Translations under genes and position numbers: made by a program
Part shown: piece by piece, positions 1 through 64,000 of the stretch
How positions within the stretch are numbered: position 1 is the stretch's first letter
Layout of the letters: each line of letters begins with the position of its first letter
Assembly (NCBI GenBank): GCA_028285415.1
Contig: JANQPF010000032.1
Coordinates: 1-64,000 of the forward strand
DNA from: Pseudomonadales bacterium
Lineage (GTDB): Bacteria; Pseudomonadota; Gammaproteobacteria; Pseudomonadales; Azotimanducaceae
Direction: 5' to 3'
DNA length: 64,000 bases
The notes under the pieces: generated by a model
Told to the model about the DNA's origin: nothing
The model's input: the letters and a program-made list of their open reading frames with translations, nothing else
The model's database searches: none

Positions 1-2
1 AC

Positions 3-803
3 GGAGAACTCGTCGGCATCTTCTCTGAGAAGGAGTTCGGCGACATCGCCAAGTCCTGCTACGGGCTGAAGCGCCTGCCCACGCTGGAACGCGCCGGGCT
101 CATCTGGGTGACGCCGAACCCGGAGTCGACGCTTCCCATCGAGAAGTTTCTCTCCGGCTACGATGAGCTCCTCGCGCACTTCGACTTCGCCAACTGGCAT
201 CTCTTCGAACGCCGCTCGGTTGCGGGGCCCAACTGGAAAATCGCCTACGACGGCTACCTCGATCTGTATCACCTGCCGATTCTGCACAAGGACAGCTTCG
301 GCTCGAACTTTCCGCACAAATCCATGTACTACGCCTGGGGTCCACATCAGCGCGTGACGTCGCCGGACCCGAGCCTCCTGGCCTATGAGGAACAGGACGA
401 AGCAGAGTGGAACACCGAGCACCTCATGAGCGGCGTATGGACCATCTTTCCGCACGTCTCCATTGCGTCATTCGACGGCGGCGGCCGCTCCGTGATGATT
501 TCTCAACTCTTCCCGGGAGAAAAACCCGGCGAATCGATCACCGTCCAAAATTATGTCATGGCGGATGCGCCAAACGAGGAGCAGGCTGAAGCGGCGCATG
601 CCCAGTTCGCTTTCCTAGAGCACGTCGTGAAAGAGGAAGACTATGCCACGGGCCTGAAACAGCAGCGGGCGCTGGAAACGGGCTTCAAGGACCATGTGCT
701 CTTCGGGCGCAATGAAGAAGGCGGGCAACGGTTTCACGGCTGGGTTGATACGCTGCTCGAGACGTCTGATGCAGATCTCGAAGCGCTGTTCGAATCGCCT
801 TGA
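3..803 (+). CDS. Rieske-type aromatic ring-hydroxylating oxygenase, alpha subunit (C-terminal part)
   Basis: The gene is open at the left edge; its N-terminus with the Rieske [2Fe-2S] cluster lies outside the window. The visible 266 residues are the catalytic domain of a ring-hydroxylating or demethylating oxygenase alpha subunit. The motif DLYHLPILH, in the arrangement D-x2-H-x4-H, matches the mononuclear non-heme iron ligands of the naphthalene dioxygenase family. Such enzymes use electrons from a ferredoxin or reductase to insert oxygen into aromatic, steroid or quaternary-ammonium substrates; the substrate cannot be told here. The coding frame starts at position 3 and ends in TGA at 803. 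The sensor kinase starts 16 bases downstream on the same strand, so the two may be co-transcribed. No ferredoxin or reductase gene is adjacent on the visible side. Confidence 0.88.
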   Translation, partial: GELVGIFSEKEFGDIAKSCYGLKRLPTLERAGLIWVTPNPESTLPIEKFLSGYDELLAHFDFANWHLFERRSVAGPNWKIAYDGYLDLYHLPILHKDSFGSNFPHKSMYYAWGPHQRVTSPDPSLLAYEEQDEAEWNTEHLMSGVWTIFPHVSIASFDGGGRSVMISQLFPGEKPGESITVQNYVMADAPNEEQAEAAHAQFAFLEHVVKEEDYATGLKQQRALETGFKDHVLFGRNEEGGQRFHGWVDTLLETSDADLEALFESP

Positions 804-818
804 ACCGGTAAACCTCTG

Positions 819-2822
819 ATGAGTATCGCCTCCTTCGTCGAGGAAACGCTGCTCCCCGCAGACAGGCGCGACGACCGTCAGGCGCAGCTCTTTACCTATC
901 TGTGCCTTGCCGCAACCGCGGCGGCGCTGGTGGCCGCTGCGATGACGGGATTCTACGGCTACGGCCAGCTTGCGCTGCTCATCTTCCTTGCCGCCGCGAC
1001 CATCCCGGTGGCGCTCCTGATCCTGCGCTATTCACACAACGCGCTGGTCGCCGGCCACTACCTCGCGGCAAACCTGATGTTGCAGAGCATGCTCTTCGCC
1101 GCCGACCCGGAAGTGAGCTGCGTTGTGCTGATTGCGCTCGCCGCGGGCGTAGCGCTGCTCGGGCCCATCGGCTCCAAATTCTGGCTGGCGGTCATTCTGA
1201 CGCGCTGTATCTGGGTTGCCGTCAACGCCGGGGAGGAAACCGCATCGGCGACCGCCGCGGTGGCGGCCCTCGTGTGCGCTGTCGTGTTCATGATCGTGCA
1301 GCTGTCGGAACAGTCACGGGTGCGCTCTCTACAGCGTGCAACGGCGAACGCCCAGCAATCATCGCGCGGGCTGAACGTCATGGAGAGCATTGTCGCCAAC
1401 TATTTCGACACGGTCCTCCAAGTCTCGGGCAACGACATCTACTTTGCAACCCCTGGCGTGACGAAGCTCCTGGGTTACGACCCGCAGCGATTGATCGACC
1501 GGCCGCTCGACTATTACCTCCACCCGGAGGAGGTGGGACTGCTCGGCACGCTTGAGCCCGGTGAGGATCCGCTCCGGGCAGAGCTGCGGATGCGCCACGC
1601 CAACGGCCGCTGGGTGTGGGTCGAGGCTTACGCCGCGCCCGACGTCATGCGCGGCAATCCCAACCGCACGCTGCTGGTGCTGCGCAACTACGAGAAAGAA
1701 CGCAAGGTCAGCGACCAGCTGACGCAGGCCCAGCGCCTGGAAAGCATGGGTTCCATGGCGGCCGCGGTTGCCCACGATTTCAATAACATGCTCACGGTGA
1801 TCCTGGGCATCGCGGATGAGCTGCCGGAAGGCAGCGCCCGGCAGGAAATCAGTCGCGTTGCGGGTAACGCGGCAGCCCTCACCAACAAACTCCTGACGTT
1901 CGGCCACGGCCAGCGGACTTCGACAGACATCCACGATTTGAGCGACATCCTGCGGGAACGGAGCCTCTTGCTGCAGCACGGCCTGGATTCCCGCTACATC
2001 ATCATCGAATCCTACAGCGAAGAGCCGTTGCTGGTGCGCATCGAGGAAGCACAGTTCGAGCAGGTGCTCGTCAATCTCGTCAACAACGCGCGTGAAGCCA
2101 TGCCCGAAGGCGGAGAGCTCGAGGTATCCCTGCAGTCGGTTGAGTTGGACGGCAACAACACGAGCGATCACGAAGGTGTCTTCGCCGTCCTCGAAGTCCG
2201 CGATTCAGGATCCGGGATAGATTCCGACACGCAGGCGCGCGTGTTCGATCCGTTCTTCTCCACAAAAACCAACACGGCGAACAGCGGGCTGGGTCTGTCT
2301 TCCTGCTACGGGATTGCCGCGCAGTACGGGGGTTTCATCGAAATCGACTCGCAGCCCGGCAGCGGCACCGCGGTCCGCGTGTTTCTGCCGATCGCCGAGA
2401 CGCGGGATCATGAGCCGATGCTCGAACTCATCGACAACGAAACCTACGTGCTCATCATCGACGACGATCCCGGCATCGTGCGCGTCATTCGCAATGCGCT
2501 GACCCGCGCCGGCTATCACGCCCGAGGGTTTACCGACCCAAGCGCTGCGTTGGAATTCTTCGACCCGAACAAAGTGGCGCTGGTGATTGCCGACGTTGTG
2601 ATGCCAAGCGTATCCGGCGCTGATCTCATCCGCCGTCTGCGGCGGCGCGCGCCGGATCTGCCGGTCCTTTTCATCTCGGGCTTTACCGATCAGGAGCTTG
2701 ACGACTGGAAACCCGACGACACGACCACCTATCTCGCGAAACCATTCCGGAGCGAGGAGATCGTCAGCCGTGTCGACAGCCTCTTGAGCTCATCGCGCAC
2801 CGGCGCTGAGATGTTCGGTTAG
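819..2822 (+). CDS. Hybrid sensor histidine kinase with PAS and C-terminal receiver domain
   Basis: A 667-residue membrane-bound hybrid kinase. Residues about 25-165 hold several hydrophobic segments (about six predicted membrane helices). A PAS domain follows at about 195-300 (YFATPGVTKLLGYD). The HisKA dimerisation helix has the phosphoacceptor His319 in AVAHDFNNMLT. The HATPase domain shows an N box (LVNLVNNAREA), VRDSGSGID and GLGLSSCYG. A receiver domain occupies about 545-660, with an acidic patch (IIDDD), phospho-acceptor Asp592 in IADVVMP and a conserved Lys in YLAKPFR. It probably senses a membrane or cytoplasmic signal and phosphorylates itself and then an unidentified partner; no response regulator with an output domain is nearby. 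The 3' end overlaps the convergent peptidase gene by 33 bases. Confidence 0.93.
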   Translation: MSIASFVEETLLPADRRDDRQAQLFTYLCLAATAAALVAAAMTGFYGYGQLALLIFLAAATIPVALLILRYSHNALVAGHYLAANLMLQSMLFAADPEVSCVVLIALAAGVALLGPIGSKFWLAVILTRCIWVAVNAGEETASATAAVAALVCAVVFMIVQLSEQSRVRSLQRATANAQQSSRGLNVMESIVANYFDTVLQVSGNDIYFATPGVTKLLGYDPQRLIDRPLDYYLHPEEVGLLGTLEPGEDPLRAELRMRHANGRWVWVEAYAAPDVMRGNPNRTLLVLRNYEKERKVSDQLTQAQRLESMGSMAAAVAHDFNNMLTVILGIADELPEGSARQEISRVAGNAAALTNKLLTFGHGQRTSTDIHDLSDILRERSLLLQHGLDSRYIIIESYSEEPLLVRIEEAQFEQVLVNLVNNAREAMPEGGELEVSLQSVELDGNNTSDHEGVFAVLEVRDSGSGIDSDTQARVFDPFFSTKTNTANSGLGLSSCYGIAAQYGGFIEIDSQPGSGTAVRVFLPIAETRDHEPMLELIDNETYVLIIDDDPGIVRVIRNALTRAGYHARGFTDPSAALEFFDPNKVALVIADVVMPSVSGADLIRRLRRRAPDLPVLFISGFTDQELDDWKPDDTTTYLAKPFRSEEIVSRVDSLLSSSRTGAEMFG

Positions 2823-4694
2823 GAAATTCCGCATCTCGACAAAAAACTGGCTGCGCTGGCTGCTCATGCTCAGGAAGTGATCGCCGTTGACCTGCTCCAC
2901 GTAGCGGAACGGTTTGCCGTGACGTTCGAGCGCCGCCGCAAACTCACGACTCTGCTTGACCCGCACCACGGTGTCGCGGTTGCCGTGCAGGAGCAGCACC
3001 GGCACGTTGATGCTCTGCACCTGCCGCAGCGGTGAGTTGGCTCTGAGCTCACTGCCCTCCTGAATCCGCTCGCGATTGCGCACCGCAAGGTCGAACTGAT
3101 AGAGACGGCTGACCATGTCTTCGAGGTCCGATATGCCGGCCAGACTCACCGCACAGTGGATCTTGTCGGTGAACTTGTAGGCGGCAACGAGCGCGCTGTA
3201 GCCCCCGTAGCTAGCTCCGACCACGCATACCCGGGAGGGATCTGCAACGCCTTCGGCAACCAGCCAGTCGAGCCCGTCCATGAGGTCTTCCTGCATCTTG
3301 AGGCCCCATTGCTTGTAGCCGGCCTGCATGTAGGCTTCACCGTAGCCCACCGAGCCGCGGTAGTTCGGTTTCAGCACCGCGTAGCCGTGATCGACCAGGA
3401 ACTGGCTCCAGGCGTCGAACTCCGCGGAGTCTCTCGCATACGGACCACCATGGGGCAGGAGCACGGTCGGGAACGGCCCCAGCCCTTCGGGACGCGCCAG
3501 ATAAGCGGGAATCGCAAGTCCGTCACGGGTGCTGTACTGCACGGGTTCGAGGTCGACGACCTTGTCGTCCGCAAGGTCTGGGTAGTCTTTGCCGATGAGC
3601 GTCGCCTCCCCGTCTGCACGATCGTAGAGGTAATAACCCGGGCTGACGCCGCCATAACTCTGCAGCACAAACCGCTGATAGGCCACGTCGCTCGAGACCA
3701 GGCGCATCTGCTCGCCGGGCAGCGCCGCGCGGATGTCGGCAAAGAGCTCTTCGAGCACGGGGTCAAATAATTCGAGCTTCGGGTGGTGACCCAGGTAGCT
3801 CACCCCAACCGGCGCACCCGAGTCGGGATGCAGAATGAGGCTGCCAAACACGTCGAAGTCCGGATCGCGGAAAAGCGGTTCGAGCACCTGCCCCGTCGCC
3901 ATGTCCACGCGGTAAATACCATGCCGATCCTCACCGTTGGTGAGGCTCATATAGACCTCTGTTTGATTCGCCGAAAATCCCAGCGGCTGCGGCGGGATCT
4001 CGCTCTTGAAGGCCAGGTCTTCGAACTCGAAGAGCTTGCGGCCGTTCACCCGGAAGACCACCGGATCGCGGTTCTTGCGATAACCGATTGCAAGGCGCAC
4101 GTCTCCCTCGTAGGTGGAATACCAGCGGCGGATGATGTCGCGCGGGCGTTGCACCCTGACCAGGTTATTCGTGTAAATGTTGAGACGGAACACGCTCGGC
4201 CGGTTCGGGTGATCCCGGTTCAACTGCACCAGCACGTGCTCCGGATCATCCGTCAACCAGCTGACAACGCGATCCTGGACCTGCGCGTTCCATTCCGGCG
4301 GCCGTCGCTCCAGCACTTTTGCCCGAGGCACGAGTCCCAGCTGGTTGTCGCCGTCGGCATCGATGGCAATGAGCCGGGTCCGCGCAATGTGTCCCAGCCG
4401 CGGAGCTGGCAGATACGTGCGCGTAGAACAGATGAGGCGGTTGTCGTTTGCCCATCGACACCAGTTGATGAGGCCGTTTTGCGCACCACCCTCGAGCAGC
4501 GTCTGGTCTTCGCCGGTGTCGAGGCGACGCACCACCAGGTCGTAGGCCTCCCCGGACGAGCGGACCATGAGCATGTGCCGACCGTCCGGCGAGAGGTCGA
4601 GATCGTCGAACTGGGGAATAGCACCAAGCTCTACCGCATGGGCAGAAGGCGTGGCGGCAACCAGCAGAGCCAACAAGCCGTAACAGAACCTCAT
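2790..4694 (-). CDS. S9 family (prolyl oligopeptidase-like) secreted peptidase
   Basis: A 634-residue serine peptidase. An N-terminal signal peptide (RFCYGLLALLVAATPSAHA) implies export to the periplasm. A beta-propeller-like region follows, then a C-terminal alpha/beta-hydrolase domain with nucleophile Ser495 in GASYGGY, an acid in HGNRDTVV and a His in NGDHFLSM. This arrangement fits acylaminoacyl-peptidase or dipeptidyl-peptidase members of S9, which cleave short peptides. The ATG at 4694 is chosen over an upstream in-frame start at 4757 because an AAAGGGGG ribosome-binding site sits just before it and the signal peptide begins there. The gene is divergent from trxB and its tail overlaps the histidine kinase gene. 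The substrate is unknown. Confidence 0.9.
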   Translation of the reverse strand: MRFCYGLLALLVAATPSAHAVELGAIPQFDDLDLSPDGRHMLMVRSSGEAYDLVVRRLDTGEDQTLLEGGAQNGLINWCRWANDNRLICSTRTYLPAPRLGHIARTRLIAIDADGDNQLGLVPRAKVLERRPPEWNAQVQDRVVSWLTDDPEHVLVQLNRDHPNRPSVFRLNIYTNNLVRVQRPRDIIRRWYSTYEGDVRLAIGYRKNRDPVVFRVNGRKLFEFEDLAFKSEIPPQPLGFSANQTEVYMSLTNGEDRHGIYRVDMATGQVLEPLFRDPDFDVFGSLILHPDSGAPVGVSYLGHHPKLELFDPVLEELFADIRAALPGEQMRLVSSDVAYQRFVLQSYGGVSPGYYLYDRADGEATLIGKDYPDLADDKVVDLEPVQYSTRDGLAIPAYLARPEGLGPFPTVLLPHGGPYARDSAEFDAWSQFLVDHGYAVLKPNYRGSVGYGEAYMQAGYKQWGLKMQEDLMDGLDWLVAEGVADPSRVCVVGASYGGYSALVAAYKFTDKIHCAVSLAGISDLEDMVSRLYQFDLAVRNRERIQEGSELRANSPLRQVQSINVPVLLLHGNRDTVVRVKQSREFAAALERHGKPFRYVEQVNGDHFLSMSSQRSQFFVEMRNFLTEHLSAGAR

Positions 4695-4803
4695 GACGCC
4701 CCCTTTGTCATTCGTTGAAAAGGTAACCGGCCTTTCATCAACTTGCCAAGACCACACGGACGCGTGTCCGACTAAAGCTCGCGCAAGCGTTTTCGGCGCG
4801 CGT

Positions 4804-5800
<997 letters not shown>

Positions 5801-5838
5801 GGATGATTGGAGGCTGAGAGGAGGCCGGGCGCTCTCCG

Positions 5839-6306
5839 CTAAACCGGAGCGTAACGCAGCATCACCCGCGAGCCGTCGGCCAGGCCGTTTTTGAAACGTG
5901 GCCCCCACGTACCCCACTCGCTGGCGTACTTCGTGCCGAACCGCTCGAGTACCCGCGCGTGGACTGCCGGATCGTCAACTAGAGAGCCTTCCGCGTTCAA
6001 CGACGGCAGCTTCAGGTAGGCGCCGTCCGAACTCTTCCACATCCCCACGTCACCGACCCAGATATGGGTCCGGGAAAGACCGCGTTTGACAGCGTCAGCC
6101 CGCCACGCGGAGCTGGCCGTGACGACATACATGTCGCTTTCCGACTGGACGTACCAGACTTCAGCCTGACAGCTCGACAACGCGCCGTTGGACTTGAGCG
6201 GCGAGAGATAAATGAGATGGCTCTCCTGCTCGGCTTGTACACGCCACGGAACCAATCCCGCAATGACCGCCGCGCCTCCCAGTTGTAACAAATTCCGTCT
6301 TTTCAT
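5839..6306 (-). CDS. Small protein with twin-arginine signal, possible split-barrel fold
   Basis: 155 residues. The N-terminus KRRNLLQLGGAAVIAGLVPWRVQA looks like a twin-arginine signal peptide ending near residue 25, so the protein is probably exported folded, perhaps with a cofactor. The mature part (VYVVTASSAWRADAV, then a C-terminal helical stretch with YASEWGTWGPRF) loosely resembles pyridoxamine-phosphate-oxidase or F420-type split barrels. I am not certain of that assignment. It lies 51 bases downstream of the fumarase gene on the same strand and could be the last gene of the selenoprotein operon. It ends 38 bases from the convergent trxB stop. Confidence 0.6.
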   Translation of the reverse strand: MKRRNLLQLGGAAVIAGLVPWRVQAEQESHLIYLSPLKSNGALSSCQAEVWYVQSESDMYVVTASSAWRADAVKRGLSRTHIWVGDVGMWKSSDGAYLKLPSLNAEGSLVDDPAVHARVLERFGTKYASEWGTWGPRFKNGLADGSRVMLRYAPV

Positions 6307-6357
6307 CCTGAACCCCCTTTCAGTGCTTATGGTTCGACCAGACAGCCGCGCCGGCGT

Positions 6358-7878
6358 TCAAACTTCCGAGACCGCAATGCGTTCGGCGATCTTTGCCGAC
6401 CAGACTTTTGGACCTTCTTTGTGGACCGATTCACCGCGAGCGTCCACCGAAACCGTGACCGGCATGTTCTCGACTTCGAACTCGTAGATGGCTTCCATCC
6501 CAAGCTCAGGGAACGCCAGCAGCGTGGACTTGGTGATGGCCTTGGCCACGAGATACGCCGCGCCACCGACGGCAATCATCGACACCGCCTTGTTGTCACG
6601 GATGGCGTCGATGGCAACCTGCCCTCTTTCCGCCTTGCCGATCATGCCGGCGAGCCCGGTCTCTTCCAGCATGGTACGGGTGAACTTGTCCATGCGGGTT
6701 GCCGTCGTCGGCCCGGCGGGACCGACCACTTCCTCACGCACGGGATCCACCGGACCCACGTAGTAGATGAGCCGGTTGGTGAAATCGACCGGCAACGGCT
6801 CGCCTCTGTCGATGAGATCGACAATCTTCTTGTGCGCCGCATCCCGGCCCGTCAACATTTTGCCCGACAGAAGGAGCGTATCGCCGGCCTGCCAGGACTG
6901 GATCTCCTCGGCGGTCAACGCATCGATATTCACCCGCTTCACATCATCGCCGAGCTCGAACTCGATGTCCGGCCACTCGCTCAAATCCGGCGGTTCGAAT
7001 TCGGCGGCGCCGCTGCCGTCCAGCGCAAAATGCACATGACGCGTTGCCGTGCAGTTGGGAATGACTGCCACGGGCTTGTTAGCGGCATGCGTCGGATATT
7101 CCTTGATCTTGACGTCGAAGATGGTCGTCAGCCCGCCGAGACCCTGGGCGCCGATGCCAAGTGCGTTGACCTTGTCGAACAGCTCAACGCGCAGCTCCTC
7201 CACGTGATTGGAGGCACCACGCGCCTTCAGCTCGTGCATGTCGATCGGATCCATCATGGCCTCTTTGGCGAGGAGCATGGCCTTTTCCGGTGTACCCCCG
7301 ATACCGACACCGAGGATGCCGGGCGGACACCAGCCGGCGCCCATGGTCGGCACCATATCGAGCACCCAGGCAACAATGTCGTCCGACGGGTTCAGCATCG
7401 CAAACTTGGCCTTGGCTTCGCTGCCTCCGCCTTTGGCAGCTACCTCCACGTCCACCTTGTCACCCGGCACAATCCGGGTGTGAATGACCGCCGGCGTATT
7501 GTCTTTGGTATTGGCGCGGGCGCCGTCCGGGTCGCTCAGGACCGAACCGCGCAGCACGTTGTCCGGATGGGTATACCCACGGCGCACACCTTCGTTGATC
7601 ATCTCTTCGAGGCTGAGCTCAGCATCCCACTGCACGTTCATACCCACGTTGACAAAGACAATGACAATGCCCGTATCCTGACAAATGGGACGCTTACCCA
7701 GAGCGCACATTCTGGAGTTCACGAGCACCTGGGTGAGCGCCGCTTTTGCAGCGGGTGACTCTTCGGTCTCCCATGCCTGCCGCATGGCACGGATGAAGTC
7801 CACGGGGTGGTAGTAGGATATGAACTGAAGGGCGTCAGCCACGCTCTGGATCAGATCTTCCTGTTTGATGACGGTCAT
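6358..7878 (-). CDS. Class I fumarate hydratase ([4Fe-4S] type)
   Basis: A 506-residue single-chain class I hydro-lyase that interconverts fumarate and malate. Three cysteines sit where the family binds its oxygen-sensitive [4Fe-4S] cluster: Cys66 (PICQDTG), Cys184 (GWCPPGILG) and Cys276 (IPNCTATRH). The C-terminal catalytic part includes VGGAAYLVAKAI and FEVENMPVTV. Its ATG overlaps the stop of the upstream gene by one base (TAATG), so translation is probably coupled to the selenoprotein partner gene. Related enzymes of this family dehydrate tartrate or mesaconate. Full-length similarity points to fumarase, but the unusual operon leaves room for another 2-hydroxy-acid substrate. Confidence 0.92.
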   Translation of the reverse strand: MTVIKQEDLIQSVADALQFISYYHPVDFIRAMRQAWETEESPAAKAALTQVLVNSRMCALGKRPICQDTGIVIVFVNVGMNVQWDAELSLEEMINEGVRRGYTHPDNVLRGSVLSDPDGARANTKDNTPAVIHTRIVPGDKVDVEVAAKGGGSEAKAKFAMLNPSDDIVAWVLDMVPTMGAGWCPPGILGVGIGGTPEKAMLLAKEAMMDPIDMHELKARGASNHVEELRVELFDKVNALGIGAQGLGGLTTIFDVKIKEYPTHAANKPVAVIPNCTATRHVHFALDGSGAAEFEPPDLSEWPDIEFELGDDVKRVNIDALTAEEIQSWQAGDTLLLSGKMLTGRDAAHKKIVDLIDRGEPLPVDFTNRLIYYVGPVDPVREEVVGPAGPTTATRMDKFTRTMLEETGLAGMIGKAERGQVAIDAIRDNKAVSMIAVGGAAYLVAKAITKSTLLAFPELGMEAIYEFEVENMPVTVSVDARGESVHKEGPKVWSAKIAERIAVSEV

Positions 7879-8978
7879 TATTGCTCCGTTGAGGGTGATT
7901 CGGTTACCGCAGCCAGGCCGGGGATCTCGCAGAACTGATCAGATTCCACCTTGACGCTGACGGCGCTGTTCTTGTGCTTACCGGCGCACCAGCTCGGCAT
8001 CACCATGGAATACAGGCCGCTGCCGCCGGCCATGAGAATGAGAATGTGCTCCGGGCTCGGAAACGCGGGATACGTCTCGGCGTCACCCCGTATGCCCGCA
8101 AACGCAGCCGCGTAGCGCTCGAGATCGGCAACCGACAGATGCGTCAGCTCCCACAGCCGCTTCGCCACCGTTTCGCGGTTCATATTGGCGTGCGCAAAAA
8201 TCTCGGCGTGCTCCGGATTCAGCACCACCACCGCTGACCCGCCCGTCAGCACCGCGTTGTTGGTGGCCATGTTGGCGAGACCCACAGCAAGCATCTGGAG
8301 CAGCTTCTCGGCATCATCGGGATCGTCCGCATTGCCGCTGTAAAGCACGGAGTGCGGCGCTTCAGCACCAATGACCGTAACAACGCTGTCATCCGGGGTA
8401 AAGCCACGCGCCACATGCAGCGGCGGAAAGGGAGAGTGCTCCTCGTCCTCCGCCAGACAATACGTGAACTTTCCCGGGTGACCGAGGAGCGCCATGTCGG
8501 AAGAACCAGGACGCGCGCCACCAATGTTGATCATGGTGAGCCTGAGCGCTCTGCCAATGGTGGCGTTGGCACGATGCCCGGGACCAAGCGCACCAAAACC
8601 GCTCGCTACGGGGCCGCAGGTTTGCCGCGCCGGACCGTTGACGATGACCAGCGGCGCCGTGCAGTGGGTGGTTGCCTGCATCTCGGTGAGATCGAACGCG
8701 GGGTCTATCACCCCGCGTACGGCAGCAACGACGAGCGGCATGTAGTCGGGCAGGCAGCCCGCCATCACCGCAGCGGTTGCTACCTTTTCGACGGTGGCAA
8801 CCCCCATCCCCGGGCCCATTTCACCCAGCACGAGATCCGCTTCTAGTCCGGAGGCCAGCACCATACGGTCTACCCGCTCCGGCGTCGGTACCACCACCGG
8901 CAGGCCGTCCGTACAGCCCATCTCATGCAGCTGTTCGAGGGCTTCGGCTTCGTCGCCGGCTTCGAGCATCTCGCTCAC
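7878..8978 (-). CDS. Uncharacterised cysteine-rich partner of the UGSC selenoprotein
   Basis: 366 residues with no family I can name. Features are an N-terminal GCTDGLPVVVPTPERV motif, no signal peptide or membrane helix, and seven cysteines: 22, 75, 106 (TTHCTAP), 121 (QTCGP), 174, 331 (SWCAG) and 350. Glycine-rich segments such as NIGGARPGSSD and GGSGLYSM suggest a compact enzyme-like fold. The GTG start at 8978 overlaps the TGA stop of the selenoprotein in GTGA, and the stop overlaps the fumarase start in TAATG. It is therefore probably made in fixed proportion with both. Its cysteines make it a reasonable redox or substrate-binding partner of the selenoprotein, but no activity can be assigned. 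Confidence 0.8.
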   Translation of the reverse strand: MSEMLEAGDEAEALEQLHEMGCTDGLPVVVPTPERVDRMVLASGLEADLVLGEMGPGMGVATVEKVATAAVMAGCLPDYMPLVVAAVRGVIDPAFDLTEMQATTHCTAPLVIVNGPARQTCGPVASGFGALGPGHRANATIGRALRLTMINIGGARPGSSDMALLGHPGKFTYCLAEDEEHSPFPPLHVARGFTPDDSVVTVIGAEAPHSVLYSGNADDPDDAEKLLQMLAVGLANMATNNAVLTGGSAVVVLNPEHAEIFAHANMNRETVAKRLWELTHLSVADLERYAAAFAGIRGDAETYPAFPSPEHILILMAGGSGLYSMVMPSWCAGKHKNSAVSVKVESDQFCEIPGLAAVTESPSTEQ

Positions 8979-9520
8979 GCTGCGGGCCTTACTTTGAGCG
9001 CGCCGATGATCTCATCGACGATCTGTTCCGCCACGTGGCGAAGGTTGTTGGTGCCCGTGCCAGCTACCGGATGGGGCAGCCGCACACGCGGCGCCGAGGG
9101 CATGCCGAGTGACTGCGCCACAAAGTCACCCTGGGGCCAGAAATCTTCGGTCACCAACGCCACCGAAGGGATGCCGAGTCTTGCGATACTGATGCCGTCA
9201 CGCACGGTGCCGGTAGTACAGCTACCTCAGTGGCCATAGGCGGCGATGGCAACCTGGCAGGTGTTTTTGATGTCATCGAGCATCTCTTGCGGCGCAGGGA
9301 TCGAGGCGTTGCCTTTGTTCCAGGCATGCACTTCGATCTCGGGCAGACGCTCGCGGAGGACCTCGCCAAGCGCGGTGAGAAAGTTCTCGGAATCCGGGAA
9401 GCCGTTGGCAAGTAGCGCCACGGTTGTGCCCTTACCGTCGCCGGCGGTGAGGTCATGGGCGAGCTCGTACGCCTCCATGGGCGTGGCCACTTCGCCGCGT
9501 GGATCGTGAAACGTAATCAT
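8975..9520 (-). CDS. UGSC-family selenoprotein (in-frame TGA read as selenocysteine)
   Basis: Two open frames, 9520-9230 and 9226-8975, lie in the same phase and are separated only by the TGA at 9229-9227. Read as selenocysteine this gives a 181-residue protein with Sec98-Gly-Ser-Cys101, the UGSC motif that names a known (seleno)protein family seen in marine bacteria. The N-terminal part has ALLANGFPDSENF and an alpha/beta pattern ending in VAIAAYGH directly before Sec. After Sec comes a helix (TVRDGISIARLG), a strand (IPSVALVTEDF) and LPHPVAG. This resembles the Sec domain of glycine reductase GrdB. A strong AGGAGG site lies 7 bases before the ATG. There is no signal peptide, so it is cytoplasmic. 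The stop overlaps the next start (GTGA). The reaction is unknown; a selenol-thiol redox role is inferred. selA, selB, selC and selD are not in the window. Confidence 0.9.
9195..9226 (-). promoter_or_regulatory. Candidate bacterial SECIS element
   Basis: Immediately after the UGA the mRNA can form two alternative hairpins. The first pairs GGUAG (+1 to +5) with CUACC (+11 to +15) around loop CUGUA. The second uses +14 to +32: CCG pairs with CGG, a G-A mismatch follows, then CAC pairs with GUG, closing the five-base loop CGUGC at +21 to +25. The second has the small apical loop with an early G, at the distance from UGA, expected for SelB-dependent bacterial SECIS elements. The two hairpins share bases +14 and +15 and so compete. 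Pairing was done by eye. Confidence 0.6.
9227..9229 (-). other. Selenocysteine codon (UGA) of the UGSC protein
   Basis: An in-frame TGA at codon 98. Both sides continue the same family-like protein, and the codon falls at the U of U-G-S-C. The true stop of the gene is also TGA, 83 codons later, so UGA is used in both senses in one message. Confidence 0.88.
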
Positions 9521-9586
9521 GATTTTGCCTCCTGAAAGACTGTCGGGAAGTTTACTCTATTGTGTCACGCCGAATAGACTGCACCG

Positions 9587-10828
9587 ATGAAAAACATCCG
9601 CCCGAAGTACCGCAACGGGCCGTCCCGCTGCGGCGCGCTCACGCTTGTGCTCATCTTGAGCGCCTGCGTGAGTCAGCCCACGGACCCGACGGCGCTCGCG
9701 CAACGTTATCCCATCATCGACACGCACATCGACGTGCCGTATCGCCTGTTCCGCAACCCCGCCGACGTCTCGGTTTCCGCACCCGACGGACAGTTCGACT
9801 ATCCGCGCGCGGTTGCGGGGGGGTTGAATGCGCCTTTCATGTCGATTTACATCCCCGCGGTCGTCGACATCGCGGGCAACGCCTATCCATTCGCCGAAAG
9901 TGCCATCGACCTGGTGGAGGGTGTCGCCCGAGCTCATCCGGACAAGTTTGCAATTGCAACCTGCAGCGAAGACATCGCAGCAAACATGCAGGCAGGACTC
10001 ATGTCACTGCCCATGGGCATGGAGAACGGCGCACCCATCGGTGGCAGTTTCGAAAAGCTTGCGCACTTCCATGCGCGAGGTATTCGTTACGTGACGCTCG
10101 CGCACTCGAGAAGCAACCACATCAGCGATTCGAGCTATGACCCCAACGAAGTGCACCAGGGTTTGTCCGCGTTCGGCAGGTCGCTGATTCCGGAGATGAA
10201 CCGGCTGGGCGTCATGATTGACGTCTCGCACATCTCCGACAAAGCCTTCTGGCAGGTCATGGAGCTCTCCGCCGTGCCGGTGCTCGCCACCCACTCTTCG
10301 ATGCGGAAATTTACCCCGGACTTTCAGCGCAACATGAGCGACGCCATGCTTGTCGCCATGGCGGAGCGCGGCGGGGTGATTCAGATCAACTACGGATCAA
10401 ACTTCCTGCATCAGGCGTCACAGAATTTCAGCGCCGCGCGGACGGCCGCCACCAAGGCTTACCAAGTGGCAAATCATCTGTCCGACGACGATCCGGCGCT
10501 CAGCGCGTTCAGGGACCAATACACGCAGAAAAACGCCTATCCTTTTGCCAGCCTCGATATTGTACTCGACCATATCGATCATGCGGTTGCCATCGCCGGG
10601 ATCGACGCCGTTGGCATCGGCTCCGACTATGATGGCGTCGGCAATACGCTCCCGGTTGGTCTCAAGGATGTCACCACCTACCCTAACCTGATTGCAGGTC
10701 TCCAACGTCGCGGCTACAGCGAAGCCGATATTGCCAAGATTCTCGGCGGTAACACGCTGCGCGTCTGGCGTGCCGCGGAAGACTATGCCCGTAGCAAAGG
10801 AGTCAACGTGCCATGCGCCAGCGGCTGA
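9587..10828 (+). CDS. M19 family membrane dipeptidase (renal dipeptidase-like), lipoprotein
   Basis: 413 residues. The N-terminus ends in LILSAC, a lipobox with lipidated Cys at about residue 25, so the protein is probably membrane-anchored and faces the periplasm. The metal-binding signature DTHID follows, then GIRYVTLAHSRSNHISD, IDVSHISDKAFW, ATHSS and GIGSDYDGVG. These are typical of zinc-dependent M19 dipeptidases, which cleave dipeptides, often with a D residue at the C-terminal side. It starts 66 bases from the divergent selenoprotein gene. Its end overlaps the following phosphoesterase by 16 bases, so the two form a unit of periplasmic hydrolases. Confidence 0.9.
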   Translation: MKNIRPKYRNGPSRCGALTLVLILSACVSQPTDPTALAQRYPIIDTHIDVPYRLFRNPADVSVSAPDGQFDYPRAVAGGLNAPFMSIYIPAVVDIAGNAYPFAESAIDLVEGVARAHPDKFAIATCSEDIAANMQAGLMSLPMGMENGAPIGGSFEKLAHFHARGIRYVTLAHSRSNHISDSSYDPNEVHQGLSAFGRSLIPEMNRLGVMIDVSHISDKAFWQVMELSAVPVLATHSSMRKFTPDFQRNMSDAMLVAMAERGGVIQINYGSNFLHQASQNFSAARTAATKAYQVANHLSDDDPALSAFRDQYTQKNAYPFASLDIVLDHIDHAVAIAGIDAVGIGSDYDGVGNTLPVGLKDVTTYPNLIAGLQRRGYSEADIAKILGGNTLRVWRAAEDYARSKGVNVPCASG

Positions 10829-11982
10829 TCATTGTTCTGACAATCGCAACCTGTCTGGGCGCGGGTTTTCAGGCGCCCAGCGAAGAGGAGCACGAATTTC
10901 ACTTCGTTGTCCTCGGCGACTCTCAGTTCGACGCACCGTCCGAGTTCAACCGCATCATCGACCAGGCACGACGTCTGCGCCCGGCGTTTGTGATCCAGGT
11001 TGGCGACCTCATCGACGGCTACAGCAATTCGCTAGAAGAGGTTGAGGCGGAGTGGCAGCGTTTCGAGAAACAGATTGCACCGCTGGCCCCGGTGCCGTTC
11101 ATTGCGGTTGCGGGCAATCACGACGTTTTCAACGGCAAGCGGCGCGTGGATCCGGCGCTCGAGGAGATGTTCGTCGATCGCTGGGGTGGCCTGTACTACG
11201 CCTTCACGTACAAGAACTCGCTGTTTGTGGTGCTGAACTCCGATTCGACAGAAGGTATGAACGTCATTACCGGCAAACAGCTCAGCTGGCTCGAAGGCAC
11301 GCTTGCCGATAACGAGGCTGAGCACACGTTTGTATTCATGCACCGGCCCGCCTTCCTGTTGAATGACGCGGACGCGCTGCACGAGCTCTTCAAGGAGCAC
11401 AACGTCGACCGCGTATTCTACGGCCACCATCACCACTACCATCACTTCGACCGCGACGGTATCGGCTACACCATGACCAATGCCAACGGCACGTCTGCCG
11501 CTCGGCACCCGGAGATTGGGGGTATGCCGCATCTTCTGCAGGTGTCCGTGCGCGGCGCCGAGGTTGACGTGGCGGTCATCCACGCTGACTCGGTCGCAGC
11601 CGAGGACAGCGTGATACCAGCGGACAACTACGACTACTTTGCGTTGACCCGGGGCCTGGTGCCGGAGAAGCCAGTCGAAATACATCCGACCGCAGCGAAC
11701 GCCTTTACGTTCGACATCCCGTTAGAGAATGGCAGCCGCCGTGACATTCGCGTCATGGTGAGCTGTTCATCTGACGACGAGCGGTGGCAGTTCGATCCCA
11801 CGGCACCTGCGCCGATTGATCTCGAGGCGGGGATGGAACATACCCTGGCGCTGGTCGTCAGCCATACGAAAAACAGGGTGCCGGAGGTAAGCTCGCTGCC
11901 GCGGTGCACGTTCAGCGTGCCGCTGCAGATGCACGACGGTACGTGGATCACGCTCGAAGAGACCGTGACCGGCAGGCGCTGA
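10813..11982 (+). CDS. Exported calcineurin-like metallophosphoesterase
   Basis: 389 residues with an N-terminal signal peptide (RLIIVLTIATCLGAGFQA). The five metallophosphoesterase blocks are visible: LGDSQFD, VGDLIDG, GNHDVF, MHRPAF and GHHHHYHH. They bind a two-metal centre that hydrolyses phosphomono- or diesters. The C-terminal 130 residues form an added beta-rich region of unknown role. The start lies inside the end of the dipeptidase gene, so translation is likely coupled. It ends two bases before the convergent LLM oxidoreductase stop. The substrate is unknown. Confidence 0.88.
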   Translation: MRQRLIIVLTIATCLGAGFQAPSEEEHEFHFVVLGDSQFDAPSEFNRIIDQARRLRPAFVIQVGDLIDGYSNSLEEVEAEWQRFEKQIAPLAPVPFIAVAGNHDVFNGKRRVDPALEEMFVDRWGGLYYAFTYKNSLFVVLNSDSTEGMNVITGKQLSWLEGTLADNEAEHTFVFMHRPAFLLNDADALHELFKEHNVDRVFYGHHHHYHHFDRDGIGYTMTNANGTSAARHPEIGGMPHLLQVSVRGAEVDVAVIHADSVAAEDSVIPADNYDYFALTRGLVPEKPVEIHPTAANAFTFDIPLENGSRRDIRVMVSCSSDDERWQFDPTAPAPIDLEAGMEHTLALVVSHTKNRVPEVSSLPRCTFSVPLQMHDGTWITLEETVTGRR

Positions 11983-11984
11983 GT

Positions 11985-12863
11985 CTACGACTTGAAGTGC
12001 GGCATGACCTCTTCGATGTAAAGCTGCAGATTGTCCCATTCAATCGGCGGGCGGAACGCAATGTTTACCCCTTGTATGCCAATCTCCTTGAAACCGCCGA
12101 TCATGTCGACCGCCTGCTGCACGCTGCCCGTCAGCGATCCGTCTGCCGCAATGTCGGGCTGCCGCTCGGAATTCATGTAGAAACCGAGGTTCACGCTGGT
12201 ATCGAGCTCAGCCGGATCACGGCCAATTTTTTCACAGGCCGCACGTAGCCGCTCGAGCCGGTCGGCGGCGGTGGCAACCGAGACGTAGGGCATGTTGAAT
12301 CCGTCCGCATATTCTGCCGCCAGACGAACGGTTCGCGCCTTGCCGCGCCCGCCAATCCAGAGTCGCAGACCCAACGGCGCCGGGCTGCACACCGCACCCT
12401 GCATGTCATAGTACTTACCGCTGAAGTTGACCGTTTCGCCGCGCCAGAGCGTCGAGATGATGGCAAGCGCCTCCTCGAGCTGGTCGAAACGTTCGCCGAG
12501 CGGCGGGAAACCGTAGCCGAACTCACGAAACTCCTCTTCAAACCACCCTGCACCGATGCCTATGTCTGCTCGCCCGCCGCTCAAATGGTCGATGGTCACG
12601 CCTGCTTTGGCCAGCACGCCCGGATTTCTGAAGAGCGCACAGAAGACAAGACAACCCACGCGTACGTTTTCCGTATAGGTAGCAAGTCCCGACATCGCCG
12701 CCACGCCTTCAAAACAAGGGTTACTGCGATCACTCAAGGGGTTGGCGTAGAAATGATCCCACACCGACACCCAATGAAAACCGTTGTCATCGCCGGTGCG
12801 CCAGAGCCTTTTCAGCTCTTCCATGGAAAGATCCTGCGGACCGGCATGGATACCCAGCTTCAT
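11985..12863 (-). CDS. LLM-class (luciferase-like, possibly F420-dependent) oxidoreductase
   Basis: A 292-residue TIM-barrel protein of the bacterial luciferase-like superfamily. Typical blocks are LGIHAGPQ at the start, VSVWDHFYANP, VRVGCLVFCALFRNPGVLAKAGVTIDHLSGGRADIG (read in parts), GAGWFEEEFREFGYGFPPLGERF and LWIGGRGKARTVRLAAEYADG. These suit enzymes using reduced flavin or F420. Whether this organism makes F420 cannot be judged here, so the cofactor is open. Its ATG overlaps the stop of the upstream CoA-transferase gene by four bases, suggesting a shared catabolic pathway through a CoA thioester. Confidence 0.88.
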   Translation of the reverse strand: MKLGIHAGPQDLSMEELKRLWRTGDDNGFHWVSVWDHFYANPLSDRSNPCFEGVAAMSGLATYTENVRVGCLVFCALFRNPGVLAKAGVTIDHLSGGRADIGIGAGWFEEEFREFGYGFPPLGERFDQLEEALAIISTLWRGETVNFSGKYYDMQGAVCSPAPLGLRLWIGGRGKARTVRLAAEYADGFNMPYVSVATAADRLERLRAACEKIGRDPAELDTSVNLGFYMNSERQPDIAADGSLTGSVQQAVDMIGGFKEIGIQGVNIAFRPPIEWDNLQLYIEEVMPHFKS

Positions 12864-14068
12864 GAGGACTGCTCTGCCGCCGTGACCACGCCGCTCGCAA
12901 GGAGACCCTGTATGCGCTCATCGTCGATTCCCATCTCCTTCAGCACGGCCACGCTGTCAGCCCCGATCTCAGGCGCGCGGGACGGCTTACGCTTCGGTGC
13001 TTCTGCAACGTTGATGGGGCTGTTAATCGTGAGCTCGTAGCCTTCACCCTCATCGTCGGTCGGCACGACGATACCGTTGGCGAGCAGCTGCTCATCCTCG
13101 AGAATGTCCGCCATCGGCTGCACCCGGCTGTACGTCACGCCGGCCTGATCCAGACGGTTGCCCACCTCTTCGATTGAAAACTGCGCGATGGCTTCGCCGA
13201 GCGCTGCGCAAAACTCCGGACGGTGCTTCATGACGGCGCCGACGCTGGCAAACCGCTCGTCCGACAGCCACTCGGTGCGTCCCAGACACTCGGCGAGCTG
13301 GGGATACTCACGCGCCGTGTTGATGACCGCGAGCACGACATAGTCACCATCGGCGCATTGGTAGGCATCCGTAAACGGATTTGGCCAGCCTTTCTTCTGG
13401 CGGTACGTACCGATGTTGTTACCGGCGATGACACCTTGCAACGCCATGCCGTTGGCCCACACGCCGTTCGCTGCGAGCGACGTCGAGACAAACGAACCTT
13501 CACCCGTTTTTTCACGACGGTACAATCCCGTCATGATGCAGCCGAACAGGGCCGTGGCCGTACAATGATCGCCCATGCCGGGTGACATCGGCAGAGGTGT
13601 CTGACCCGGCTCGCGTATGAATTCCATCAGGCCGCTGCGCGCCCACCAGCCGGTTACGTCAAACGCCCGTTTTCCTGCATCGGGACCCGCCAGGCCATAG
13701 CCGCTGATGTGGGCGTAGACCAGGCGCGGGTTGATCTCATTGAGGGTCTCATAGGCAAGCTGATAGCGTTCGAGCTGATGGCTCATGAAATTGGTCGTGA
13801 AGACGTCCGCCGCGACAATCAGCTGATGCACGAGGTCCTGACCGGCATCCTTGGATAGATCAACCACGAGACTGCGCTTATTCCGCGAAGTCAGCAGCCA
13901 GTGATACGGCACCGGGTAGTTGCCTACCAGCGCTCGATAGCCATCGCCGCCGGGCGGCTCCAGCTTCACCACGTTGGCACCGAAGTCAGCGAGGATCGTG
14001 CTCGCACCGGGACCGGCAAGATAGGTTGCCGCGTCTATGACGGTAATATCTTCGAGCAGATGTTCCAT
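12860..14068 (-). CDS. CaiB/BaiF family CoA transferase
   Basis: A 402-residue class III CoA transferase, which moves CoA between carboxylic acids. The N-terminal AATYLAGPGASTILADFGANVVKLEPP and RNKRSLVVDLSKD segments are family signatures. The usual catalytic Asp region (GMGDHCTATALFG) is present. A GGGGAG ribosome-binding site precedes the ATG at 14068. The LLM oxidoreductase follows with a four-base overlap, so this pair probably activates and then oxidises or reduces one organic acid. A second paralogue lies at 19.6-20.8 kb with a different partner set. Confidence 0.92.
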   Translation of the reverse strand: MEHLLEDITVIDAATYLAGPGASTILADFGANVVKLEPPGGDGYRALVGNYPVPYHWLLTSRNKRSLVVDLSKDAGQDLVHQLIVAADVFTTNFMSHQLERYQLAYETLNEINPRLVYAHISGYGLAGPDAGKRAFDVTGWWARSGLMEFIREPGQTPLPMSPGMGDHCTATALFGCIMTGLYRREKTGEGSFVSTSLAANGVWANGMALQGVIAGNNIGTYRQKKGWPNPFTDAYQCADGDYVVLAVINTAREYPQLAECLGRTEWLSDERFASVGAVMKHRPEFCAALGEAIAQFSIEEVGNRLDQAGVTYSRVQPMADILEDEQLLANGIVVPTDDEGEGYELTINSPINVAEAPKRKPSRAPEIGADSVAVLKEMGIDDERIQGLLASGVVTAAEQSS

Positions 14069-14171
14069 CGTTTCTCCCCTTGTTCAAGCCGCACCATAAG
14101 GAACCTGTGTGCGAATGTCATGCCCCGCTGGCGCGGCCAGCCGTAACGAGCTTCATCGCTGCCCGCGCTTT

Positions 14172-15431
14172 TCAGCACAGCGCAGCCACCAGATCCGGCC
14201 GACCGGCGCGCTCGGCGTCGTCGAGCGCCAGCAGCCGGAAGAGGTCACGCTGCGCTTTGCTGCCGCCAATGAGGTAGGTCTGCCCAGCACTTTGCGTGAG
14301 GAGTTCAGCTGCCGCCTCGGGCGTGGCGGGTGACTGTGCGATGGCTTGCGCCAGATTGACACCCACCTCCGCGCAGGCTTTCCCCTGATCAGACGCCTCA
14401 GTTGCCCATTCGGACAGGGTTTCGATCAGCGTTGCAGCCTGCTCGGAACCGGCGATGACCAGCGGGATGAGGTAGTGAAGGCTCGCGAACAGCAGCTCCC
14501 GATCCCGGCTGTGCTGTTCACAGAGCTCAACCAGCGCCTGCCAACGTTCACCGACGTCCAGTCCCAGAAACTGCAGCCGCCATAAGAGCGCCGCGTTGTT
14601 ACATACGTCCAGATAAAAGTCGTCCGTGACGCTCGCCGCCAGCCGTTCGTCGTAGATACGAAGCGCCTGCTCTGCCTCCCCAAGCCCCAGCCAGTGCAGC
14701 GCCTCGTGCCAGATGACGTGATAGCGGAAATTATTGGTGTCCAGCCACTCGTGCTGCAGTGCTTGCAGCCACCGCACGCCTTCCTCGTGCTGACCCTGCA
14801 TCTGGTGCACATGGGCTACCGCATGTGTTGCCCAGATGTCGGCCGAATTCGCCGCCACCGCAGCCTGCCCGAACTCGAGCGCTTCAGGATACCGAGCGGA
14901 CTCCTCGAGACCGAACGCATGCATGCCCTGCAAATAAGCAAAGTGCGGGTGTTTCTCGTCCCACGCGGGTAATACCCGCGCCGTCGAGTCACACATGCGG
15001 TCACCCTTGCCGCTGTAGAAGTGCAGGTAATGAGCAATCCGCAGCGCCAGCATATCCAGCGGATCCCGCTCGAGCACGGCTTCGAGCTCGGCAACCGCCG
15101 CCTCGTCATGGCCCTGACACCAGAGCTGCAGCGCGGCTACGTGCGCCTGCTCGCGCGCATTGCAGCGTCCTTCGTCCACGAGACCCTGGAGACGGGCGAT
15201 GATGCGATCGATGACCCTGCCGAACTTGGGGTGTGCCGCGAGTTTCAACAGATACCCTTGAAAACAGATGGCCATCGGCATGTCGGGATCCTGCTCGAGA
15301 ATGGCTTCCAGCCGCGCCATGGTGTCGGTGTGCGCCGCCAGGTACGACGTGACGGCTGCCTCGAAATCCTGCACGCAGGCCGGGTTTGCCGCGGTAAAGG
15401 CCAGCCCCCAGTCACTCGTCTGCACGTTCAC
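14172..15431 (-). CDS. TPR protein of the TTC38 type
   Basis: 419 residues of helical repeats related to the tetratricopeptide repeat protein 38 family. Recognisable features are ILEQDPDMPMAICFQGYLLKLAA, a histidine-rich centre (IAHYLHFYSG, ATHAVAHVHQMQGQHEEG) and YHVIWHEALHWLGLGEAEQAL. It has no signal peptide or catalytic motif; it is probably a cytoplasmic scaffold, though the conserved histidines hint at metal or ligand binding. The GTG at 15431 is chosen over an earlier in-frame start at 15506 because AGGAGG lies six bases before it. It is divergent from the isochorismatase-like gene. The function of the family in bacteria is not established. Confidence 0.8.
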   Translation of the reverse strand: MNVQTSDWGLAFTAANPACVQDFEAAVTSYLAAHTDTMARLEAILEQDPDMPMAICFQGYLLKLAAHPKFGRVIDRIIARLQGLVDEGRCNAREQAHVAALQLWCQGHDEAAVAELEAVLERDPLDMLALRIAHYLHFYSGKGDRMCDSTARVLPAWDEKHPHFAYLQGMHAFGLEESARYPEALEFGQAAVAANSADIWATHAVAHVHQMQGQHEEGVRWLQALQHEWLDTNNFRYHVIWHEALHWLGLGEAEQALRIYDERLAASVTDDFYLDVCNNAALLWRLQFLGLDVGERWQALVELCEQHSRDRELLFASLHYLIPLVIAGSEQAATLIETLSEWATEASDQGKACAEVGVNLAQAIAQSPATPEAAAELLTQSAGQTYLIGGSKAQRDLFRLLALDDAERAGRPDLVAALC

Positions 15432-15657
15432 TCGAACCCTCCTCTCCAGCCAATCTGAAGCGCACGCGGCGCTGCCGCCCGGCAGTCTATCATTGCTTCG
15501 TTGCATCGGGAGCAGGCGAACGCCCAGACACGGCCGAAACCGGGTCCTTCAGGCAGCACACGACGACAGACTTTTTCGTCTTACGGCTTGCGTTTGCAAG
15601 GCGGAATGGGGAGGCTCCTCAACCGACAGCACAGTTGATGAGACAGAGAGGTAAACC
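15432..15657. other. Divergent intergenic region, no gene seen
   Basis: 226 bases between the TTC38-like gene and the isochorismatase-like gene. I see no convincing ORF or tRNA. A short hairpin GACGA/TCGTC spans a T-rich loop near 15570-15590, and a GAGAGGT ribosome-binding site lies at the right end. Promoters for both genes are expected here, but no strong hexamer pair stands out. Confidence 0.5.
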
Positions 15658-16344
15658 ATGGTCACGATGGATCAAATCCTGGCAGCTTCATATACGTTCG
15701 TGGAGGATCCCCCGGCGATGGGAAGGGCCAACACGGCGTTGCTGCTCGTCGACATCCAGGATCTGGCTACCCCGGAACATCTCGCCAAACGCGCCGTTGC
15801 CGCAGACCTGGACGAAGCGGCGGTAAGCCAGGCGCTGGCTGACTACTCCGACCGGTTCTACGCAGCCGTAGACAACTGCAGTCTCCTGCTAAAGGCAGCC
15901 CGGGACGCGCAGGTTGCGTGTATACACATCAAGATCGAAGCGCTGTCCGGCAATGCGCTCGATACCGGCCCGGCGCATCGCCGCCTGGGATGGTGTTATC
16001 CACCGGGAAGTCCTGAGACGCGGTTCCTGGAGCCCGTGACGCCCGAGAGTGGTGAGATTGTCATCACCAAGACGGTGAGCGGTGCGTTCACCGCGACGAA
16101 TCTCGACTCCGTGCTCCGCCACATGGGCATCCAATGGCTGGTGATTGCAGGTTTCGAGACCGATGAGTGCATCGAAGCAACGGGGCGCGCCGCGCTCGAT
16201 CTAGGCTATGTGGCACTCTTTGCCGAGGATGCCTGCACAGCCTACGAGGCCCACTCCCACGATAATTTCATGTCCAAGTATGCCGGGTGGGGGCTGACTC
16301 GCAGCACCGCAGAACTTGCCGAGGCGATATCGCAGCTGCAGTGA
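15658..16344 (+). CDS. Isochorismatase-family cysteine hydrolase
   Basis: A 228-residue hydrolase with a Rossmann-like isochorismatase fold. It shows the acidic catalytic residue in ALLLVDIQDLA, a Lys in ITKTVSGAF and the nucleophile Cys in GFETDECIEATGRAALDLGY, followed by EDACTAYE. Members hydrolyse amide, carbamate or enol-ether bonds (nicotinamidase, biuret hydrolase, isochorismatase), and the sequence does not decide which. GAGAGGT lies at the proper distance before the ATG. No siderophore genes are near, so a true isochorismatase role is unlikely. Confidence 0.88.
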   Translation: MVTMDQILAASYTFVEDPPAMGRANTALLLVDIQDLATPEHLAKRAVAADLDEAAVSQALADYSDRFYAAVDNCSLLLKAARDAQVACIHIKIEALSGNALDTGPAHRRLGWCYPPGSPETRFLEPVTPESGEIVITKTVSGAFTATNLDSVLRHMGIQWLVIAGFETDECIEATGRAALDLGYVALFAEDACTAYEAHSHDNFMSKYAGWGLTRSTAELAEAISQLQ

Positions 16345-16364
16345 GCCTTGCCTAGGAACCACCG

Positions 16365-16562
16365 TCAACAGTCGTTCTCACTGCGCGCGATGATCTCAAC
16401 CTCGCCACTTTCGTGGACGGTCACCTGCAGATGGATGGGTTGGCAGCAAACGAAACAGTCTTCGACGTAGGCCTGCTCGGGCTCCACCGGATCAATGATG
16501 AGTTCAAACGCTTCACCACAGTACGGGCAATCCACCCGCGACGACGTGGTACTGAACTGCAT
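16365..16562 (-). CDS. CPXCG-motif cysteine-rich zinc-ribbon protein
   Basis: A 65-residue protein of the small CPXCG family. It has CPYCGEAFEL near the N-terminus and a second metal-binding pair, DCFVCCQPI, so it probably binds one zinc ion. The ATG at 16562 is preferred over an upstream in-frame start at 16754 because a GGGAGAGGAG site precedes it and the resulting length matches the family. Its role is unknown. It is monocistronic and convergent with the isochorismatase-like gene. Confidence 0.85.
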   Translation of the reverse strand: MQFSTTSSRVDCPYCGEAFELIIDPVEPEQAYVEDCFVCCQPIHLQVTVHESGEVEIIARSENDC

Positions 16563-16671
16563 GCGCAAATTTCTCCTCTCCCTGGAGAGATCTACCCTAT
16601 CATTTTCCCCACGGCTTGCGTGACCGCGGGCGCGTGATAGGGTGGTCGGTTCACTGCAACACGATCTGAAT

Positions 16672-17607
16672 ATGTCTGATCTGCCATTCTGGTTCGAACA
16701 AGCGCTGGACACCCCCTCGTCCACCGGCAGCGTGACCGTCGACGGCGCCAACATCGTCTTCGAAACCTGGGGTGACGTAGGTCATCCGGGGATTGTGCTC
16801 ATTCACGGTAGCAACGCGCATCTCGAATGGTGGCGATTCACCGCACCGTTCCTCGCGGACAAGTTTCGCGTCGCAGCGCTCGACCTGTCCGGCAACGGCG
16901 ATAGCGACTGGCGCGATCGCTATAGCGGCAAGCTCTTCGCGGACGAAGTCTGGGCCGTGTGCCAGGCGGCTGAGCTCGGGCCCAGTCCTTTTGTGGTCGG
17001 CCACAGCTTTGGCGGCTTTGTTGCGCTCGAGACCGGTCACCATCACAGCGCCGAGCTCGGCGGCATCCTCTTCATGGACTTCACCACCGCACCGCCTGAG
17101 CAGTATCTCGAGTGGGGTATGCGTGCGAATCGCGAAGGCGTAAAGCCCGGTCGTAAGCTGCGTGTGTATGAGGAAAAAGATGCCGCGCTCGGCCGCTTCC
17201 GATTGATCCCCGAACAACCCGGCGTGCATCCGGCCGTGCTCCGGCACATGGCGGAATATGGGCTCAAGGCCGTCGACGGCGGTTGGACGTGGAAGTTCGA
17301 CCCCACGCTCTTCGATCATCTGGAAATGGGCATCGATCAGCGCGACAAGTTTGCGGGATTGAAGTGCCCGAGCGCTTTGATGCTGGGTGAGCACAGCGAA
17401 GACGAAGGCGCGTTTTACGCAGATCACATGCTGGCAATCACAGGCGGGCTGCTGCCGGCAATCACCCTGCCCGGCACCTACCACCACCTGATGTTCGACG
17501 ATCCATTGAGCGTTGCCATGGCAACCAAGCTGCTGCTGCTCGAGTGGCGAAGACAGCAGCATCAGGCTCAATACCACCAACATCTTTCCGAGGTAACCCA
17601 TGAGTGA
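16672..17607 (+). CDS. Alpha/beta hydrolase
   Basis: 311 residues. It has the oxyanion-hole motif LIHGSNAHLEWW, the nucleophile elbow GHSFGGFVAL, and an acid and His near the C-terminus (MLGEHSED; YHHLMFDDP). It has no signal peptide, so it is a cytoplasmic esterase or C-C bond hydrolase; the substrate is unknown. The ATG at 16672 is taken as start; an in-frame GTG at 16642 would add ten residues. The RraA-like gene starts inside its last eight bases, so the two are translationally coupled and may act in sequence on a carboxylic acid. Confidence 0.88.
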   Translation: MSDLPFWFEQALDTPSSTGSVTVDGANIVFETWGDVGHPGIVLIHGSNAHLEWWRFTAPFLADKFRVAALDLSGNGDSDWRDRYSGKLFADEVWAVCQAAELGPSPFVVGHSFGGFVALETGHHHSAELGGILFMDFTTAPPEQYLEWGMRANREGVKPGRKLRVYEEKDAALGRFRLIPEQPGVHPAVLRHMAEYGLKAVDGGWTWKFDPTLFDHLEMGIDQRDKFAGLKCPSALMLGEHSEDEGAFYADHMLAITGGLLPAITLPGTYHHLMFDDPLSVAMATKLLLLEWRRQQHQAQYHQHLSEVTHE

Positions 17608-18307
17608 GCTGACCGAACAACTGATTGCAGATCTGCAGTCGCTGGACACCCCGACGGTCTGCAACGCGCTGGAGGTGGTGGCGCCGGAACGAAGAGGTTT
17701 CGGCTATACCACGCAACCGCTCGTCTGCGCTCGACCCGAGCTGCCGCCGATGGTGGGTATCGCACGCACGGCAACCATCCGCTCAGCCCACCCCTCGCAT
17801 CTCAAAGGCAGCGCCGCGCGTGAACTCAACGACGGCTACTACGCGTACGTCGACAACGGCCCGAAACCGAGCATCATGGTCATTCAGGATCTCGACGGCG
17901 CACAGCGCGGCTATGGCTCCTGGTGGGGTGAGGTCAATTCTAACGTTCACAAAGGTCTGGGGTCGCTCGGCGTCATTACCGACGGAAGCGTCAGGGACCT
18001 GCCCGACGTGGCGGAAGGATTTCAGATGATGGCAGACCGGGTCGGTCCGTCCCATGCGTTCGTGCACGTGGTCGGCTACGGACAACCGGTCACGGTTTCC
18101 GGTATGCGGGTTGCAAGCGGCGAGTTGATCCACGCGGATCAGCACGGCGCTGTTGTCATTCCGTGGGAAGTTGCGGACCAGGTGCTGGCTGCGGCGAAGG
18201 ACATCGCGGCTGGCGAGGCGGTCATCATCGAGGCATCTCAGCAACCCGGATTCGACATCAACAAGCTACGTCAGGCCTGGGGCGACGCTGCTGAGCTCAA
18301 GCACTGA
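17600..18307 (+). CDS. RraA-family protein (possible 4-hydroxy-4-methyl-2-oxoglutarate aldolase-like)
   Basis: 235 residues of the RraA/HMG-aldolase fold. Family blocks are LDTPTVCNALE, ARTATIRSAHPS, GSWWGEVNSNVHKGLGSLGVITDGSVRDLPDV and GELIHADQHGAVVIPWEVADQVL (read in parts). The G-x-R-D segment and downstream acidic residues resemble the metal site of class II pyruvate aldolases such as HMG aldolase. Proteins of this family are often misnamed demethylmenaquinone methyltransferase. It overlaps the alpha/beta hydrolase upstream by eight bases and the convergent transporter gene by eleven bases. A retro-aldol or decarboxylation step in the same pathway as the hydrolase is plausible. Confidence 0.85.
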   Translation: MSELTEQLIADLQSLDTPTVCNALEVVAPERRGFGYTTQPLVCARPELPPMVGIARTATIRSAHPSHLKGSAARELNDGYYAYVDNGPKPSIMVIQDLDGAQRGYGSWWGEVNSNVHKGLGSLGVITDGSVRDLPDVAEGFQMMADRVGPSHAFVHVVGYGQPVTVSGMRVASGELIHADQHGAVVIPWEVADQVLAAAKDIAAGEAVIIEASQQPGFDINKLRQAWGDAAELKH

Positions 18308-19631
18308 TCCGTACGCGCTCTCCTGAGTCCGAGAGCTGTGCAACAATCTCCGCGTGCCGCTCGCTGTCGAGGCGATAGAGCTTTGTCAGCACGATCAAGA
18401 TCACCATGATGCCAATCGGCAGGAGCGTGAGCACGCCGTGTATGGCCTGCAGCGCCTCAGCCGTTTGCGGCTGATTGGCCACATATCCCGCCAATCCCAG
18501 GATGAACGCCACACCGGCGCCACCGATGGTCTTGGCCAGCTTCTGGAAGAAACTGGCGGTGGAGAAGATGGCGCCGTCAGCGCGCACGCCGTGGCGCAGC
18601 TCCGCATATTCCACCGTATCGGGAATCATCGCCCAACCCAGCACCGCCACCGGCGTTCCGCCGAGCGCAACCAGGCAGCCCCAGAAGAAAATACCCCCAA
18701 TCTGATCGTAGGGCGTGAGGTAAAACCCGATACAGGCGGCAATCGTGAGATACGCACCCAGTCGCGTGGCGCCCGCCTTGCCATAGCGTTCCGCCAGATA
18801 GGGCACCGCCCAGATTCCCAGCAGCATGCACCCAAGCGTCAGGCCGAAGAACCAGGCGATGAGCCCCGGATCACCCACGTTGTAGATGAAGAAATAGGCG
18901 GTTGTCGCCTGGCGCACCGTGAAACTCAACATGCCGCAGGAGAAGATGCCGATGACGATAAGAAGCGGTGGGTTCAGCGCAATCGCCCGGAGACTGTCCT
19001 TGAGCGCAAGCTCCTGCTTCGGCGGCTGCACGATTTCGTCCGTGGATGCGTGTGTGACCCACAGGAGCAGCGTGGCAATCACCGCAAAAACCATCATCAG
19101 AACCTGGAATCCGGTTGCCTGGTCTTCGAACATGCCAACAAACGGCATGGTGCCCACCGAGACGAGAAAGCCACCCGCAAAGGCGCAGCCGATGCGATAG
19201 GTCGAAAGTTGCGTGCGATCGTCGTAGTCATCCGTCAATGATGCCGTCAGCGTGGCATAGGGAATCGTCACCGCCGTATAGATGAGGCCGAAGAGGATGT
19301 AGGTGACATACGCCCACATCACCTTGCCGGCGTCATCGAAGTCTGGAACCGTAAATGTCAGGACCGAGATCAAACCCAACGGGACCGCGCCAAAGAGAAT
19401 GTAGGGTCGCATCCGGCCCCATCGACTGCGCGTGCGCTCAGCGATGGCGCCCATGACCGGATCCGTCACCGCATCAATGAAACGCGCCACGGCGAAGACG
19501 CTACCGGCGGCCACCGCGCTGATGCCCAGCACGTCGGTATAAAAATACAGGAGATAGGTCATCACCGAGATGAAGTACAGATTGATGCCGAAGTCACCCA
19601 CTGCATAACCGGCGGCCGTGCGTAGCTTCAT
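18297..19631 (-). CDS. GPH-family (MelB-like) cation symporter, MFS superfamily
   Basis: A 444-residue inner-membrane transporter with about twelve hydrophobic segments. The N-terminal DFGINLYFISVMTYLLYFYTD and ARFIDAVTDPVMGAIAERTRSRWG match the glycoside-pentoside-hexuronide:cation symporter family, including the conserved Asp residues of the cation site. The substrate need not be a sugar, because GPH proteins in catabolic operons often carry organic acids. It is the last gene of a tight minus-strand operon (D-aminoacylase, CoA transferase, transporter); its start overlaps the CoA-transferase stop by four bases. Import of the substrate handled by those enzymes is the natural reading. Confidence 0.9.
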   Translation of the reverse strand: MKLRTAAGYAVGDFGINLYFISVMTYLLYFYTDVLGISAVAAGSVFAVARFIDAVTDPVMGAIAERTRSRWGRMRPYILFGAVPLGLISVLTFTVPDFDDAGKVMWAYVTYILFGLIYTAVTIPYATLTASLTDDYDDRTQLSTYRIGCAFAGGFLVSVGTMPFVGMFEDQATGFQVLMMVFAVIATLLLWVTHASTDEIVQPPKQELALKDSLRAIALNPPLLIVIGIFSCGMLSFTVRQATTAYFFIYNVGDPGLIAWFFGLTLGCMLLGIWAVPYLAERYGKAGATRLGAYLTIAACIGFYLTPYDQIGGIFFWGCLVALGGTPVAVLGWAMIPDTVEYAELRHGVRADGAIFSTASFFQKLAKTIGGAGVAFILGLAGYVANQPQTAEALQAIHGVLTLLPIGIMVILIVLTKLYRLDSERHAEIVAQLSDSGERVRISA

Positions 19632-20821
19632 GCGCTGACGGTACCCGCCTCGATCAGCGCTTCGATCCGCCGCTCGTCAACGCCAAGTTCTCCCAGGACG
19701 CTGCGCGTGTCCGCACCGGTATCGGGCGCAGCGCGGTCGAAGTGATCGGGATGCGGAAAAGACGACAGATTAATTGGTGAGCGAACGAGGTTCAGATCAC
19801 CCATCTCGGGGTGCGGCGCCGGCACGGCCATCCGCAGGAATCTGACCTGCTCGTCATCGAAGCCCTCACCTATCGTATTGATTGGACCACACGGCACGCC
19901 GGCCTTGTTCAAGCGATCAACCAGTTCAACAACCGTGAAGCGGCGGGTGACCGCGGTCATGTCCCGTTTCACCTGGTCTTTGTGCTCAATGCGGGATTTC
20001 GGGCTCTGATAGTCCGGATGTGCAAAAAGCTCACGGGCCTCCAGCGCGTCGCAAAAACGCTGCCACATGACGTCGCCGAATGCCGCCAGATTGACATGAC
20101 CGTCGGCGGCTTCAAACGTGCCCATTGGCACCTGTGTCGGATGATCGTTACCCTGCTGACCCGCTACTTCACCGGACATCGTGTAGCGCGCGCCCTGGAA
20201 ATCGAGTTTGCACATCATGGCCTCGAGGAGCGATGTGTGCACCCACTGGCCTTCACCCGTGCGCTCGCGATGCAGGAGTGCCAGCAAAATCCCCTGACCT
20301 AAAAACATGCCTGCGGACGTGTCGCTGACGGCTATGCCAACGCGCATGGGGCCGCGTCCCTGCTCGCCGGTGACGGACATGAGGCCGCTCATACCCTGGA
20401 TAATTTGGTCCACGCCGGGACGAGTGGCGTAGGGGCCATCTTGGCCGAAACCAGAGATGCTGGCATAAATCAGCCTGGGGTTGAGTGCCCGCAGCGTCTC
20501 GTAATCGACACCCAGCCTGAATTTGACGTCGCTGCGAAAATTTTCCACCACAACGTCCGCGTTTCCGGCGAGCTCGTAGAAGAGCGCCTGACCCGCTTCG
20601 CTCTTGAGATCCACCGCCAGCGAGCGCTTGTTGCGATGCAGATTCTGCTCGTCGGGTCCATGCCGCCCACCGGTTGCAGAACGGCCTTTGCCGTCCTTAC
20701 GACGCGGCGGCTCGATCTTGATGACGTCCGCACCCCAGTCAGCAAGGAGGCGCACGGCAGTAGGCCCGGCCCGCGCGATGGTCAGATCCAGTACCCGCAG
20801 GCCTTGCAGCGGTCCGTCCAC
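19628..20821 (-). CDS. CaiB/BaiF family CoA transferase
   Basis: A 397-residue class III CoA transferase. Signatures are LRVLDLTIARAGPTAVRLLADWGADVIKIEPP (read in parts), RNKRSLAVDLKSEAG and the GVDQIIQGMSGLMSVTG segment with the catalytic Asp. It starts with GTG one base after the D-aminoacylase stop and overlaps the transporter start by four bases. This gives an operon for an acid that is released from an N-acyl amino acid or imported, then activated to its CoA thioester. It is a separate lineage from the paralogue at 12.9-14.1 kb. Confidence 0.92.
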   Translation of the reverse strand: MDGPLQGLRVLDLTIARAGPTAVRLLADWGADVIKIEPPRRKDGKGRSATGGRHGPDEQNLHRNKRSLAVDLKSEAGQALFYELAGNADVVVENFRSDVKFRLGVDYETLRALNPRLIYASISGFGQDGPYATRPGVDQIIQGMSGLMSVTGEQGRGPMRVGIAVSDTSAGMFLGQGILLALLHRERTGEGQWVHTSLLEAMMCKLDFQGARYTMSGEVAGQQGNDHPTQVPMGTFEAADGHVNLAAFGDVMWQRFCDALEARELFAHPDYQSPKSRIEHKDQVKRDMTAVTRRFTVVELVDRLNKAGVPCGPINTIGEGFDDEQVRFLRMAVPAPHPEMGDLNLVRSPINLSSFPHPDHFDRAAPDTGADTRSVLGELGVDERRIEALIEAGTVSA

Positions 20822-20822
20822 G

Positions 20823-22523
20823 TCAGCCCCGGATCAGGCGGCCAGGCAACGCGTCCGTGGCTTCGCTATTCACGTAGGTGACCTCGCCGGAAACGATCGT
20901 TGCCAGATAACCGTCGGCGCGTTGCTGAAGACGCGCACCGCCGGCGGGCAGGTCATGGACAATCTCGGGCGCCCGGACCTTGAGATTGTCGAAGTCGATG
21001 ACGTTGATGTCCGCCTTCATCCCCGGTTCGAGCGTGCCGCGGTCGGTAAGCTCAACCGCCCGCGCCGTGTCGTGAGTCTGTCGCTTGACGAGCGTTGCCA
21101 GGTCTATCTGCTCACCGCGGGTACGATCCCTGCCCCAGTGGGTGAAGAGCGTCGTGATGAAGCTGGCGTCACAGATTGTGCCGACATGCGCCCCGCCGTC
21201 ACCCAGGCCCATAACCGTGTTGTCGTTCATGATCATCTCGCGGCAGCAGTCGAGATTATTTTCCGCATAGTTCGCAAACGGCGTATACAGAATGTTCGTA
21301 CCGCCGTTGGCGATGAGCTGATCGTAAACAAAGTCCCAGGGATCGCAGCCGGCCCTGAGCGCCTGCGCGTGCAGCGAGTCCTCCGGCGCGGGCTCGTAGT
21401 CGGGCGGATCGCCCAGCAACCATATCTTGCGGCCTTCATCCATCAGCTTGAAGAGCCGCGCAAATCCGGCGCCGGTGTCTTCGCTCAGAATGCGGGCGCG
21501 GCGCTCAGAATCTTTGAGCGCGGCAACCTTCTCCGCCAGGGGCAGCTTCGCCACTTCCATAAATGACTGGCGGGTCGTGAACGGCGCAAGCGTGGTGGTC
21601 AGGCCAAGGAGAATGCCGATCGGACGGGGCGCCACCTGACCGCGCATGACCAGACCGTCGGCGCTCGCATGCTCAATCTGCGACAGCACCTTCTTCCAGC
21701 CGTGGGGGCTCAACCCTTGCGCCAGCGATATGGACATGGGACGTCCCGAGTGGGCAACCATGCTGCGTAACAATCTGAACTCATCCTCCAGATCGTCAAA
21801 ATCGGAGATCATTTCCATCACGCCGCGGCCCGCAGTTTTCAGCGCATCGGCAAAGCCCATGAGCTCATCGATCTCAGCAGTCAGAGACGGCGTCGGCGCG
21901 CCTCTGGAACTTCGGTGATTCAGCGTCCGGGAGCTCGTGAATCCGAGCGCGCCCGCTTCGATCGCTTCCTGCGTGAGCGTGCGCATGGCGGCAATGTCGT
22001 CAGCGTTCGCCGGTTCACGATCGGCACCCCGCTGGCCCATCACATACACCCTGAGTGCGGCATGGGGTACCTGCGCACCGATGTCCATGTCGAACTGACG
22101 CTCCCCGAGGAAATTCATGTACTCCGGAAAAGACTCCCATGCCCAGGGTAGACCTTCGTGCAACGCAACGCCGGGAATGTCTTCGACACCCTCCATGAGC
22201 TCGATCAAGAGGTCATGGTCGGAGGGTCGAACCGGAGCAAATCCTACGCCGCAGTTTCCCATGACAACGGTGGTCACGCCGTGATGACTCGAGGGGGAAA
22301 GACGATTGGCCCAGGTGGCCTGGCCGTCGTAGTGAGTGTGTATGTCAACGAAGCCCGGCGTGACAATGGCGCCGTCTGCATCAATTTCCCGCGCCCCGGC
22401 CCCGCTGATTACACCAACTTCGGCGATGCGGCCGTCACGTACGGCCACATCGGCGCTGCGGCCGGCCGCCCCGGTCCCGTCGTGCACGGTGCCGCCACGC
22501 ACCACCAGATCGTATTCGCTCAT
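20823..22523 (-). CDS. N-acyl-D-amino-acid deacylase-like amidohydrolase
   Basis: A 566-residue metal-dependent amidohydrolase of the D-aminoacylase branch. Visible are VVRGGTVHDGTGAAGRSADVAV at the start, the metal-binding DIHTHYDGQATW, MGNCGVGFAPV with the bridging Cys seen in D-aminoacylases, and LGDGGAHVGTICDASF with the catalytic Asp region late in the chain. It hydrolyses N-acyl-D-amino acids or related amides, and no signal peptide is seen. A GGGGAGA site precedes the ATG. It is the first gene of the operon with the CoA transferase and GPH transporter. Confidence 0.9.
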   Translation of the reverse strand: MSEYDLVVRGGTVHDGTGAAGRSADVAVRDGRIAEVGVISGAGAREIDADGAIVTPGFVDIHTHYDGQATWANRLSPSSHHGVTTVVMGNCGVGFAPVRPSDHDLLIELMEGVEDIPGVALHEGLPWAWESFPEYMNFLGERQFDMDIGAQVPHAALRVYVMGQRGADREPANADDIAAMRTLTQEAIEAGALGFTSSRTLNHRSSRGAPTPSLTAEIDELMGFADALKTAGRGVMEMISDFDDLEDEFRLLRSMVAHSGRPMSISLAQGLSPHGWKKVLSQIEHASADGLVMRGQVAPRPIGILLGLTTTLAPFTTRQSFMEVAKLPLAEKVAALKDSERRARILSEDTGAGFARLFKLMDEGRKIWLLGDPPDYEPAPEDSLHAQALRAGCDPWDFVYDQLIANGGTNILYTPFANYAENNLDCCREMIMNDNTVMGLGDGGAHVGTICDASFITTLFTHWGRDRTRGEQIDLATLVKRQTHDTARAVELTDRGTLEPGMKADINVIDFDNLKVRAPEIVHDLPAGGARLQQRADGYLATIVSGEVTYVNSEATDALPGRLIRG

Positions 22524-22646
22524 GGGAATCTCCCCTCGATTCGTCTCAAGCTCAACCGGATCTTTCTACCACAAAAGCCATTCGCGGGTAACGCAAAATG
22601 CTAAAGTGTCGATCAGAGTCATTTCAGAACCGCCCCGGGAGAGCGC

Positions 22647-24461
22647 ATGCGCAAGGCCGCCATCATCCTCATTGTCATCGGCATCGTCGTCGTCATCGGC
22701 GCAAACCTCTTCATTGGTACGCAGCCCGAACCCGAGGTGGCACCGGTGCGGGACGACACCACCGTGCGCAGGACGCTGGCAGGCGAGGTGGTCGGTTTCC
22801 GCGACCGCTACGGAGCACGCTCCTGGCAGGGTGTACCGTTTGCCGAACCGCCCGTGGGAGATCTGCGCTGGCGGGCACCACAGCCACCCTCCGCCCGGGA
22901 GGGCGTCCTGGAAGCGCTGGCGCCGGGCAACCTCTGCCCGCAGTTTGCCTCACTGCTGAGCGGTGCCGGTGAAGACGCCCTGCCCGGCTCGGTGACTGGC
23001 GACGAAGACTGCCTGTACCTCAACATCTGGTCTCCGCCGAACGCCGCGAGTCTGCCGGTCATGTTCTGGATCCACGGCGGCGGCAACACCATCGGTCACG
23101 GCGGCAGCTACAACGGATCAGCGCTCGCCGTAAATCGCGACGTCGTGGTTGTGACCATCAATTACCGGCTGGGCGTGTTCGGCTGGTTCAGCCACCCCGC
23201 ACTAGACACCGGTAACCCGCTGCACGATTCAGGTAACTACGGCACCCTCGACGTCATCCGCGCGCTCGAATGGGTGCAGGACAACATCGCGGAATTCGGC
23301 GGCGATCCCGGCAACGTCACGGTGTTCGGCGAATCCGCCGGTGCAAGAGATACCCTCGCTATGATGGCCTCACCGCTCGCAACGGATTTGTTCCACCGTG
23401 CCATCGTGCAGAGTGGCGGCTACCGTCATGAGTCCATGGCGAGCGCGCGCAACTTCAAGGACGAAGGCGGACATCCGATGAGCAGCGCGGAGCTCATGAA
23501 CCGGTTTCTCATCGCCGACGGATCGGTACCCGACCGTGACGCCGCCAAGCGTTTTCAAAACGACATGAATCCCTCGAGCATCCGCGAATACCTGTACTCC
23601 AAACCGGTAACGGAGTTTTTCAGCGAATTCGACGGCGGTGGTTTCGGCATGTACAACTCGCCTCGGGTCCTGGCTGACGGCCACGTGCTGCCGGACCTGC
23701 CGGTGGCAGAGATATTCGGCAATGCCGACAACCACAACGCGGTGCCCGTCATCCTCGGCACAAATCGCGACGAGCCTGCCATATTCATGGTGAGAAGCCC
23801 GGAATACACGACAAATCTGCTGGGGCTCTTCCCCCGGCTGAAAGACGAAGAGGAATACCTCAACCGGGTGAGATACGGCGCGCTGTCCTGGAAGGAGCGC
23901 GGCGTCGACAGCCTTGCCCAGTGGATGCGCGCGGCCGGCAACGAGCACGTTTACGCCTACCGTTTCGATTGGGACGAAGAGCCGAGCCAGTTCGGCTTCG
24001 ATCTCAGTAAAGCGCTGGGCGCAGCCCACGGCCTCGAGATTGCCTTTGCGTTTGGCGAGTTCGACGGCGGACTCGGCGTGGGATATCTCTACCCGGGCGA
24101 CGAGGCGCAGATGGCGCTTGCGGACAGCATGACATCCTACTGGAGCGAGTTTGCGTACAACGGCAGTCCAGCGCGCGGCCGAGACGGACAGGAGGTCGAA
24201 TGGCTCGCCTGGGGAACCAATGGCAAGCATTCGATCATTCTCGACTCACCCGCCGACCAGGGTATTTTGATGTCGGAAGGCATTGTAACGAAAGCGTCGA
24301 TCAAGGCAGAGCTTGCCGCTGACGCGGGATTCAGCGATGGCACTCTGAAATGCGAGTTGTACGCCACGACCTTCCGCGGCGAGGACTTTGTCCAGTCGGA
24401 ATACGAGGCGCTCGATCCTGCCTGTGCCGGACTAGACCCGAGCGGCCTTTCGGCCTTCTGA
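22647..24461 (+). CDS. Type B carboxylesterase, membrane-anchored or exported
   Basis: A 604-residue carboxylesterase/cholinesterase-family enzyme. A hydrophobic N-terminal segment (AAIILIVIGIVVVIGANLF) serves as an uncleaved anchor or signal. The catalytic fold follows: GIPFAEPP-like block (VPFAEPPVGDLRW), EDCLYLNIW, oxyanion hole HGGGNTIG, nucleophile Ser in FGESAGARDT and a late acid and His (AAHGLEIAF). GESAGA marks the elbow. It probably cleaves lipophilic esters in the periplasm. The 3' end overlaps the convergent MFS gene by 30 bases. Confidence 0.92.
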   Translation: MRKAAIILIVIGIVVVIGANLFIGTQPEPEVAPVRDDTTVRRTLAGEVVGFRDRYGARSWQGVPFAEPPVGDLRWRAPQPPSAREGVLEALAPGNLCPQFASLLSGAGEDALPGSVTGDEDCLYLNIWSPPNAASLPVMFWIHGGGNTIGHGGSYNGSALAVNRDVVVVTINYRLGVFGWFSHPALDTGNPLHDSGNYGTLDVIRALEWVQDNIAEFGGDPGNVTVFGESAGARDTLAMMASPLATDLFHRAIVQSGGYRHESMASARNFKDEGGHPMSSAELMNRFLIADGSVPDRDAAKRFQNDMNPSSIREYLYSKPVTEFFSEFDGGGFGMYNSPRVLADGHVLPDLPVAEIFGNADNHNAVPVILGTNRDEPAIFMVRSPEYTTNLLGLFPRLKDEEEYLNRVRYGALSWKERGVDSLAQWMRAAGNEHVYAYRFDWDEEPSQFGFDLSKALGAAHGLEIAFAFGEFDGGLGVGYLYPGDEAQMALADSMTSYWSEFAYNGSPARGRDGQEVEWLAWGTNGKHSIILDSPADQGILMSEGIVTKASIKAELAADAGFSDGTLKCELYATTFRGEDFVQSEYEALDPACAGLDPSGLSAF

Positions 24462-25628
24462 TCCGTAGACAACCTCGTTACCCGGTGCTGGATCGCTGGG
24501 GATATTCTGTGCCAGCAACAGCGAACAGAGCGCAAAGCCCGCGCCAATGAAAAACACCAGCGAATTCGACTGTATCCACACGTAGCCCAGCAGCGCCGGG
24601 ATGATGACCGCAGCAATATGGTTGATGGTGAAAGACACCCCCGCGCTGCTGGCAAGATCCTTCGGATCCGCAATCTTGTGGAAGTACGTGCTCATGGCGA
24701 TATAGAGCGCAAAGAACATGTGATCGACGATGTAGAGCGCGGCGGCCAGATGCGCGTTCTCAACGAAGCCGTATGAGATGAATACGACAATGAGGCCAAC
24801 GTATTCGAACGTCAGGGCATTGCGCTCGCCAACCCGATGGATGATACGCCCGATGCGCTCGGCAAACAGCCAGTTGAACGCGTAGTTGACGAGAAAGAGC
24901 ACGGTCACCTGGGCCGCGCTGTAGCCGAACTTCTCCACCATGAGAAAAGCGGCGAATACCGTGAAGATCTGACGCCGCGCGCCGCTGAAAAAAGTGAGCG
25001 CGTAGTACAGCCAGTAGCGCTTTCTGAGCACCAGGGTCTTACGTTGCTCCGATTCGCTTTTGAAGTGCGGGAAACCGAGCCACATTACCAGCGCAAGCAA
25101 TGCGCAGACGCCCCCGGCCAGCAGGAAATTCCACTTGAACTCGAGGGCCAGCACTTCGAGGCAGACCCACAGCACCGCATAGACGAACAGCGACGTTATC
25201 GAACCAACGGCAATCAACCTGCCAAGCATCTGCGGCGCCTCGGCATGCGAAAACCACTGCAGCGACAACGACTGCTTGAGGGCTTCGAAGTAATGGAACC
25301 CAACGGACATGAGCACGGTCGTGCAGTAGAGACCAACGATGCTCGGGAAAAAGCCGGTCAACGCAACCCCGATACCGAGCATTGCCAATGACAGCACAGC
25401 AAACGTCTGTTCTTTCAGGACCAGCAGGACAAAGACGGTCGTGAACGCAAGAAACCCCGGGACTTCGCGCAGGCTCTGCAACCAGCCGATCTCCACGCCC
25501 GTAAAGGCGGCGCGTTCGACGGCAAAGTTGTTGAGCATGGCGGACCAGGCGTTGAACGCCACCGGCATGGCTATCGACATCAAAATGAGGAGCGCAAGCG
25601 GCGTGCGCCAGCGCGTCAGATCAGGCAT
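24432..25628 (-). CDS. MFS transporter
   Basis: A 398-residue protein of about twelve hydrophobic segments starting with a Leu/Ile-rich helix (TPLALLILMSIAMPVAFNAWS). Loop motifs such as FAERIGRIIHRVGERNALTF fit the major facilitator superfamily. No substrate signature is recognisable. It is encoded alone, divergent from the AEC transporter with 57 bases between starts, and overlaps the carboxylesterase gene tail to tail. Confidence 0.8.
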   Translation of the reverse strand: MPDLTRWRTPLALLILMSIAMPVAFNAWSAMLNNFAVERAAFTGVEIGWLQSLREVPGFLAFTTVFVLLVLKEQTFAVLSLAMLGIGVALTGFFPSIVGLYCTTVLMSVGFHYFEALKQSLSLQWFSHAEAPQMLGRLIAVGSITSLFVYAVLWVCLEVLALEFKWNFLLAGGVCALLALVMWLGFPHFKSESEQRKTLVLRKRYWLYYALTFFSGARRQIFTVFAAFLMVEKFGYSAAQVTVLFLVNYAFNWLFAERIGRIIHRVGERNALTFEYVGLIVVFISYGFVENAHLAAALYIVDHMFFALYIAMSTYFHKIADPKDLASSAGVSFTINHIAAVIIPALLGYVWIQSNSLVFFIGAGFALCSLLLAQNIPSDPAPGNEVVYGSEGRKAARV

Positions 25629-25685
25629 TCCATCTCACCCCGGGCGATCGCGTAGAATAGAGGGTTTCCGCCCCGGATCCCACCG

Positions 25686-26567
25686 ATGCTGCAAGCCGTT
25701 CTTACGGTTGTCACTCCCGTTTTTCTGATTGCCGCCCTGGGTTTCATCTGGATCAGACGCGACCAGCCGTTCGATAACCACACCATCAGCAGCCTGGTCA
25801 TGTATCTGGGGAGCCCCTGCCTGATCTATTCGTCGCTGACCACGCACGCACCTAATCTGACGGTGCTCTTTGAAGTCGCCGGTGCGGCGCTTTTTGTCCT
25901 TGTCTCGAACGTGGCGCTGGCCTACGGTTTTCTGCGCCTGCGGGGCTGGCCCGTGGCGAGCTTTCTGCCTTCGCTGGTGCAGCCCAACGGCGGCAACATG
26001 GGTCTGCCGGTTGCGTTCCTGGCCTTCGGCGAAACGGGCCTTGCGCTCGGCATGGCGTATTTTTTTGTACTGTCCGTGTCGCAGTACACGCTCGGGCTGG
26101 CGGTGTCCTCGGGCACGTTTCAACCGACGCAGCTTCTGAAGCAGCCCGTCATCTGGGCAGTGCTGGTTGTGCTCCTCGTCCTGACGACGGGCTATCAGCC
26201 ACCACGCTGGTTCGAGGAGACCACGCGTCTCCTCGGCGGTCTGACCATTCCCGCCATGCTCCTGATGCTTGGCACCTCACTGGCGCGCCTCAACATCACC
26301 AACGTCGGTCAGAGCATGACCATTGCCGTCCTGCGGCTGCTCTTTGGTCTCACTCTGGGTTTGGCCGCCATCTGGCTGTTTGCTCTCGAAGGTGCGGTTG
26401 CCGGGATTGTGCTCCTGCAATCCACCATGCCGGCGGCTGTCTTCAACTACGTGTTTGCGGAACGCTACGGCCGCGATCCCGACAAGGTCGCCGCCGTCAT
26501 CCTGCAGAGCACGCTGCTTGCCGTCATCACGCTACCCATTCTAGTCGGGTGGGCCATGACGTTTTAG
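25686..26567 (+). CDS. AEC (auxin efflux carrier) family transporter
   Basis: A 293-residue membrane protein with about ten hydrophobic segments. The start (LQAVLTVVTPVFLIAALGF) and the paired broken-helix motifs (VQPNGGNMGLPVAFLAFGE and QSTMPAAVFNYVFAERYG) are typical of the AEC family, which exports or exchanges organic acids in bacteria (malonate and malate carriers among them). It is divergent from the MFS gene and convergent with the thioesterase gene, with a possible hairpin terminator between. Confidence 0.88.
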   Translation: MLQAVLTVVTPVFLIAALGFIWIRRDQPFDNHTISSLVMYLGSPCLIYSSLTTHAPNLTVLFEVAGAALFVLVSNVALAYGFLRLRGWPVASFLPSLVQPNGGNMGLPVAFLAFGETGLALGMAYFFVLSVSQYTLGLAVSSGTFQPTQLLKQPVIWAVLVVLLVLTTGYQPPRWFEETTRLLGGLTIPAMLLMLGTSLARLNITNVGQSMTIAVLRLLFGLTLGLAAIWLFALEGAVAGIVLLQSTMPAAVFNYVFAERYGRDPDKVAAVILQSTLLAVITLPILVGWAMTF

Positions 26568-26587
26568 CGAGCGGGCCTGCTGACTGC

Positions 26588-26608
26588 CCGGGTTGCGGAC
26601 GCACCCGG
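26588..26608. terminator. Weak bidirectional hairpin between convergent genes
   Basis: CCGGGT and ACCCGG form a six-base-pair GC-rich stem around a nine-base loop, between the AEC transporter and thioesterase stops. No U tract follows on either strand, so it would be a weak intrinsic terminator or only an RNA end-protecting hairpin. Confidence 0.3.
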
Positions 26609-26610
26609 AA

Positions 26611-27042
26611 TCAGGAAGATGGGACTCGGGGGACGATGAGCTGGAAGACGAACGTGCCGTGGGCTGCCAGCGTCCGCTCACCGCCGTCGACGAGGAACAT
26701 CTCCCCGCGCAGCGTGGCAAGCCGCTTCGATTGGCTCACCACCACAATCTCAGCCTGTAGTTCCGAGCCTGCCTGCGCGCCTCTGACAAACGTGGTGTTG
26801 GCATTGATTGTCACACCCCGTAATTCCAGCGAACCGAGCGCATAGGCGCACCCGGTGTCGAGAATCGAGAACGCAATCGAACCATGTGCAAAACCGGACG
26901 CGTTGACCAGATGGGCGGGCACTTCCAGACGCATGCGGCACCGGCCCTCTTGCGCTTCGAGCACTTCCATGCCGAAGGCGTCGAGAATACCTTGATCGGT
27001 TTCCAGTACTTTGCGGACTCGCGGATGAATGAGATCAGCCAT
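26611..27042 (-). CDS. PaaI-family hotdog thioesterase
   Basis: A 143-residue hotdog-fold acyl-CoA thioesterase. The segment VNASGFAHGSIAFSILDTGCAYAL carries the G-F-x-HGG-like catalytic loop (here FAHGS) and the acidic residue of the helix. The ITINANTTFVRGA-like strand and ERTLAAHGTFVFQ close the fold. It probably hydrolyses a short or aromatic acyl-CoA, freeing CoA. The start overlaps the stop of the upstream SDR gene by eight bases, so the reductase and thioesterase probably act in one acyl-CoA pathway. Confidence 0.88.
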   Translation of the reverse strand: MADLIHPRVRKVLETDQGILDAFGMEVLEAQEGRCRMRLEVPAHLVNASGFAHGSIAFSILDTGCAYALGSLELRGVTINANTTFVRGAQAGSELQAEIVVVSQSKRLATLRGEMFLVDGGERTLAAHGTFVFQLIVPRVPSS

Positions 27043-27802
27043 GCATCGTCAGCCCGCCCGAAACGCTGATCGTCTGGCCAACGATGAAATTGGCATCATC
27101 GCTCGCCAGAAACGCCACGATGCCGGCGATATCGTCAGCCGTGCCCAGCCGTTTCAGTGGAATTGACCGGGCGAGGCTCGCGCGCAGCTTTTCACCTGCC
27201 TCGCCCTCACCGGCAAACGCGGCAAAGAGCGGCGTGTCCGACGGCCCCGGGCAGACGGTGTTGATAATCACGCCACGCCGGGCGAGTTCTCTGCACACCG
27301 TTTTACCGAAAGCGATCACCCCGCCTTTGCAGGCCGAGTAGACCGCCTCGCCGGACGAGCCGATACGGCCTGCATCCGAAGCTATGTTGACGATTTTGCC
27401 ACCACCCTGCGCAAGCATCTCCGGCAGCGTGACGTGGTGCATGTTGAGCGGTCCGTAGAGATTGATGTCGATGATTTTCCGCCACAGCTCAGGGTCCGTT
27501 TCGACAAAGTTCTCTGCATGATCCCAACCTGCGTTGTTGACGAGCACGTCAACGCCTCCAAAGCGCTCTTTGACAGCCGCGACGACGGCCTGGCAGGCGG
27601 CGTAATCGGTAATGTCGAGCTCCAGAGCCACCGCCTCGCCGCCAGCACGCTCGATGGCGTTGCGGGTGTCTTCGGCGCCCTCGCGATCGACGTCCAGGAT
27701 CGCAACGCGCGCACCCTCTTCTGCCAGCCGCAGCGCCATACCGCGGCCAAGGCCGCTGCCCGCACCGGTCACGAGCGCGCTTTTTCCCTGCAATCCGCGC
27801 AT
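27035..27802 (-). CDS. Short-chain dehydrogenase/reductase (3-ketoacyl or 2-hydroxyacyl-CoA type)
   Basis: A 255-residue SDR. It has the NAD(P)-binding TGAGSGLGRG, the VNNAGWDHAENF segment and the catalytic Tyr-x3-Lys in AVYSACKGG, preceded by a Ser in IASDAGR. It ends with the usual VGQTISVSGG. Close relatives are ring or beta-hydroxyacyl-CoA dehydrogenases of benzoate- and cyclohexane-type pathways. The start at 27802 is preferred to 27862 because a GGGGAAGG site precedes it and the Rossmann fold begins there. It is coupled to the thioesterase by an eight-base overlap. Confidence 0.92.
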   Translation of the reverse strand: MRGLQGKSALVTGAGSGLGRGMALRLAEEGARVAILDVDREGAEDTRNAIERAGGEAVALELDITDYAACQAVVAAVKERFGGVDVLVNNAGWDHAENFVETDPELWRKIIDINLYGPLNMHHVTLPEMLAQGGGKIVNIASDAGRIGSSGEAVYSACKGGVIAFGKTVCRELARRGVIINTVCPGPSDTPLFAAFAGEGEAGEKLRASLARSIPLKRLGTADDIAGIVAFLASDDANFIVGQTISVSGGLTMHG

Positions 27803-27882
27803 CAGTCGTCGCCTTCCCCAAACACGCCCGCAGTGTACCCGATGTCTCCGCAACCTGGGCATCCAGGCGCCGGAGGCTTACC

Positions 27883-28923
27883 ATGGAGAACATGCTGACC
27901 TGCACGTGGGCCCCGACAGTGTTTGCGGGCAATCAAATCGTCGACAAGCGCAGCGGCCCTGCCACGCTGCCGCCCGGCGACGATCTGCTGGAGCTAACAA
28001 CCCAGCTGGTGCAGCGCTATGAAAGGCTCGGACTGAGTCACCTCTTGATCGCACAGCGCTGGTTCGGCAGCGGTGACGAGATCGAAGCGTCGTCGCTCGA
28101 TTGCCTGGCTATGACCGCGCTCTTTGCGGGTTGCACGGAAGAGCTCAACCTCATCACCGCAATCCATCCCGGCTTTTTCCAGCCCGCTTCCGTCGCCAAG
28201 TGGGGGGCGACGCTCGATCTGGTCTCCCGCGGACGCTGGGCGATCAACCTCACGAGTGGATGGAATCTGCAGGAATTCGACATGTACGGCATCGATCCGC
28301 TGGAGCACGACGAGCGCTACGCCCGATCTGCCGAGTTTCTCCAGGTGCTCCGCGGCGCCTGGGACAACGCGAAATTCAGCTTTGACGGCAAGTACTATCA
28401 GATTCGCGATCTCGAGTTAGAGCCGCGCCCGTCTCATCCGCTGGTCGTGTATCAAGGCGGCCAGAGCGATGCCGCCATGCAGATGGCCGCGAGCCATTCG
28501 GATTGGATGTTTCTGAACGGCGGATCACCGGAAAAAATTGCCGGTCTGATCGAGCGCGCACGCGCAGCATCGGCGAGCACTGGAAGACATCTCCGGTTTG
28601 CCGTGTACGCGGCCCCGCTCTGCCGGAAAACCGACGACGAAGCCTGGGCGGAAATCGACGCGCGGCTTGCACGCATCGACGAGCGTCTTCTTGCCCGGCG
28701 GCGGGAGCGCACCGGGGGCGCCGAAGGGATGTGGTCTGACGATGGCGATGAGCTTGCAGCGCTCGACAGCAACGAAGGTTACGCCGCCCGCCTGATCGGA
28801 TCGCCAGCAACCGTTCTGCAGCGCGTCACGGATCTCCGCGACGCGGGTGTCGAGATGCTGCATCTCGACCTGCGCGATCGTCTGTTCTGCGAAGAGGTGC
28901 TGCCGGTTGTGCAGGCGCTTTGA
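27883..28923 (+). CDS. LLM-class flavin-dependent monooxygenase (SsuD/NtaA-like)
   Basis: A 346-residue luciferase-like monooxygenase. Typical features are TAIHPGFFQPASVAKWGATLDLVSRGRWAINLTSGW (read in parts), EHDERYARSAEFLQVLRGAWD and VVYQGGQSDAAMQMAASHSDWMF. These match FMNH2-dependent alkanesulfonate monooxygenases and relatives that oxygenate sulfonates, sulfones or amines. No sulfonate ABC transporter or flavin reductase is adjacent, so the substrate is open. It is divergent from the SDR gene, with 80 bases between starts. Confidence 0.88.
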   Translation: MENMLTCTWAPTVFAGNQIVDKRSGPATLPPGDDLLELTTQLVQRYERLGLSHLLIAQRWFGSGDEIEASSLDCLAMTALFAGCTEELNLITAIHPGFFQPASVAKWGATLDLVSRGRWAINLTSGWNLQEFDMYGIDPLEHDERYARSAEFLQVLRGAWDNAKFSFDGKYYQIRDLELEPRPSHPLVVYQGGQSDAAMQMAASHSDWMFLNGGSPEKIAGLIERARAASASTGRHLRFAVYAAPLCRKTDDEAWAEIDARLARIDERLLARRRERTGGAEGMWSDDGDELAALDSNEGYAARLIGSPATVLQRVTDLRDAGVEMLHLDLRDRLFCEEVLPVVQAL

Positions 28924-28976
28924 TGAAAATATGCTAGAATCTTGCCTGTAGGCGCGTGCGAGGGGCGCGTGTCAAC

Positions 28977-28994
28977 CGATTGCCATGGCAATCG
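28977..28994. repeat. Perfect 18-base palindrome upstream of a small membrane-protein gene
   Basis: CGATTGCCATGGCAATCG is its own reverse complement, with no mismatch. It lies 53 bases after the LLM monooxygenase stop and 28 bases before the next start. It could be a dimeric regulator site or a short RNA hairpin. An extended -10 motif (TGC followed by TAGAAT, 28932-28940) lies upstream, so the palindrome would fall in the early transcribed region. Confidence 0.5.
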
Positions 28995-29022
28995 TTAGCT
29001 CAGGAAAACAGGGAGATGTGTT

Positions 29023-29247
29023 TTGAGCTTCGTGATGAATCCACAACAAGTCAAACGCCGTGAGTACATGGGTCTGAGCGGCCTGCTCATCGGTGCCGTC
29101 CAACTGCTGGCAGGTCTCATCTGCCTGCTCTTCTCAATGCCGATTGGCCTGCTGGTGCTCGGCCTGGGTGCCGCGCTCTTCACGGCCGGCGTTTACGTGC
29201 TGACCAGAATCCCGGACGTTGTCGGCCCGAGAGAAGATCTCTGGTAG
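29023..29247 (+). CDS. Small two-helix membrane protein
   Basis: 74 residues, unrecognised. Two hydrophobic segments (LSGLLIGAVQLLAGLICLLF and PIGLLVLGLGAALFTAGVYVL) separated by a short turn make a helical hairpin, and the ends are polar. The TTG at 29023 has GGAGA six bases upstream; an ATG at 29035 is the alternative and would remove four residues. It has its own palindrome and possible promoter upstream. It is not clearly linked to a neighbour. Confidence 0.65.
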   Translation: MSFVMNPQQVKRREYMGLSGLLIGAVQLLAGLICLLFSMPIGLLVLGLGAALFTAGVYVLTRIPDVVGPREDLW

Positions 29248-29261
29248 CGTAAGCCTTCCAA

Positions 29262-30212
29262 CTAGCCGTCGATATCGCGCTTTAAGCTGGCATACGAGCG
29301 GTTGATGAACATCATGTTGAATCCGTATTTGGCGTCGTACGCTGCGGTGGGTTTTGCCGCAATGACCTCATCGAGCGTCATGCCGTCGGCAACCATCTCG
29401 CTGATTTTCGACTCCACGTCCTCAAGCATCGCAACGTAAGCGGCAAGCCCCGCCGCGTCCGAAACTGCGCCATGACCGGGGATGACAATTGTGTCCCCAT
29501 TGATCGTCGCGAGCACCGCTTTGCAGAACTTGATCATGCCCCGGAGGCTGCCGCCGTTGTCAGCATCGATGAATGGATAGCCCGACCGGTTGAACACGTC
29601 ACCCAGATGGACGGCGTTGCTACCGCGAAAGATGACCGCCGTATCTCCCGTCGTGTGCGCGGGACCAAAATGCATCAGATCGATCTGTTCACCATTGAAG
29701 TGGAACTGCATGGTGTCATCGTAAGTAATCGCCGGTAGCGCCGTTTGCGGGTATGCCTCCTGCTGGTACTTCACCGTCACCAGATTGATGATGTGGTCAT
29801 CCAGCATCATCTCGCGGCTGTTGGCCTGTGCGACCAGCCAGGTGCCGCCAGGGCCCAGGGCCAGGTTTCCCTCCGCATGATCGAAGTGCCAGTGGGTATT
29901 GATGGCGAAGTCGACCGCACCGCCGCCGATCTCGCGAATGGCATCACCCACTTTCGGAATCATCTGCGGGAATTGATCGTCGACAATCAACACGCCCTGG
30001 GCGCCAACGCTGACACCGATGTTACCGCCCACGCCAAAAAGCACGTAGAGGCCGTCCGCCACCTTCTCCGTGGTGATCTCCGTAGCGTCGAAGTTCCAGT
30101 TGAACGCCGCCATGAGCTCGTTCAAGTCCATCGGCTCATCGTGCGCCACCGCCGCCAGCGGCGTACCGCCGACCACCAGTGCAAGAATCAGTTTTAGTAT
30201 ACGGCTGCCCAT
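29262..30212 (-). CDS. Exported MBL-fold metallo-hydrolase
   Basis: 316 residues. A signal peptide (RILKLILALVVGGTPLAAVAH) precedes a metallo-beta-lactamase fold. Zinc ligands are seen in NTHWHFDHAEGN (HxHxDH), in HFGPAHTTGDTAV and in VIPGHGAVSDAAG. It is related to the quinoprotein relay SoxH-like and subclass B-type hydrolases of the periplasm rather than to antibiotic-resistance enzymes. The substrate is unknown. It is encoded 36 bases downstream of the acyl-CoA dehydrogenase on the same strand. Confidence 0.88.
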   Translation of the reverse strand: MGSRILKLILALVVGGTPLAAVAHDEPMDLNELMAAFNWNFDATEITTEKVADGLYVLFGVGGNIGVSVGAQGVLIVDDQFPQMIPKVGDAIREIGGGAVDFAINTHWHFDHAEGNLALGPGGTWLVAQANSREMMLDDHIINLVTVKYQQEAYPQTALPAITYDDTMQFHFNGEQIDLMHFGPAHTTGDTAVIFRGSNAVHLGDVFNRSGYPFIDADNGGSLRGMIKFCKAVLATINGDTIVIPGHGAVSDAAGLAAYVAMLEDVESKISEMVADGMTLDEVIAAKPTAAYDAKYGFNMMFINRSYASLKRDIDG

Positions 30213-30248
30213 GCTCCCCCCTTTGGACCAGATGTCAGGATCCCGACG

Positions 30249-31430
30249 TCAGTCGGGTAAATCCAGAATGCGTTTGGCAATGATGTTGAGCTGCACTTCG
30301 GACGTACCGCCTTCGATGGAGTTTGCCTTCGAACGCAGCCACGCCCGGGTGGTGGTGAGCTCGTCCTCACCGAAATTGTCTCCCTTCCAGCCGAGCGCCT
30401 GAGCACCCAGGATCTGCAAGAGCAGCTCGTACTTGCCTTTGTTCTGCTCGGTACCGTAGTACTTGAACATCGAAGATAGCGCACCTGGCGCCTTGCCGGT
30501 AGCTGACTCTTCCATGGATCGCCGGGTTGTGAGTCCGAAAGCACGATCGTTCATGCGGTGCCGGAGGATGCCACCGCGCACGCCGGCATCAGCAAGGGCG
30601 CCGGTATCATCTCGGCCAACGTATTGCGCGGCGTAGTCCTCCAGCGTGCGCAGCTTCTGGCCGCCGCCGATACCACCAATGGACGCCCGCTCGTACTGCA
30701 GCAGCCTTTTGCCGACGGTCCAGCCTTTGTTCAGCTCGTGAACCAGGTTTGTCCTCGGCACGCGCACGTTGTCGAGAAACGTTTCGCAGAATGGCGACAT
30801 GCCGCTGATGAGGAGGATAGGTTTGACCGTCACACCCGGCGTTGTCATGTCGAAGAGGACAAAGCTGATCCCTTCATGTTTCGGCGCGTCCTGGTCGGTA
30901 CGCACCAGGCAGAACATCCAGTCGGCATGGTTCGCGCCTGACGTCCAGATCTTCTGACCGTTGACGACAAAGTCGTCCCCATCTTCGACCGCGCTCGTGC
31001 GCAGACTCGCCAGATCCGAACCTGAACCCGGCTCGCTGTAACCCTGACACCACCAGATTTCGCCCCGCGCAATTTTTGGCAGATGCTCGAGCTGCTGCGC
31101 CTCCGTGCCGTATTCCAGAAGCGCTGGGCCAATCATGCTGACACCCATGCCAACCAGCGGCGGGCGGGCGTTGATACGACGCATCTCTTCCTGCCAGATG
31201 ACGGTCTGGGCTTTGTCGAAACCTGCCCCACCGGCAGCCTGTGGCCAGGCCGGGACCGTATAACCCTGCTCCGCGCAGCGATCCATCCAGAGTTTCGTAT
31301 CCGGATTCTTGTACTCGGCGCGGCGGCCACCCGTCGGGGACTCGTCCGCGGGCATGTTGGTGCGCATGGACGCCGGGCAATTGTCTTCCAACCAGGTGCG
31401 GATCTCTTCGCGGAACGCGGCGCTACTCAT
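30249..31430 (-). CDS. Acyl-CoA dehydrogenase family protein
   Basis: A 393-residue FAD-dependent acyl-CoA dehydrogenase. Blocks include WWCQGYSEPGSGSDLASLRT (FAD and substrate region), VNGQKIWTSGANHADWMFCLVRT and a C-terminal SIEGGTSEVQLNIIAKRIL helix. Like many catabolic-cluster members (FadE17/FadE26 types of cholesterol degradation), its catalytic base is not obvious from the motif alone. It introduces an alpha,beta double bond into an acyl-CoA and passes electrons to ETF. A relative with the same layout is encoded at 48.8-50.0 kb. Confidence 0.92.
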   Translation of the reverse strand: MSSAAFREEIRTWLEDNCPASMRTNMPADESPTGGRRAEYKNPDTKLWMDRCAEQGYTVPAWPQAAGGAGFDKAQTVIWQEEMRRINARPPLVGMGVSMIGPALLEYGTEAQQLEHLPKIARGEIWWCQGYSEPGSGSDLASLRTSAVEDGDDFVVNGQKIWTSGANHADWMFCLVRTDQDAPKHEGISFVLFDMTTPGVTVKPILLISGMSPFCETFLDNVRVPRTNLVHELNKGWTVGKRLLQYERASIGGIGGGQKLRTLEDYAAQYVGRDDTGALADAGVRGGILRHRMNDRAFGLTTRRSMEESATGKAPGALSSMFKYYGTEQNKGKYELLLQILGAQALGWKGDNFGEDELTTTRAWLRSKANSIEGGTSEVQLNIIAKRILDLPD

Positions 31431-31462
31431 TTCTCTGGGCTCCTGTACTCATATTCTATGCC

Positions 31463-33160
31463 TCAAAGTTCGCGCACAACTCTGAAGCCACGATCGTCGT
31501 TCGCACTGCTGGCGGTGTTGCGATAGGAAGAGCGTGCCTCGATCGGCTGGGAATCCCACGAACCACCGCGCACGCCATGGGTAGTGCACCCCAGGCCTTC
31601 GGCCACGGGGCTGCCGTCCCCCGGGGAGTCAGCATATTCAGGCATGCCGCAATCTGCCACCCATTCGGCGACGTTGCCATAAACGTCGTACAGACCAAAG
31701 GGATTTGGCGCATAACTGCCTACCGGCCCGGGCCGCACCATGTTGTCCTCGCAGTTGAGCGTCTCCCAGTCGCGATAAACCTGGCGCGTGCTGCGGTCGG
31801 CAATGTTGGCATAGCGGCACAGTTCCATTTCGTCGTTGCCCCAGAAGTAGTGTCCGGTTGAACCCCCACGTGCAACGTATTCCCACTCCGCCTCTGAAGG
31901 CAGCCGGTACTTTTCACCGGTGCGTTCACTGAGCCAGTCTGCGTAGGCCACCGCATCGGCGAAAGATACGTATGACAGCGCGTGCGTCGCATTGGCAGGA
32001 TCGAGCCGTTCGTGCAGCGCTCTGCCGGTTGCGTCGAGAAAAGCGAGATAGTCACCGATGCTCACCTCGAATTTCGAAACCGCAAAAGGCTGAGTCAAAG
32101 ACACCCGATGGAGCGGCCGTTCCGACGGTGGGCCTTCGGCATCACCCATCATGAAGCTGCCTGCGGGGATGACCACCATGGTTGGCCCCTCACCCCCGCC
32201 CGCGAGAGTGTCAGCAAATTCGCGCCCCGGCTCGACCGAAATCGGCTGCAGGTCGAAGCGCACCGTTGCGCCTGCGTGAGGCAGCTGGATCGACCTGAAG
32301 GCGGTGCGATAGCCGAGCGCGCGTGCTCTGACTTCCACCTTGCCGACCGGAACACGCATAGCATCGCCTGCATAGTCGCGCCGCCGCTGCAGGTTTCCCT
32401 CGGCGTAGCGCACGCTGACTTCCGCATCCTGTGGGTTGACGACAACCCGCAGGCTACCGTAGTCACGCTCGAGATCCACGTGATGCAGGTTGTCTCCGTA
32501 ACGCACCTGGTGGCGAAACTCCTGCGCCACGTAGCCGGGCTTCGAGACGCGCACCGCATATTCGCCAATCTGCAGCCGCATTTTGGGTTGATAGGCCACG
32601 TCTTCACCGATGAACTCGACTTTGGCGTCCCGCGGGGAGGTGGTGATCGTCACGCTGCCGTGCGGATCGATGTTGAGATTGAAGTTTACCTCCAGCGTCT
32701 GACCGTGCTTCAGCACGTGACGCTCCTCGACGATATGCCGTTCTGCCTGACCCATGGCAATCACGTGCTCCCCGGAAGGCCATTCAGCCTCGGTTGGCGT
32801 GACGCCGGGCAGACGCTCGCCGTTGATCTCCACCCATGCGCCACGCGGGTTGGACAGGAGCTTCAGCACACCTTCGCCCGCTTTGAACGTGACATGTCGC
32901 TGCACGTGATCACCACGCGAAAGCCGTATCGTTTCGACGTGAGGTTCGTAGTGGGAATGGACAATCTCCAGGTGATGGCTGCCGCTGTCGAGCTCCAGGC
33001 GTTCGCGCGGGGTTACGCCACGCTGACGCCCGTCCACGCGGATGATTGCACCCGGCGGTTCACTGGTGACCGCAATCGTTGCTGTGCCAAAAACCTGATA
33101 GACAACTCCGGCAAGGACAACGACACCAACACCAATCAGGGTTTTGACTCGGCTGCTCAT
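31463..33160 (-). CDS. Membrane-anchored PEGA-repeat protein with formylglycine-generating-enzyme-like domain
   Basis: 565 residues. One N-terminal membrane helix (TLIGVGVVVLAGVVYQVFG) is followed by about three PEGA domains (for example TSEPPGAIIRVDGRQRG and NPRGAWVEINGERLPG). A C-terminal FGE-sulfatase domain begins at MVVIPAGSFMMGD and contains RLPSEAEWEYVARGG, YDVYGNVAEWVAD and VRGGSWDS. The two active-site cysteines of true formylglycine-generating enzymes, expected after RGGS, are replaced (IEARSSYR). It probably does not oxidise cysteine and may serve as a periplasmic binding or structural domain. The start at 33160 is chosen because the helix begins there. Confidence 0.85.
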   Translation of the reverse strand: MSSRVKTLIGVGVVVLAGVVYQVFGTATIAVTSEPPGAIIRVDGRQRGVTPRERLELDSGSHHLEIVHSHYEPHVETIRLSRGDHVQRHVTFKAGEGVLKLLSNPRGAWVEINGERLPGVTPTEAEWPSGEHVIAMGQAERHIVEERHVLKHGQTLEVNFNLNIDPHGSVTITTSPRDAKVEFIGEDVAYQPKMRLQIGEYAVRVSKPGYVAQEFRHQVRYGDNLHHVDLERDYGSLRVVVNPQDAEVSVRYAEGNLQRRRDYAGDAMRVPVGKVEVRARALGYRTAFRSIQLPHAGATVRFDLQPISVEPGREFADTLAGGGEGPTMVVIPAGSFMMGDAEGPPSERPLHRVSLTQPFAVSKFEVSIGDYLAFLDATGRALHERLDPANATHALSYVSFADAVAYADWLSERTGEKYRLPSEAEWEYVARGGSTGHYFWGNDEMELCRYANIADRSTRQVYRDWETLNCEDNMVRPGPVGSYAPNPFGLYDVYGNVAEWVADCGMPEYADSPGDGSPVAEGLGCTTHGVRGGSWDSQPIEARSSYRNTASSANDDRGFRVVREL

Positions 33161-33263
33161 GGCGTCATGGTCCCACGCCCGGTGGGAAGCGTCCACCGAT
33201 GCCCCTTGTCACCCGTCTGCCGCATCGGCTAATTTCCCTGGTTCAATCAAGCCGAGACAACAC

Positions 33264-34559
33264 ATGACCATGCCGCCGGAATTCAGTGGTTTTCACACAC
33301 GCGCGGTCCACGCCGGTGCGCGGCCGGACGCGCGAACGGGCTCCCGAGCAATGCCGATCCACCAGACCACCAGCTACGTTTTCGAAGATGCCGAAGCCGC
33401 TGCGGCCTACTTCAATCTGCAGGAATACGGCAACACGTACTCACGCATCATGAATCCCACCGTTGCCGCCTTCGAGGAGCGGGTCGCGAATCTCGAGGGT
33501 GGCGTCGGCGCGGTGGCGTTTGCGTCCGGATTGGCAGCGCAAAGTGCAGCTTTGTTTACCCTGCTGCAGCCGGGCGACCACGTGCTGGCTTCAGCGGCGC
33601 TATACGGGGGCACCGTCACGCAGTTCAAACACTTTCTGCGCAAGATGAGCGTGGACCTGGATTTCGTCGAGCCGGACAATCTCAGCGCCTGGCAGGGCGG
33701 CATCCGCGATAATACCAAACTCATTTTTGGTGAAACGATCGGCAATCCCTCCGGCTGCGTGCTCGACATCGCCGCTTTGGCGGAAGTGGCGCACGCGGCA
33801 GGTGTCCCGCTCATGATCGACAATACCTTTGGCACACCCTATCTCTGCCAGCCCATGACCTGGGGTGCGGACATCGTCGTTCATTCCGCCACCAAATTCA
33901 TGGGCGGCCATGGTACGTCCATTGGCGGCGTTGTTACCGAATCAGGCGAGTTCGACTGGTCAAACGGCCGCTTTCCGGTCATCGCGGAGCCTTCGCCTGC
34001 GTATCACGGCCTGAAGTTTCACGAGACGTTCGGCACCTTCGGCTACCTCATGAAGCTGCGCGCTGAAACGCTCCGCGATCTCGGCGCCTGCATGAGCCCG
34101 TTCAATGCGTTTCTGCTGGCGCAGGGCATCGAAACCCTGCCGCTTCGAATGCGTCAGCACGTTGCCAACGCCGAAGCGGTCGCAAGCTTTCTCGTCGACC
34201 ATCCGCGGGTCGATGCGGTGCACTATGCCGGGCTGCCTGCGAGCCCTTATCGCCCACTGGTCGAGAAATACCTGCCGCTCGGTGCCGGTGCGGTGTTCTG
34301 TTTCGACCTCAAAGGCGGCCGTGAAGATGGGATCAAGCTGATTGAGAATCTGAACCTCTTCAGCCACCTCGCAAACGTCGGCGACGCCAAAAGTCTGGTC
34401 ATTCATCCGGCGACAACCACACATCGGCAGCTTTCGGATGCTGAACTCGCCGCCGGCGGGATTGGTCCGGGCACCATCCGCCTGTCCATTGGCATCGAAG
34501 ACGCAGACGATCTCATCGCTGATCTCGACTACGCTCTCAACCGTCTGGGAAGTGCATGA
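33264..34559 (+). CDS. O-acetylhomoserine sulfhydrylase-type Cys/Met metabolism PLP enzyme
   Basis: A 431-residue fold-type I PLP enzyme of the cystathionine gamma-synthase family. It shows TRAVHAGARPD, QTTSYVFED, YSRIMNPTVAAFEERVANLEGG and the Schiff-base Lys in VVHSATKFMGGHG. Its length and the GGVGAVAFASGLAAQ segment favour O-acetylhomoserine (thiol)-lyase, which makes homocysteine from O-acetylhomoserine and sulfide, over cystathionine synthase. The ATG at 33264 begins the family N-terminus. A CoA-binding-protein gene follows after one base, a pairing often seen with this enzyme. Confidence 0.9.
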   Translation: MTMPPEFSGFHTRAVHAGARPDARTGSRAMPIHQTTSYVFEDAEAAAAYFNLQEYGNTYSRIMNPTVAAFEERVANLEGGVGAVAFASGLAAQSAALFTLLQPGDHVLASAALYGGTVTQFKHFLRKMSVDLDFVEPDNLSAWQGGIRDNTKLIFGETIGNPSGCVLDIAALAEVAHAAGVPLMIDNTFGTPYLCQPMTWGADIVVHSATKFMGGHGTSIGGVVTESGEFDWSNGRFPVIAEPSPAYHGLKFHETFGTFGYLMKLRAETLRDLGACMSPFNAFLLAQGIETLPLRMRQHVANAEAVASFLVDHPRVDAVHYAGLPASPYRPLVEKYLPLGAGAVFCFDLKGGREDGIKLIENLNLFSHLANVGDAKSLVIHPATTTHRQLSDAELAAGGIGPGTIRLSIGIEDADDLIADLDYALNRLGSA

Positions 34560-34560
34560 C

Positions 34561-35043
34561 ATGAACGAACAGAATCTCAGCCAGTATCAGGACCCCGCGG
34601 TCATCCAGGCGGCGCTAGGGCGGCCGCGCGTGGCGGTGGTCGGCTTGTCTTCCAATGAGCTGCGCGCAAGCAATTTTGTGGGCTACTACCTGCTGCGTAA
34701 CGGCTATTCCGTCGTTCCGGTAAACCCGCGCGAAGAGGAGATCTTCGGTCTCGAGTGTTATCCGTCGCTCGCAGCCATCCCCGAACCGGTCGACGTGGTC
34801 GACGTCTTTCGTGACCCAAGCGCCGTTCCCGCGATCGCGGAAGAGGCTGTCGCCCAAAACGCAAAATTTCTATGGCTGCAGTTTGGCGTCATCAGCCCGG
34901 AGGGCGTGGCGATCGCGCAAGCGGGGGGGATGCAGTGCATCGTCGATCGCTGCATCAAAATTGAGCACGCACGCTATCGGGGCCGTATGCACTGGCTCGG
35001 CTTCAATACCGAGCAGATATCGGCTCAGCGGGGTCGTGAGTGA
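34561..35043 (+). CDS. CoA-binding (Rossmann) domain protein
   Basis: A 160-residue single-domain protein of the CoA-binding family (as in succinyl-CoA synthetase alpha). It shows VAVVGLSSNELRASNFVGYYLLRNGYSVVPVNPREEEIFG (read in parts) and FLWLQFGVISPEGVAIAQ, with a conserved ending DRCIKIEHARY. The role is uncertain; proteins like this bind CoA or acyl-CoA. The start is one base after the O-acetylhomoserine sulfhydrylase stop, so the two are co-translated and a link to thiol or acyl-CoA status is plausible. Confidence 0.88.
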   Translation: MNEQNLSQYQDPAVIQAALGRPRVAVVGLSSNELRASNFVGYYLLRNGYSVVPVNPREEEIFGLECYPSLAAIPEPVDVVDVFRDPSAVPAIAEEAVAQNAKFLWLQFGVISPEGVAIAQAGGMQCIVDRCIKIEHARYRGRMHWLGFNTEQISAQRGRE

Positions 35044-35049
35044 ACGAAC

Positions 35050-36456
35050 CTAACCGCCTACGCCGGCGACATCGCGCGCGGCAGCACAGAACGCCTTGAC
35101 GGCTTCGCGCAGATCCCTGCGCCTCGCTTCTCCGGTGCTTTCGCTGAAACAAAAGCTCAGACGCAGCTGGTCGAGTCCCGCCTGAGCGTCTCTCTCGCGG
35201 GCATCCCGCGGATAGAAATCGTACATCGGGATGGCCACAACGCCGTGATCGGCGACGAGATTTTCGATGAACGCATCGTCCGTGCACACGCCGTCATCGA
35301 GGAACGTGAACACCGAAAAGAATCCCGCCGCGGGTGTGGTCCAGCGAAAGTGTTGGGGGTATTGGCCCAATTCCTCTTCGAGCACCTCGAGCAGTATCTG
35401 ACGATTCTCGCGGTACACGGCAAGCTTGCCTTCAGCCAGCTGCCACATGGAGGCGATCGGCTTGAACCCACTGTCCGCGGGTTCGTGCAGCAACGCCTCG
35501 AAACCCCGCAGAGAAGCAGGATTCTGAAAGAGGACGTCCGAGCTTGCTTCCGTCAGCGCAAGTTCTGCCAGCGCAACCGTCTCACCGCCGGCGATGGCAA
35601 GCTCAGCCTCGGAATACAAAAATCCAACGCGCGGGCCGGGAAAGCCGATTTTCGAGCCTGTGAAGAGATGCACCGTCTGCGCGGGTGCCATGGCAAAAAA
35701 AGGTCTGGGCCGGTCGGATGCGTCGGCGAAGCTGATGTAGACGTACGGGGCATCCTCGACAATCAGGATGCCCTCATCGACCGCTACTTCGAGCAGCGCT
35801 TCGCGACGCGCCTGGGAGAAAGAGAATCCGGCGGGATTGTGCCCGTCCGGGACTGTGTAATAGAACGGCACGAAGTAGCCGGCGTCGCGGGCCGCGCGAA
35901 TCTGCGCGCGCATGACGTCTGGCAGCGCACCCTCGTCGTCCATCTCTACCGAAAAGATTGTGGCATGTTGGCACAGCCCGACCCGTGCGGTGAATCCGGC
36001 ATACGTTGGCGCATCGGTAATGTAAGCCACCGGTTTGCCGGGGCGTTCCGCCAGCGAACACATGAGATTGATGCCGCCCGTGGCCCCCACTGTGGGGATC
36101 AGCTTCTGCGGATCAATCTCAGTGCCCCAGTCACGACCGTAAACCGCCGCAAAGGTCTGGCGGGTAGAAACCGGGCCGAGCGTGTCGGTATACGAAAAGG
36201 ATTCGCGCAGGTACTCAGGCACTGCTGCCGGGTCGTTCAACCCTTCAGCCGCTTCGAGGTGGGCAAAGTACGCCGCCTGGTGCTCTAGAAAGCCTCGCGG
36301 GTCCGTCACCTCGGGATGCGGGTAGCCCGCACCCAGGTGGTGGATTTTGAGTCCTTTGCTCTGCGCAAGGTCGCGCAGGCGCGGCAGCGACGCCGACATC
36401 TTGCGGGTGACGCTGACCGGCTGCAGGACAATGTCAGGGGCGTTCAGGTTAGCCAC
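35050..36456 (-). CDS. Class I/II PLP-dependent aminotransferase
   Basis: A 468-residue fold-type I aminotransferase. It has PTVGATGGINLMCSLAE, PDGHNPAGFSFSQARREALLE, VEDAPYVYISF and the PLP-Lys in TGSKIGFPGPRVGF. These are typical of the alpha-aminoadipate or valine-pyruvate aminotransferase branch, which acts on branched or aromatic amino acids. The specific amino donor cannot be decided. It is encoded alone, ending seven bases from the convergent CoA-binding gene. Confidence 0.9.
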   Translation of the reverse strand: MANLNAPDIVLQPVSVTRKMSASLPRLRDLAQSKGLKIHHLGAGYPHPEVTDPRGFLEHQAAYFAHLEAAEGLNDPAAVPEYLRESFSYTDTLGPVSTRQTFAAVYGRDWGTEIDPQKLIPTVGATGGINLMCSLAERPGKPVAYITDAPTYAGFTARVGLCQHATIFSVEMDDEGALPDVMRAQIRAARDAGYFVPFYYTVPDGHNPAGFSFSQARREALLEVAVDEGILIVEDAPYVYISFADASDRPRPFFAMAPAQTVHLFTGSKIGFPGPRVGFLYSEAELAIAGGETVALAELALTEASSDVLFQNPASLRGFEALLHEPADSGFKPIASMWQLAEGKLAVYRENRQILLEVLEEELGQYPQHFRWTTPAAGFFSVFTFLDDGVCTDDAFIENLVADHGVVAIPMYDFYPRDARERDAQAGLDQLRLSFCFSESTGEARRRDLREAVKAFCAAARDVAGVGG

Positions 36457-36558
36457 GTTCAGTCTCGATGATGACGGGGACGCGAACTTTAGGTAGTTTC
36501 AGGCGCTCTGTCGACCAGGATGGCCACCCTGGCAACCGAACGTGGAGGACCTCAATCG

Positions 36559-37914
36559 ATGGCTCGAATGGTAAAACTCGCCGCACTGGCGGCAGGCGTT
36601 GGACTTCTGGCATGGCTCGTCAGCTACGCCGGGTTTCTCGCCCAGGCGCTGCCAAACGGCACCGGGCTTGCCGCCAAACATTTGTGCTCGCTGCACTTTG
36701 TCAGCGGCCTGCCGGTGGATCGCGCCAGGGCGTTGTACATCGACGCGTTCGTGCAGCCGCTGACCAGTTTTCTGGACGTGGAAGTCGACGCCGCGGCGGG
36801 CACCCTCACTGCAACGGGTTTTGGTTTCGCCACCTCTCACGCCAGGCACCGAACCGGCTATGGCTGCACGCTGGTGCACGGGGACGGTGAACTCAGCCCC
36901 GAGCGGGATGAAGCGCCGCCTGCCGTTCACACGCCCCTCAACGCCGACCACCGCGCGGCACACTTTGATAGCGGACAGCTGGAAAGCGCCCTGGACGCAG
37001 CTTTCGTCAACGAAGACAACCGCCGTAATACGCTTGCCGTTGCCGTTTTCCATGCCGGCGAGCTGGTTGCCGAACGTTACGCCGAGGGAATCAGCCAGAG
37101 CACCCCGCTGCCCGGCTGGTCCATGACAAAAAGCGTCACGGCGACGCTGATGGGTATTCTCGCCGACCGCGGGCTCGTCGACGCGCACGCTGCCGGCGCC
37201 CTGACGGAGTGGCAGACCACCGACGATCCGCGTCAAGCCATCACAATTGATCAGCTCCTGCGCATGACCAGCGGGCTCAACCTCATCGAAGACCATTCGG
37301 GCGCGGACGTCAACTCGAAGATGCTGTTTCAGGAGAGCGACGGAGCCGCCTTTTCCGGGCAACAGCCGCTCCTCTACGACGTCGGCTCGACGTATGACTA
37401 CATGAGCGGCAACACGGTTCTTGCGTCACGCGTTGTGCTTGCCCACACCGGCAATGCGCTCGACAAGAGCCATACCTGGATTGAGGAAAATCTGTTTCGT
37501 CCATTGACGATGCACAGCGCCGTTCTCGAACCCGATCAGGCGGGCACTTTCATCGGCTCCTCTTTCATGCTCGCAAGCGCGCGCGATTGGGCGCAGCTTG
37601 GCCTCCTCTACATGAACGACGGAACCTACGGCGGCCAGCGTCTCCTGTCGGAGAACTGGATAGACTACGTGCTGGAGTGGACGCCTCAGTCGGGTGACAG
37701 CGCCTACGGTGCGGGCTTCTGGCTCAACCGGTTCGGTGACGGTGAGCTGCGCTGGCCGGAGGTGCCGGCGGACGCCTTCTGGATGAACGGTTTTCAGAGC
37801 CAGTATGTTTTTGTCATCCCGTCAGAGCAGCTGGTCATCGTGCGGCTCGGCGCGTCGAGCACCTACCCACGCGTGCGCGAGCTCGTCTCAGAGGTTATCG
37901 CCGCGCAGCTCTGA
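36559..37914 (+). CDS. Beta-lactamase-family serine hydrolase, membrane-anchored
   Basis: A 451-residue class C beta-lactamase/esterase-like hydrolase. An N-terminal hydrophobic helix (LAALAAGVGLLAWLVSYAGFL) anchors or exports it. The catalytic Ser-x2-Lys is in WSMTKSVTATL, and the Tyr motif is probably YDYMSGN. The rest resembles 6-aminohexanoate-dimer hydrolase (NylB) relatives. The usual KTG box is not clear. GGAGGA nine bases before the ATG at 36559 fixes the start; an in-frame start at 36520 has no such site. It probably acts on amides or esters in the periplasm. Confidence 0.85.
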   Translation: MARMVKLAALAAGVGLLAWLVSYAGFLAQALPNGTGLAAKHLCSLHFVSGLPVDRARALYIDAFVQPLTSFLDVEVDAAAGTLTATGFGFATSHARHRTGYGCTLVHGDGELSPERDEAPPAVHTPLNADHRAAHFDSGQLESALDAAFVNEDNRRNTLAVAVFHAGELVAERYAEGISQSTPLPGWSMTKSVTATLMGILADRGLVDAHAAGALTEWQTTDDPRQAITIDQLLRMTSGLNLIEDHSGADVNSKMLFQESDGAAFSGQQPLLYDVGSTYDYMSGNTVLASRVVLAHTGNALDKSHTWIEENLFRPLTMHSAVLEPDQAGTFIGSSFMLASARDWAQLGLLYMNDGTYGGQRLLSENWIDYVLEWTPQSGDSAYGAGFWLNRFGDGELRWPEVPADAFWMNGFQSQYVFVIPSEQLVIVRLGASSTYPRVRELVSEVIAAQL

Positions 37915-37924
37915 CAGCCACAGG

Positions 37925-38974
37925 TTACCGGGTTGGTTTGTGCGCTTTGACCATTTTGCCGAACTGACGCGCGCGGGCGCGGCGCTCCGCAATGCTCGCC
38001 TCGTTGAAGCGCCCCTCACGTTTCAGCTTTTCATAGCTCTTGAGACGCCGCTCATCCAGCGATCCGTCCGCAATGGCCGCCTGCACCGCACAACCGGGTT
38101 CGGAAGCATGGGCACAATCGTTGAACTTACAAAGTTCTGCCAAGGCATCGATGTCTGCAAAGAGCTCGCCCGCTTCCTCCGTCGCATCCGCCAGCTGAAA
38201 CTCGCGCATTCCGGGACTGTCCAGAATCACACCACCCTGGGGCAGGAGATGCAGCGAGCGGTGGGTAGTCGTGTGACGACCTTTGCTGTCGTCCTCGCGA
38301 ATGGCTTTCGTAAGTTGAATTTCCGCGCCGAGTAGAGAGTTCACCAGCGTCGATTTACCAACCCCGGAGGAGCCGAGAAGCGCTATCGACTGGCCCGCGC
38401 CGCACCAGGCGGCAAGGCCATCGAGGGCAAGCGGATCAGTTGCGTTCACGGCCTCGATGGGAACCGCTGAGCCCAGCGTGCGCGCTTCATCGATAAATCC
38501 ATCCAGGTCAGCGCACAAATCGGTTTTGGTGAGCACCACCACCGGCTGAATCTCCGCGGCGAGCACAACAGACAAATAGCGCTCCAGCCGCGCCAGGTTG
38601 AAGTCGTCGTTGCACGAAGTGACGATGAACGCCGTGTCGATGTTGGCGGCAATGAGCTGCACGTCTCCGCTCGATGGGCTGATGCGCTTGATGAGACTGG
38701 TGCGCTCCAACACGGCGGCAAGGCTCTGTGATTCGGGATCAACGAGTATCCAGTCACCAACCGTCGGACGCTCTTCAGGGGCGCCGAGAAACCACTTGCC
38801 GCCAACCGGTAGCTCCCGGATACCGCTGACCGGTGGCGCCAGCGTCAGTCCCGAGCGCTGCACCGCAACCACGCGCGCGGGCAGCCATGCTTCCGGGTAG
38901 TCGATGAGCTGTTGCTGAAATACGGGTTTCCAACCAACGTCCAACAGGGTGATCTCTGTATCCCCGTCAGTCAT
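37925..38974 (-). CDS. rsgA: Ribosome small-subunit-dependent GTPase A
   Basis: A 349-residue circularly permuted GTPase that helps 30S ribosome maturation. The G motifs occur in permuted order: G4 TKTD comes first, then G1 LLGSSGVGKSTLVN, then G3 DSPGMREF. An OB-like N-terminal domain precedes them, and a C-terminal zinc knuckle uses CKFNDCAHASEPGC. It is slightly longer at the N-terminus than Escherichia coli RsgA. It is encoded nine bases downstream of the acetyltransferase gene, so it may be read from the same minus-strand transcript. Confidence 0.95.
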   Translation of the reverse strand: MTDGDTEITLLDVGWKPVFQQQLIDYPEAWLPARVVAVQRSGLTLAPPVSGIRELPVGGKWFLGAPEERPTVGDWILVDPESQSLAAVLERTSLIKRISPSSGDVQLIAANIDTAFIVTSCNDDFNLARLERYLSVVLAAEIQPVVVLTKTDLCADLDGFIDEARTLGSAVPIEAVNATDPLALDGLAAWCGAGQSIALLGSSGVGKSTLVNSLLGAEIQLTKAIREDDSKGRHTTTHRSLHLLPQGGVILDSPGMREFQLADATEEAGELFADIDALAELCKFNDCAHASEPGCAVQAAIADGSLDERRLKSYEKLKREGRFNEASIAERRARARQFGKMVKAHKPTR

Positions 38975-38983
38975 TGCCCCAGC

Positions 38984-40231
38984 CTAGAAGTCCCAGCCGG
39001 TGTGCGGTATTGGCAGGCGAATGGCCCGATCCAGTGCTGCCAGCGTTTCTTCAGACGCAGAGAACTCGTCAGTCACCGCAAGGCTCGAAGCGGGCGCCAC
39101 ACCCCAGAACAGGCGCGTCAGCGCATTGATGGAACAGCGCACCTGAGGCAGGCTCGAATCGGTACCCGGTTCCGCACTGGATCGAGGACCCAGGCGCAAC
39201 ACGTAGCTACCCCCGGCACCCTGCCAGGCCGAGCCGTCGGGCAACATGTCGTTCAACGGATCGCGCACGTCGACCTGCAGAGCCAGATCCGTTGCCGCGT
39301 CCGAAAATGCCGCCACGCAGGCCGGCACGTCCAGCATACGCAGCTGCCACCACGCGAACGTACGATGCTCAGCGCTGAGCGTGCTGCCGCGTGTGAGCGC
39401 GCGATTGCGAAACGGCCGGTCCAACAGGTCCTGCAGCTGAATTTCCGGTGGCTCCACGATCTTCACGGCGTACACCTGGTCCGCCAGGGATTTCAGAAGG
39501 CCAAGCAGTTCCAGCAGCTCGGCCGTGTTGCGGTAACCGATCATCTCGACGCTGTAGGGACCGCGCTCTGCTTTACCGGAAAACCACATGAAGTGGGTCA
39601 GCGTCTCGCGCTCGAAGTAGCCAAGACCGAAACCGCCCTCCGACCATCCCATCTCCGCTTTGATGAACTGCGGCGGATTCAATACGACGCTGCCGTGGAC
39701 TTTGTGACGCCCGACGAGCGCGCTGTGGACCGCTGCAAAGTCGTCGGCACTCAGTCGCCTTGGCGTTGGCACGCGATGGTCCACGCGCAGGGTACCCGGG
39801 TCAAACTGCAGCTGGTGATCGTAACCCCCACTGCCGAAGCCAAGCTGGTCGTAAAATCCCTGATCGAACATGCCAAGTGCCGCCACGGCAGCACCTCGCT
39901 CTGCGCTTGCAGCAAGCTGTTGCGCAGTCAGACGCTTGGCGAACGCGTGACCGCGGGCGATGCGGCTGGTGGTCACCGCGGTGACCGCGCAGAGCGGGAG
40001 ATCCGTTTCCTGCAGGCGCAAGCTGCCATCGACGATGTGCACGCTGCACTCCGCTTCGCCGTTCATGGTCGCAACTACCGTGTCCCCGCAGGCGAAGAAG
40101 TCGTCCATCATTTTTTCTTCGTCTTCGTCCACCCAGCCGACCTCGCGCCAGATGCGCTTAACCGAGGGAAGATCGCGTTCGTAGTCGAACGCACGTATCT
40201 CTATTTCGTTGTGCAGGTTGTTGCGGCTCAT
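38984..40231 (-). CDS. Eis-like GNAT N-acetyltransferase
   Basis: A 415-residue protein with two GNAT-type halves and a C-terminal SCP2-like sterol-carrier domain, the layout of mycobacterial Eis (lysine or aminoglycoside acetyltransferase). The acetyl-CoA loop is visible as VTTSRIARGHAFAKRL, and FYDQLGFGSGGYDH is a typical GNAT substrate loop. The substrate is unknown, and resistance should not be inferred. It overlaps the upstream sensor kinase stop by four bases, so it may be produced together with that kinase. Confidence 0.85.
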   Translation of the reverse strand: MSRNNLHNEIEIRAFDYERDLPSVKRIWREVGWVDEDEEKMMDDFFACGDTVVATMNGEAECSVHIVDGSLRLQETDLPLCAVTAVTTSRIARGHAFAKRLTAQQLAASAERGAAVAALGMFDQGFYDQLGFGSGGYDHQLQFDPGTLRVDHRVPTPRRLSADDFAAVHSALVGRHKVHGSVVLNPPQFIKAEMGWSEGGFGLGYFERETLTHFMWFSGKAERGPYSVEMIGYRNTAELLELLGLLKSLADQVYAVKIVEPPEIQLQDLLDRPFRNRALTRGSTLSAEHRTFAWWQLRMLDVPACVAAFSDAATDLALQVDVRDPLNDMLPDGSAWQGAGGSYVLRLGPRSSAEPGTDSSLPQVRCSINALTRLFWGVAPASSLAVTDEFSASEETLAALDRAIRLPIPHTGWDF

Positions 40232-42450
40232 ACTGCGCCAAATTTGATGGGTGTGACTCGCGAGTCGGCAAGATGTGCAAGCGGAATCACCATGCGGATG
40301 GCGGTCCCGACATCCACCTCTGATTCGATCTCTATGTCTCCGCCAATCTGCTTGGTAAAGCCATAGACCATGCTGAGACCCAGACCGTTCCCCTGGGTCT
40401 CGCTTTTGGTTGTGTAGAACGGCTCAGCCGCCCGCTCCACCTGGTCGGGGGTCATGCCGCAGCCGTGATCGATCACCGCAATGACGGCCCATTTGTCATC
40501 GCGTTTGCTGAGCTCCACCACAATCTCACCGTGATTACCCTGGGCGTCCTTGGCATTCAGCGCCAGATTCAGGAGCGCCGTGGTCAGCTGCGCTGGATCG
40601 AGCACAACCTGCAACGGCGGCGTGTCGTGAAGCTCCAGCTGCACGTCTACGGTGCCACCCATGGTGCGGGCGATGAGCGGTACGCGCTCGCGCAGGATGT
40701 TGTTGAGATGCACTTTCTCGAGCTGGAGCGGCTGCTTGCGGGCATACGAGATGAGCGCGCGGGTAATGTCCGCACCCGAAGCGGAGGCGGTTGCGATGTG
40801 GTCTAGCAAGATCGCGTGCTCTTCGTTGTCCTCGAGATCTTCCGCGAGCAGCTCCGAGGCGCCGATGATGACCGTCAGCAGGTTGTTGAAATCATGCGCA
40901 ACGCCTCCCGTCAGCTGCCCCAGCACGCGCAGCTTCTCTGCTTCCGAAAGCTGCCGTTCCAACGCAATGCGCGAGCTTTCCGCAATGTCTGCCTGCTCAA
41001 TTTTCTCTTCGAGCTCGCGCGTACGCTCGGTAACAACTTCTTCGAGACGTTCGGCATGCCGCGCTTCCGCCTCCGCCTTGAGTTTCTGTGCGCGCCGGCT
41101 AACGCTCAGGAAGCCAATGAAGCCGAACGCAAGCACAATCATGATCAAACCGTTGCGGATTATGGTTGCCTGCTCCGCAGCCGCGAGCGCCCGTTCCTTC
41201 TCGTTGATTTCAAAATCCCGATGCAGCACCGCCAGGCGGTCGAGGGTCTGCTGGCGTATGGTTTTCGACAACTCGTTGTATTCGCGATGGGCGCGAAGGC
41301 TCGCCGCGTAGTCACCCTGCGCCACCTCAATCTCGCCCAGGAGCTCGAGGGACGACAGCAGCATCTGCTGGGCGCCTTCCCGGCGCAGGCGTTCAATGGC
41401 TTCGTTGATGGCAAGACGCGCGCCCTCGATATCTCCGCTTACAAACAGCGCGCGCGCATAACCGGTCTTCAAACGGCGCTGCTCGAACGTATTCGGATTC
41501 GCCTTGGCGAGGTCCAGGCCTTGACGGTAGGCAACCAGCGCCTGTTGCGACTGATTGGCCGCGAGGTGCGCTTCACCGAGCACGGAGTACGCAAAACCAA
41601 GGTAGCCGTGGTTGCCCGAAAACTCGTTACGCGTGAGGGCCGTTTCCAATATGTCTATCGCCGCCTGCGGTTGTCCGAGCGCCACGTCGGACATGGCCGT
41701 ATAGACGAGCGCGGTCAGCTCTTTTGAGTAGCGCTTGTTCTCCGCCGCCCAGGTCAGGGTGCCCTCGTAAAACTCTTTGGCCACTTCGTGCTGCCCGAGA
41801 TCCGCGTAGGCGAGACCCACGTTGAAAGACATGACCCTGTAGAGCTCTTCGTCTCTTTCCGGATCGAGACGCTCCAGGCCTTCGGCAAAGTTGTCCAACG
41901 CCGTCTGAAACGCACCCTGCGCCCGTGAAAAGAGTCCCAGCGCGTTTTGCTGCACGGCGATCATGTGCGGCAGGCCGGTTTCGCGCGCGGCTTCTCGCGC
42001 TTTGAAACCGAACTGCTGCGCCTTGCGAAGCTCGCCGATCTGGTAGTGCAAGAACGCCTGATGGTAATACGCTTTGGCCATGGCCCAGTCCGAGCCTGAT
42101 GCTTCCGCAAGGTCAATGGACGCCTGACACGAGGTACGCGCCTGGTTGAGGCTCGCCTGTATGAGATGGAGCGCACACCAGGAAGCCGCAACGTATGCGC
42201 GCCCTGCATCGTCCGACTCTTCGAGTTTCAGAGAGGCTTGTTGCAGGTGCGAGCGGGTGAGGTTCGGATCGCGATCGAGGATCAACCTGCCAAGCATCGC
42301 GTGCAGGCGCCCCTGATCGGCGGTGTCAGCATTGCGCATGAGTTCCTGCAGCTCCGCTTCCGACAGAGCGGACAGGTCGTCGAATTCGAGCTCCGCCCAG
42401 GCTCCCATCGGAGTCAGCAACGCCAGAATCACCAGCGCATGAGCACACAT
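40228..42450 (-). CDS. TPR-containing sensor histidine kinase
   Basis: 740 residues from ATG 42450. A signal peptide (CAHALVILALLTPMGAWA) leads to a long periplasmic region of tetratricopeptide repeats (residues about 30-400). A membrane helix (NGLIMIVLAFGFIGFLSV) and a coiled coil with EAEARHAERLEEVVTERTRELEEK follow. The HisKA domain has the phosphoacceptor His in GGVAHDFNNLLTVIIGASELL, and the HATPase has NLALNAKDAQG, DHGCGMT and GLGLSMVYGF. No receiver is attached. Earlier in-frame starts exist at 42519 and 42561 but lack ribosome-binding sites and would place residues before the signal peptide. Periplasmic TPRs suggest sensing of a protein or peptide. Confidence 0.88.
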   Translation of the reverse strand: MCAHALVILALLTPMGAWAELEFDDLSALSEAELQELMRNADTADQGRLHAMLGRLILDRDPNLTRSHLQQASLKLEESDDAGRAYVAASWCALHLIQASLNQARTSCQASIDLAEASGSDWAMAKAYYHQAFLHYQIGELRKAQQFGFKAREAARETGLPHMIAVQQNALGLFSRAQGAFQTALDNFAEGLERLDPERDEELYRVMSFNVGLAYADLGQHEVAKEFYEGTLTWAAENKRYSKELTALVYTAMSDVALGQPQAAIDILETALTRNEFSGNHGYLGFAYSVLGEAHLAANQSQQALVAYRQGLDLAKANPNTFEQRRLKTGYARALFVSGDIEGARLAINEAIERLRREGAQQMLLSSLELLGEIEVAQGDYAASLRAHREYNELSKTIRQQTLDRLAVLHRDFEINEKERALAAAEQATIIRNGLIMIVLAFGFIGFLSVSRRAQKLKAEAEARHAERLEEVVTERTRELEEKIEQADIAESSRIALERQLSEAEKLRVLGQLTGGVAHDFNNLLTVIIGASELLAEDLEDNEEHAILLDHIATASASGADITRALISYARKQPLQLEKVHLNNILRERVPLIARTMGGTVDVQLELHDTPPLQVVLDPAQLTTALLNLALNAKDAQGNHGEIVVELSKRDDKWAVIAVIDHGCGMTPDQVERAAEPFYTTKSETQGNGLGLSMVYGFTKQIGGDIEIESEVDVGTAIRMVIPLAHLADSRVTPIKFGAV

Positions 42451-42645
42451 CCGCGTCACGTCCGGCCGAAACGAGTTCGTTCCGGTCACATGTCGGAAAA
42501 CGGAAGTTGTTACGGCCATAGCGACAATCTTTGTTGCGAAGCCGTTTCTTGGTGTGAGCATAGCCGCAGCGTCAAGCGCATGTGCCGCTGTGCGGGGATC
42601 GATCCATGACCCACTGTACCGCGTTTTGGCGTGTTCGCAAAATAC

Positions 42646-43416
42646 CTATCCTGGTACTGGAAGTATAGGTCGCCGTACCGGAAATTCCCTTTTTTGCAGG
42701 GCCATATCGAGGAGCGCCTGCTTGTTTGCGTAAGCTGCAAGCGTCTCCAGCTGGATCCTCGTCACGTTCATCAGATCGAACTCTCCCGCTTTGTTACGCG
42801 CCAGCGCTTCCTGCGGCGAAATCCAGATGCTGTCCACGGTTTCTTTCTCGTCATGCTCACCGCGCTGGGTTTCCGGCGCGGCGGCGATGAAAAAGCGCGT
42901 ATCGAAACGACGCGGTCGTCCCAACGGAGTAACAAAGCGGTTGTAGAAGTGGATCTGATCTACCGCAAGCTGCAGATCCTCGCGCTCACAAATGTCCAGC
43001 AACGTGACGTCTCCACCGTGCAACGGCGTCCGGTATCCGGCAAAGCGATCACGTTCGGCTTCGTCTTCGAAGCGCAGCATCTCGCCGTTGCGGTACGCCA
43101 GCAGCAGCCCTGCTTCCTCAAACGTTTCGCGGATTGCGGCGATCCAATAACCGCGCCATTCGTACCCGAGCGCGTTCACCTGAGCTGCCTGCGCCTCCGT
43201 AGGTCCGTGCCTCGCGGCGTCGTAGCGATGCAGGTGATCGTCTCCGTCAACGCGGCCGCCCGGAAAGACGAACATCCCGGACGCAAAGCTCGCTCGCGCC
43301 GTGCGCTTGAGCATGAAGATTTCGTAGCTCTCGGGCGCTTCACGCACCAGAATGACTGTGGCTGCCGGGCGTATTGGCTGAACGGGGTCACTCACACTGA
43401 AGATCTCTGAAGACAA
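42646..43416 (-). CDS. NUDIX hydrolase (NUDT19-like)
   Basis: A 256-residue NUDIX protein. The box G-x5-E-x7-REUXEE appears as YWIAAIRETFEEAGLLL, after FPGGRVDGDD. Size and the long insert before the box recall NUDT19/CoA-diphosphatase relatives, which hydrolyse CoA or nucleoside diphosphates to control pools of acyl-CoA. With so many acyl-CoA genes nearby this is plausible but not shown. It is encoded alone, divergent from the DUF4212 gene with 165 bases between starts. Confidence 0.85.
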   Translation of the reverse strand: MSSEIFSVSDPVQPIRPAATVILVREAPESYEIFMLKRTARASFASGMFVFPGGRVDGDDHLHRYDAARHGPTEAQAAQVNALGYEWRGYWIAAIRETFEEAGLLLAYRNGEMLRFEDEAERDRFAGYRTPLHGGDVTLLDICEREDLQLAVDQIHFYNRFVTPLGRPRRFDTRFFIAAAPETQRGEHDEKETVDSIWISPQEALARNKAGEFDLMNVTRIQLETLAAYANKQALLDMALQKREFPVRRPILPVPG

Positions 43417-43581
43417 ACGCGCGGCATTCTAAGGTACCTGCCCGGCCGCCGCCAGAATGTGGCAACGCTGGCGCGGCTTGTTGTAGGGTACCCGCTGGTG
43501 CTGGGGAGCTCCCGAACAACTATCAACCGTGCAACAACCATGCAACCGCGAGCGGTCCGACCGATCGATGCTGGAAACAAT

Positions 43582-43848
43582 ATGACAAACAAAGACAACA
43601 ACGCCTATTGGAAAGCCAATCTGCGGCTCATGTTCACCCTGCTGGCCATCTGGTTCACCGTATCGTTCGGGTTCGGGATCCTGCTGGTGGACTGGCTCAA
43701 CGAGTTTCAGTTCTTCGGGTTCAAGTTCGGCTTCTGGTGGGCGCAGCAGGGATCCATCTACGTATTTGTCATTCTGATCTTCGTATACACCGCGATGATG
43801 AAACGCATCGACAAAGAACACGGCGTGTCTGACGAGGACGACGACTGA
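43582..43848 (+). CDS. DUF4212 small subunit of a sodium:solute symporter
   Basis: An 88-residue protein with two membrane helices (FTLLAIWFTVSFGFGILLV and GSIYVFVILIFVYTAMM). It matches the DUF4212 family, always found just upstream of VC_2705-type sodium:solute symporters. It is probably an accessory subunit, as for YjcH/ActP. The ATG at 43582 gives the family N-terminus (MTNKDNNAYWKANLRL); upstream in-frame extensions are not supported. The stop and the next start overlap as TGATG, so the two are made together. Confidence 0.92.
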   Translation: MTNKDNNAYWKANLRLMFTLLAIWFTVSFGFGILLVDWLNEFQFFGFKFGFWWAQQGSIYVFVILIFVYTAMMKRIDKEHGVSDEDDD

Positions 43849-45620
43849 TGGATGCACAAACGCTCACCTATGTTTTCGTCTTCCTGACATTCGGGTTGTA
43901 CATCGGTATCGCCATCTGGTCCCGGGCGGGTTCCACCAACGAATTCTACGTCGCCGGGGGTGGCGTACATCCGGTGGCCAACGGCATGGCTACTGCCGCC
44001 GACTGGATGAGCGCAGCATCGTTCATCTCCATGGCGGGCATCATTGCCTTCATGGGCTACGACGGGACCGTCTATCTGATGGGCTGGACCGGCGGCTACG
44101 TGATCCTGGCGCTCTTGCTGGCGCCCTATCTGCGCAAGTTCGGCGAATTTACGGTGCCCGATTTCATCGGCACCCGCTACTACTCGTCCGCAGCGCGGAT
44201 TGTGGCGGTCGTGAGCCTGATTGCCATCTCCTTTACCTACATAGCCGGTCAGATGCGCGGCGTCGGCATCGTGTTCTCACAGTTTCTCGATATCCCGATC
44301 ACCTGGGGCGTCATCGTCGGCATGGCGGTCGTGTTCATGTACGCGGTCCTCGGCGGGATGAAAGGCATCACCTATACCCAGGTTGCACAGTACTGCGTCC
44401 TGATCTTCGCCTATCTGGTTCCCGCAATTTTCATTTCCATCCTGATCACAGGCATTCCCATTCCACAGATTGGTCTCGGCGCCGAGGTGAATGACGGCTC
44501 GGGCTTGTCCGTGCTCGACAAGCTGGACGCAACGTTGGTGGATCTCGGCTTTGCGCCGTATACGGATGGCAGTAAAAGTAAAATCGACGTCTTTGCGATT
44601 ACCATGGCGCTGATGATCGGGACTGCCGGTCTGCCTCACGTCATCGTGCGGTTTTTCACCGTGCCGAAGGTTTCCGATGCGCGTCGCTCCGCCGGTTATG
44701 CGCTCTTGTTCATTGCACTCCTTTACACCACCGCGCCGGCGGTTGGCGCGTTCGCCCGTCTCAACTTCGTGGACACGGTGCACAATACGCAGTACACGGA
44801 AGTGGCAGGCTGGTTCAAGAGCTGGGAGGACATCGGCCTGATCGGCTGGCAGGATAAAAACGGCGATGGGCGCATTCAGTACCATCCCGGCGCACCGTTC
44901 GAAGGTAACCCCACCTACGCTGAAAGCCGCAATCCCGACGGCTCCCGTGCAGTGACCAATACACCAACCGACGCCAGCAATGAAGTGTATGTCGATCGTG
45001 ACATCATGGTGCTGGCAAACCCCGAGATAGCGGCGCTGCCCGCATGGGTGATTGCGCTTGTCGCAGCAGGCGGACTTGCCGCCGCGCTATCAACCGCAGC
45101 AGGTCTGTTGCTGGTCATTTCCACATCCGTGTCGCATGACCTGATTAAAAAGACTTTCGCCAGGGGATTGAGCGACAAAAAAGAGCTGCTCGCGGCGCGC
45201 ATCAGCGCGGCGCTGGCCATCGTGATCGCGGGCTACTTCGGCATCTACCCGTTCGGCTTCGTGGCCCAGGTGGTTGCTTTCGCGTTCGGGCTTGCCGCGG
45301 CATCGCTGTTTCCGGCCATACTGTTAGGCATATTTGACAAGCGAATGAACACACAGGGTGCAATCGCCGGGATGATCGCCGGACTAGCGTTCACGCTCTA
45401 CTACATTGCCTATTTCAAGGCGATTGCGCCGGAGCTGAATACAGCCGAACACTGGTGGTTCGGGATATCCCCGGAAGGTATCGGCATGCTGGGCGCGCTG
45501 TTGAACTTTGTGGTGGCAATCACCGTCTCGCGGTTCACCGCCCCGGTACCCGACCAGGTACTCGACCTCATCGAGCACATCCGGGTACCGAAGGGCGTGG
45601 AACGGCCACATGATCACTGA
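43848..45620 (+). CDS. Sodium:solute symporter, ActP-like (VC_2705 type)
   Basis: A 590-residue SSS-family transporter with about 13 helices. Signatures are NEFYVAGGGVHPVANGMATAADWMSAASFI (read in parts), a cation-site region and ALSTAAGLLLVISTSVSHDL. It probably imports acetate or another short monocarboxylate with sodium, together with the DUF4212 protein. Between the middle helices is an extra loop with DKNGDGRIQYHP, an EF-hand-like calcium-binding pattern. The next gene, malate synthase G on the opposite strand, fits a role in C2 use. It is co-translated with the upstream subunit (TGATG). Confidence 0.93.
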   Translation: MDAQTLTYVFVFLTFGLYIGIAIWSRAGSTNEFYVAGGGVHPVANGMATAADWMSAASFISMAGIIAFMGYDGTVYLMGWTGGYVILALLLAPYLRKFGEFTVPDFIGTRYYSSAARIVAVVSLIAISFTYIAGQMRGVGIVFSQFLDIPITWGVIVGMAVVFMYAVLGGMKGITYTQVAQYCVLIFAYLVPAIFISILITGIPIPQIGLGAEVNDGSGLSVLDKLDATLVDLGFAPYTDGSKSKIDVFAITMALMIGTAGLPHVIVRFFTVPKVSDARRSAGYALLFIALLYTTAPAVGAFARLNFVDTVHNTQYTEVAGWFKSWEDIGLIGWQDKNGDGRIQYHPGAPFEGNPTYAESRNPDGSRAVTNTPTDASNEVYVDRDIMVLANPEIAALPAWVIALVAAGGLAAALSTAAGLLLVISTSVSHDLIKKTFARGLSDKKELLAARISAALAIVIAGYFGIYPFGFVAQVVAFAFGLAAASLFPAILLGIFDKRMNTQGAIAGMIAGLAFTLYYIAYFKAIAPELNTAEHWWFGISPEGIGMLGALLNFVVAITVSRFTAPVPDQVLDLIEHIRVPKGVERPHDH

Positions 45621-45622
45621 TT

Positions 45623-45638
45623 GATGGCTGGCGCCATC
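45623..45638. terminator. Possible terminator hairpin between symporter and malate synthase
   Basis: GATGGC and GCCATC form a six-base-pair stem with a four-base loop, immediately after the symporter stop and before the convergent glcB stop. No clear U tract is present on either strand, so the call is tentative. Confidence 0.35.
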
Positions 45639-45649
45639 CCGCCGGGCTT

Positions 45650-47839
45650 TCAGCCGCCGAATTTTTCCTTCGCTTCCCGCCGACGCCGGTGCAGCACCGG
45701 CTCGGTATAACCGTTCGGCTGCTCGCGGCCGCGGAACACCAGATCACACGCTGCCTGAAAGGCAACGCTACCCTCGAAGTCCGGGGCCATGTTGCGATAC
45801 TGCGCATCTCCGGCATTCTGCTCGTCAACGACCGCGGCCATGCGTTTCATGGTTTCCAGCACCTGATCCTCGCTGCAGATGCCGTGGTGCAGCCAGTTGG
45901 CAATATGCTGCGATGAAATCCGCAGCGTGGCGCGGTCTTCCATCAGCCCGACGTCGTTGATGTCGGGTACCTTGGAGCACCCCACGCCCTGATCGATCCA
46001 GCGCACGACATAGCCGAGAATACCCTGCGCGTTGTTGTCGAGCTCAGCCTGCACGTCCTGCGCAGACAGATTTTCTCCCGCCAGCAGGGGGATGCGGAGG
46101 ATTTCGTCGACGCTTGCGGGCGGGCGGGCCTCCAGGGTCTCCTGCAGGGCGGCAACGCTCACCTGATGGTAGTGAAGCGCGTGCAGCGTCGCCGCCGTGG
46201 GAGACGGCACCCACGCGGTATTGGCGCCTGCCTTGGGGTGGCCAATCTTGGCGTCGAGCATTTCCGCCATCTCGTCCGGCTTCGGCCACATGCCTTTGCC
46301 AATCTGCGCGCGGCCGCGAAAGCCGGTTGCAAGACCCACGTCCACGTTCGAGTCTTCGTATGCGAGGATCCAGGGCTGGGCTTTGATGACCTCTTTCCGC
46401 AGCACCGCACCCGCTTCCATGCTCGTGTGAATCTCATCACCGGTGCGATCGAGAAAGCCCGTGTTGATGAACACAATCCGGTCTTTCGCCTCGAACACGC
46501 AGGCTTTGAGATTAACCGAGGTGCGGCGCTCCTCGTCCATCACGCCGACTTTCAGCGTATTGGCGTCGAGTCCCAGCGTGTTTTCTATCCGCTCGAAAAG
46601 CGACACCGTCAACGCAACTTCTTCGGGACCGTGCATCTTCGGCTTCACGATATAGACGCTCCCGGCGCGGGAGTTGCGGACGCTACCGCGTCCCTGAAGG
46701 TCATGCATGGCAGCGAGTGACGTCACGAAGCCGTCGAGAAAGCCTTCCGGCACCTCGTTACCCTCAGCATCGAGGACCGCGTCCGTTGTCATGAGATGGC
46801 CGACGTTGCGCACCAGCATGACGCTGCGACCGTGGAGGGTCATGGCATTGCCGTTGACGTCCGTGTATTCGCGGTCCGGATTGAGCTTGCGCACAATCTC
46901 GCGCCCGTCCTTCTGCAGCACTTCCTGCAGATCTCCCTTCATGAGGCCAAGCCAGTTGCCGTAGACGACACACTTGTCCTGCGCGTCTACCGCGGCGACC
47001 GAGTCTTCACAGTCCTGAATGGTGGTCACAGCGGATTCGAGGGCCACGTCCTTGACACCCGCGGGGTGTACGGCACCCACGGGATGATCTCGATCTATTT
47101 GAATTTCTAAGTGCAAGTTATTGTTTTTCAACAAAATAGAAGACGGTTCTTCTTCGTTCACGAAGCCCACGAACTGCGCCGGATCATCCAGTCCGGTGCT
47201 GTTTCCGTCTGCGAGAATCACCCGCAGCTGGCGCACGCCATCATCCCCGGCGCCAATGGCGTAAACGGTCACGTCGGTGTGGGAGGCGCCCGCAAGCGGC
47301 GCCATGGCATCCAGATACTCCGCCGCGCGCGCAACCACGAGCTCACCCCGCGCCGGATTGTAGGTGGTGCCTTTCTCACGGCCGGGCGTTTCCGGCAGGA
47401 TGTCCGTGCCGTAGAGCGCGTCATACAAACTGCCCCACCGGGCGTTGGCCGCGTTCAGGGCGTAGCGCGCGTTCATGACCGGCACAACCAGCTGCGGTCC
47501 GGCCAGCGCAGCAATCTCTTCGTCGACGTTGGTGGTGCCAATCTTGAAATCGTCCGGCTCCGGCAGCAGGTAGCCGATCCGCTCGAGGAATGCTTTGTAG
47601 TCAGCGGCGTCAAGCACCTGCCCTTTCCGCTCGAGATGGTAGGCATCAATCTGCGCCTGCAAATCGTCGCGCCTGGCGAGGAGGTCCCGGTTCACCGGAC
47701 CCAGCTCGTTGAGGCAGGCTTCAAGGCCGGCCCAGAAATTGTCGAGGTCTACACCGGTGCCCGGCAAAACCTGTTCGGCAACGAGCGCGTCGAGTTCAGC
47801 AGCAACCTGCAGGCCGCCGCGTTGAATCCTGTCAGTCAT
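45650..47839 (-). CDS. glcB: Malate synthase G
   Basis: A 729-residue enzyme that condenses glyoxylate and acetyl-CoA to malate in the cytoplasm, close in length to the 723-residue Escherichia coli enzyme. Blocks such as [44 protein letters not shown] (read in parts), [16 protein letters not shown] and [16 protein letters not shown] are typical of the monomeric G isoform. No isocitrate lyase gene is in the window. Its neighbour, an acetate-type symporter, supports a part in C2 assimilation. It is divergent from the SPFH gene. Confidence 0.96.
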
Positions 47840-47940
47840 GGCAAGTGTCTTCGTGCGAAAAGCCGCACATTATATACCAGCCGCTTGAAGGGCTCATGCC
47901 CATGGCAGATACTGCCTGCGGAACCATTCTGGAGCGACAC

Positions 47941-48807
47941 GTGAACCCTAAACTCATTGCCGTCGGCGTCATCGCCGCGATTGGCCTCTACCTCCTTTTC
48001 AGCGCGTTTGTGGTCATCAACGCCGGACGGGTGGGTGTCGTCAAAACCCTCGGCGCGGTGCAGCCGGAGCCTCTCGACGAAGGTTTTCATCTGAAAAAAC
48101 CGTTCATCGACCAGGTAGAGGAAATCGACATTCGCCTGCGGAAGGCCGAGAGTCAGGCAAGCGCTGCGTCCAAGGATCTTCAGGTCGTCAGCACCAAAGT
48201 TGCGCTGCAGTATTCGTTGATCGGTCCGATCGTGCCGAAAACCTACCAGCAGATCGGGCGCCGGGAGATTGTCGAGTCCACGCTGATAGCACCCGCCATC
48301 CTGGAATCCGTCAAAGCGGTAACGGCCCAGTACACAGCCGAGCAGCTCATCACCAAGCGTGCTGAGGTCAAAGTGCAGATCCAGTCTGCCATCGAAGCCT
48401 TCATCGATGCGACGCTCGAAGAGAAGGAGGTGGTCGGCGCCCTGAGTCTCGCCAACGTGGCCATTACAGACTTCGACTTCTCAGCGGAATTCAACCGGGC
48501 CATCGAAGAGAAGGTCCGCGCCGAGCAGGAAGCGCTGAAAGCAAAGAACGAGAAGCTCAGGCGGGTGACGCAGGCTGAGGCGGCCGCCGCGGAGCGGACT
48601 CTTGCAGCGGATGCGGAGGCGTATCAGATCGAAGTAGCTTCCAAGGCACGGGCGGACGCCATTCGGCGCGAGGCAGAGGCCTTGAAGGACAACCCTTCGC
48701 TGATTCAGCTGCGCATTGCCGAGCAGTGGGACGGTCGGCTGCCGCAGGTATCCGGCGGAGACGCCATCCCATTGTTGAACATGGATGGACTACGGCCGCA
48801 GGGATGA
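47941..48807 (+). CDS. SPFH/prohibitin-family membrane protein
   Basis: 288 residues from a GTG at 47941, which has GGAG six bases upstream; in-frame ATGs at 47845 and 47896 lack such a site. One N-terminal membrane helix (LIAVGVIAAIGLYLLFSAFVVI) is followed by a band-7/prohibitin domain (GRVGVVKTLGAVQPEPLDEGFHL, VKVQIQSAIEAFI) and a C-terminal coiled coil rich in Glu and Ala. Such proteins form large ring-like oligomers around proteases or in membrane microdomains. The partner is unknown. Confidence 0.9.
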   Translation: MNPKLIAVGVIAAIGLYLLFSAFVVINAGRVGVVKTLGAVQPEPLDEGFHLKKPFIDQVEEIDIRLRKAESQASAASKDLQVVSTKVALQYSLIGPIVPKTYQQIGRREIVESTLIAPAILESVKAVTAQYTAEQLITKRAEVKVQIQSAIEAFIDATLEEKEVVGALSLANVAITDFDFSAEFNRAIEEKVRAEQEALKAKNEKLRRVTQAEAAAAERTLAADAEAYQIEVASKARADAIRREAEALKDNPSLIQLRIAEQWDGRLPQVSGGDAIPLLNMDGLRPQG

Positions 48808-48830
48808 GCCGGATCGGCCCCAGTGCTGGG

Positions 48831-50033
48831 CTACAAGCCCAGTACGGCCTTAGCGATGATGTTCTTCTGAACCTCTTTGCTGCCGCCGAAAATAGACGCG
48901 GCACGTCCGTTGATGAAGCGCGGCATGACCGTCTCGGCGTAGCCGGGCCCCACCCATTCATCAGAGTGTCCGTTCAGCGATATTTTGTTCGCATTCGGCA
49001 GACCGTAGTACTGGATGGCCTCAACCTTGAGATTGTTGATCTGCTGATTGATCTCGACGGAGCTGTTTTTAGCAAGCGATGAACCGGGTCCGGGCGATTC
49101 TCCTTTCGACAAACGATCCAACGTCATGAGCTCCTGATAGTAGAGCGCGTCGTTTTGAATCTCGAGCTGTGCAATTGCACCGGCAAAACCCGGATCTTCG
49201 ATCAGCGGCTCCAGACCATCAACCTCCCGGGAAGCAATCTCCTTCAGCGAAGCGATCGACTCGCGAATTCCGGCTGAAGCCCCGCCCCCGCCGCGCTCGA
49301 ATTCCAGGAGATACTTGGCGACGGTCCAGCCTTCGTTTTCCGGTCCGACGCGGTTGGACTGCGGCACGCGCACGTCGTCGAAAAAAACCGCATTCACTTC
49401 GTGGTCGTCAGCAATGGTGATGATCGGATCGACGGTGATCCCCGGCAGATCCATTGGGATCAGCAGGAAGCTGATCCCGGCCTGGGGTTTGACGTTCGAA
49501 TCGGTACGTACCAGGCAGAAAATGTGGTCAGCGAAGTGCGCGTGCGTTGTCCAGATCTTGGAGCCGTTGACGATGTAGTCATCGCCGTCTTTAACCGCGG
49601 AGGTTTTCAGGCTCGAAAGATCGGAGCCGGAACCCGGCTCGGAGTAGCCCTGACACCAGTAGTGCTCACCCGAAAGAATCTTCGGCAGGTACTCCGCCTT
49701 CTGCTCCGGCGTGCCGTACTTGAAGAGCACCGGCGCCAGCATGCGCAGTCCGAGCGGAATGAGACCGGGTGCGTGCGCCTTGGCACATTCCTCACCCCAA
49801 ATGTACTTCTGGTTCGGGCTCCAATCGATGCCACCGTGCTCGACGGGCCAGGCGGGTACCGCCCAGCCCTGTTCGACGAGAATTTCCTGCCAGCGCATGG
49901 CCAGATCTTTTTCGGCAAATACCGTCGTTGTGCGCTCCGCTTCGCGGCGCATTTCCGGTGTCACCTTCTCAGCGAGAAACGCCTGCACTTCCTGACGGAA
50001 CAGCTCGTCTTCGGCACTAAACTCGATGTTCAT
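48831..50033 (-). CDS. Acyl-CoA dehydrogenase family protein
   Basis: A 400-residue FAD enzyme with HYWCQGYSEPGSGSDLSSLKT, VNGSKIWTTHAHFADHIFCLVRT and a C-terminal GGSKEVQKNIIAKAVLGL helix. It has the same architecture as the protein at 30.2-31.4 kb and resembles the FadE-type dehydrogenases of steroid and terpenoid degradation. It probably oxidises a bulky acyl-CoA. It is encoded alone, convergent with the SPFH gene and divergent from the small monooxygenase gene. Confidence 0.92.
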   Translation of the reverse strand: MNIEFSAEDELFRQEVQAFLAEKVTPEMRREAERTTTVFAEKDLAMRWQEILVEQGWAVPAWPVEHGGIDWSPNQKYIWGEECAKAHAPGLIPLGLRMLAPVLFKYGTPEQKAEYLPKILSGEHYWCQGYSEPGSGSDLSSLKTSAVKDGDDYIVNGSKIWTTHAHFADHIFCLVRTDSNVKPQAGISFLLIPMDLPGITVDPIITIADDHEVNAVFFDDVRVPQSNRVGPENEGWTVAKYLLEFERGGGGASAGIRESIASLKEIASREVDGLEPLIEDPGFAGAIAQLEIQNDALYYQELMTLDRLSKGESPGPGSSLAKNSSVEINQQINNLKVEAIQYYGLPNANKISLNGHSDEWVGPGYAETVMPRFINGRAASIFGGSKEVQKNIIAKAVLGL

Positions 50034-50171
50034 GCTCTATTGCACCCTTACCAATCGTTTGATGTACTGATTTCGAATTCTTGTTCTGCTTATTCTGCCC
50101 GAGCTGCTGGGAATGCTCAGTCAGACAAGCTAATTTTGAACCCTGTTTCATATTCCCATTAAGGACACACA

Positions 50172-50528
50172 ATGGCAACGACCCGCATCATCATCTCCGG
50201 CACCGTGGACCTGCCTCCGGAAAACATTGAGGCCGCAATGGCTGCCGCCAAGCCGCTGATCGAAGGGGGGCTTACCGAGAAGGGCTGTCTCGACTACGAC
50301 TGGTGTCCCGATCCCCTCAATCCCGGCCGCATTCGCGTGTTCGAACGCTGGGAGTCTGAGGCAGATCTCAAGGCGCACTTCGAAGACCATTGGTATCTCG
50401 ATATGCGCGACGCGCTGGGGTCGTTCGGCATTCTCGGCGCGGAAACGTTCAAGTACCGGGTGGACATCCAGGAGCCGGTCTACGACGAGACGATGACGCC
50501 TCGGGCGGATTTCTTCACCGCCACCTGA
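50172..50528 (+). CDS. Antibiotic-biosynthesis-monooxygenase (ABM) domain protein
   Basis: A 118-residue dimeric ferredoxin-like (ABM) protein: ISGTVDLPPENIEAAMAA at the start and FERWESEADLKAHFEDHWYLDMRDAL, which is typical of the family (ActVA-Orf6, YgiN). Despite the name, most members are quinol or small-phenolic oxygenases or have no oxygenase activity at all. AAGGA precedes the ATG. It is encoded on its own between the acyl-CoA dehydrogenase and the aminotransferase; its role is unknown. Confidence 0.85.
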   Translation: MATTRIIISGTVDLPPENIEAAMAAAKPLIEGGLTEKGCLDYDWCPDPLNPGRIRVFERWESEADLKAHFEDHWYLDMRDALGSFGILGAETFKYRVDIQEPVYDETMTPRADFFTAT

Positions 50529-50534
50529 ACCGGC

Positions 50535-51878
50535 TCAGTCGGTCGTAAACAATCCTTCTTCCTGCACGTCACCCAGTGACGTGCAGAAGACGTCGATCAA
50601 CTCGTCAACCACCGCATCGTCGTGCGCGGCCGAGAGAAACGCACGCTGCGTTCCGGGCACCAGCACCCCGCGGTTGAGACAGTGCAGATAAAACGCCTTT
50701 TCCGCCTGTACCACGCCATGCACCGCATCGCGGGAAGAGTTGATTGGCTCGCGCTGAAAAAACATGTGGAACATGCTGCCGACGTTCTTCATCTGCGCCG
50801 GCAGCTGCCGATCCTGGCAATACCCATTCACAGCCTGTGCGAGGCGATTGCCCTGCTCCTCGAGCTTCGCATAAATCTGCGGATGATCCTTCAAATGGTT
50901 GAGCACCGCAGCGCCCGCCTCCATGGTCAGCGGATTGCCCGAGAACGTGCCGCCCGAAAACACGCCGCGGTCCGCGCCCAAGCCGGTGAAGACGTTCATC
51001 AGATCCGCTCGCCCGGTAATTGCACCAACCGGGAGACCGCCGCCGATGACCTTGCCGTAGGTGGCGATATCCGGCGTGACGTCAAAGCGTCCCTGGGCCC
51101 CGCCGTAAGCCACGCGAAAGCCGGTGATGACCTCGTCGATGCCAAACAGCACGTTGTTGTCGCGACAGACCTGTGCGAGCTCTCTGAGAAACTCACCGGC
51201 CTCGGGTTGAGGATTGGAGCTTTGCACACCTTCTACGAACACGAGCGCAAGCGCGTCGCGGTGTTTGACGATGAGATCGAATGCAGCCCGGTTGCGATAC
51301 GGCAGCATGACGGTGAGGTCATGCAGCGCGCCCGGGATACCGTTACCCATCGGCAGCGCACGCGGCGCCTCCAGCGGGCTCGACGGATCGGCAAGCCACA
51401 TGCCGTAGTCGTGCGCGCCGTGATAGAACCCGTCGAAGAGCGCAATCTTCTCACGGCCGGTATAGCCACGGGCCGCGCGAAACGCATACATCGTGGCTTC
51501 TGAGCCCGTGTTGCAGAAGACCACCCGCTCGGCGCACGGACTGCCTTCCTGCAGCAGATTCGCCAGCGCCATCTGGCTCGTGGAATGAATGCCGAACATC
51601 CAGCCTTTCGGCACCCGGGCTTCTATCGCCTCACGCACCACCGGGTGCACGTGACCGAGCATGTGAAGCCCGAAGCCGACGGAAGTGTCGATGTACCGGT
51701 TGTCGTCGGCATCGTACACATGGGGACCTTCACCGCGATCGATGAAAACCGGATGAGGCATCTCCAGATTGGCCGCGAGGCCCGAGTTCAGCACTTCCGA
51801 GCGATCCTCGGCGATCGCCTGGGACGCGGCCGTCTTTGCCAGCAGCTCGGCCTGCGCCGTGGCTACGGAAACTGCCAC
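50535..51878 (-). CDS. Class III aminotransferase (glutamate-1-semialdehyde aminomutase-like)
   Basis: A 447-residue fold-type I PLP enzyme of class III. It shows VFCNTGSEATMYAFRAARGYTGREKIALFDGFYHGAHD (read in parts), FGIDEVITGFR and the PLP-Lys in ATYGKVIGGGLPVGAITG. It is close to glutamate-1-semialdehyde 2,1-aminomutase, but a stand-alone catabolic amino- or aminomutase role is more likely in this context. The start is GTG, three bases beyond the LLM oxidoreductase stop upstream. It is the last gene of a minus-strand pair. Confidence 0.87.
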   Translation of the reverse strand: MAVSVATAQAELLAKTAASQAIAEDRSEVLNSGLAANLEMPHPVFIDRGEGPHVYDADDNRYIDTSVGFGLHMLGHVHPVVREAIEARVPKGWMFGIHSTSQMALANLLQEGSPCAERVVFCNTGSEATMYAFRAARGYTGREKIALFDGFYHGAHDYGMWLADPSSPLEAPRALPMGNGIPGALHDLTVMLPYRNRAAFDLIVKHRDALALVFVEGVQSSNPQPEAGEFLRELAQVCRDNNVLFGIDEVITGFRVAYGGAQGRFDVTPDIATYGKVIGGGLPVGAITGRADLMNVFTGLGADRGVFSGGTFSGNPLTMEAGAAVLNHLKDHPQIYAKLEEQGNRLAQAVNGYCQDRQLPAQMKNVGSMFHMFFQREPINSSRDAVHGVVQAEKAFYLHCLNRGVLVPGTQRAFLSAAHDDAVVDELIDVFCTSLGDVQEEGLFTTD

Positions 51879-51880
51879 GG

Positions 51881-52846
51881 CTACTTGCCTGCGAGCCGTT
51901 CGACGACGGGGGCGAAGCTCTCCATGTTGTCCTTGCCGACGGTGATGTAGGAAATGCCATGCAGCTCGCGACGGCGTTCCAGCTCGTCGCAGATGGCGTC
52001 CACCGAACCGAAGAGCGCGTGCGGGTGTTTGAGCATGTCCTCTTCGGAGAGGCCAAACATCTCTGCGAACGGTCCGAGCACGGGGCTTGGATCGTCCATG
52101 ACAAACGTAAAGTAGGCTCCAATCTCGATTTCAAGATCGGCAAAGCGATCGCCCGCGCCTTCTTTGATCCAACCGACTTTCTTCTGCGTTTCCGCTTCGG
52201 ATGACAGCTGCACGCCGTCCGGACCGATCATGCCGGAGCGGTTGTTGAAGTTCAGACTGACGATATCCGCCTCACGGCCGGCCAGACGCAGAATGCGCGG
52301 ACTGCCGCCGCCGATCATGATTGGCGCACGTCCCACCGGCTTAGGATCCCCTTCGAAATCCTTCCAGTGAATCGTGTTGTTGTCGACGCTGACGACGCCG
52401 TCACCACGGAACGCCTTGACCCCTTCAATGACGTCGGCGAGGCGATCGATGCGCACCGCGGGCTCGTCCATGTTCAAACCCAGCGCTGCATATTCTTCTT
52501 TGATCCAACCGGCACCGAGACCAAATTCGAGCCTGCCGCCGGACAGCTTGTCGATGGTCATGGCCGATTTAATCAGCACCACGGGGTTGTGATAGTCGAT
52601 ACAGAACACCCGGCACCCGATGTTGATCGAACTTGTCACCGCTGCTGCATAGGCCATCGCCGGGATGGCCGCAAGATTCTGTACCGGGTGGTTGGCACGC
52701 TCCAGTGCCGGACCCTGCCCGAGAATGTGATCGGCGAGATGGAACGCGGAGTAGCCGAGCGACTCCGCCTGCGTGGCCTGTGCCGCCCAATCTTCGCCCG
52801 AATCGGCGTTAAACGACTGCACGCCAAATCGAAATGGCTTCGCCAT
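51881..52846 (-). CDS. LLM-class oxidoreductase (MSMEG_2516-type)
   Basis: A 321-residue luciferase-like enzyme beginning FRFGVQSFNADSGEDWAAQ, followed by YSAFHLADHILG, VFCIDYHNPVVLIKSAMTID and GAGWIKEEYAALGLNMDEP. This resembles the F420-dependent MSMEG_2516 subfamily. Whether F420 or FMN is used is not decidable. It precedes the class III aminotransferase gene by two bases and follows the SDR gene by 26 bases, so the three may form one transcript. Confidence 0.86.
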   Translation of the reverse strand: MAKPFRFGVQSFNADSGEDWAAQATQAESLGYSAFHLADHILGQGPALERANHPVQNLAAIPAMAYAAAVTSSINIGCRVFCIDYHNPVVLIKSAMTIDKLSGGRLEFGLGAGWIKEEYAALGLNMDEPAVRIDRLADVIEGVKAFRGDGVVSVDNNTIHWKDFEGDPKPVGRAPIMIGGGSPRILRLAGREADIVSLNFNNRSGMIGPDGVQLSSEAETQKKVGWIKEGAGDRFADLEIEIGAYFTFVMDDPSPVLGPFAEMFGLSEEDMLKHPHALFGSVDAICDELERRRELHGISYITVGKDNMESFAPVVERLAGK

Positions 52847-52872
52847 GCTCCGCTTCCTCCTCTACCGGGCTT

Positions 52873-53631
52873 TTAGAACTGGATACGCTTGGTAATACCG
52901 CCGTCAATCACCACGTTGGTACCGGTGGTAAATCCAGCCAGCGGGCTCGCCAGGAATACCGCCTGCGCAGCAACCTCGTCAGCCGTGCCCATGCGTCCCA
53001 TCGGGATGTCCGCAATCGTGGCGTCGTAGAACGCCGTCATGTGCTGCTTGATTTGATCCCAGGATCCGCCCTCGATGAAAATCGGTCCGGGGCTGATCGC
53101 GTTGACGCGAATGCCCTTGGGTGCCAGATCCTGCGCGAGCGCCCCGTTGTAGTTGAGGAGCGCCGCCTTCAGCGCGTTGTACGGACCCGCCTGCATGAAC
53201 TTTTCCAGCGCTGCGGTCGTCGAGATGAGCAGTACGCTCGCGTTGTCGGATTTTTCGAGGTGCTCCATGGAGCCTTCCACCATGCGTACCGCGCCGAGCA
53301 TGTCGTACTCGAGGTGACGACGCCACGCGTCTTCCCCCTGCGCACCGCCGCCGCTGACGTTGGAAACGATGCAGTCGATACCGCCGAGCGCTTCGGCGCT
53401 GGCATCAATCCAGGCTTTGAACGCGTCGCCATCACCTACGTCGACAGCCTGCCCGAAAGCGGTCACGCCCTTGGCGCTGAGATCAGCAACCGCCGCTTCC
53501 ACTTCTTCGGCGTTCCGCGCACAGATGGCGACGTTGCCACCTTCGTCTGCGAAGGAGTTGGCGATGGCCCGGCCGATGCCTTTGGTGCCACCGGTGATGA
53601 GCGCTTTGGAACCTTTGATTTTTAAGTCCAT
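52873..53631 (-). CDS. Short-chain dehydrogenase/reductase
   Basis: A 252-residue SDR with the cofactor motif TGGTKGIGRAIA, a VSNVSGGGAQGEDAW segment and the catalytic region PYNALKAALLNYNGALAQDL, where Tyr and Lys are spaced as in the family (YNALK). It ends GTNVVIDGGITKRIQF. It may oxidise or reduce a hydroxyl group of an intermediate handled by the neighbouring LLM oxidoreductase and Rieske protein. Substrate unknown. Confidence 0.9.
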   Translation of the reverse strand: MDLKIKGSKALITGGTKGIGRAIANSFADEGGNVAICARNAEEVEAAVADLSAKGVTAFGQAVDVGDGDAFKAWIDASAEALGGIDCIVSNVSGGGAQGEDAWRRHLEYDMLGAVRMVEGSMEHLEKSDNASVLLISTTAALEKFMQAGPYNALKAALLNYNGALAQDLAPKGIRVNAISPGPIFIEGGSWDQIKQHMTAFYDATIADIPMGRMGTADEVAAQAVFLASPLAGFTTGTNVVIDGGITKRIQF

Positions 53632-53662
53632 CTGTGTGTCCTCTCGATTGTGTTTAGTATCG

Positions 53663-53971
53663 TCATGACCGTGTCACGTCAACGCATACCTTGCCATTCT
53701 CAATCTGCACTGGAAAGCGTTGTATGGGTATCTGCGCCGGCGCTGCAAGACAGGCGCCGGTCCGTACGTCGAAGCGGGCGCCGTGCAACGGGCAGGTGAT
53801 CTCAAATCCCCTGAGCCGTCCCGCCGCCAGCGACTGGCGCGCGTGACTGCACTGGCCGTGTACCGCGTAGAAGCCGCCTTCGACATGACAGAGCAGCACG
53901 TCCACACCCGCAACCTTCAATAAGGCCGCCTGCCCTTCACCGAGATCGGCAATGGATATGGTTGGTGTCAC
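53663..53971 (-). CDS. Rieske-type [2Fe-2S] ferredoxin of a non-heme oxygenase system
   Basis: A 102-residue ferredoxin. It has Cys41-x-His43 (GQCSHARQ) and Cys60-x2-His63 (TCPLHGARFDV), the cluster ligands of NdoA/BphA3-like proteins. It would carry electrons from a reductase to an oxygenase. The alpha subunit at the left edge of the window is 53 kb away and may not be its partner; the nearby P450 is another candidate acceptor, though P450s normally use a different ferredoxin type. The next gene downstream on its strand is the SDR. Confidence 0.9.
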   Translation of the reverse strand: MTPTISIADLGEGQAALLKVAGVDVLLCHVEGGFYAVHGQCSHARQSLAAGRLRGFEITCPLHGARFDVRTGACLAAPAQIPIQRFPVQIENGKVCVDVTRS

Positions 53972-53988
53972 GAGCTATCCCCTCGGCG

Positions 53989-54017
53989 AGTATGTGAGGG
54001 GCAAAACCGTCAGTCAA
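53989..54017 (-). promoter_or_regulatory. Candidate promoter for the Rieske ferredoxin gene
   Basis: On the minus strand, TTGACT (54017-54012) and CATACT (53994-53989) are separated by 17 bases, matching five and four of six consensus positions. The start would lie about ten bases before the ferredoxin start codon. Confidence 0.45.
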
Positions 54018-54025
54018 GACGGTTT
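54004..54025. promoter_or_regulatory. Inverted repeat in divergent intergenic region
   Basis: AAACCGTC and GACGGTTT form a perfect eight-base inverted repeat with a six-base spacer between the Rieske ferredoxin and MDR reductase genes. The -35 hexamer of the candidate ferredoxin promoter falls in the spacer, so a regulator bound here could block it. A possible -10 (CATAAT, 54046-54051) for the MDR gene is 20 bases away. Confidence 0.45.
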
Positions 54026-54082
54026 CCCTGCAGGGCATCGTTCGACATAATTTCGCTCCCAGTTACCCGCCTGACAAACGAC

Positions 54083-55102
54083 ATGAATGATGCAACCGCC
54101 GCCAACAACCGCCAGTACCTGCTCGCCGCGCGCCCCCAGGGTATGGTCAAAACGAGCGACTTCGAATACCGCCAGATTGACATACCCGAGATTGGTCCGG
54201 GTGAGGTCCTGATCCGCACCACGCGCATCTCGCTGGACCCGTCCATGCGCGGACAGATGGAAAACCGCGCAGACTATGTGGCACCGCTCGAAATCGGCGA
54301 CGTCATGCGTGCCGGGGGTACGGGTGAGGTTGTTGCCTCAAACAACGAACGGTACAAGGTTGGTGACAAGGTCACGGGCACATTTGGCATGCAGGACTAC
54401 TGCGTCAGCGACGGGAAGAACCCGCCTTTCCGCGTCTACCCATCCGACATCAGTCCTGAACAGGCGCTCGGCGTGCTGGGCGGTACCGGCATGACCGCCT
54501 ACTTCGGCCTCCTGGATCTGGGTGAACCCAAAGCGGGCGACATGGTCGTGATATCGGGCGCTGCGGGGGCAACGGGCAGCGTCGCGGGACAGATTGCCAA
54601 GATCAAAGGTTGCACCGTCGTCGGCATGGCAGGCAGCGACGAAAAATGCCGCTGGCTGACCGAAGAGCTCGGCTTCGACGCCGCTATCAACTACAAAACC
54701 CAGGACGTGGCCTCCGAACTCGACCGACTCTGCCCCGACGGCATCAACATATACTTCGACAACGTCGGCGGTGAGATTCTGGATATCTGCCTTGAGCGCA
54801 TTGCCATGAATGCCCGCGTCGTGATCTGCGGCGGCATCAGCCGCTACAACGCCGAAGGTCCGGTTCCAGGACCAAAAAACTACTTCAACCTGGTGTTTCG
54901 CCGCGCGCGGATGGAAGGGTTCATTGTGCTCGACTACGCAGCCCGGTTTCCCGAGGCCATAGCCGAGATGCAGGCCTGGATGGAGCAGGGTCTGATCAAG
55001 CAGCATGCAACCGTGATCGAAGGCTTCGAGAATCTACCCAGCGCGCTGATACAGCTCTTCGAAGGCGTCAACACGGGCAAGCTGATGGTGAAGGTCGACT
55101 GA
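54083..55102 (+). CDS. Zinc-free MDR-family NADP-dependent alkenal/one oxidoreductase
   Basis: A 339-residue medium-chain dehydrogenase/reductase of the CurA / prostaglandin-reductase type. It has RISLDPSMRGQMENRADY, GTGMTAYFGLLDLG, SGAAGATGSVAGQIAK (NADP site) and YFDNVGGEILD. The catalytic and structural zinc ligands are absent, as is normal for this branch. It reduces or oxidises the alpha,beta-double bond of enones and similar compounds. It is encoded alone, divergent from the Rieske gene across a palindromic region and convergent with the ThuA gene. Confidence 0.92.
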   Translation: MNDATAANNRQYLLAARPQGMVKTSDFEYRQIDIPEIGPGEVLIRTTRISLDPSMRGQMENRADYVAPLEIGDVMRAGGTGEVVASNNERYKVGDKVTGTFGMQDYCVSDGKNPPFRVYPSDISPEQALGVLGGTGMTAYFGLLDLGEPKAGDMVVISGAAGATGSVAGQIAKIKGCTVVGMAGSDEKCRWLTEELGFDAAINYKTQDVASELDRLCPDGINIYFDNVGGEILDICLERIAMNARVVICGGISRYNAEGPVPGPKNYFNLVFRRARMEGFIVLDYAARFPEAIAEMQAWMEQGLIKQHATVIEGFENLPSALIQLFEGVNTGKLMVKVD

Positions 55103-55109
55103 AGAGGCA

Positions 55110-55880
55110 TTACCGCTCAGCGACCCAGCGAATGGCGTTGCCGAGCAGCTGACGGAAACAGGGATTGGCGTACGCCTGCGGGTCATCACCGCACTGCAGA
55201 TAAACGATGCGGCTCTTGCCCACGGTCCTCGTCCAGCCAATCAGATTGCTGCCCGGCTCGTGCTCCCAGCCGTCGTTGTCGAACATTTTACCGTCGCGCA
55301 CCACGGCGGCTGCCGAATAGAAGTTATCCCGAACGAACGCGTGGTCACTCACGAGGAGAGGCTCGACGTCGTCTTCGAACACTTCGTAGAGATACAGCTC
55401 GTCCGTGATTGAGAACTGTGACGGCACGCCCTCGGTCACCGGGTGATCCGCCACGACGCTCACGTTGTGCGTCACCTCGTGGCGGTAGCCCGAGTCCTGA
55501 CACTGTACGCCGCGCAGGGATCCCGGCATGTACAGAAAACGTCCGCCGATGATCTCCGCGTATTCGTCCCAGGCTGGCCAGCCCGCAATGGCGTGGTGCA
55601 GAAAAACGAAGCCGTGCCCGGACGCCACCAGCTCGAGAAACCGCTCGCGATAGCGCGGTGTGGGTTCCAGAAACTCCGGACCGCCGGGTTGGAAATTGAT
55701 CCCCGGCATGTCGTAGAGCACAAACGCATCGTATGCGTCGGCCTCATCGACGTTGAAAAGCGCCTGGGCGGCCGGCTGCTCGACGAGGGTCCAATTGACG
55801 TGCTCGAGCTCGTCGAAGACCGCGTAGAACGGTTCGCGCTCGTACGGATGGCCCTTGGTGACTAGAAGAATTTCCTGCAT
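55110..55880 (-). CDS. ThuA-domain protein
   Basis: A 256-residue glutamine-amidotransferase-like protein of the ThuA family: EILLVTKGHPYEREPFYAVFDE, YDAFVLYDMPGINF, GFVFLHHAIAGWPAWDEYAEIIGGRF and a C-terminal RIVYLQCGDDPQAYANPCFRQLLGNAI (read in parts). The fold lacks the Cys of true amidotransferases. Members are linked to sugar use (trehalose utilisation), but their biochemical role is not settled. The ATG at 55880 has a GGGGAG site and matches the family N-terminus. It is divergent from the TetR gene. Confidence 0.85.
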   Translation of the reverse strand: MQEILLVTKGHPYEREPFYAVFDELEHVNWTLVEQPAAQALFNVDEADAYDAFVLYDMPGINFQPGGPEFLEPTPRYRERFLELVASGHGFVFLHHAIAGWPAWDEYAEIIGGRFLYMPGSLRGVQCQDSGYRHEVTHNVSVVADHPVTEGVPSQFSITDELYLYEVFEDDVEPLLVSDHAFVRDNFYSAAAVVRDGKMFDNDGWEHEPGSNLIGWTRTVGKSRIVYLQCGDDPQAYANPCFRQLLGNAIRWVAER

Positions 55881-55929
55881 CGCTCTCCCCCCTCTGCCCA
55901 CGTTGGCTCGCTTCGGCTGAACCACTACA

Positions 55930-56643
55930 ATGACAGGCCATTTCAAAGCAAGGGCGCCCCCTTTGGCAAGCGAGACAAGCCAGACTGTCGCTCCGAGTGC
56001 CACTGCCCGCAAGGGTGAGCTCACCTGGCAACAGACCAAAAGTCAGCTCACACGCAACGCCATCCTGCAGGCTGCCGTGGACTGTTTCTACGAGCTCGGT
56101 TATGCCAACACCACAACCGAGAACATTGCCAACCGGGCTGGCGTCAGCCGCGGCGCGATGCTGCATCACTTCCCGAACCGCAACGACCTGATTCAAGCGA
56201 CGGTTCGCTACCTTAACCAGCAGCGCATCGAAGGATTTGCCCGGGAAGAATCGGCCGCCCAGCGTGGCGCCGAGTATTCCCGCATTGAAGAAGGCATCGA
56301 CGCCTACTGGGAGCTGTTGAAGTCGCCCGTGTTCATCGTCTTCAACGAACTCAAGGTGGCATCGCGCACCGACCCCGAGCTTGCTGCGGCCGTGCGCCCG
56401 GCGCTCATCGAATTCGAGTCCGCCTGGTACGCCGCCGTCAAAGACGTGTTTCCCGATCTTGCCCTGTCCGAGGCCTTCGAACGCGCCAACTATCTCACCA
56501 AATTTCTGCTCGAGGGCATGGCTGTCGCTCGCACGACCGGCGGCGAAAAAGTCCCGGAGCAGATGATGCTGGCCTGGTTGAAACGCGAGCTGCGGCGCAG
56601 CTTTCAAGACGTCCTCGGCTCGGTCAAACGCAAAGAGGTGTGA
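55930..56643 (+). CDS. TetR/AcrR-family transcriptional regulator
   Basis: A 237-residue repressor-type regulator. A helix-turn-helix near residues 35-85 shows RNAILQAAVDCFYELGYANTTTENIANRAGVSRGAMLHHF (read in parts), and the C-terminal helices form the ligand-binding domain. It stops two bases before the P450 start codon and is co-transcribed with it, so it probably controls the P450 and neighbouring catabolic genes. The ligand is probably an acyl-CoA or hydrophobic substrate. Confidence 0.92.
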   Translation: MTGHFKARAPPLASETSQTVAPSATARKGELTWQQTKSQLTRNAILQAAVDCFYELGYANTTTENIANRAGVSRGAMLHHFPNRNDLIQATVRYLNQQRIEGFAREESAAQRGAEYSRIEEGIDAYWELLKSPVFIVFNELKVASRTDPELAAAVRPALIEFESAWYAAVKDVFPDLALSEAFERANYLTKFLLEGMAVARTTGGEKVPEQMMLAWLKRELRRSFQDVLGSVKRKEV

Positions 56644-56645
56644 TC

Positions 56646-57884
56646 ATGAGCGATCTGGTCGACGCGCACAGTCTGGCGGAAATCGACATTCAGGAATGTC
56701 CGTGGGACTACTACCGCGACATGCACAAGCGTGGTTTTTACTTCGACGAGCACCTCGGCATGTACGTTTGCGCAAACTACAAGCTGATGCGCGAGATCAT
56801 GCGCAACACGCGAGTCTTCTCCAACGTCAACAGCCAGAACATTGCGCACATGCGCCCGCCACCGCCGGAGGTGGTCGAGCTGCAGAAAGCCTCCGAGCGC
56901 CCCGTGAACATTCTTGTCTCATCGGACCCTCCGGAACACGGACGCGTGCGCAGCCTTCTCGATGACCCCTTCCGCTCGCGGGAGATCATGCAGCGCAGAC
57001 CGCAGATCCGCGAGATCGTGAATCAAGCGATTGATGGGTTCATCGACCGCGGCGAGTGTGAGGTTGTGACCGAGTTTGCAATCCCTATTCCGGTCACCGT
57101 CATCGCCGACGTGCTGGGGCTCGACCGCAGCTACGCCGGCAAGATCAAGCTGTGGTCGGACGCTTCGGTGGAACCGCTCGGCATGATGATCAGCGATGAG
57201 CGATGGATCGAATGTGCTCGAGAAATCAAACACTTTCAGGATTTCATTACCGAGGAGCTGAACGCACGCAGAGACGATCCACGGGAAGATCTGCTGACGC
57301 ACCTGGTGACGTCGCGCGACCCCGACGGCAATCCGCTGACTCTCGGTGAAATGCTCGGCGTCACCCAGCAGCTCCTCGTGGCGGGCAACGAAACCACCAC
57401 CAACGGCATCGCCGCGGGCGTTCAGCTTCTGATCGAGAATCCCGACCAGCAGCAGCGGCTGCGCGACGAGCCGGAGCACATGCTCACGTTCGTCAATGAG
57501 GCGCTGCGCCTCGAGTCACCCGTCCAGGGACTTTTCCGCGTGGTCCTCGAAGACACGGAAATCGAAGGGACTGCCGTGCCCGCCGGTGCCCGCATCATGC
57601 TGCGCTACGCCGCGGCCAATCGCGATCCGGGTAAGTATCAAGGGCCCGACAAGCTCGACGTCTGCCGCCGCAATGCGGGCACGCACGTGGGTTTCGGCGC
57701 AGGCATTCACCACTGTCTCGGTGCCAACCTGGCGCGTGAGGAGATGTTGCAGGCTTTCACCCTGCTGCTCGAACGTGTGGAAAACCTCGCGTTTGCGACC
57801 GACGCGCCACTCGAGCATCACCCGTCGATGATTCTGCGCGGCTTGAAAGCCCTGCCGATCGCTTTCCGTATGCGTTCAGCCTGA
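56646..57884 (+). CDS. Cytochrome P450
   Basis: A 412-residue soluble bacterial P450. It has the oxygen-activation helix LVAGNETTTNG, the E-x2-R motif in EALRLES, and the heme-binding loop FGAGIHHCLGANLAREEM with thiolate ligand Cys357. N-terminal length and lack of a membrane helix show a class I enzyme that needs a ferredoxin and reductase. Relatives hydroxylate terpenes, steroids or fatty acids. The ATG at 56646 has GAGG seven bases before it; the GTG at 56640 is an alternative. The TetR stop is two bases upstream. Confidence 0.95.
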   Translation: MSDLVDAHSLAEIDIQECPWDYYRDMHKRGFYFDEHLGMYVCANYKLMREIMRNTRVFSNVNSQNIAHMRPPPPEVVELQKASERPVNILVSSDPPEHGRVRSLLDDPFRSREIMQRRPQIREIVNQAIDGFIDRGECEVVTEFAIPIPVTVIADVLGLDRSYAGKIKLWSDASVEPLGMMISDERWIECAREIKHFQDFITEELNARRDDPREDLLTHLVTSRDPDGNPLTLGEMLGVTQQLLVAGNETTTNGIAAGVQLLIENPDQQQRLRDEPEHMLTFVNEALRLESPVQGLFRVVLEDTEIEGTAVPAGARIMLRYAAANRDPGKYQGPDKLDVCRRNAGTHVGFGAGIHHCLGANLAREEMLQAFTLLLERVENLAFATDAPLEHHPSMILRGLKALPIAFRMRSA

Positions 57885-57889
57885 GGGGC

Positions 57890-59407
57890 CTATTCTTCCC
57901 AGAACGGCGCACGCAGCTTGCGCTTGTTGATCTTGCCCATGGTGTTGCGGCCGAGGTCGTCCACCCAGTCGAGGCTCCGCGGACACTTGTAGTGGGAAAG
58001 CTGGTCGCGGCACCAGGCGAGCACTTCCTCGGCGGGCACCGGCTCACCCTTGGCAATGGCGAGCGCCTTCAGCTCCTCACCCATTTCTGCATGCGGCACC
58101 CCAATACAGGCGACGTCGAGAATGGCGGGGTGCTCGATCAGGACCTGTTCTGCCTCCGCGGGGTAAATATTCACACCGCCGGAAACGACCATGTCGCTGA
58201 AGCGATCCGTAATGAAGACATAGCCGTCCTCGTTCATGTAGGCAATTTCACCCAGCGTGAAAACGCCGGGCGCTATGTGCGCCGCCGCGGACTTCTCCGG
58301 ATCGTTGTGATAAATGACACCACGCCCGGTCTCGTCCTTGAAGAAGAGCCGTCCTTCTTCGTTGGGACCGAGCTCGTTGCCGTCATCGTCGAGAATGAGG
58401 GCGGTAAAAGGCGGGATGGCCTTGCCGACGGATCCCGGGTTCTCCATCCACTCTTCCGAGGTAATCATGCAGGTTGTGCCCACCTCGCTTGCGCCGTAGG
58501 CATCGACGAACACCGGCCCCCACCATTCGATCATCGCCTTCTTGACGTCCACCGGACATTTGGCGCCGGTGTGCGAAATGCTGGTCAGCGAGCTCACGTC
58601 GTATCTGGCTTTGACGTCGTCGGGTAACGCGAGCAGACGCACGAAGTGGGTTGGCACCATGACGCTGTTGCCAACCTTATACTTTTCAATAGCTTGCAAC
58701 GTTTTCTCAGCATCGAATCGACCTAGAATCACGCTTGCTACACCCGCCGCGAGCAGCCGCGCACCGGACAGCGGTCCGGTGTGATACATGGGCCCAACGA
58801 CCATGTGAACGCCACGGTCGGCCCGCGGGTCCATTTTCAGGTTGGCGAGATGTTCACCCACCGTGTCGCCACCGGCGAACATGGTCGGCGGCAGCTCCGT
58901 GCCTTTCGGCCGGCCCGTGGTGCCGGAGGTATAGAGCAGATTCGGGCGCGGTGCGCGGGATTCGTCCGCCGGTTCTGCCGACTGCTCGGCAAGCCACGCT
59001 TCCCAGGGCAACGCCCCCTCGGCTTCGCCGTGCCAGGCAACGACGACCGGCACCCCCGTCTGGGCGGCAGCGTCCACCGCCCGCTCGAGGGTTCTGGCGT
59101 CTGCAAAAAGGACACGCACCCCGGCATCACCGAGGATGTAGGCCACCTCATCCGCCGTCAGGTGAAAATTGACCGGCACCACCGAAGCACCGGCAATCAG
59201 ACCACCAAGATTTGCCATTGCGGTCTCCACCGCATTTTCGGCAAAGACGGCCACGCGGCGATTCTCGCCGAGATCGTATTGATTCAAACCGTTGGCAACG
59301 CGATTCAACGTATCGTCGATGTCCGCCCAGGTCATCTCCCGGTTTTCGTCGCGGAGCGCAATTTCCTGCGGCCGGGAGACGGCCAGTTCAGCGCTGAATG
59401 TTGGCAC
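57890..59407 (-). CDS. Acyl-CoA synthetase (AMP-forming)
   Basis: A 505-residue ANL-superfamily enzyme. It has the P-loop-like LLYTSGTTGRPKGTELP, the adenylate motifs VDAYGASEVGTTCMI and YMNEDGYVFITDRFSDMVVSGGVNIYPAEAEQVL (read in parts) and a C-terminal domain ending in GKINKRKLRAPF with the catalytic Lys. It activates a carboxylic acid to its CoA ester via an acyl-adenylate. The P450 gene ends six bases from its stop, convergently. The GTG start faces the aco-type operon across a palindromic divergent region. Confidence 0.92.
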   Translation of the reverse strand: MPTFSAELAVSRPQEIALRDENREMTWADIDDTLNRVANGLNQYDLGENRRVAVFAENAVETAMANLGGLIAGASVVPVNFHLTADEVAYILGDAGVRVLFADARTLERAVDAAAQTGVPVVVAWHGEAEGALPWEAWLAEQSAEPADESRAPRPNLLYTSGTTGRPKGTELPPTMFAGGDTVGEHLANLKMDPRADRGVHMVVGPMYHTGPLSGARLLAAGVASVILGRFDAEKTLQAIEKYKVGNSVMVPTHFVRLLALPDDVKARYDVSSLTSISHTGAKCPVDVKKAMIEWWGPVFVDAYGASEVGTTCMITSEEWMENPGSVGKAIPPFTALILDDDGNELGPNEEGRLFFKDETGRGVIYHNDPEKSAAAHIAPGVFTLGEIAYMNEDGYVFITDRFSDMVVSGGVNIYPAEAEQVLIEHPAILDVACIGVPHAEMGEELKALAIAKGEPVPAEEVLAWCRDQLSHYKCPRSLDWVDDLGRNTMGKINKRKLRAPFWEE

Positions 59408-59428
59408 TTGGTGTTCCCCCCAAAATTG

Positions 59429-59451
59429 GAACGCGTTATTATAATCCGTTC
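59429..59451. promoter_or_regulatory. Candidate operator overlapping divergent -10 hexamers
   Basis: A 23-base inverted repeat with outer arms GAACG/CGTTC and inner arms TTAT/ATAA, nine of eleven pairs matched around a single central base. A TATAAT hexamer lies on the plus strand (59440-59445), and another reads on the minus strand (59443-59438), so the repeat covers both -10 regions. This is the size and symmetry of a TetR- or FadR-type operator. No regulator gene is adjacent; the TetR gene is about 3 kb away. Confidence 0.5.
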
Positions 59452-59519
59452 GTTTATATCAAACCATTCTACGCGATACACTTTGCCGTCCAACGGGCGG
59501 TCTTGAAGGGGGACACGTT

Positions 59520-60491
59520 TTGAGCGAAGAAATCAGCAACGACACGCTGCTCGATCTGCATCGGCGCATGGTGCGCATCCGCCGGTTCGAGGAAACGGCC
59601 GGCAAGATGATGGAGGACGGCAAGATTCCCGGCGCCCTGCATCTTTACGTCGGAGAAGAGGCCGTTGCCTCCGGTGTCATGGCCCATCTTTCGAACGACG
59701 ATCAGATCACCTCCACCCACCGCGGCCACGGCCATCTCATCGCCAAGGGCGGCGAGTTCGACCGCATGTTCGCGGAGCTCTTCGGCCGCGAAACCGGCTA
59801 TTGCAAAGGCAAAGGCGGCAGCATGCACATCTCCAACATGGAGCTCGGCATGCTCGGTGCCAACGGCATCGTCGGCGGCGGTCCGCCGATTGCCATGGGC
59901 GCGGGTTTCTCCAACAAGTTCCGCAAGACCAACAACGTCGCCTGCTGCTTCTTCGGCGACGGGGCGAGCAACGAAGGATCCTTTCACGAGGCGGCCAACA
60001 TGGCGGCGCTCTACAAGCTGCCCGTCGTTTTCGTTTGCGAAAACAACGGCTACGGTGAGTACACCCCGCAGGCCAACCATCAGGCCATCGTCGACGTGGC
60101 AGACCGCGCTCCCGGTTATGGTATGCCGGGCGTGATCGTCGATGGCATGGACGTCATTGCTGTGTACGAAGCCGCCGGTGAAGCCATTGCGCGGGCGCGT
60201 GCCGGTGAAGGACCGACGCTCTTGGAATGCAAAACCTACCGCTACTACGACCACGTTGGCGTGCGCGGCATGGGCCTCAACTACCGTACCGACGAAGAGG
60301 TTGAAGAGTGGCAGAAAAAGGATCCGATCGACCAGTTCGAAGCGCGCCTCGCCGAACAGGGCATTCTGAGCGCAGGCGACGCCGGTAAAGTGCACGATGA
60401 GACGCTGGCTGAGATCGAAGCCGCGATCAAGTTTGCCGAGGACAGTCCTTATCCGGACCCGAGCGCCATCACCGAAGACGTATACGCATAA
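59520..60491 (+). CDS. acoA: 2-oxoacid/acetoin dehydrogenase E1 component, alpha subunit
   Basis: A 323-residue thiamine-pyrophosphate enzyme subunit. It shows MVRIRRFEETAGKMMEDGKI, LYVGEEAVASGVMAHLS, TSTHRGHGHLIAKG, YCKGKGGSMHI and the TPP motif FFGDGASNEGSFHEAANMAALYKLPVVFVCENNGYGEY (read in parts; GDG...NN). It forms a heterotetramer with the beta subunit. Start is TTG with AAGGGGG upstream. The order alpha, beta, AcoX, E2 recalls the acetoin dehydrogenase (aco) operon, but pyruvate or branched-chain substrates are not excluded. Confidence 0.9.
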   Translation: MSEEISNDTLLDLHRRMVRIRRFEETAGKMMEDGKIPGALHLYVGEEAVASGVMAHLSNDDQITSTHRGHGHLIAKGGEFDRMFAELFGRETGYCKGKGGSMHISNMELGMLGANGIVGGGPPIAMGAGFSNKFRKTNNVACCFFGDGASNEGSFHEAANMAALYKLPVVFVCENNGYGEYTPQANHQAIVDVADRAPGYGMPGVIVDGMDVIAVYEAAGEAIARARAGEGPTLLECKTYRYYDHVGVRGMGLNYRTDEEVEEWQKKDPIDQFEARLAEQGILSAGDAGKVHDETLAEIEAAIKFAEDSPYPDPSAITEDVYA

Positions 60492-60502
60492 GGACACAGA
60501 CA

Positions 60503-61504
60503 ATGGCTGAAGCAGAACAAATCAAACCACGTACCCTGCCCTACGTCTCGGCAATCGCCGAGGGCGTGCGCACCGTTATGCAGGAACAACCCGACGCGTT
60601 TGTTGCCGGCGAAGACGTCGCGGGCGCCGGCGGCGTCTACGGCTACTACACCGGCATCCTGCAGGAGTTCGGGCCGGAACGCGTCTACGACACACCCATT
60701 TCCGAGGAAGGCATCGTGGGGCTCGGCGTGGGTGCCGCGGCAACCGGCTGCCGCCCCATCATCGACCTCATGTTCATGGACTTTCTCGGCGAATGCATGG
60801 ATGAGGTTGCCAATCAGCTGGCGAAGATGCGCTACATGTTCGGCGGCGCGGCAACCCTGCCGGTCACGATGCTGACCATGGCCGGTGCGGGTGCAAGCCT
60901 TGCAGCACAGCACAGCCAGAGCCTCGAAGCGTGGATCTGCCATCTGCCCGGGCTCAAAGTGTGTATGCCCATCACACCCTACGACGCCAAAGGGATGATC
61001 ATCGCCGCCGCGCGGGATGACAATCCGGTCATCGTCGTGCTCAACAAGATGAGCCTTGCCGTGCAGGGTGAAGTGCCGGAAGAGTCCTACACCGTACCGC
61101 TCGGCGAGGCCAACGTTGTACGGCCCGGGTCCAACTACACCATCATCGCGTTCGGCCGGATGCTGACGGAAGCGCTGAAGGCGGCTGACAAGCTGAAGGA
61201 GCTTGGCGTTGACGCAGAGGTCATTGATCCGCGCACCCTGCAGCCGTTCGATACCGCAACGGTAGTCAACTCAGTGAAGAAAACCCACCGCGCGATGATT
61301 GTGCACGAAGCTGTGCGCTTCGGTGGCTTCGGCGGCGAGATCGCCGCGCAGATCCAGGAAGAAGCGTTCGACTATCTCGACGCGCCCGTGGCACGCGTTG
61401 GCGCTCCCTTCTCTCCTGTGCCCTTCAGCCCCGCGCTGGAACAGCACTACGTGCCCAACGCGGATCGCATCGTCGAAGAGGCAAAGAAGCAGCTGGGGCT
61501 TTAG
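60503..61504 (+). CDS. acoB: 2-oxoacid/acetoin dehydrogenase E1 component, beta subunit
   Basis: A 333-residue transketolase-like subunit: GEDVAGAGGVYGYYTGILQEFGPERVYDTPISEEGIVGLGVGAAATG (read in parts) and IDPRTLQPFDTATVVNSVKKTHRAMIVHEA (read in parts). It contributes the C-terminal transketolase domain and part of the active site with AcoA. It lies eleven bases after acoA with an AAGGA ribosome-binding site, and 27 bases before the AcoX gene. Confidence 0.92.
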   Translation: MAEAEQIKPRTLPYVSAIAEGVRTVMQEQPDAFVAGEDVAGAGGVYGYYTGILQEFGPERVYDTPISEEGIVGLGVGAAATGCRPIIDLMFMDFLGECMDEVANQLAKMRYMFGGAATLPVTMLTMAGAGASLAAQHSQSLEAWICHLPGLKVCMPITPYDAKGMIIAAARDDNPVIVVLNKMSLAVQGEVPEESYTVPLGEANVVRPGSNYTIIAFGRMLTEALKAADKLKELGVDAEVIDPRTLQPFDTATVVNSVKKTHRAMIVHEAVRFGGFGGEIAAQIQEEAFDYLDAPVARVGAPFSPVPFSPALEQHYVPNADRIVEEAKKQLGL

Positions 61505-61531
61505 AGGCAGCGAGGACAGGGCACTAGCTCC

Positions 61532-62506
61532 ATGGGGAAAATTGGGCTGCTGGCAAATCCAGCGTCCGGCAAGGACGTGCGCCGCCTGGTGGCGCGCGCC
61601 TCGGTCTTCGACAACCAGGAAAAGCGGGCCATTGTCCGCCGCGTCATCGTGGGTGCGCTCGCCGCCGGCTGCCGTGAGTTCGTTTATCACAACGACGCGC
61701 ACGGTATTGTCGAGCAGGCGCTGGAGGAAGTTGGCGGCGATGTCTGCGCTACCGCCGTCGATTCGACCCAGATGGGCAATGCGCTCGATACCATATCCGC
61801 GGCGCGGGCGCTGCGTGACGCCGCTTGTGACGTTGTGGTCACGCTGGGCGGCGACGGCACGAACCGGGCGTTCTGCCTGGGCTGGCCTGACGCACCGCTG
61901 TTGCCGATCAGCACCGGCACCAACAACGTGTTCCCCATGCTTACCGAAGCCACGACTGCCGGCGCTGCCGCCGGACTGGTCGCAACCGGGCGGATTGGTG
62001 ACGGTTTCCTGAAGACCCAGAAGTGCATTCACGTGGCGGTTGAGGGCGAGCGGGACGACATGGCGCTGATCGACGCGCTTTTGAGCAACGAGCGATTTGT
62101 GGGTGCGCGTGCGCTCCTGAAACCGCATCAGTTTCGTTCTGCCCTCCTCACACGGGCAGACCCTGCGGCCACGGGCATCACCGCCATTGGCGGTCTGATG
62201 CATCCCATCGACGCCGACGCCGACTCCGGCCTCTGGCTGGAATTTGGCGCCGGTGGCTCCACGGTCAACGCACCCATCGCACCAGGACTTTACGAAGACG
62301 TTGATGTGACCGCATTTCAACCGCTCGCGCTGGAGCAGACCGTGCGCTGCTCCGGGCCCGGAGTACTGGCTTTCGATGGAGAACGGGAGCGGACCCTGCA
62401 GCCCGACCAGGAGGCACGCCTGACCATCAACCGCGGCGGGCCGCGCGTGGTCAACGTACCCGCTGCTCTGCACAGGGCGGCTGAAATCGGCATCTTCAGG
62501 CGTTAG
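61532..62506 (+). CDS. acoX: ATP-NAD kinase-like protein, AcoX type
   Basis: A 324-residue protein of the NAD-kinase/diacylglycerol-kinase-like superfamily. It has GKIGLLANPASGKDVRRL at the start and the phosphate-binding VVTLGGDGTNRAFCLG. AcoX is encoded in many acetoin dehydrogenase operons, but its reaction remains unsettled; a role as an NAD or small-molecule kinase is inferred from the fold. Its presence between the E1 and E2 genes is the main argument for calling this operon aco-like rather than pyruvate dehydrogenase. Confidence 0.82.
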   Translation: MGKIGLLANPASGKDVRRLVARASVFDNQEKRAIVRRVIVGALAAGCREFVYHNDAHGIVEQALEEVGGDVCATAVDSTQMGNALDTISAARALRDAACDVVVTLGGDGTNRAFCLGWPDAPLLPISTGTNNVFPMLTEATTAGAAAGLVATGRIGDGFLKTQKCIHVAVEGERDDMALIDALLSNERFVGARALLKPHQFRSALLTRADPAATGITAIGGLMHPIDADADSGLWLEFGAGGSTVNAPIAPGLYEDVDVTAFQPLALEQTVRCSGPGVLAFDGERERTLQPDQEARLTINRGGPRVVNVPAALHRAAEIGIFRR

Positions 62507-62560
62507 GATCAAAACAGGCGCTGTCGACTGCGGCGCCGCCAAAGAGAAAAAGAGACACAC

Positions 62561-63898
62561 ATGGCAACCGAAATCTATCTCGTCAAAGTTGGGATGAACA
62601 TGACCGAAGGGGTCGTGGAAGAGTGGTACATCGCCGATGGCGCCCGCGTAGAAAAAGGTGAGCTCCTGTACCGTCTCGAAACCGAGAAGGTGAATCTCGA
62701 CGTCGACGCTGAAGCCTCAGGCACCGTGAAACACCTTGTGGGCGAAGGGATTACGATGGAACCCGGTGACGTTGTCGGTTACATCTTCGCCGACGGCGAG
62801 ACCATTCCAGATGATCTGTCGACGCTCGGTGGCGGCACACCGGCAGCGGTCGAAAGTGAAGCGGCACCTGCGCCCGCGGCCGCCGCTCCCGTTGCTGTTT
62901 CCAGCGTCAGCGCCGAAGGACGGATCCTCTCTTCCCCCGCCGCCCGGCGTCTGGCCGGTGAACTCGGCGTCGACTACACGAGCCTCTCCGGCAGCGGACC
63001 CGGTGGCCGCATTGTCGAAGCAGACGTTCAGGCCGCTGCGGACGGCGCAGCTCAAGCCGGCGGACCCAGCTCACCCATGGCCCGCAAACTCGCACGCGAG
63101 CTGGGCGTCGACCTTGCCACGGTCACGGGTACCGGTCCCGGCGGTCGTATCACCAAAGAAGATGTCGAAAAGGCGGCCAGCGCACCGGCGCCCGCAGCAG
63201 CGCCGGTTGCAGCAGCGGGCAGCGTACCCGTACGCGGCATGCGCAAGACCATTGCCGAGCGCATGCACGAGAGCCTCAAGTCCATGGCGCAGCTCACGAT
63301 GGACATGGACGTCAACATGGATGATGCGATCAAGCTGCGCAATCAGCTCGTGGAGGAATGGGCGGACGAAGGTGTCAAACCGACCTATACCGACCTCGTC
63401 ATCCGCGCGGTCGCCCGGGCACTGGCAAAACACTCCCTCATGAACGCGTCCTGGGGAGATAAAGAAATTACGCTGCACGGCGACATTCATATCGGCATGG
63501 CGGTAGCCCTCGAAGAAGGCCTGATTGTCCCAGTCATCCGGGATACGGGCTCTATCTCCATGAAGTCCCTTGCGGAAGAATCGAGCCGTCTGGCAGCGGA
63601 CGCCCGGGCCGGCACCGTTTCCCTGGACGACATGCAGGGAGGCACGTTCACGGTGTCAGCGCTGGGTATGTTCGGTGTAGACGCCTTTACACCCATCATC
63701 AACGCGCCCCAGGCCGGCATTCTCGGCGTCAATCGTATCCGCGACGACGTCTCCTGGGACGGCGATCGTCCAGTGAAAACCCAGGTCATGCGTCTGTCGC
63801 TGACCTGGGATCATCGCGTACTGGACGGCGGTCCGGCCGCGCTTTTCCTCGCGGAGGTCAAGAACCTGCTGGAAGCGCCTTACCGACTGCTGCTCTAA
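62561..63898 (+). CDS. acoC: Dihydrolipoamide acetyltransferase (E2) with two E3/E1-binding domains
   Basis: A 445-residue E2. A lipoyl domain (residues 1-85) carries the lipoylated Lys43 in ETEKVNLDV. Two successive peripheral-subunit-binding domains occupy about 123-158 (SSPAARRLAGELGVDYTSL, SGPGGRIVEADV) and 169-205 (SSPMARKLARELGVDLATV, TGPGGRITKEDV), joined by Ala/Pro linkers. The catalytic domain (225-445) ends with LTWDHRVLDGGPAA, the HxxxDG active site. It would receive the acyl group from E1 and pass it to CoA. No dihydrolipoamide dehydrogenase (E3) gene is seen in the window; it may be encoded elsewhere. The two nearly repeated binding domains are unusual for an E2 of this length. 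Confidence 0.92.
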   Translation: MATEIYLVKVGMNMTEGVVEEWYIADGARVEKGELLYRLETEKVNLDVDAEASGTVKHLVGEGITMEPGDVVGYIFADGETIPDDLSTLGGGTPAAVESEAAPAPAAAAPVAVSSVSAEGRILSSPAARRLAGELGVDYTSLSGSGPGGRIVEADVQAAADGAAQAGGPSSPMARKLARELGVDLATVTGTGPGGRITKEDVEKAASAPAPAAAPVAAAGSVPVRGMRKTIAERMHESLKSMAQLTMDMDVNMDDAIKLRNQLVEEWADEGVKPTYTDLVIRAVARALAKHSLMNASWGDKEITLHGDIHIGMAVALEEGLIVPVIRDTGSISMKSLAEESSRLAADARAGTVSLDDMQGGTFTVSALGMFGVDAFTPIINAPQAGILGVNRIRDDVSWDGDRPVKTQVMRLSLTWDHRVLDGGPAALFLAEVKNLLEAPYRLLL

Positions 63899-63914
63899 CT
63901 GGATTGGACGCACT

Positions 63915-64000
63915 ATGAAGGTCGAACCGCTTACACCCGTCATCGGCGCCGAGGTCAGCGGAGTCGACCTGACCGCGCTCAGCGAAGCCGAGTTCGATTG
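63915..64000 (+). CDS. TauD/TfdA-family dioxygenase (N-terminal fragment)
   Basis: The gene starts at the ATG at 63915, 16 bases after the E2 stop, and runs off the right edge. The visible N-terminus (EPLTPVIGAEVSGVDLTALSE) matches the start of taurine/alpha-ketoglutarate-dependent dioxygenases, which use Fe(II) and 2-oxoglutarate to oxidise taurine, sulfonates or phenoxy acids. The iron ligands lie outside the window. It may be the last gene of the aco-type operon. Confidence 0.75.
   Translation, partial: MKVEPLTPVIGAEVSGVDLTALSEAEFD

Follow-up and report, generated by a model that had tools for sequence, protein, structure and literature searches.

A divergent UGSC-family selenoprotein gene from a Pseudomonadales bacterium and its constant partner gene

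Introduction

UGSC was among the commonest selenoprotein families in a survey of ocean water (255 Sec genes; PMC2398784), and the accessible text of this 2008 survey also gives it as the family most frequently used in the non-marine samples (PMC2398784). A fusion of a UGSC protein to an uncharacterized domain, Unknown_1, is described there as well (PMC2398784). A thioredoxin-like fold has been suggested in print for the family. In the accessible texts of the literature up to 2026 we met no function or biochemistry of UGSC proteins, and no partner beyond the fusion of 2008 (PMC2398784). A further point of comparison is provided by PrdB and GrdB (PF07355), selenoproteins of the D-proline and glycine reductase type, which possess a Sec-x-x-Cys motif.

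Here an analysis is presented of a UGSC gene in a stretch of 64,000 nucleotides of genomic DNA from a Pseudomonadales bacterium (contig JANQPF010000032.1), which is called the window in the following. The protein would appear to be half of a two-part enzyme, together with the product of an adjoining gene, designated PA, and to be distantly related to the Sec domain of PrdB/GrdB.

Results and Discussion

The gene and its in-frame TGA

The gene is located on the minus strand at positions 8975–9520. Its frame opens with ATG (9520–9518), which is preceded at 7 nt by the ribosome-binding site AGGAGG (9528–9533, minus strand), and runs through 97 codons to a TGA (9229–9227), then through 83 codons to the stop TGA (8977–8975). 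With the internal TGA (9227–9229, minus strand) decoded as selenocysteine, a protein of 181 amino acids with the motif Sec98-Gly-Ser-Cys101 is obtained. A preliminary description of the locus had claimed two frames in the same phase, separated by one TGA and forming together a protein of this length and motif, which was confirmed on the minus strand; as stated there, a mechanical list of open reading frames yields two fragments (97 and 76 amino acids).

The proposed membership in the UGSC family was borne out by the joined protein, with U at the TGA: PF24696 gave 154.6 bits (gathering cut-off 25) over residues 6–176. The score against the NCBIfam equivalog model NF041046 was 113.3 bits (profile positions 2–146 of 147), i.e., below the cut-off of 125. 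L050, the sole other subfamily member scanned, reached 104 bits and was likewise below it, and the window protein thus represents a divergent branch of the known family, outside the narrower NCBI equivalog. A UGSC paralogue of the same genome (contig C30), which also carries one TGA, scored 162.5 bits.

A search for the subfamily matched 62 of 195 genomes, the own genome included, and one TGA was present in every one of the 65 rows. The Pfam UGSC domain was found in 111 of the 195 genomes, with exactly one TGA in all among the matches listed. Since it is kept in all 65 subfamily rows, the TGA is neither chance nor a sequencing error. Homologues align across the TGA, as had been expected, with conserved residues downstream of it and with Cys at this site in 54 distant loci that were fetched.

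The genome (5.97 Mb, 99% complete) contains the machinery for selenocysteine incorporation. A tRNA-Sec with the anticodon tca was found on contig C4 (RF01852, 73.6 bits), adjoined by selB (TIGR00475, 409.9 bits) and selA (TIGR00474, 523.7 bits), and selD is present on contig C21 (TIGR00476, 271 bits); the check for sel genes that the preliminary description had called for was therefore positive throughout. The window gene very probably encodes a genuine selenoprotein, and the support for insertion of selenocysteine at the TGA is as good as sequence permits.

A predicted SECIS hairpin

An Rfam scan of the window gave no match, and the SECIS element was therefore approached via codon conservation. 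Downstream of the TGA, each of the positions +5 to +10 (ACC GGC ACC GTG CGT GAC) uses a single codon throughout the 31 subfamily loci, window included; for +5 this statement covers the 24 loci with Thr, for +6 to +10 all 31. Synonymous diversity was 0.00 in this segment, the lowest of 91 windows, whereas outside +5 to +11 it averaged 0.60. The segment contains a predicted hairpin, CCG-G-CAC [CGTGC] GTG-A-CGG (9195–9213, minus strand), 16–34 nt downstream of the T of the TGA, which is present in the single-strand fold. Every base pair of it is invariant in the 26 distinct rows that were left after merging identical rows of the 31 loci; never-varying pairs are uninformative alone, and the freezing of codons is the chief evidence for a SECIS element.

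In other subfamilies (35 loci, merged to 24 rows for pair counts) the same codons are nearly frozen, with a mean diversity of 0.023 versus 0.577, the lowest of 81 windows. The hairpin formed at this position is another one, with pairs 16–30 to 21–25. At pair 20–26, 20 rows show C-G and 4 show G-C, probably through a single event; 17–29 is G-T or G-C, five of the 24 rows have T-T at 21–25, and G22 does not vary. The fold energy of the 62-nt region around the TGA was ordinary (z 0.05; 96 of 200 shuffles equal or better). Cys homologues as a control gave 0.40 inside versus 0.52 outside, a comparison which is not informative, with three usable positions and sequences from many phyla. As judged from these alignments, the frozen hairpin at +16 to +34 is consistent with a bacterial SECIS element.

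Distribution and exchange of the Sec residue

The 54 loci with Cys for Sec were retrieved from public genomes with a pattern in which U was treated as C and which could thus detect Cys forms only; they belong to haloarchaea, Methanobacteriaceae, actinobacteria, sphingomonads and others. The motif U/C-G-S-C was invariant in 24 aligned rows, with exchange of Sec and Cys. The branch of the window shows UGSCTTG..RD, whereas other UGSC branches have UGSC[TS]TC..HD or UGSCTSW..HD. The preliminary description had spoken of a family of marine bacteria. This term is too narrow, considering the non-marine samples in the accessible text of that survey and the occurrence in haloarchaea, methanogens and actinobacteria. 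The methanogens are represented by three loci of Methanobacteriaceae with Cys-type UGSC (L078, L084, L098); in L098, UGSC follows a lysyl-tRNA synthetase gene, and an AstE/AspA-like gene is situated between UGSC and PA.

Met was found at the Sec site in UGSC-PA fusions on plasmids of Sporomusa termitida and Vibrio europaeus, which read D-M-G-T-S versus D-U/C-G-S-C elsewhere. The two fusions (L189:7317-9041 and L194:7392-9077) are located near aconitase X and DUF126 genes; the Pfam UGSC model scored 28.3 bits, just above its cut-off, on one and 24.9 bits, just below, on the other. Lacking a redox residue at the Sec site, these variants mean that the complex can exist without one there, and they speak against a role that is redox alone. 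Another relative resembling the window branch (L197:2595-3091) has Cys (TGC) at the Sec site, while its reading frame is disrupted by both a frameshift and an in-frame TGA; it is possibly a decaying gene or an assembly error.

The partner gene PA

The stop of the UGSC gene overlaps the GTG start of PA in the sequence GTGA. PA (7878–8978, minus strand) encodes 366 amino acids and belongs to no known family: among 33 members, none had a match better than E 0.026 in Pfam or better than E 0.043 in NCBIfam, and a comparison with PDB sequences gave nothing convincing (best E 0.26). Residues conserved in PA include D24, G25, R143, K170, C174, E177 and H209. PA is absent from the preliminary description.

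All 30 subfamily loci have PA within 1.5 kb of UGSC, and it is near UGSC in 53 of the 54 Cys loci, the one without it being L090. In the first set of Sec loci it was within 1.5 kb in 36 of 38 (one place counted twice, and the entry for L025 being a wrong fragment, as the first of two matches was taken); those without PA were L028, which had none within 1.5 kb on each side, and L037, which is cut. Both gene orders occur. In 23 of the 54 Cys loci UGSC and PA are joined in a single open frame, and the same was seen with Sec in L046–L049, four loci selected for long frames. A search for PA by itself, covering 398 genomes of the phylum, gave eight matches in five genomes (own included), with a UGSC domain in each locus. 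Of 24 plasmid records bearing PA, six were opened and all six had a UGSC domain, two of them only with diverged domains. Whether as neighbours or as a fusion, the two occur together in bacteria and archaea alike and thus form one unit, and since UGSC is nearly always beside or fused to PA, the proteins are probably halves of one enzyme.

On a haloarchaeal plasmid (L190:5370-8032) two PA genes flank one Cys-type UGSC, and likewise in L067 and L068; this arrangement might reflect a hetero-oligomer.

The fusion in the GOS survey of 2008 similarly joins a UGSC protein to an uncharacterized domain (PMC2398784). The accessible text gives a fusion to Unknown_1, but not a constant pair of UGSC and PA (PMC2398784). 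PA is probably identical with this Unknown_1 domain.

Gene neighbourhood

The stop of PA overlaps by one base the start of the third gene of the run, which encodes a hydro-lyase of the class I (Fe-S) fumarase type (6358–7878, minus strand; PF05681/PF05683). A thioredoxin-disulfide reductase gene is a convergent neighbour (4862–5800, plus strand; TIGR01292, 380.2 bits, above cut-off). On the other side, a membrane dipeptidase gene (peptidase M19; 9587–10828) is divergent from UGSC, and genes for an F420-type LLM oxidoreductase (11985–12863, minus strand; TIGR03560, above cut-off) and a family III CoA-transferase (12860–14068, minus strand; PF02515) are recurrent looser neighbours.

Recurrence was counted in 21 subfamily neighbourhoods of at most 17 kb, around the window gene and 20 of the 64 remaining rows; contig ends truncate some of them. 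At some loci UGSC or PA escaped the gene caller, and part of the counts may therefore be low. The dipeptidase cluster occurred in seven of the 21, the F420-type cluster in five and the CoA-transferase cluster in ten, the latter also in 17 other neighbourhoods (of which L053 and L193 are one place). Class I fumarase was found in 9/21 and thioredoxin reductase in 8/21, in both cases within one genus, and thus the shared order may be plain inheritance. Outside the subfamily, thioredoxin reductase was close in 4 of 59 neighbourhoods, i.e., 53 of the 54 Cys loci (L055, with less than 3.5 kb, was left out) and six plasmids. The four loci, from a Variovorax plasmid, a Roseovarius plasmid, Yinghuangia soli and a Mycobacteriaceae MAG, all pass TIGR01292; in the last of these a thioredoxin reductase-thioredoxin fusion (L074:6205-7548) immediately precedes a Cys-type UGSC-PA fusion on the same strand. 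Further neighbours of UGSC or PA were TRAP and tricarboxylate transporters, CoA-ester lyase, aconitase X, MmgE/PrpD and adenylosuccinate-lyase-like genes. These neighbours point to organic-acid catabolism; UGSC and PA are probably two halves of one enzyme for small organic acids.

Predicted fold and relationship to PrdB/GrdB

The thioredoxin-like fold has a mixed sheet in the order bab-a-bba. The predicted model of UGSC (pLDDT 90) consists of five strands in strict alternation with five helices, which does not agree with that fold; its structural neighbours are CheY-, flavodoxin-, PurE- and B12-domain-like. A flavodoxin-like sandwich is therefore predicted. Fold searches with UGSC returned generic alpha/beta sandwiches only, with a designed protein ranking first by Z; PA was barely covered, as the UGSC domain filled the match list. 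No GrdB or PrdB chain was among the matches listed, which excludes nothing. A search against PDB sequences gave nothing for UGSC (best match an antibody chain, E 0.043).

Profile comparison with hhalign aligned UGSC with PrdB at a score of 36.7 (P 1.4e-4), Sec on Sec, over 68 columns only and with an hhalign probability of 52%. The UGSC profile comprised 110 sequences from 107 loci, with the window in twice, as itself and as L106; for the PrdB profile, 33 loci were fetched and the 27 that showed the expected motif and a length of 200 residues or more were used. Two hundred shuffles gave scores of at most 21.1 and the reversed profile 14.1; with the Sec motifs masked, 33.7 was obtained. A smaller UGSC profile of 24 rows scored 29.5 against PrdB (P 0.0023, probability 12.7%). 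As control families, response regulators gave 12.8 and Asp/Glu racemases 13.5 (P 0.4 for both) against UGSC, from profiles of 14/30 and 25/30 fetched loci, respectively, picked by ORF length. Response regulators share this kind of fold according to the structural-neighbour list of the UGSC model, and racemases share such an alpha/beta sandwich as well; the PrdB profile scored 20.4 against the racemases. A kinship of UGSC with the Asp/Glu racemases was rejected, its score being at noise level.

UGSC thus resembles PrdB/GrdB in having Sec-x-x-Cys in register in the profile alignment. It differs from them as a single small domain, paired with a protein of neither the PrdA/GrdE type nor any other family; no PrdA- or GrdE-type partner was met, the 33 PA members having no Pfam or NCBIfam match at the E values given above. 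At E up to 0.001 the window protein matched PF24696 alone and not PF07355. The profile scores, which are supportive but weak, suggest that UGSC may be distantly related to the Sec domain of PrdB/GrdB.

In a search of 58 related genomes, 34 contained the PF07355 family itself. The own genome has four matches of this GrdB/PrdB type with an in-frame TGA (L136–L139; contigs C11, C2 twice, and C15), three with the motif U-P-x-C and the fourth with U-P-L-D.

Proposed role and alternatives

For UGSC we give about an even chance to the role of selenol subunit in a two-part enzyme of organic-acid catabolism, related to PrdB/GrdB, paired with PA and probably recycled by thioredoxin. The selenolate, at the start of the helix after the third strand, would attack a substrate that PA holds or that both proteins share; Cys101 would resolve the intermediate as a selenenylsulfide, and NADPH, thioredoxin reductase and thioredoxin would reset the protein. 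Judging from the neighbours, the substrate could be a small (hydroxy)carboxylic acid, either free or as the CoA ester, and in the genus of the window the product may be handed to the fumarase-type hydro-lyase of the same gene run. The wider proposition, that UGSC and PA constitute an enzyme class not described so far, namely a selenol reductase for organic acids that is recycled by thioredoxin, encoded in catabolic gene clusters, remotely related to PrdB/GrdB and with Sec and Cys forms in bacteria and archaea, is put forward more tentatively, with somewhat less than even confidence.

The strongest competitor, although we consider it rather unlikely, is an isomerase, racemase or lyase without redox chemistry, which would use its selenolate or thiolate as a nucleophile only and would feed the fumarase-type enzyme. 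The many hydro-lyase and CoA-enzyme neighbours (class I fumarase, aconitase X, DUF126, MmgE/PrpD) would suit such an activity, as would the Met variants without a redox pair; but the invariant U/C-G-S-C pair and the recurrent thioredoxin reductase suggest disulfide turnover, and the direct comparison with Asp/Glu racemases (13.5) was at noise. A general thioredoxin-like thiol oxidoreductase, with PA as a frequent neighbour only, could be imagined on account of the UxxC motif. This appears improbable, since the alternating strands and helices of the model and its CheY-, flavodoxin-, PurE- and B12-domain-like neighbours do not support a thioredoxin-like protein, nor does PA look incidental when it is present at nearly every locus and fused in many. 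That the TGA is a true stop, in a locus that is split, decaying or affected by a sequencing error, would account for the two frames of the mechanical list, but is hardly credible in view of the TGA in 65/65 subfamily rows, the conserved residues beyond it, the frozen synonymous codons at the SECIS position and the Sec machinery of the genome.

Conclusions

On the sequence evidence, the window gene is a new, divergent member of the known UGSC family. The parts worth following are the constant, unnamed partner PA and the link to PrdB/GrdB. The constant partner, a predicted fold unlike the published guess, the putative links to PrdB/GrdB and thioredoxin reductase, and the organic-acid neighbours make the function of UGSC assayable.
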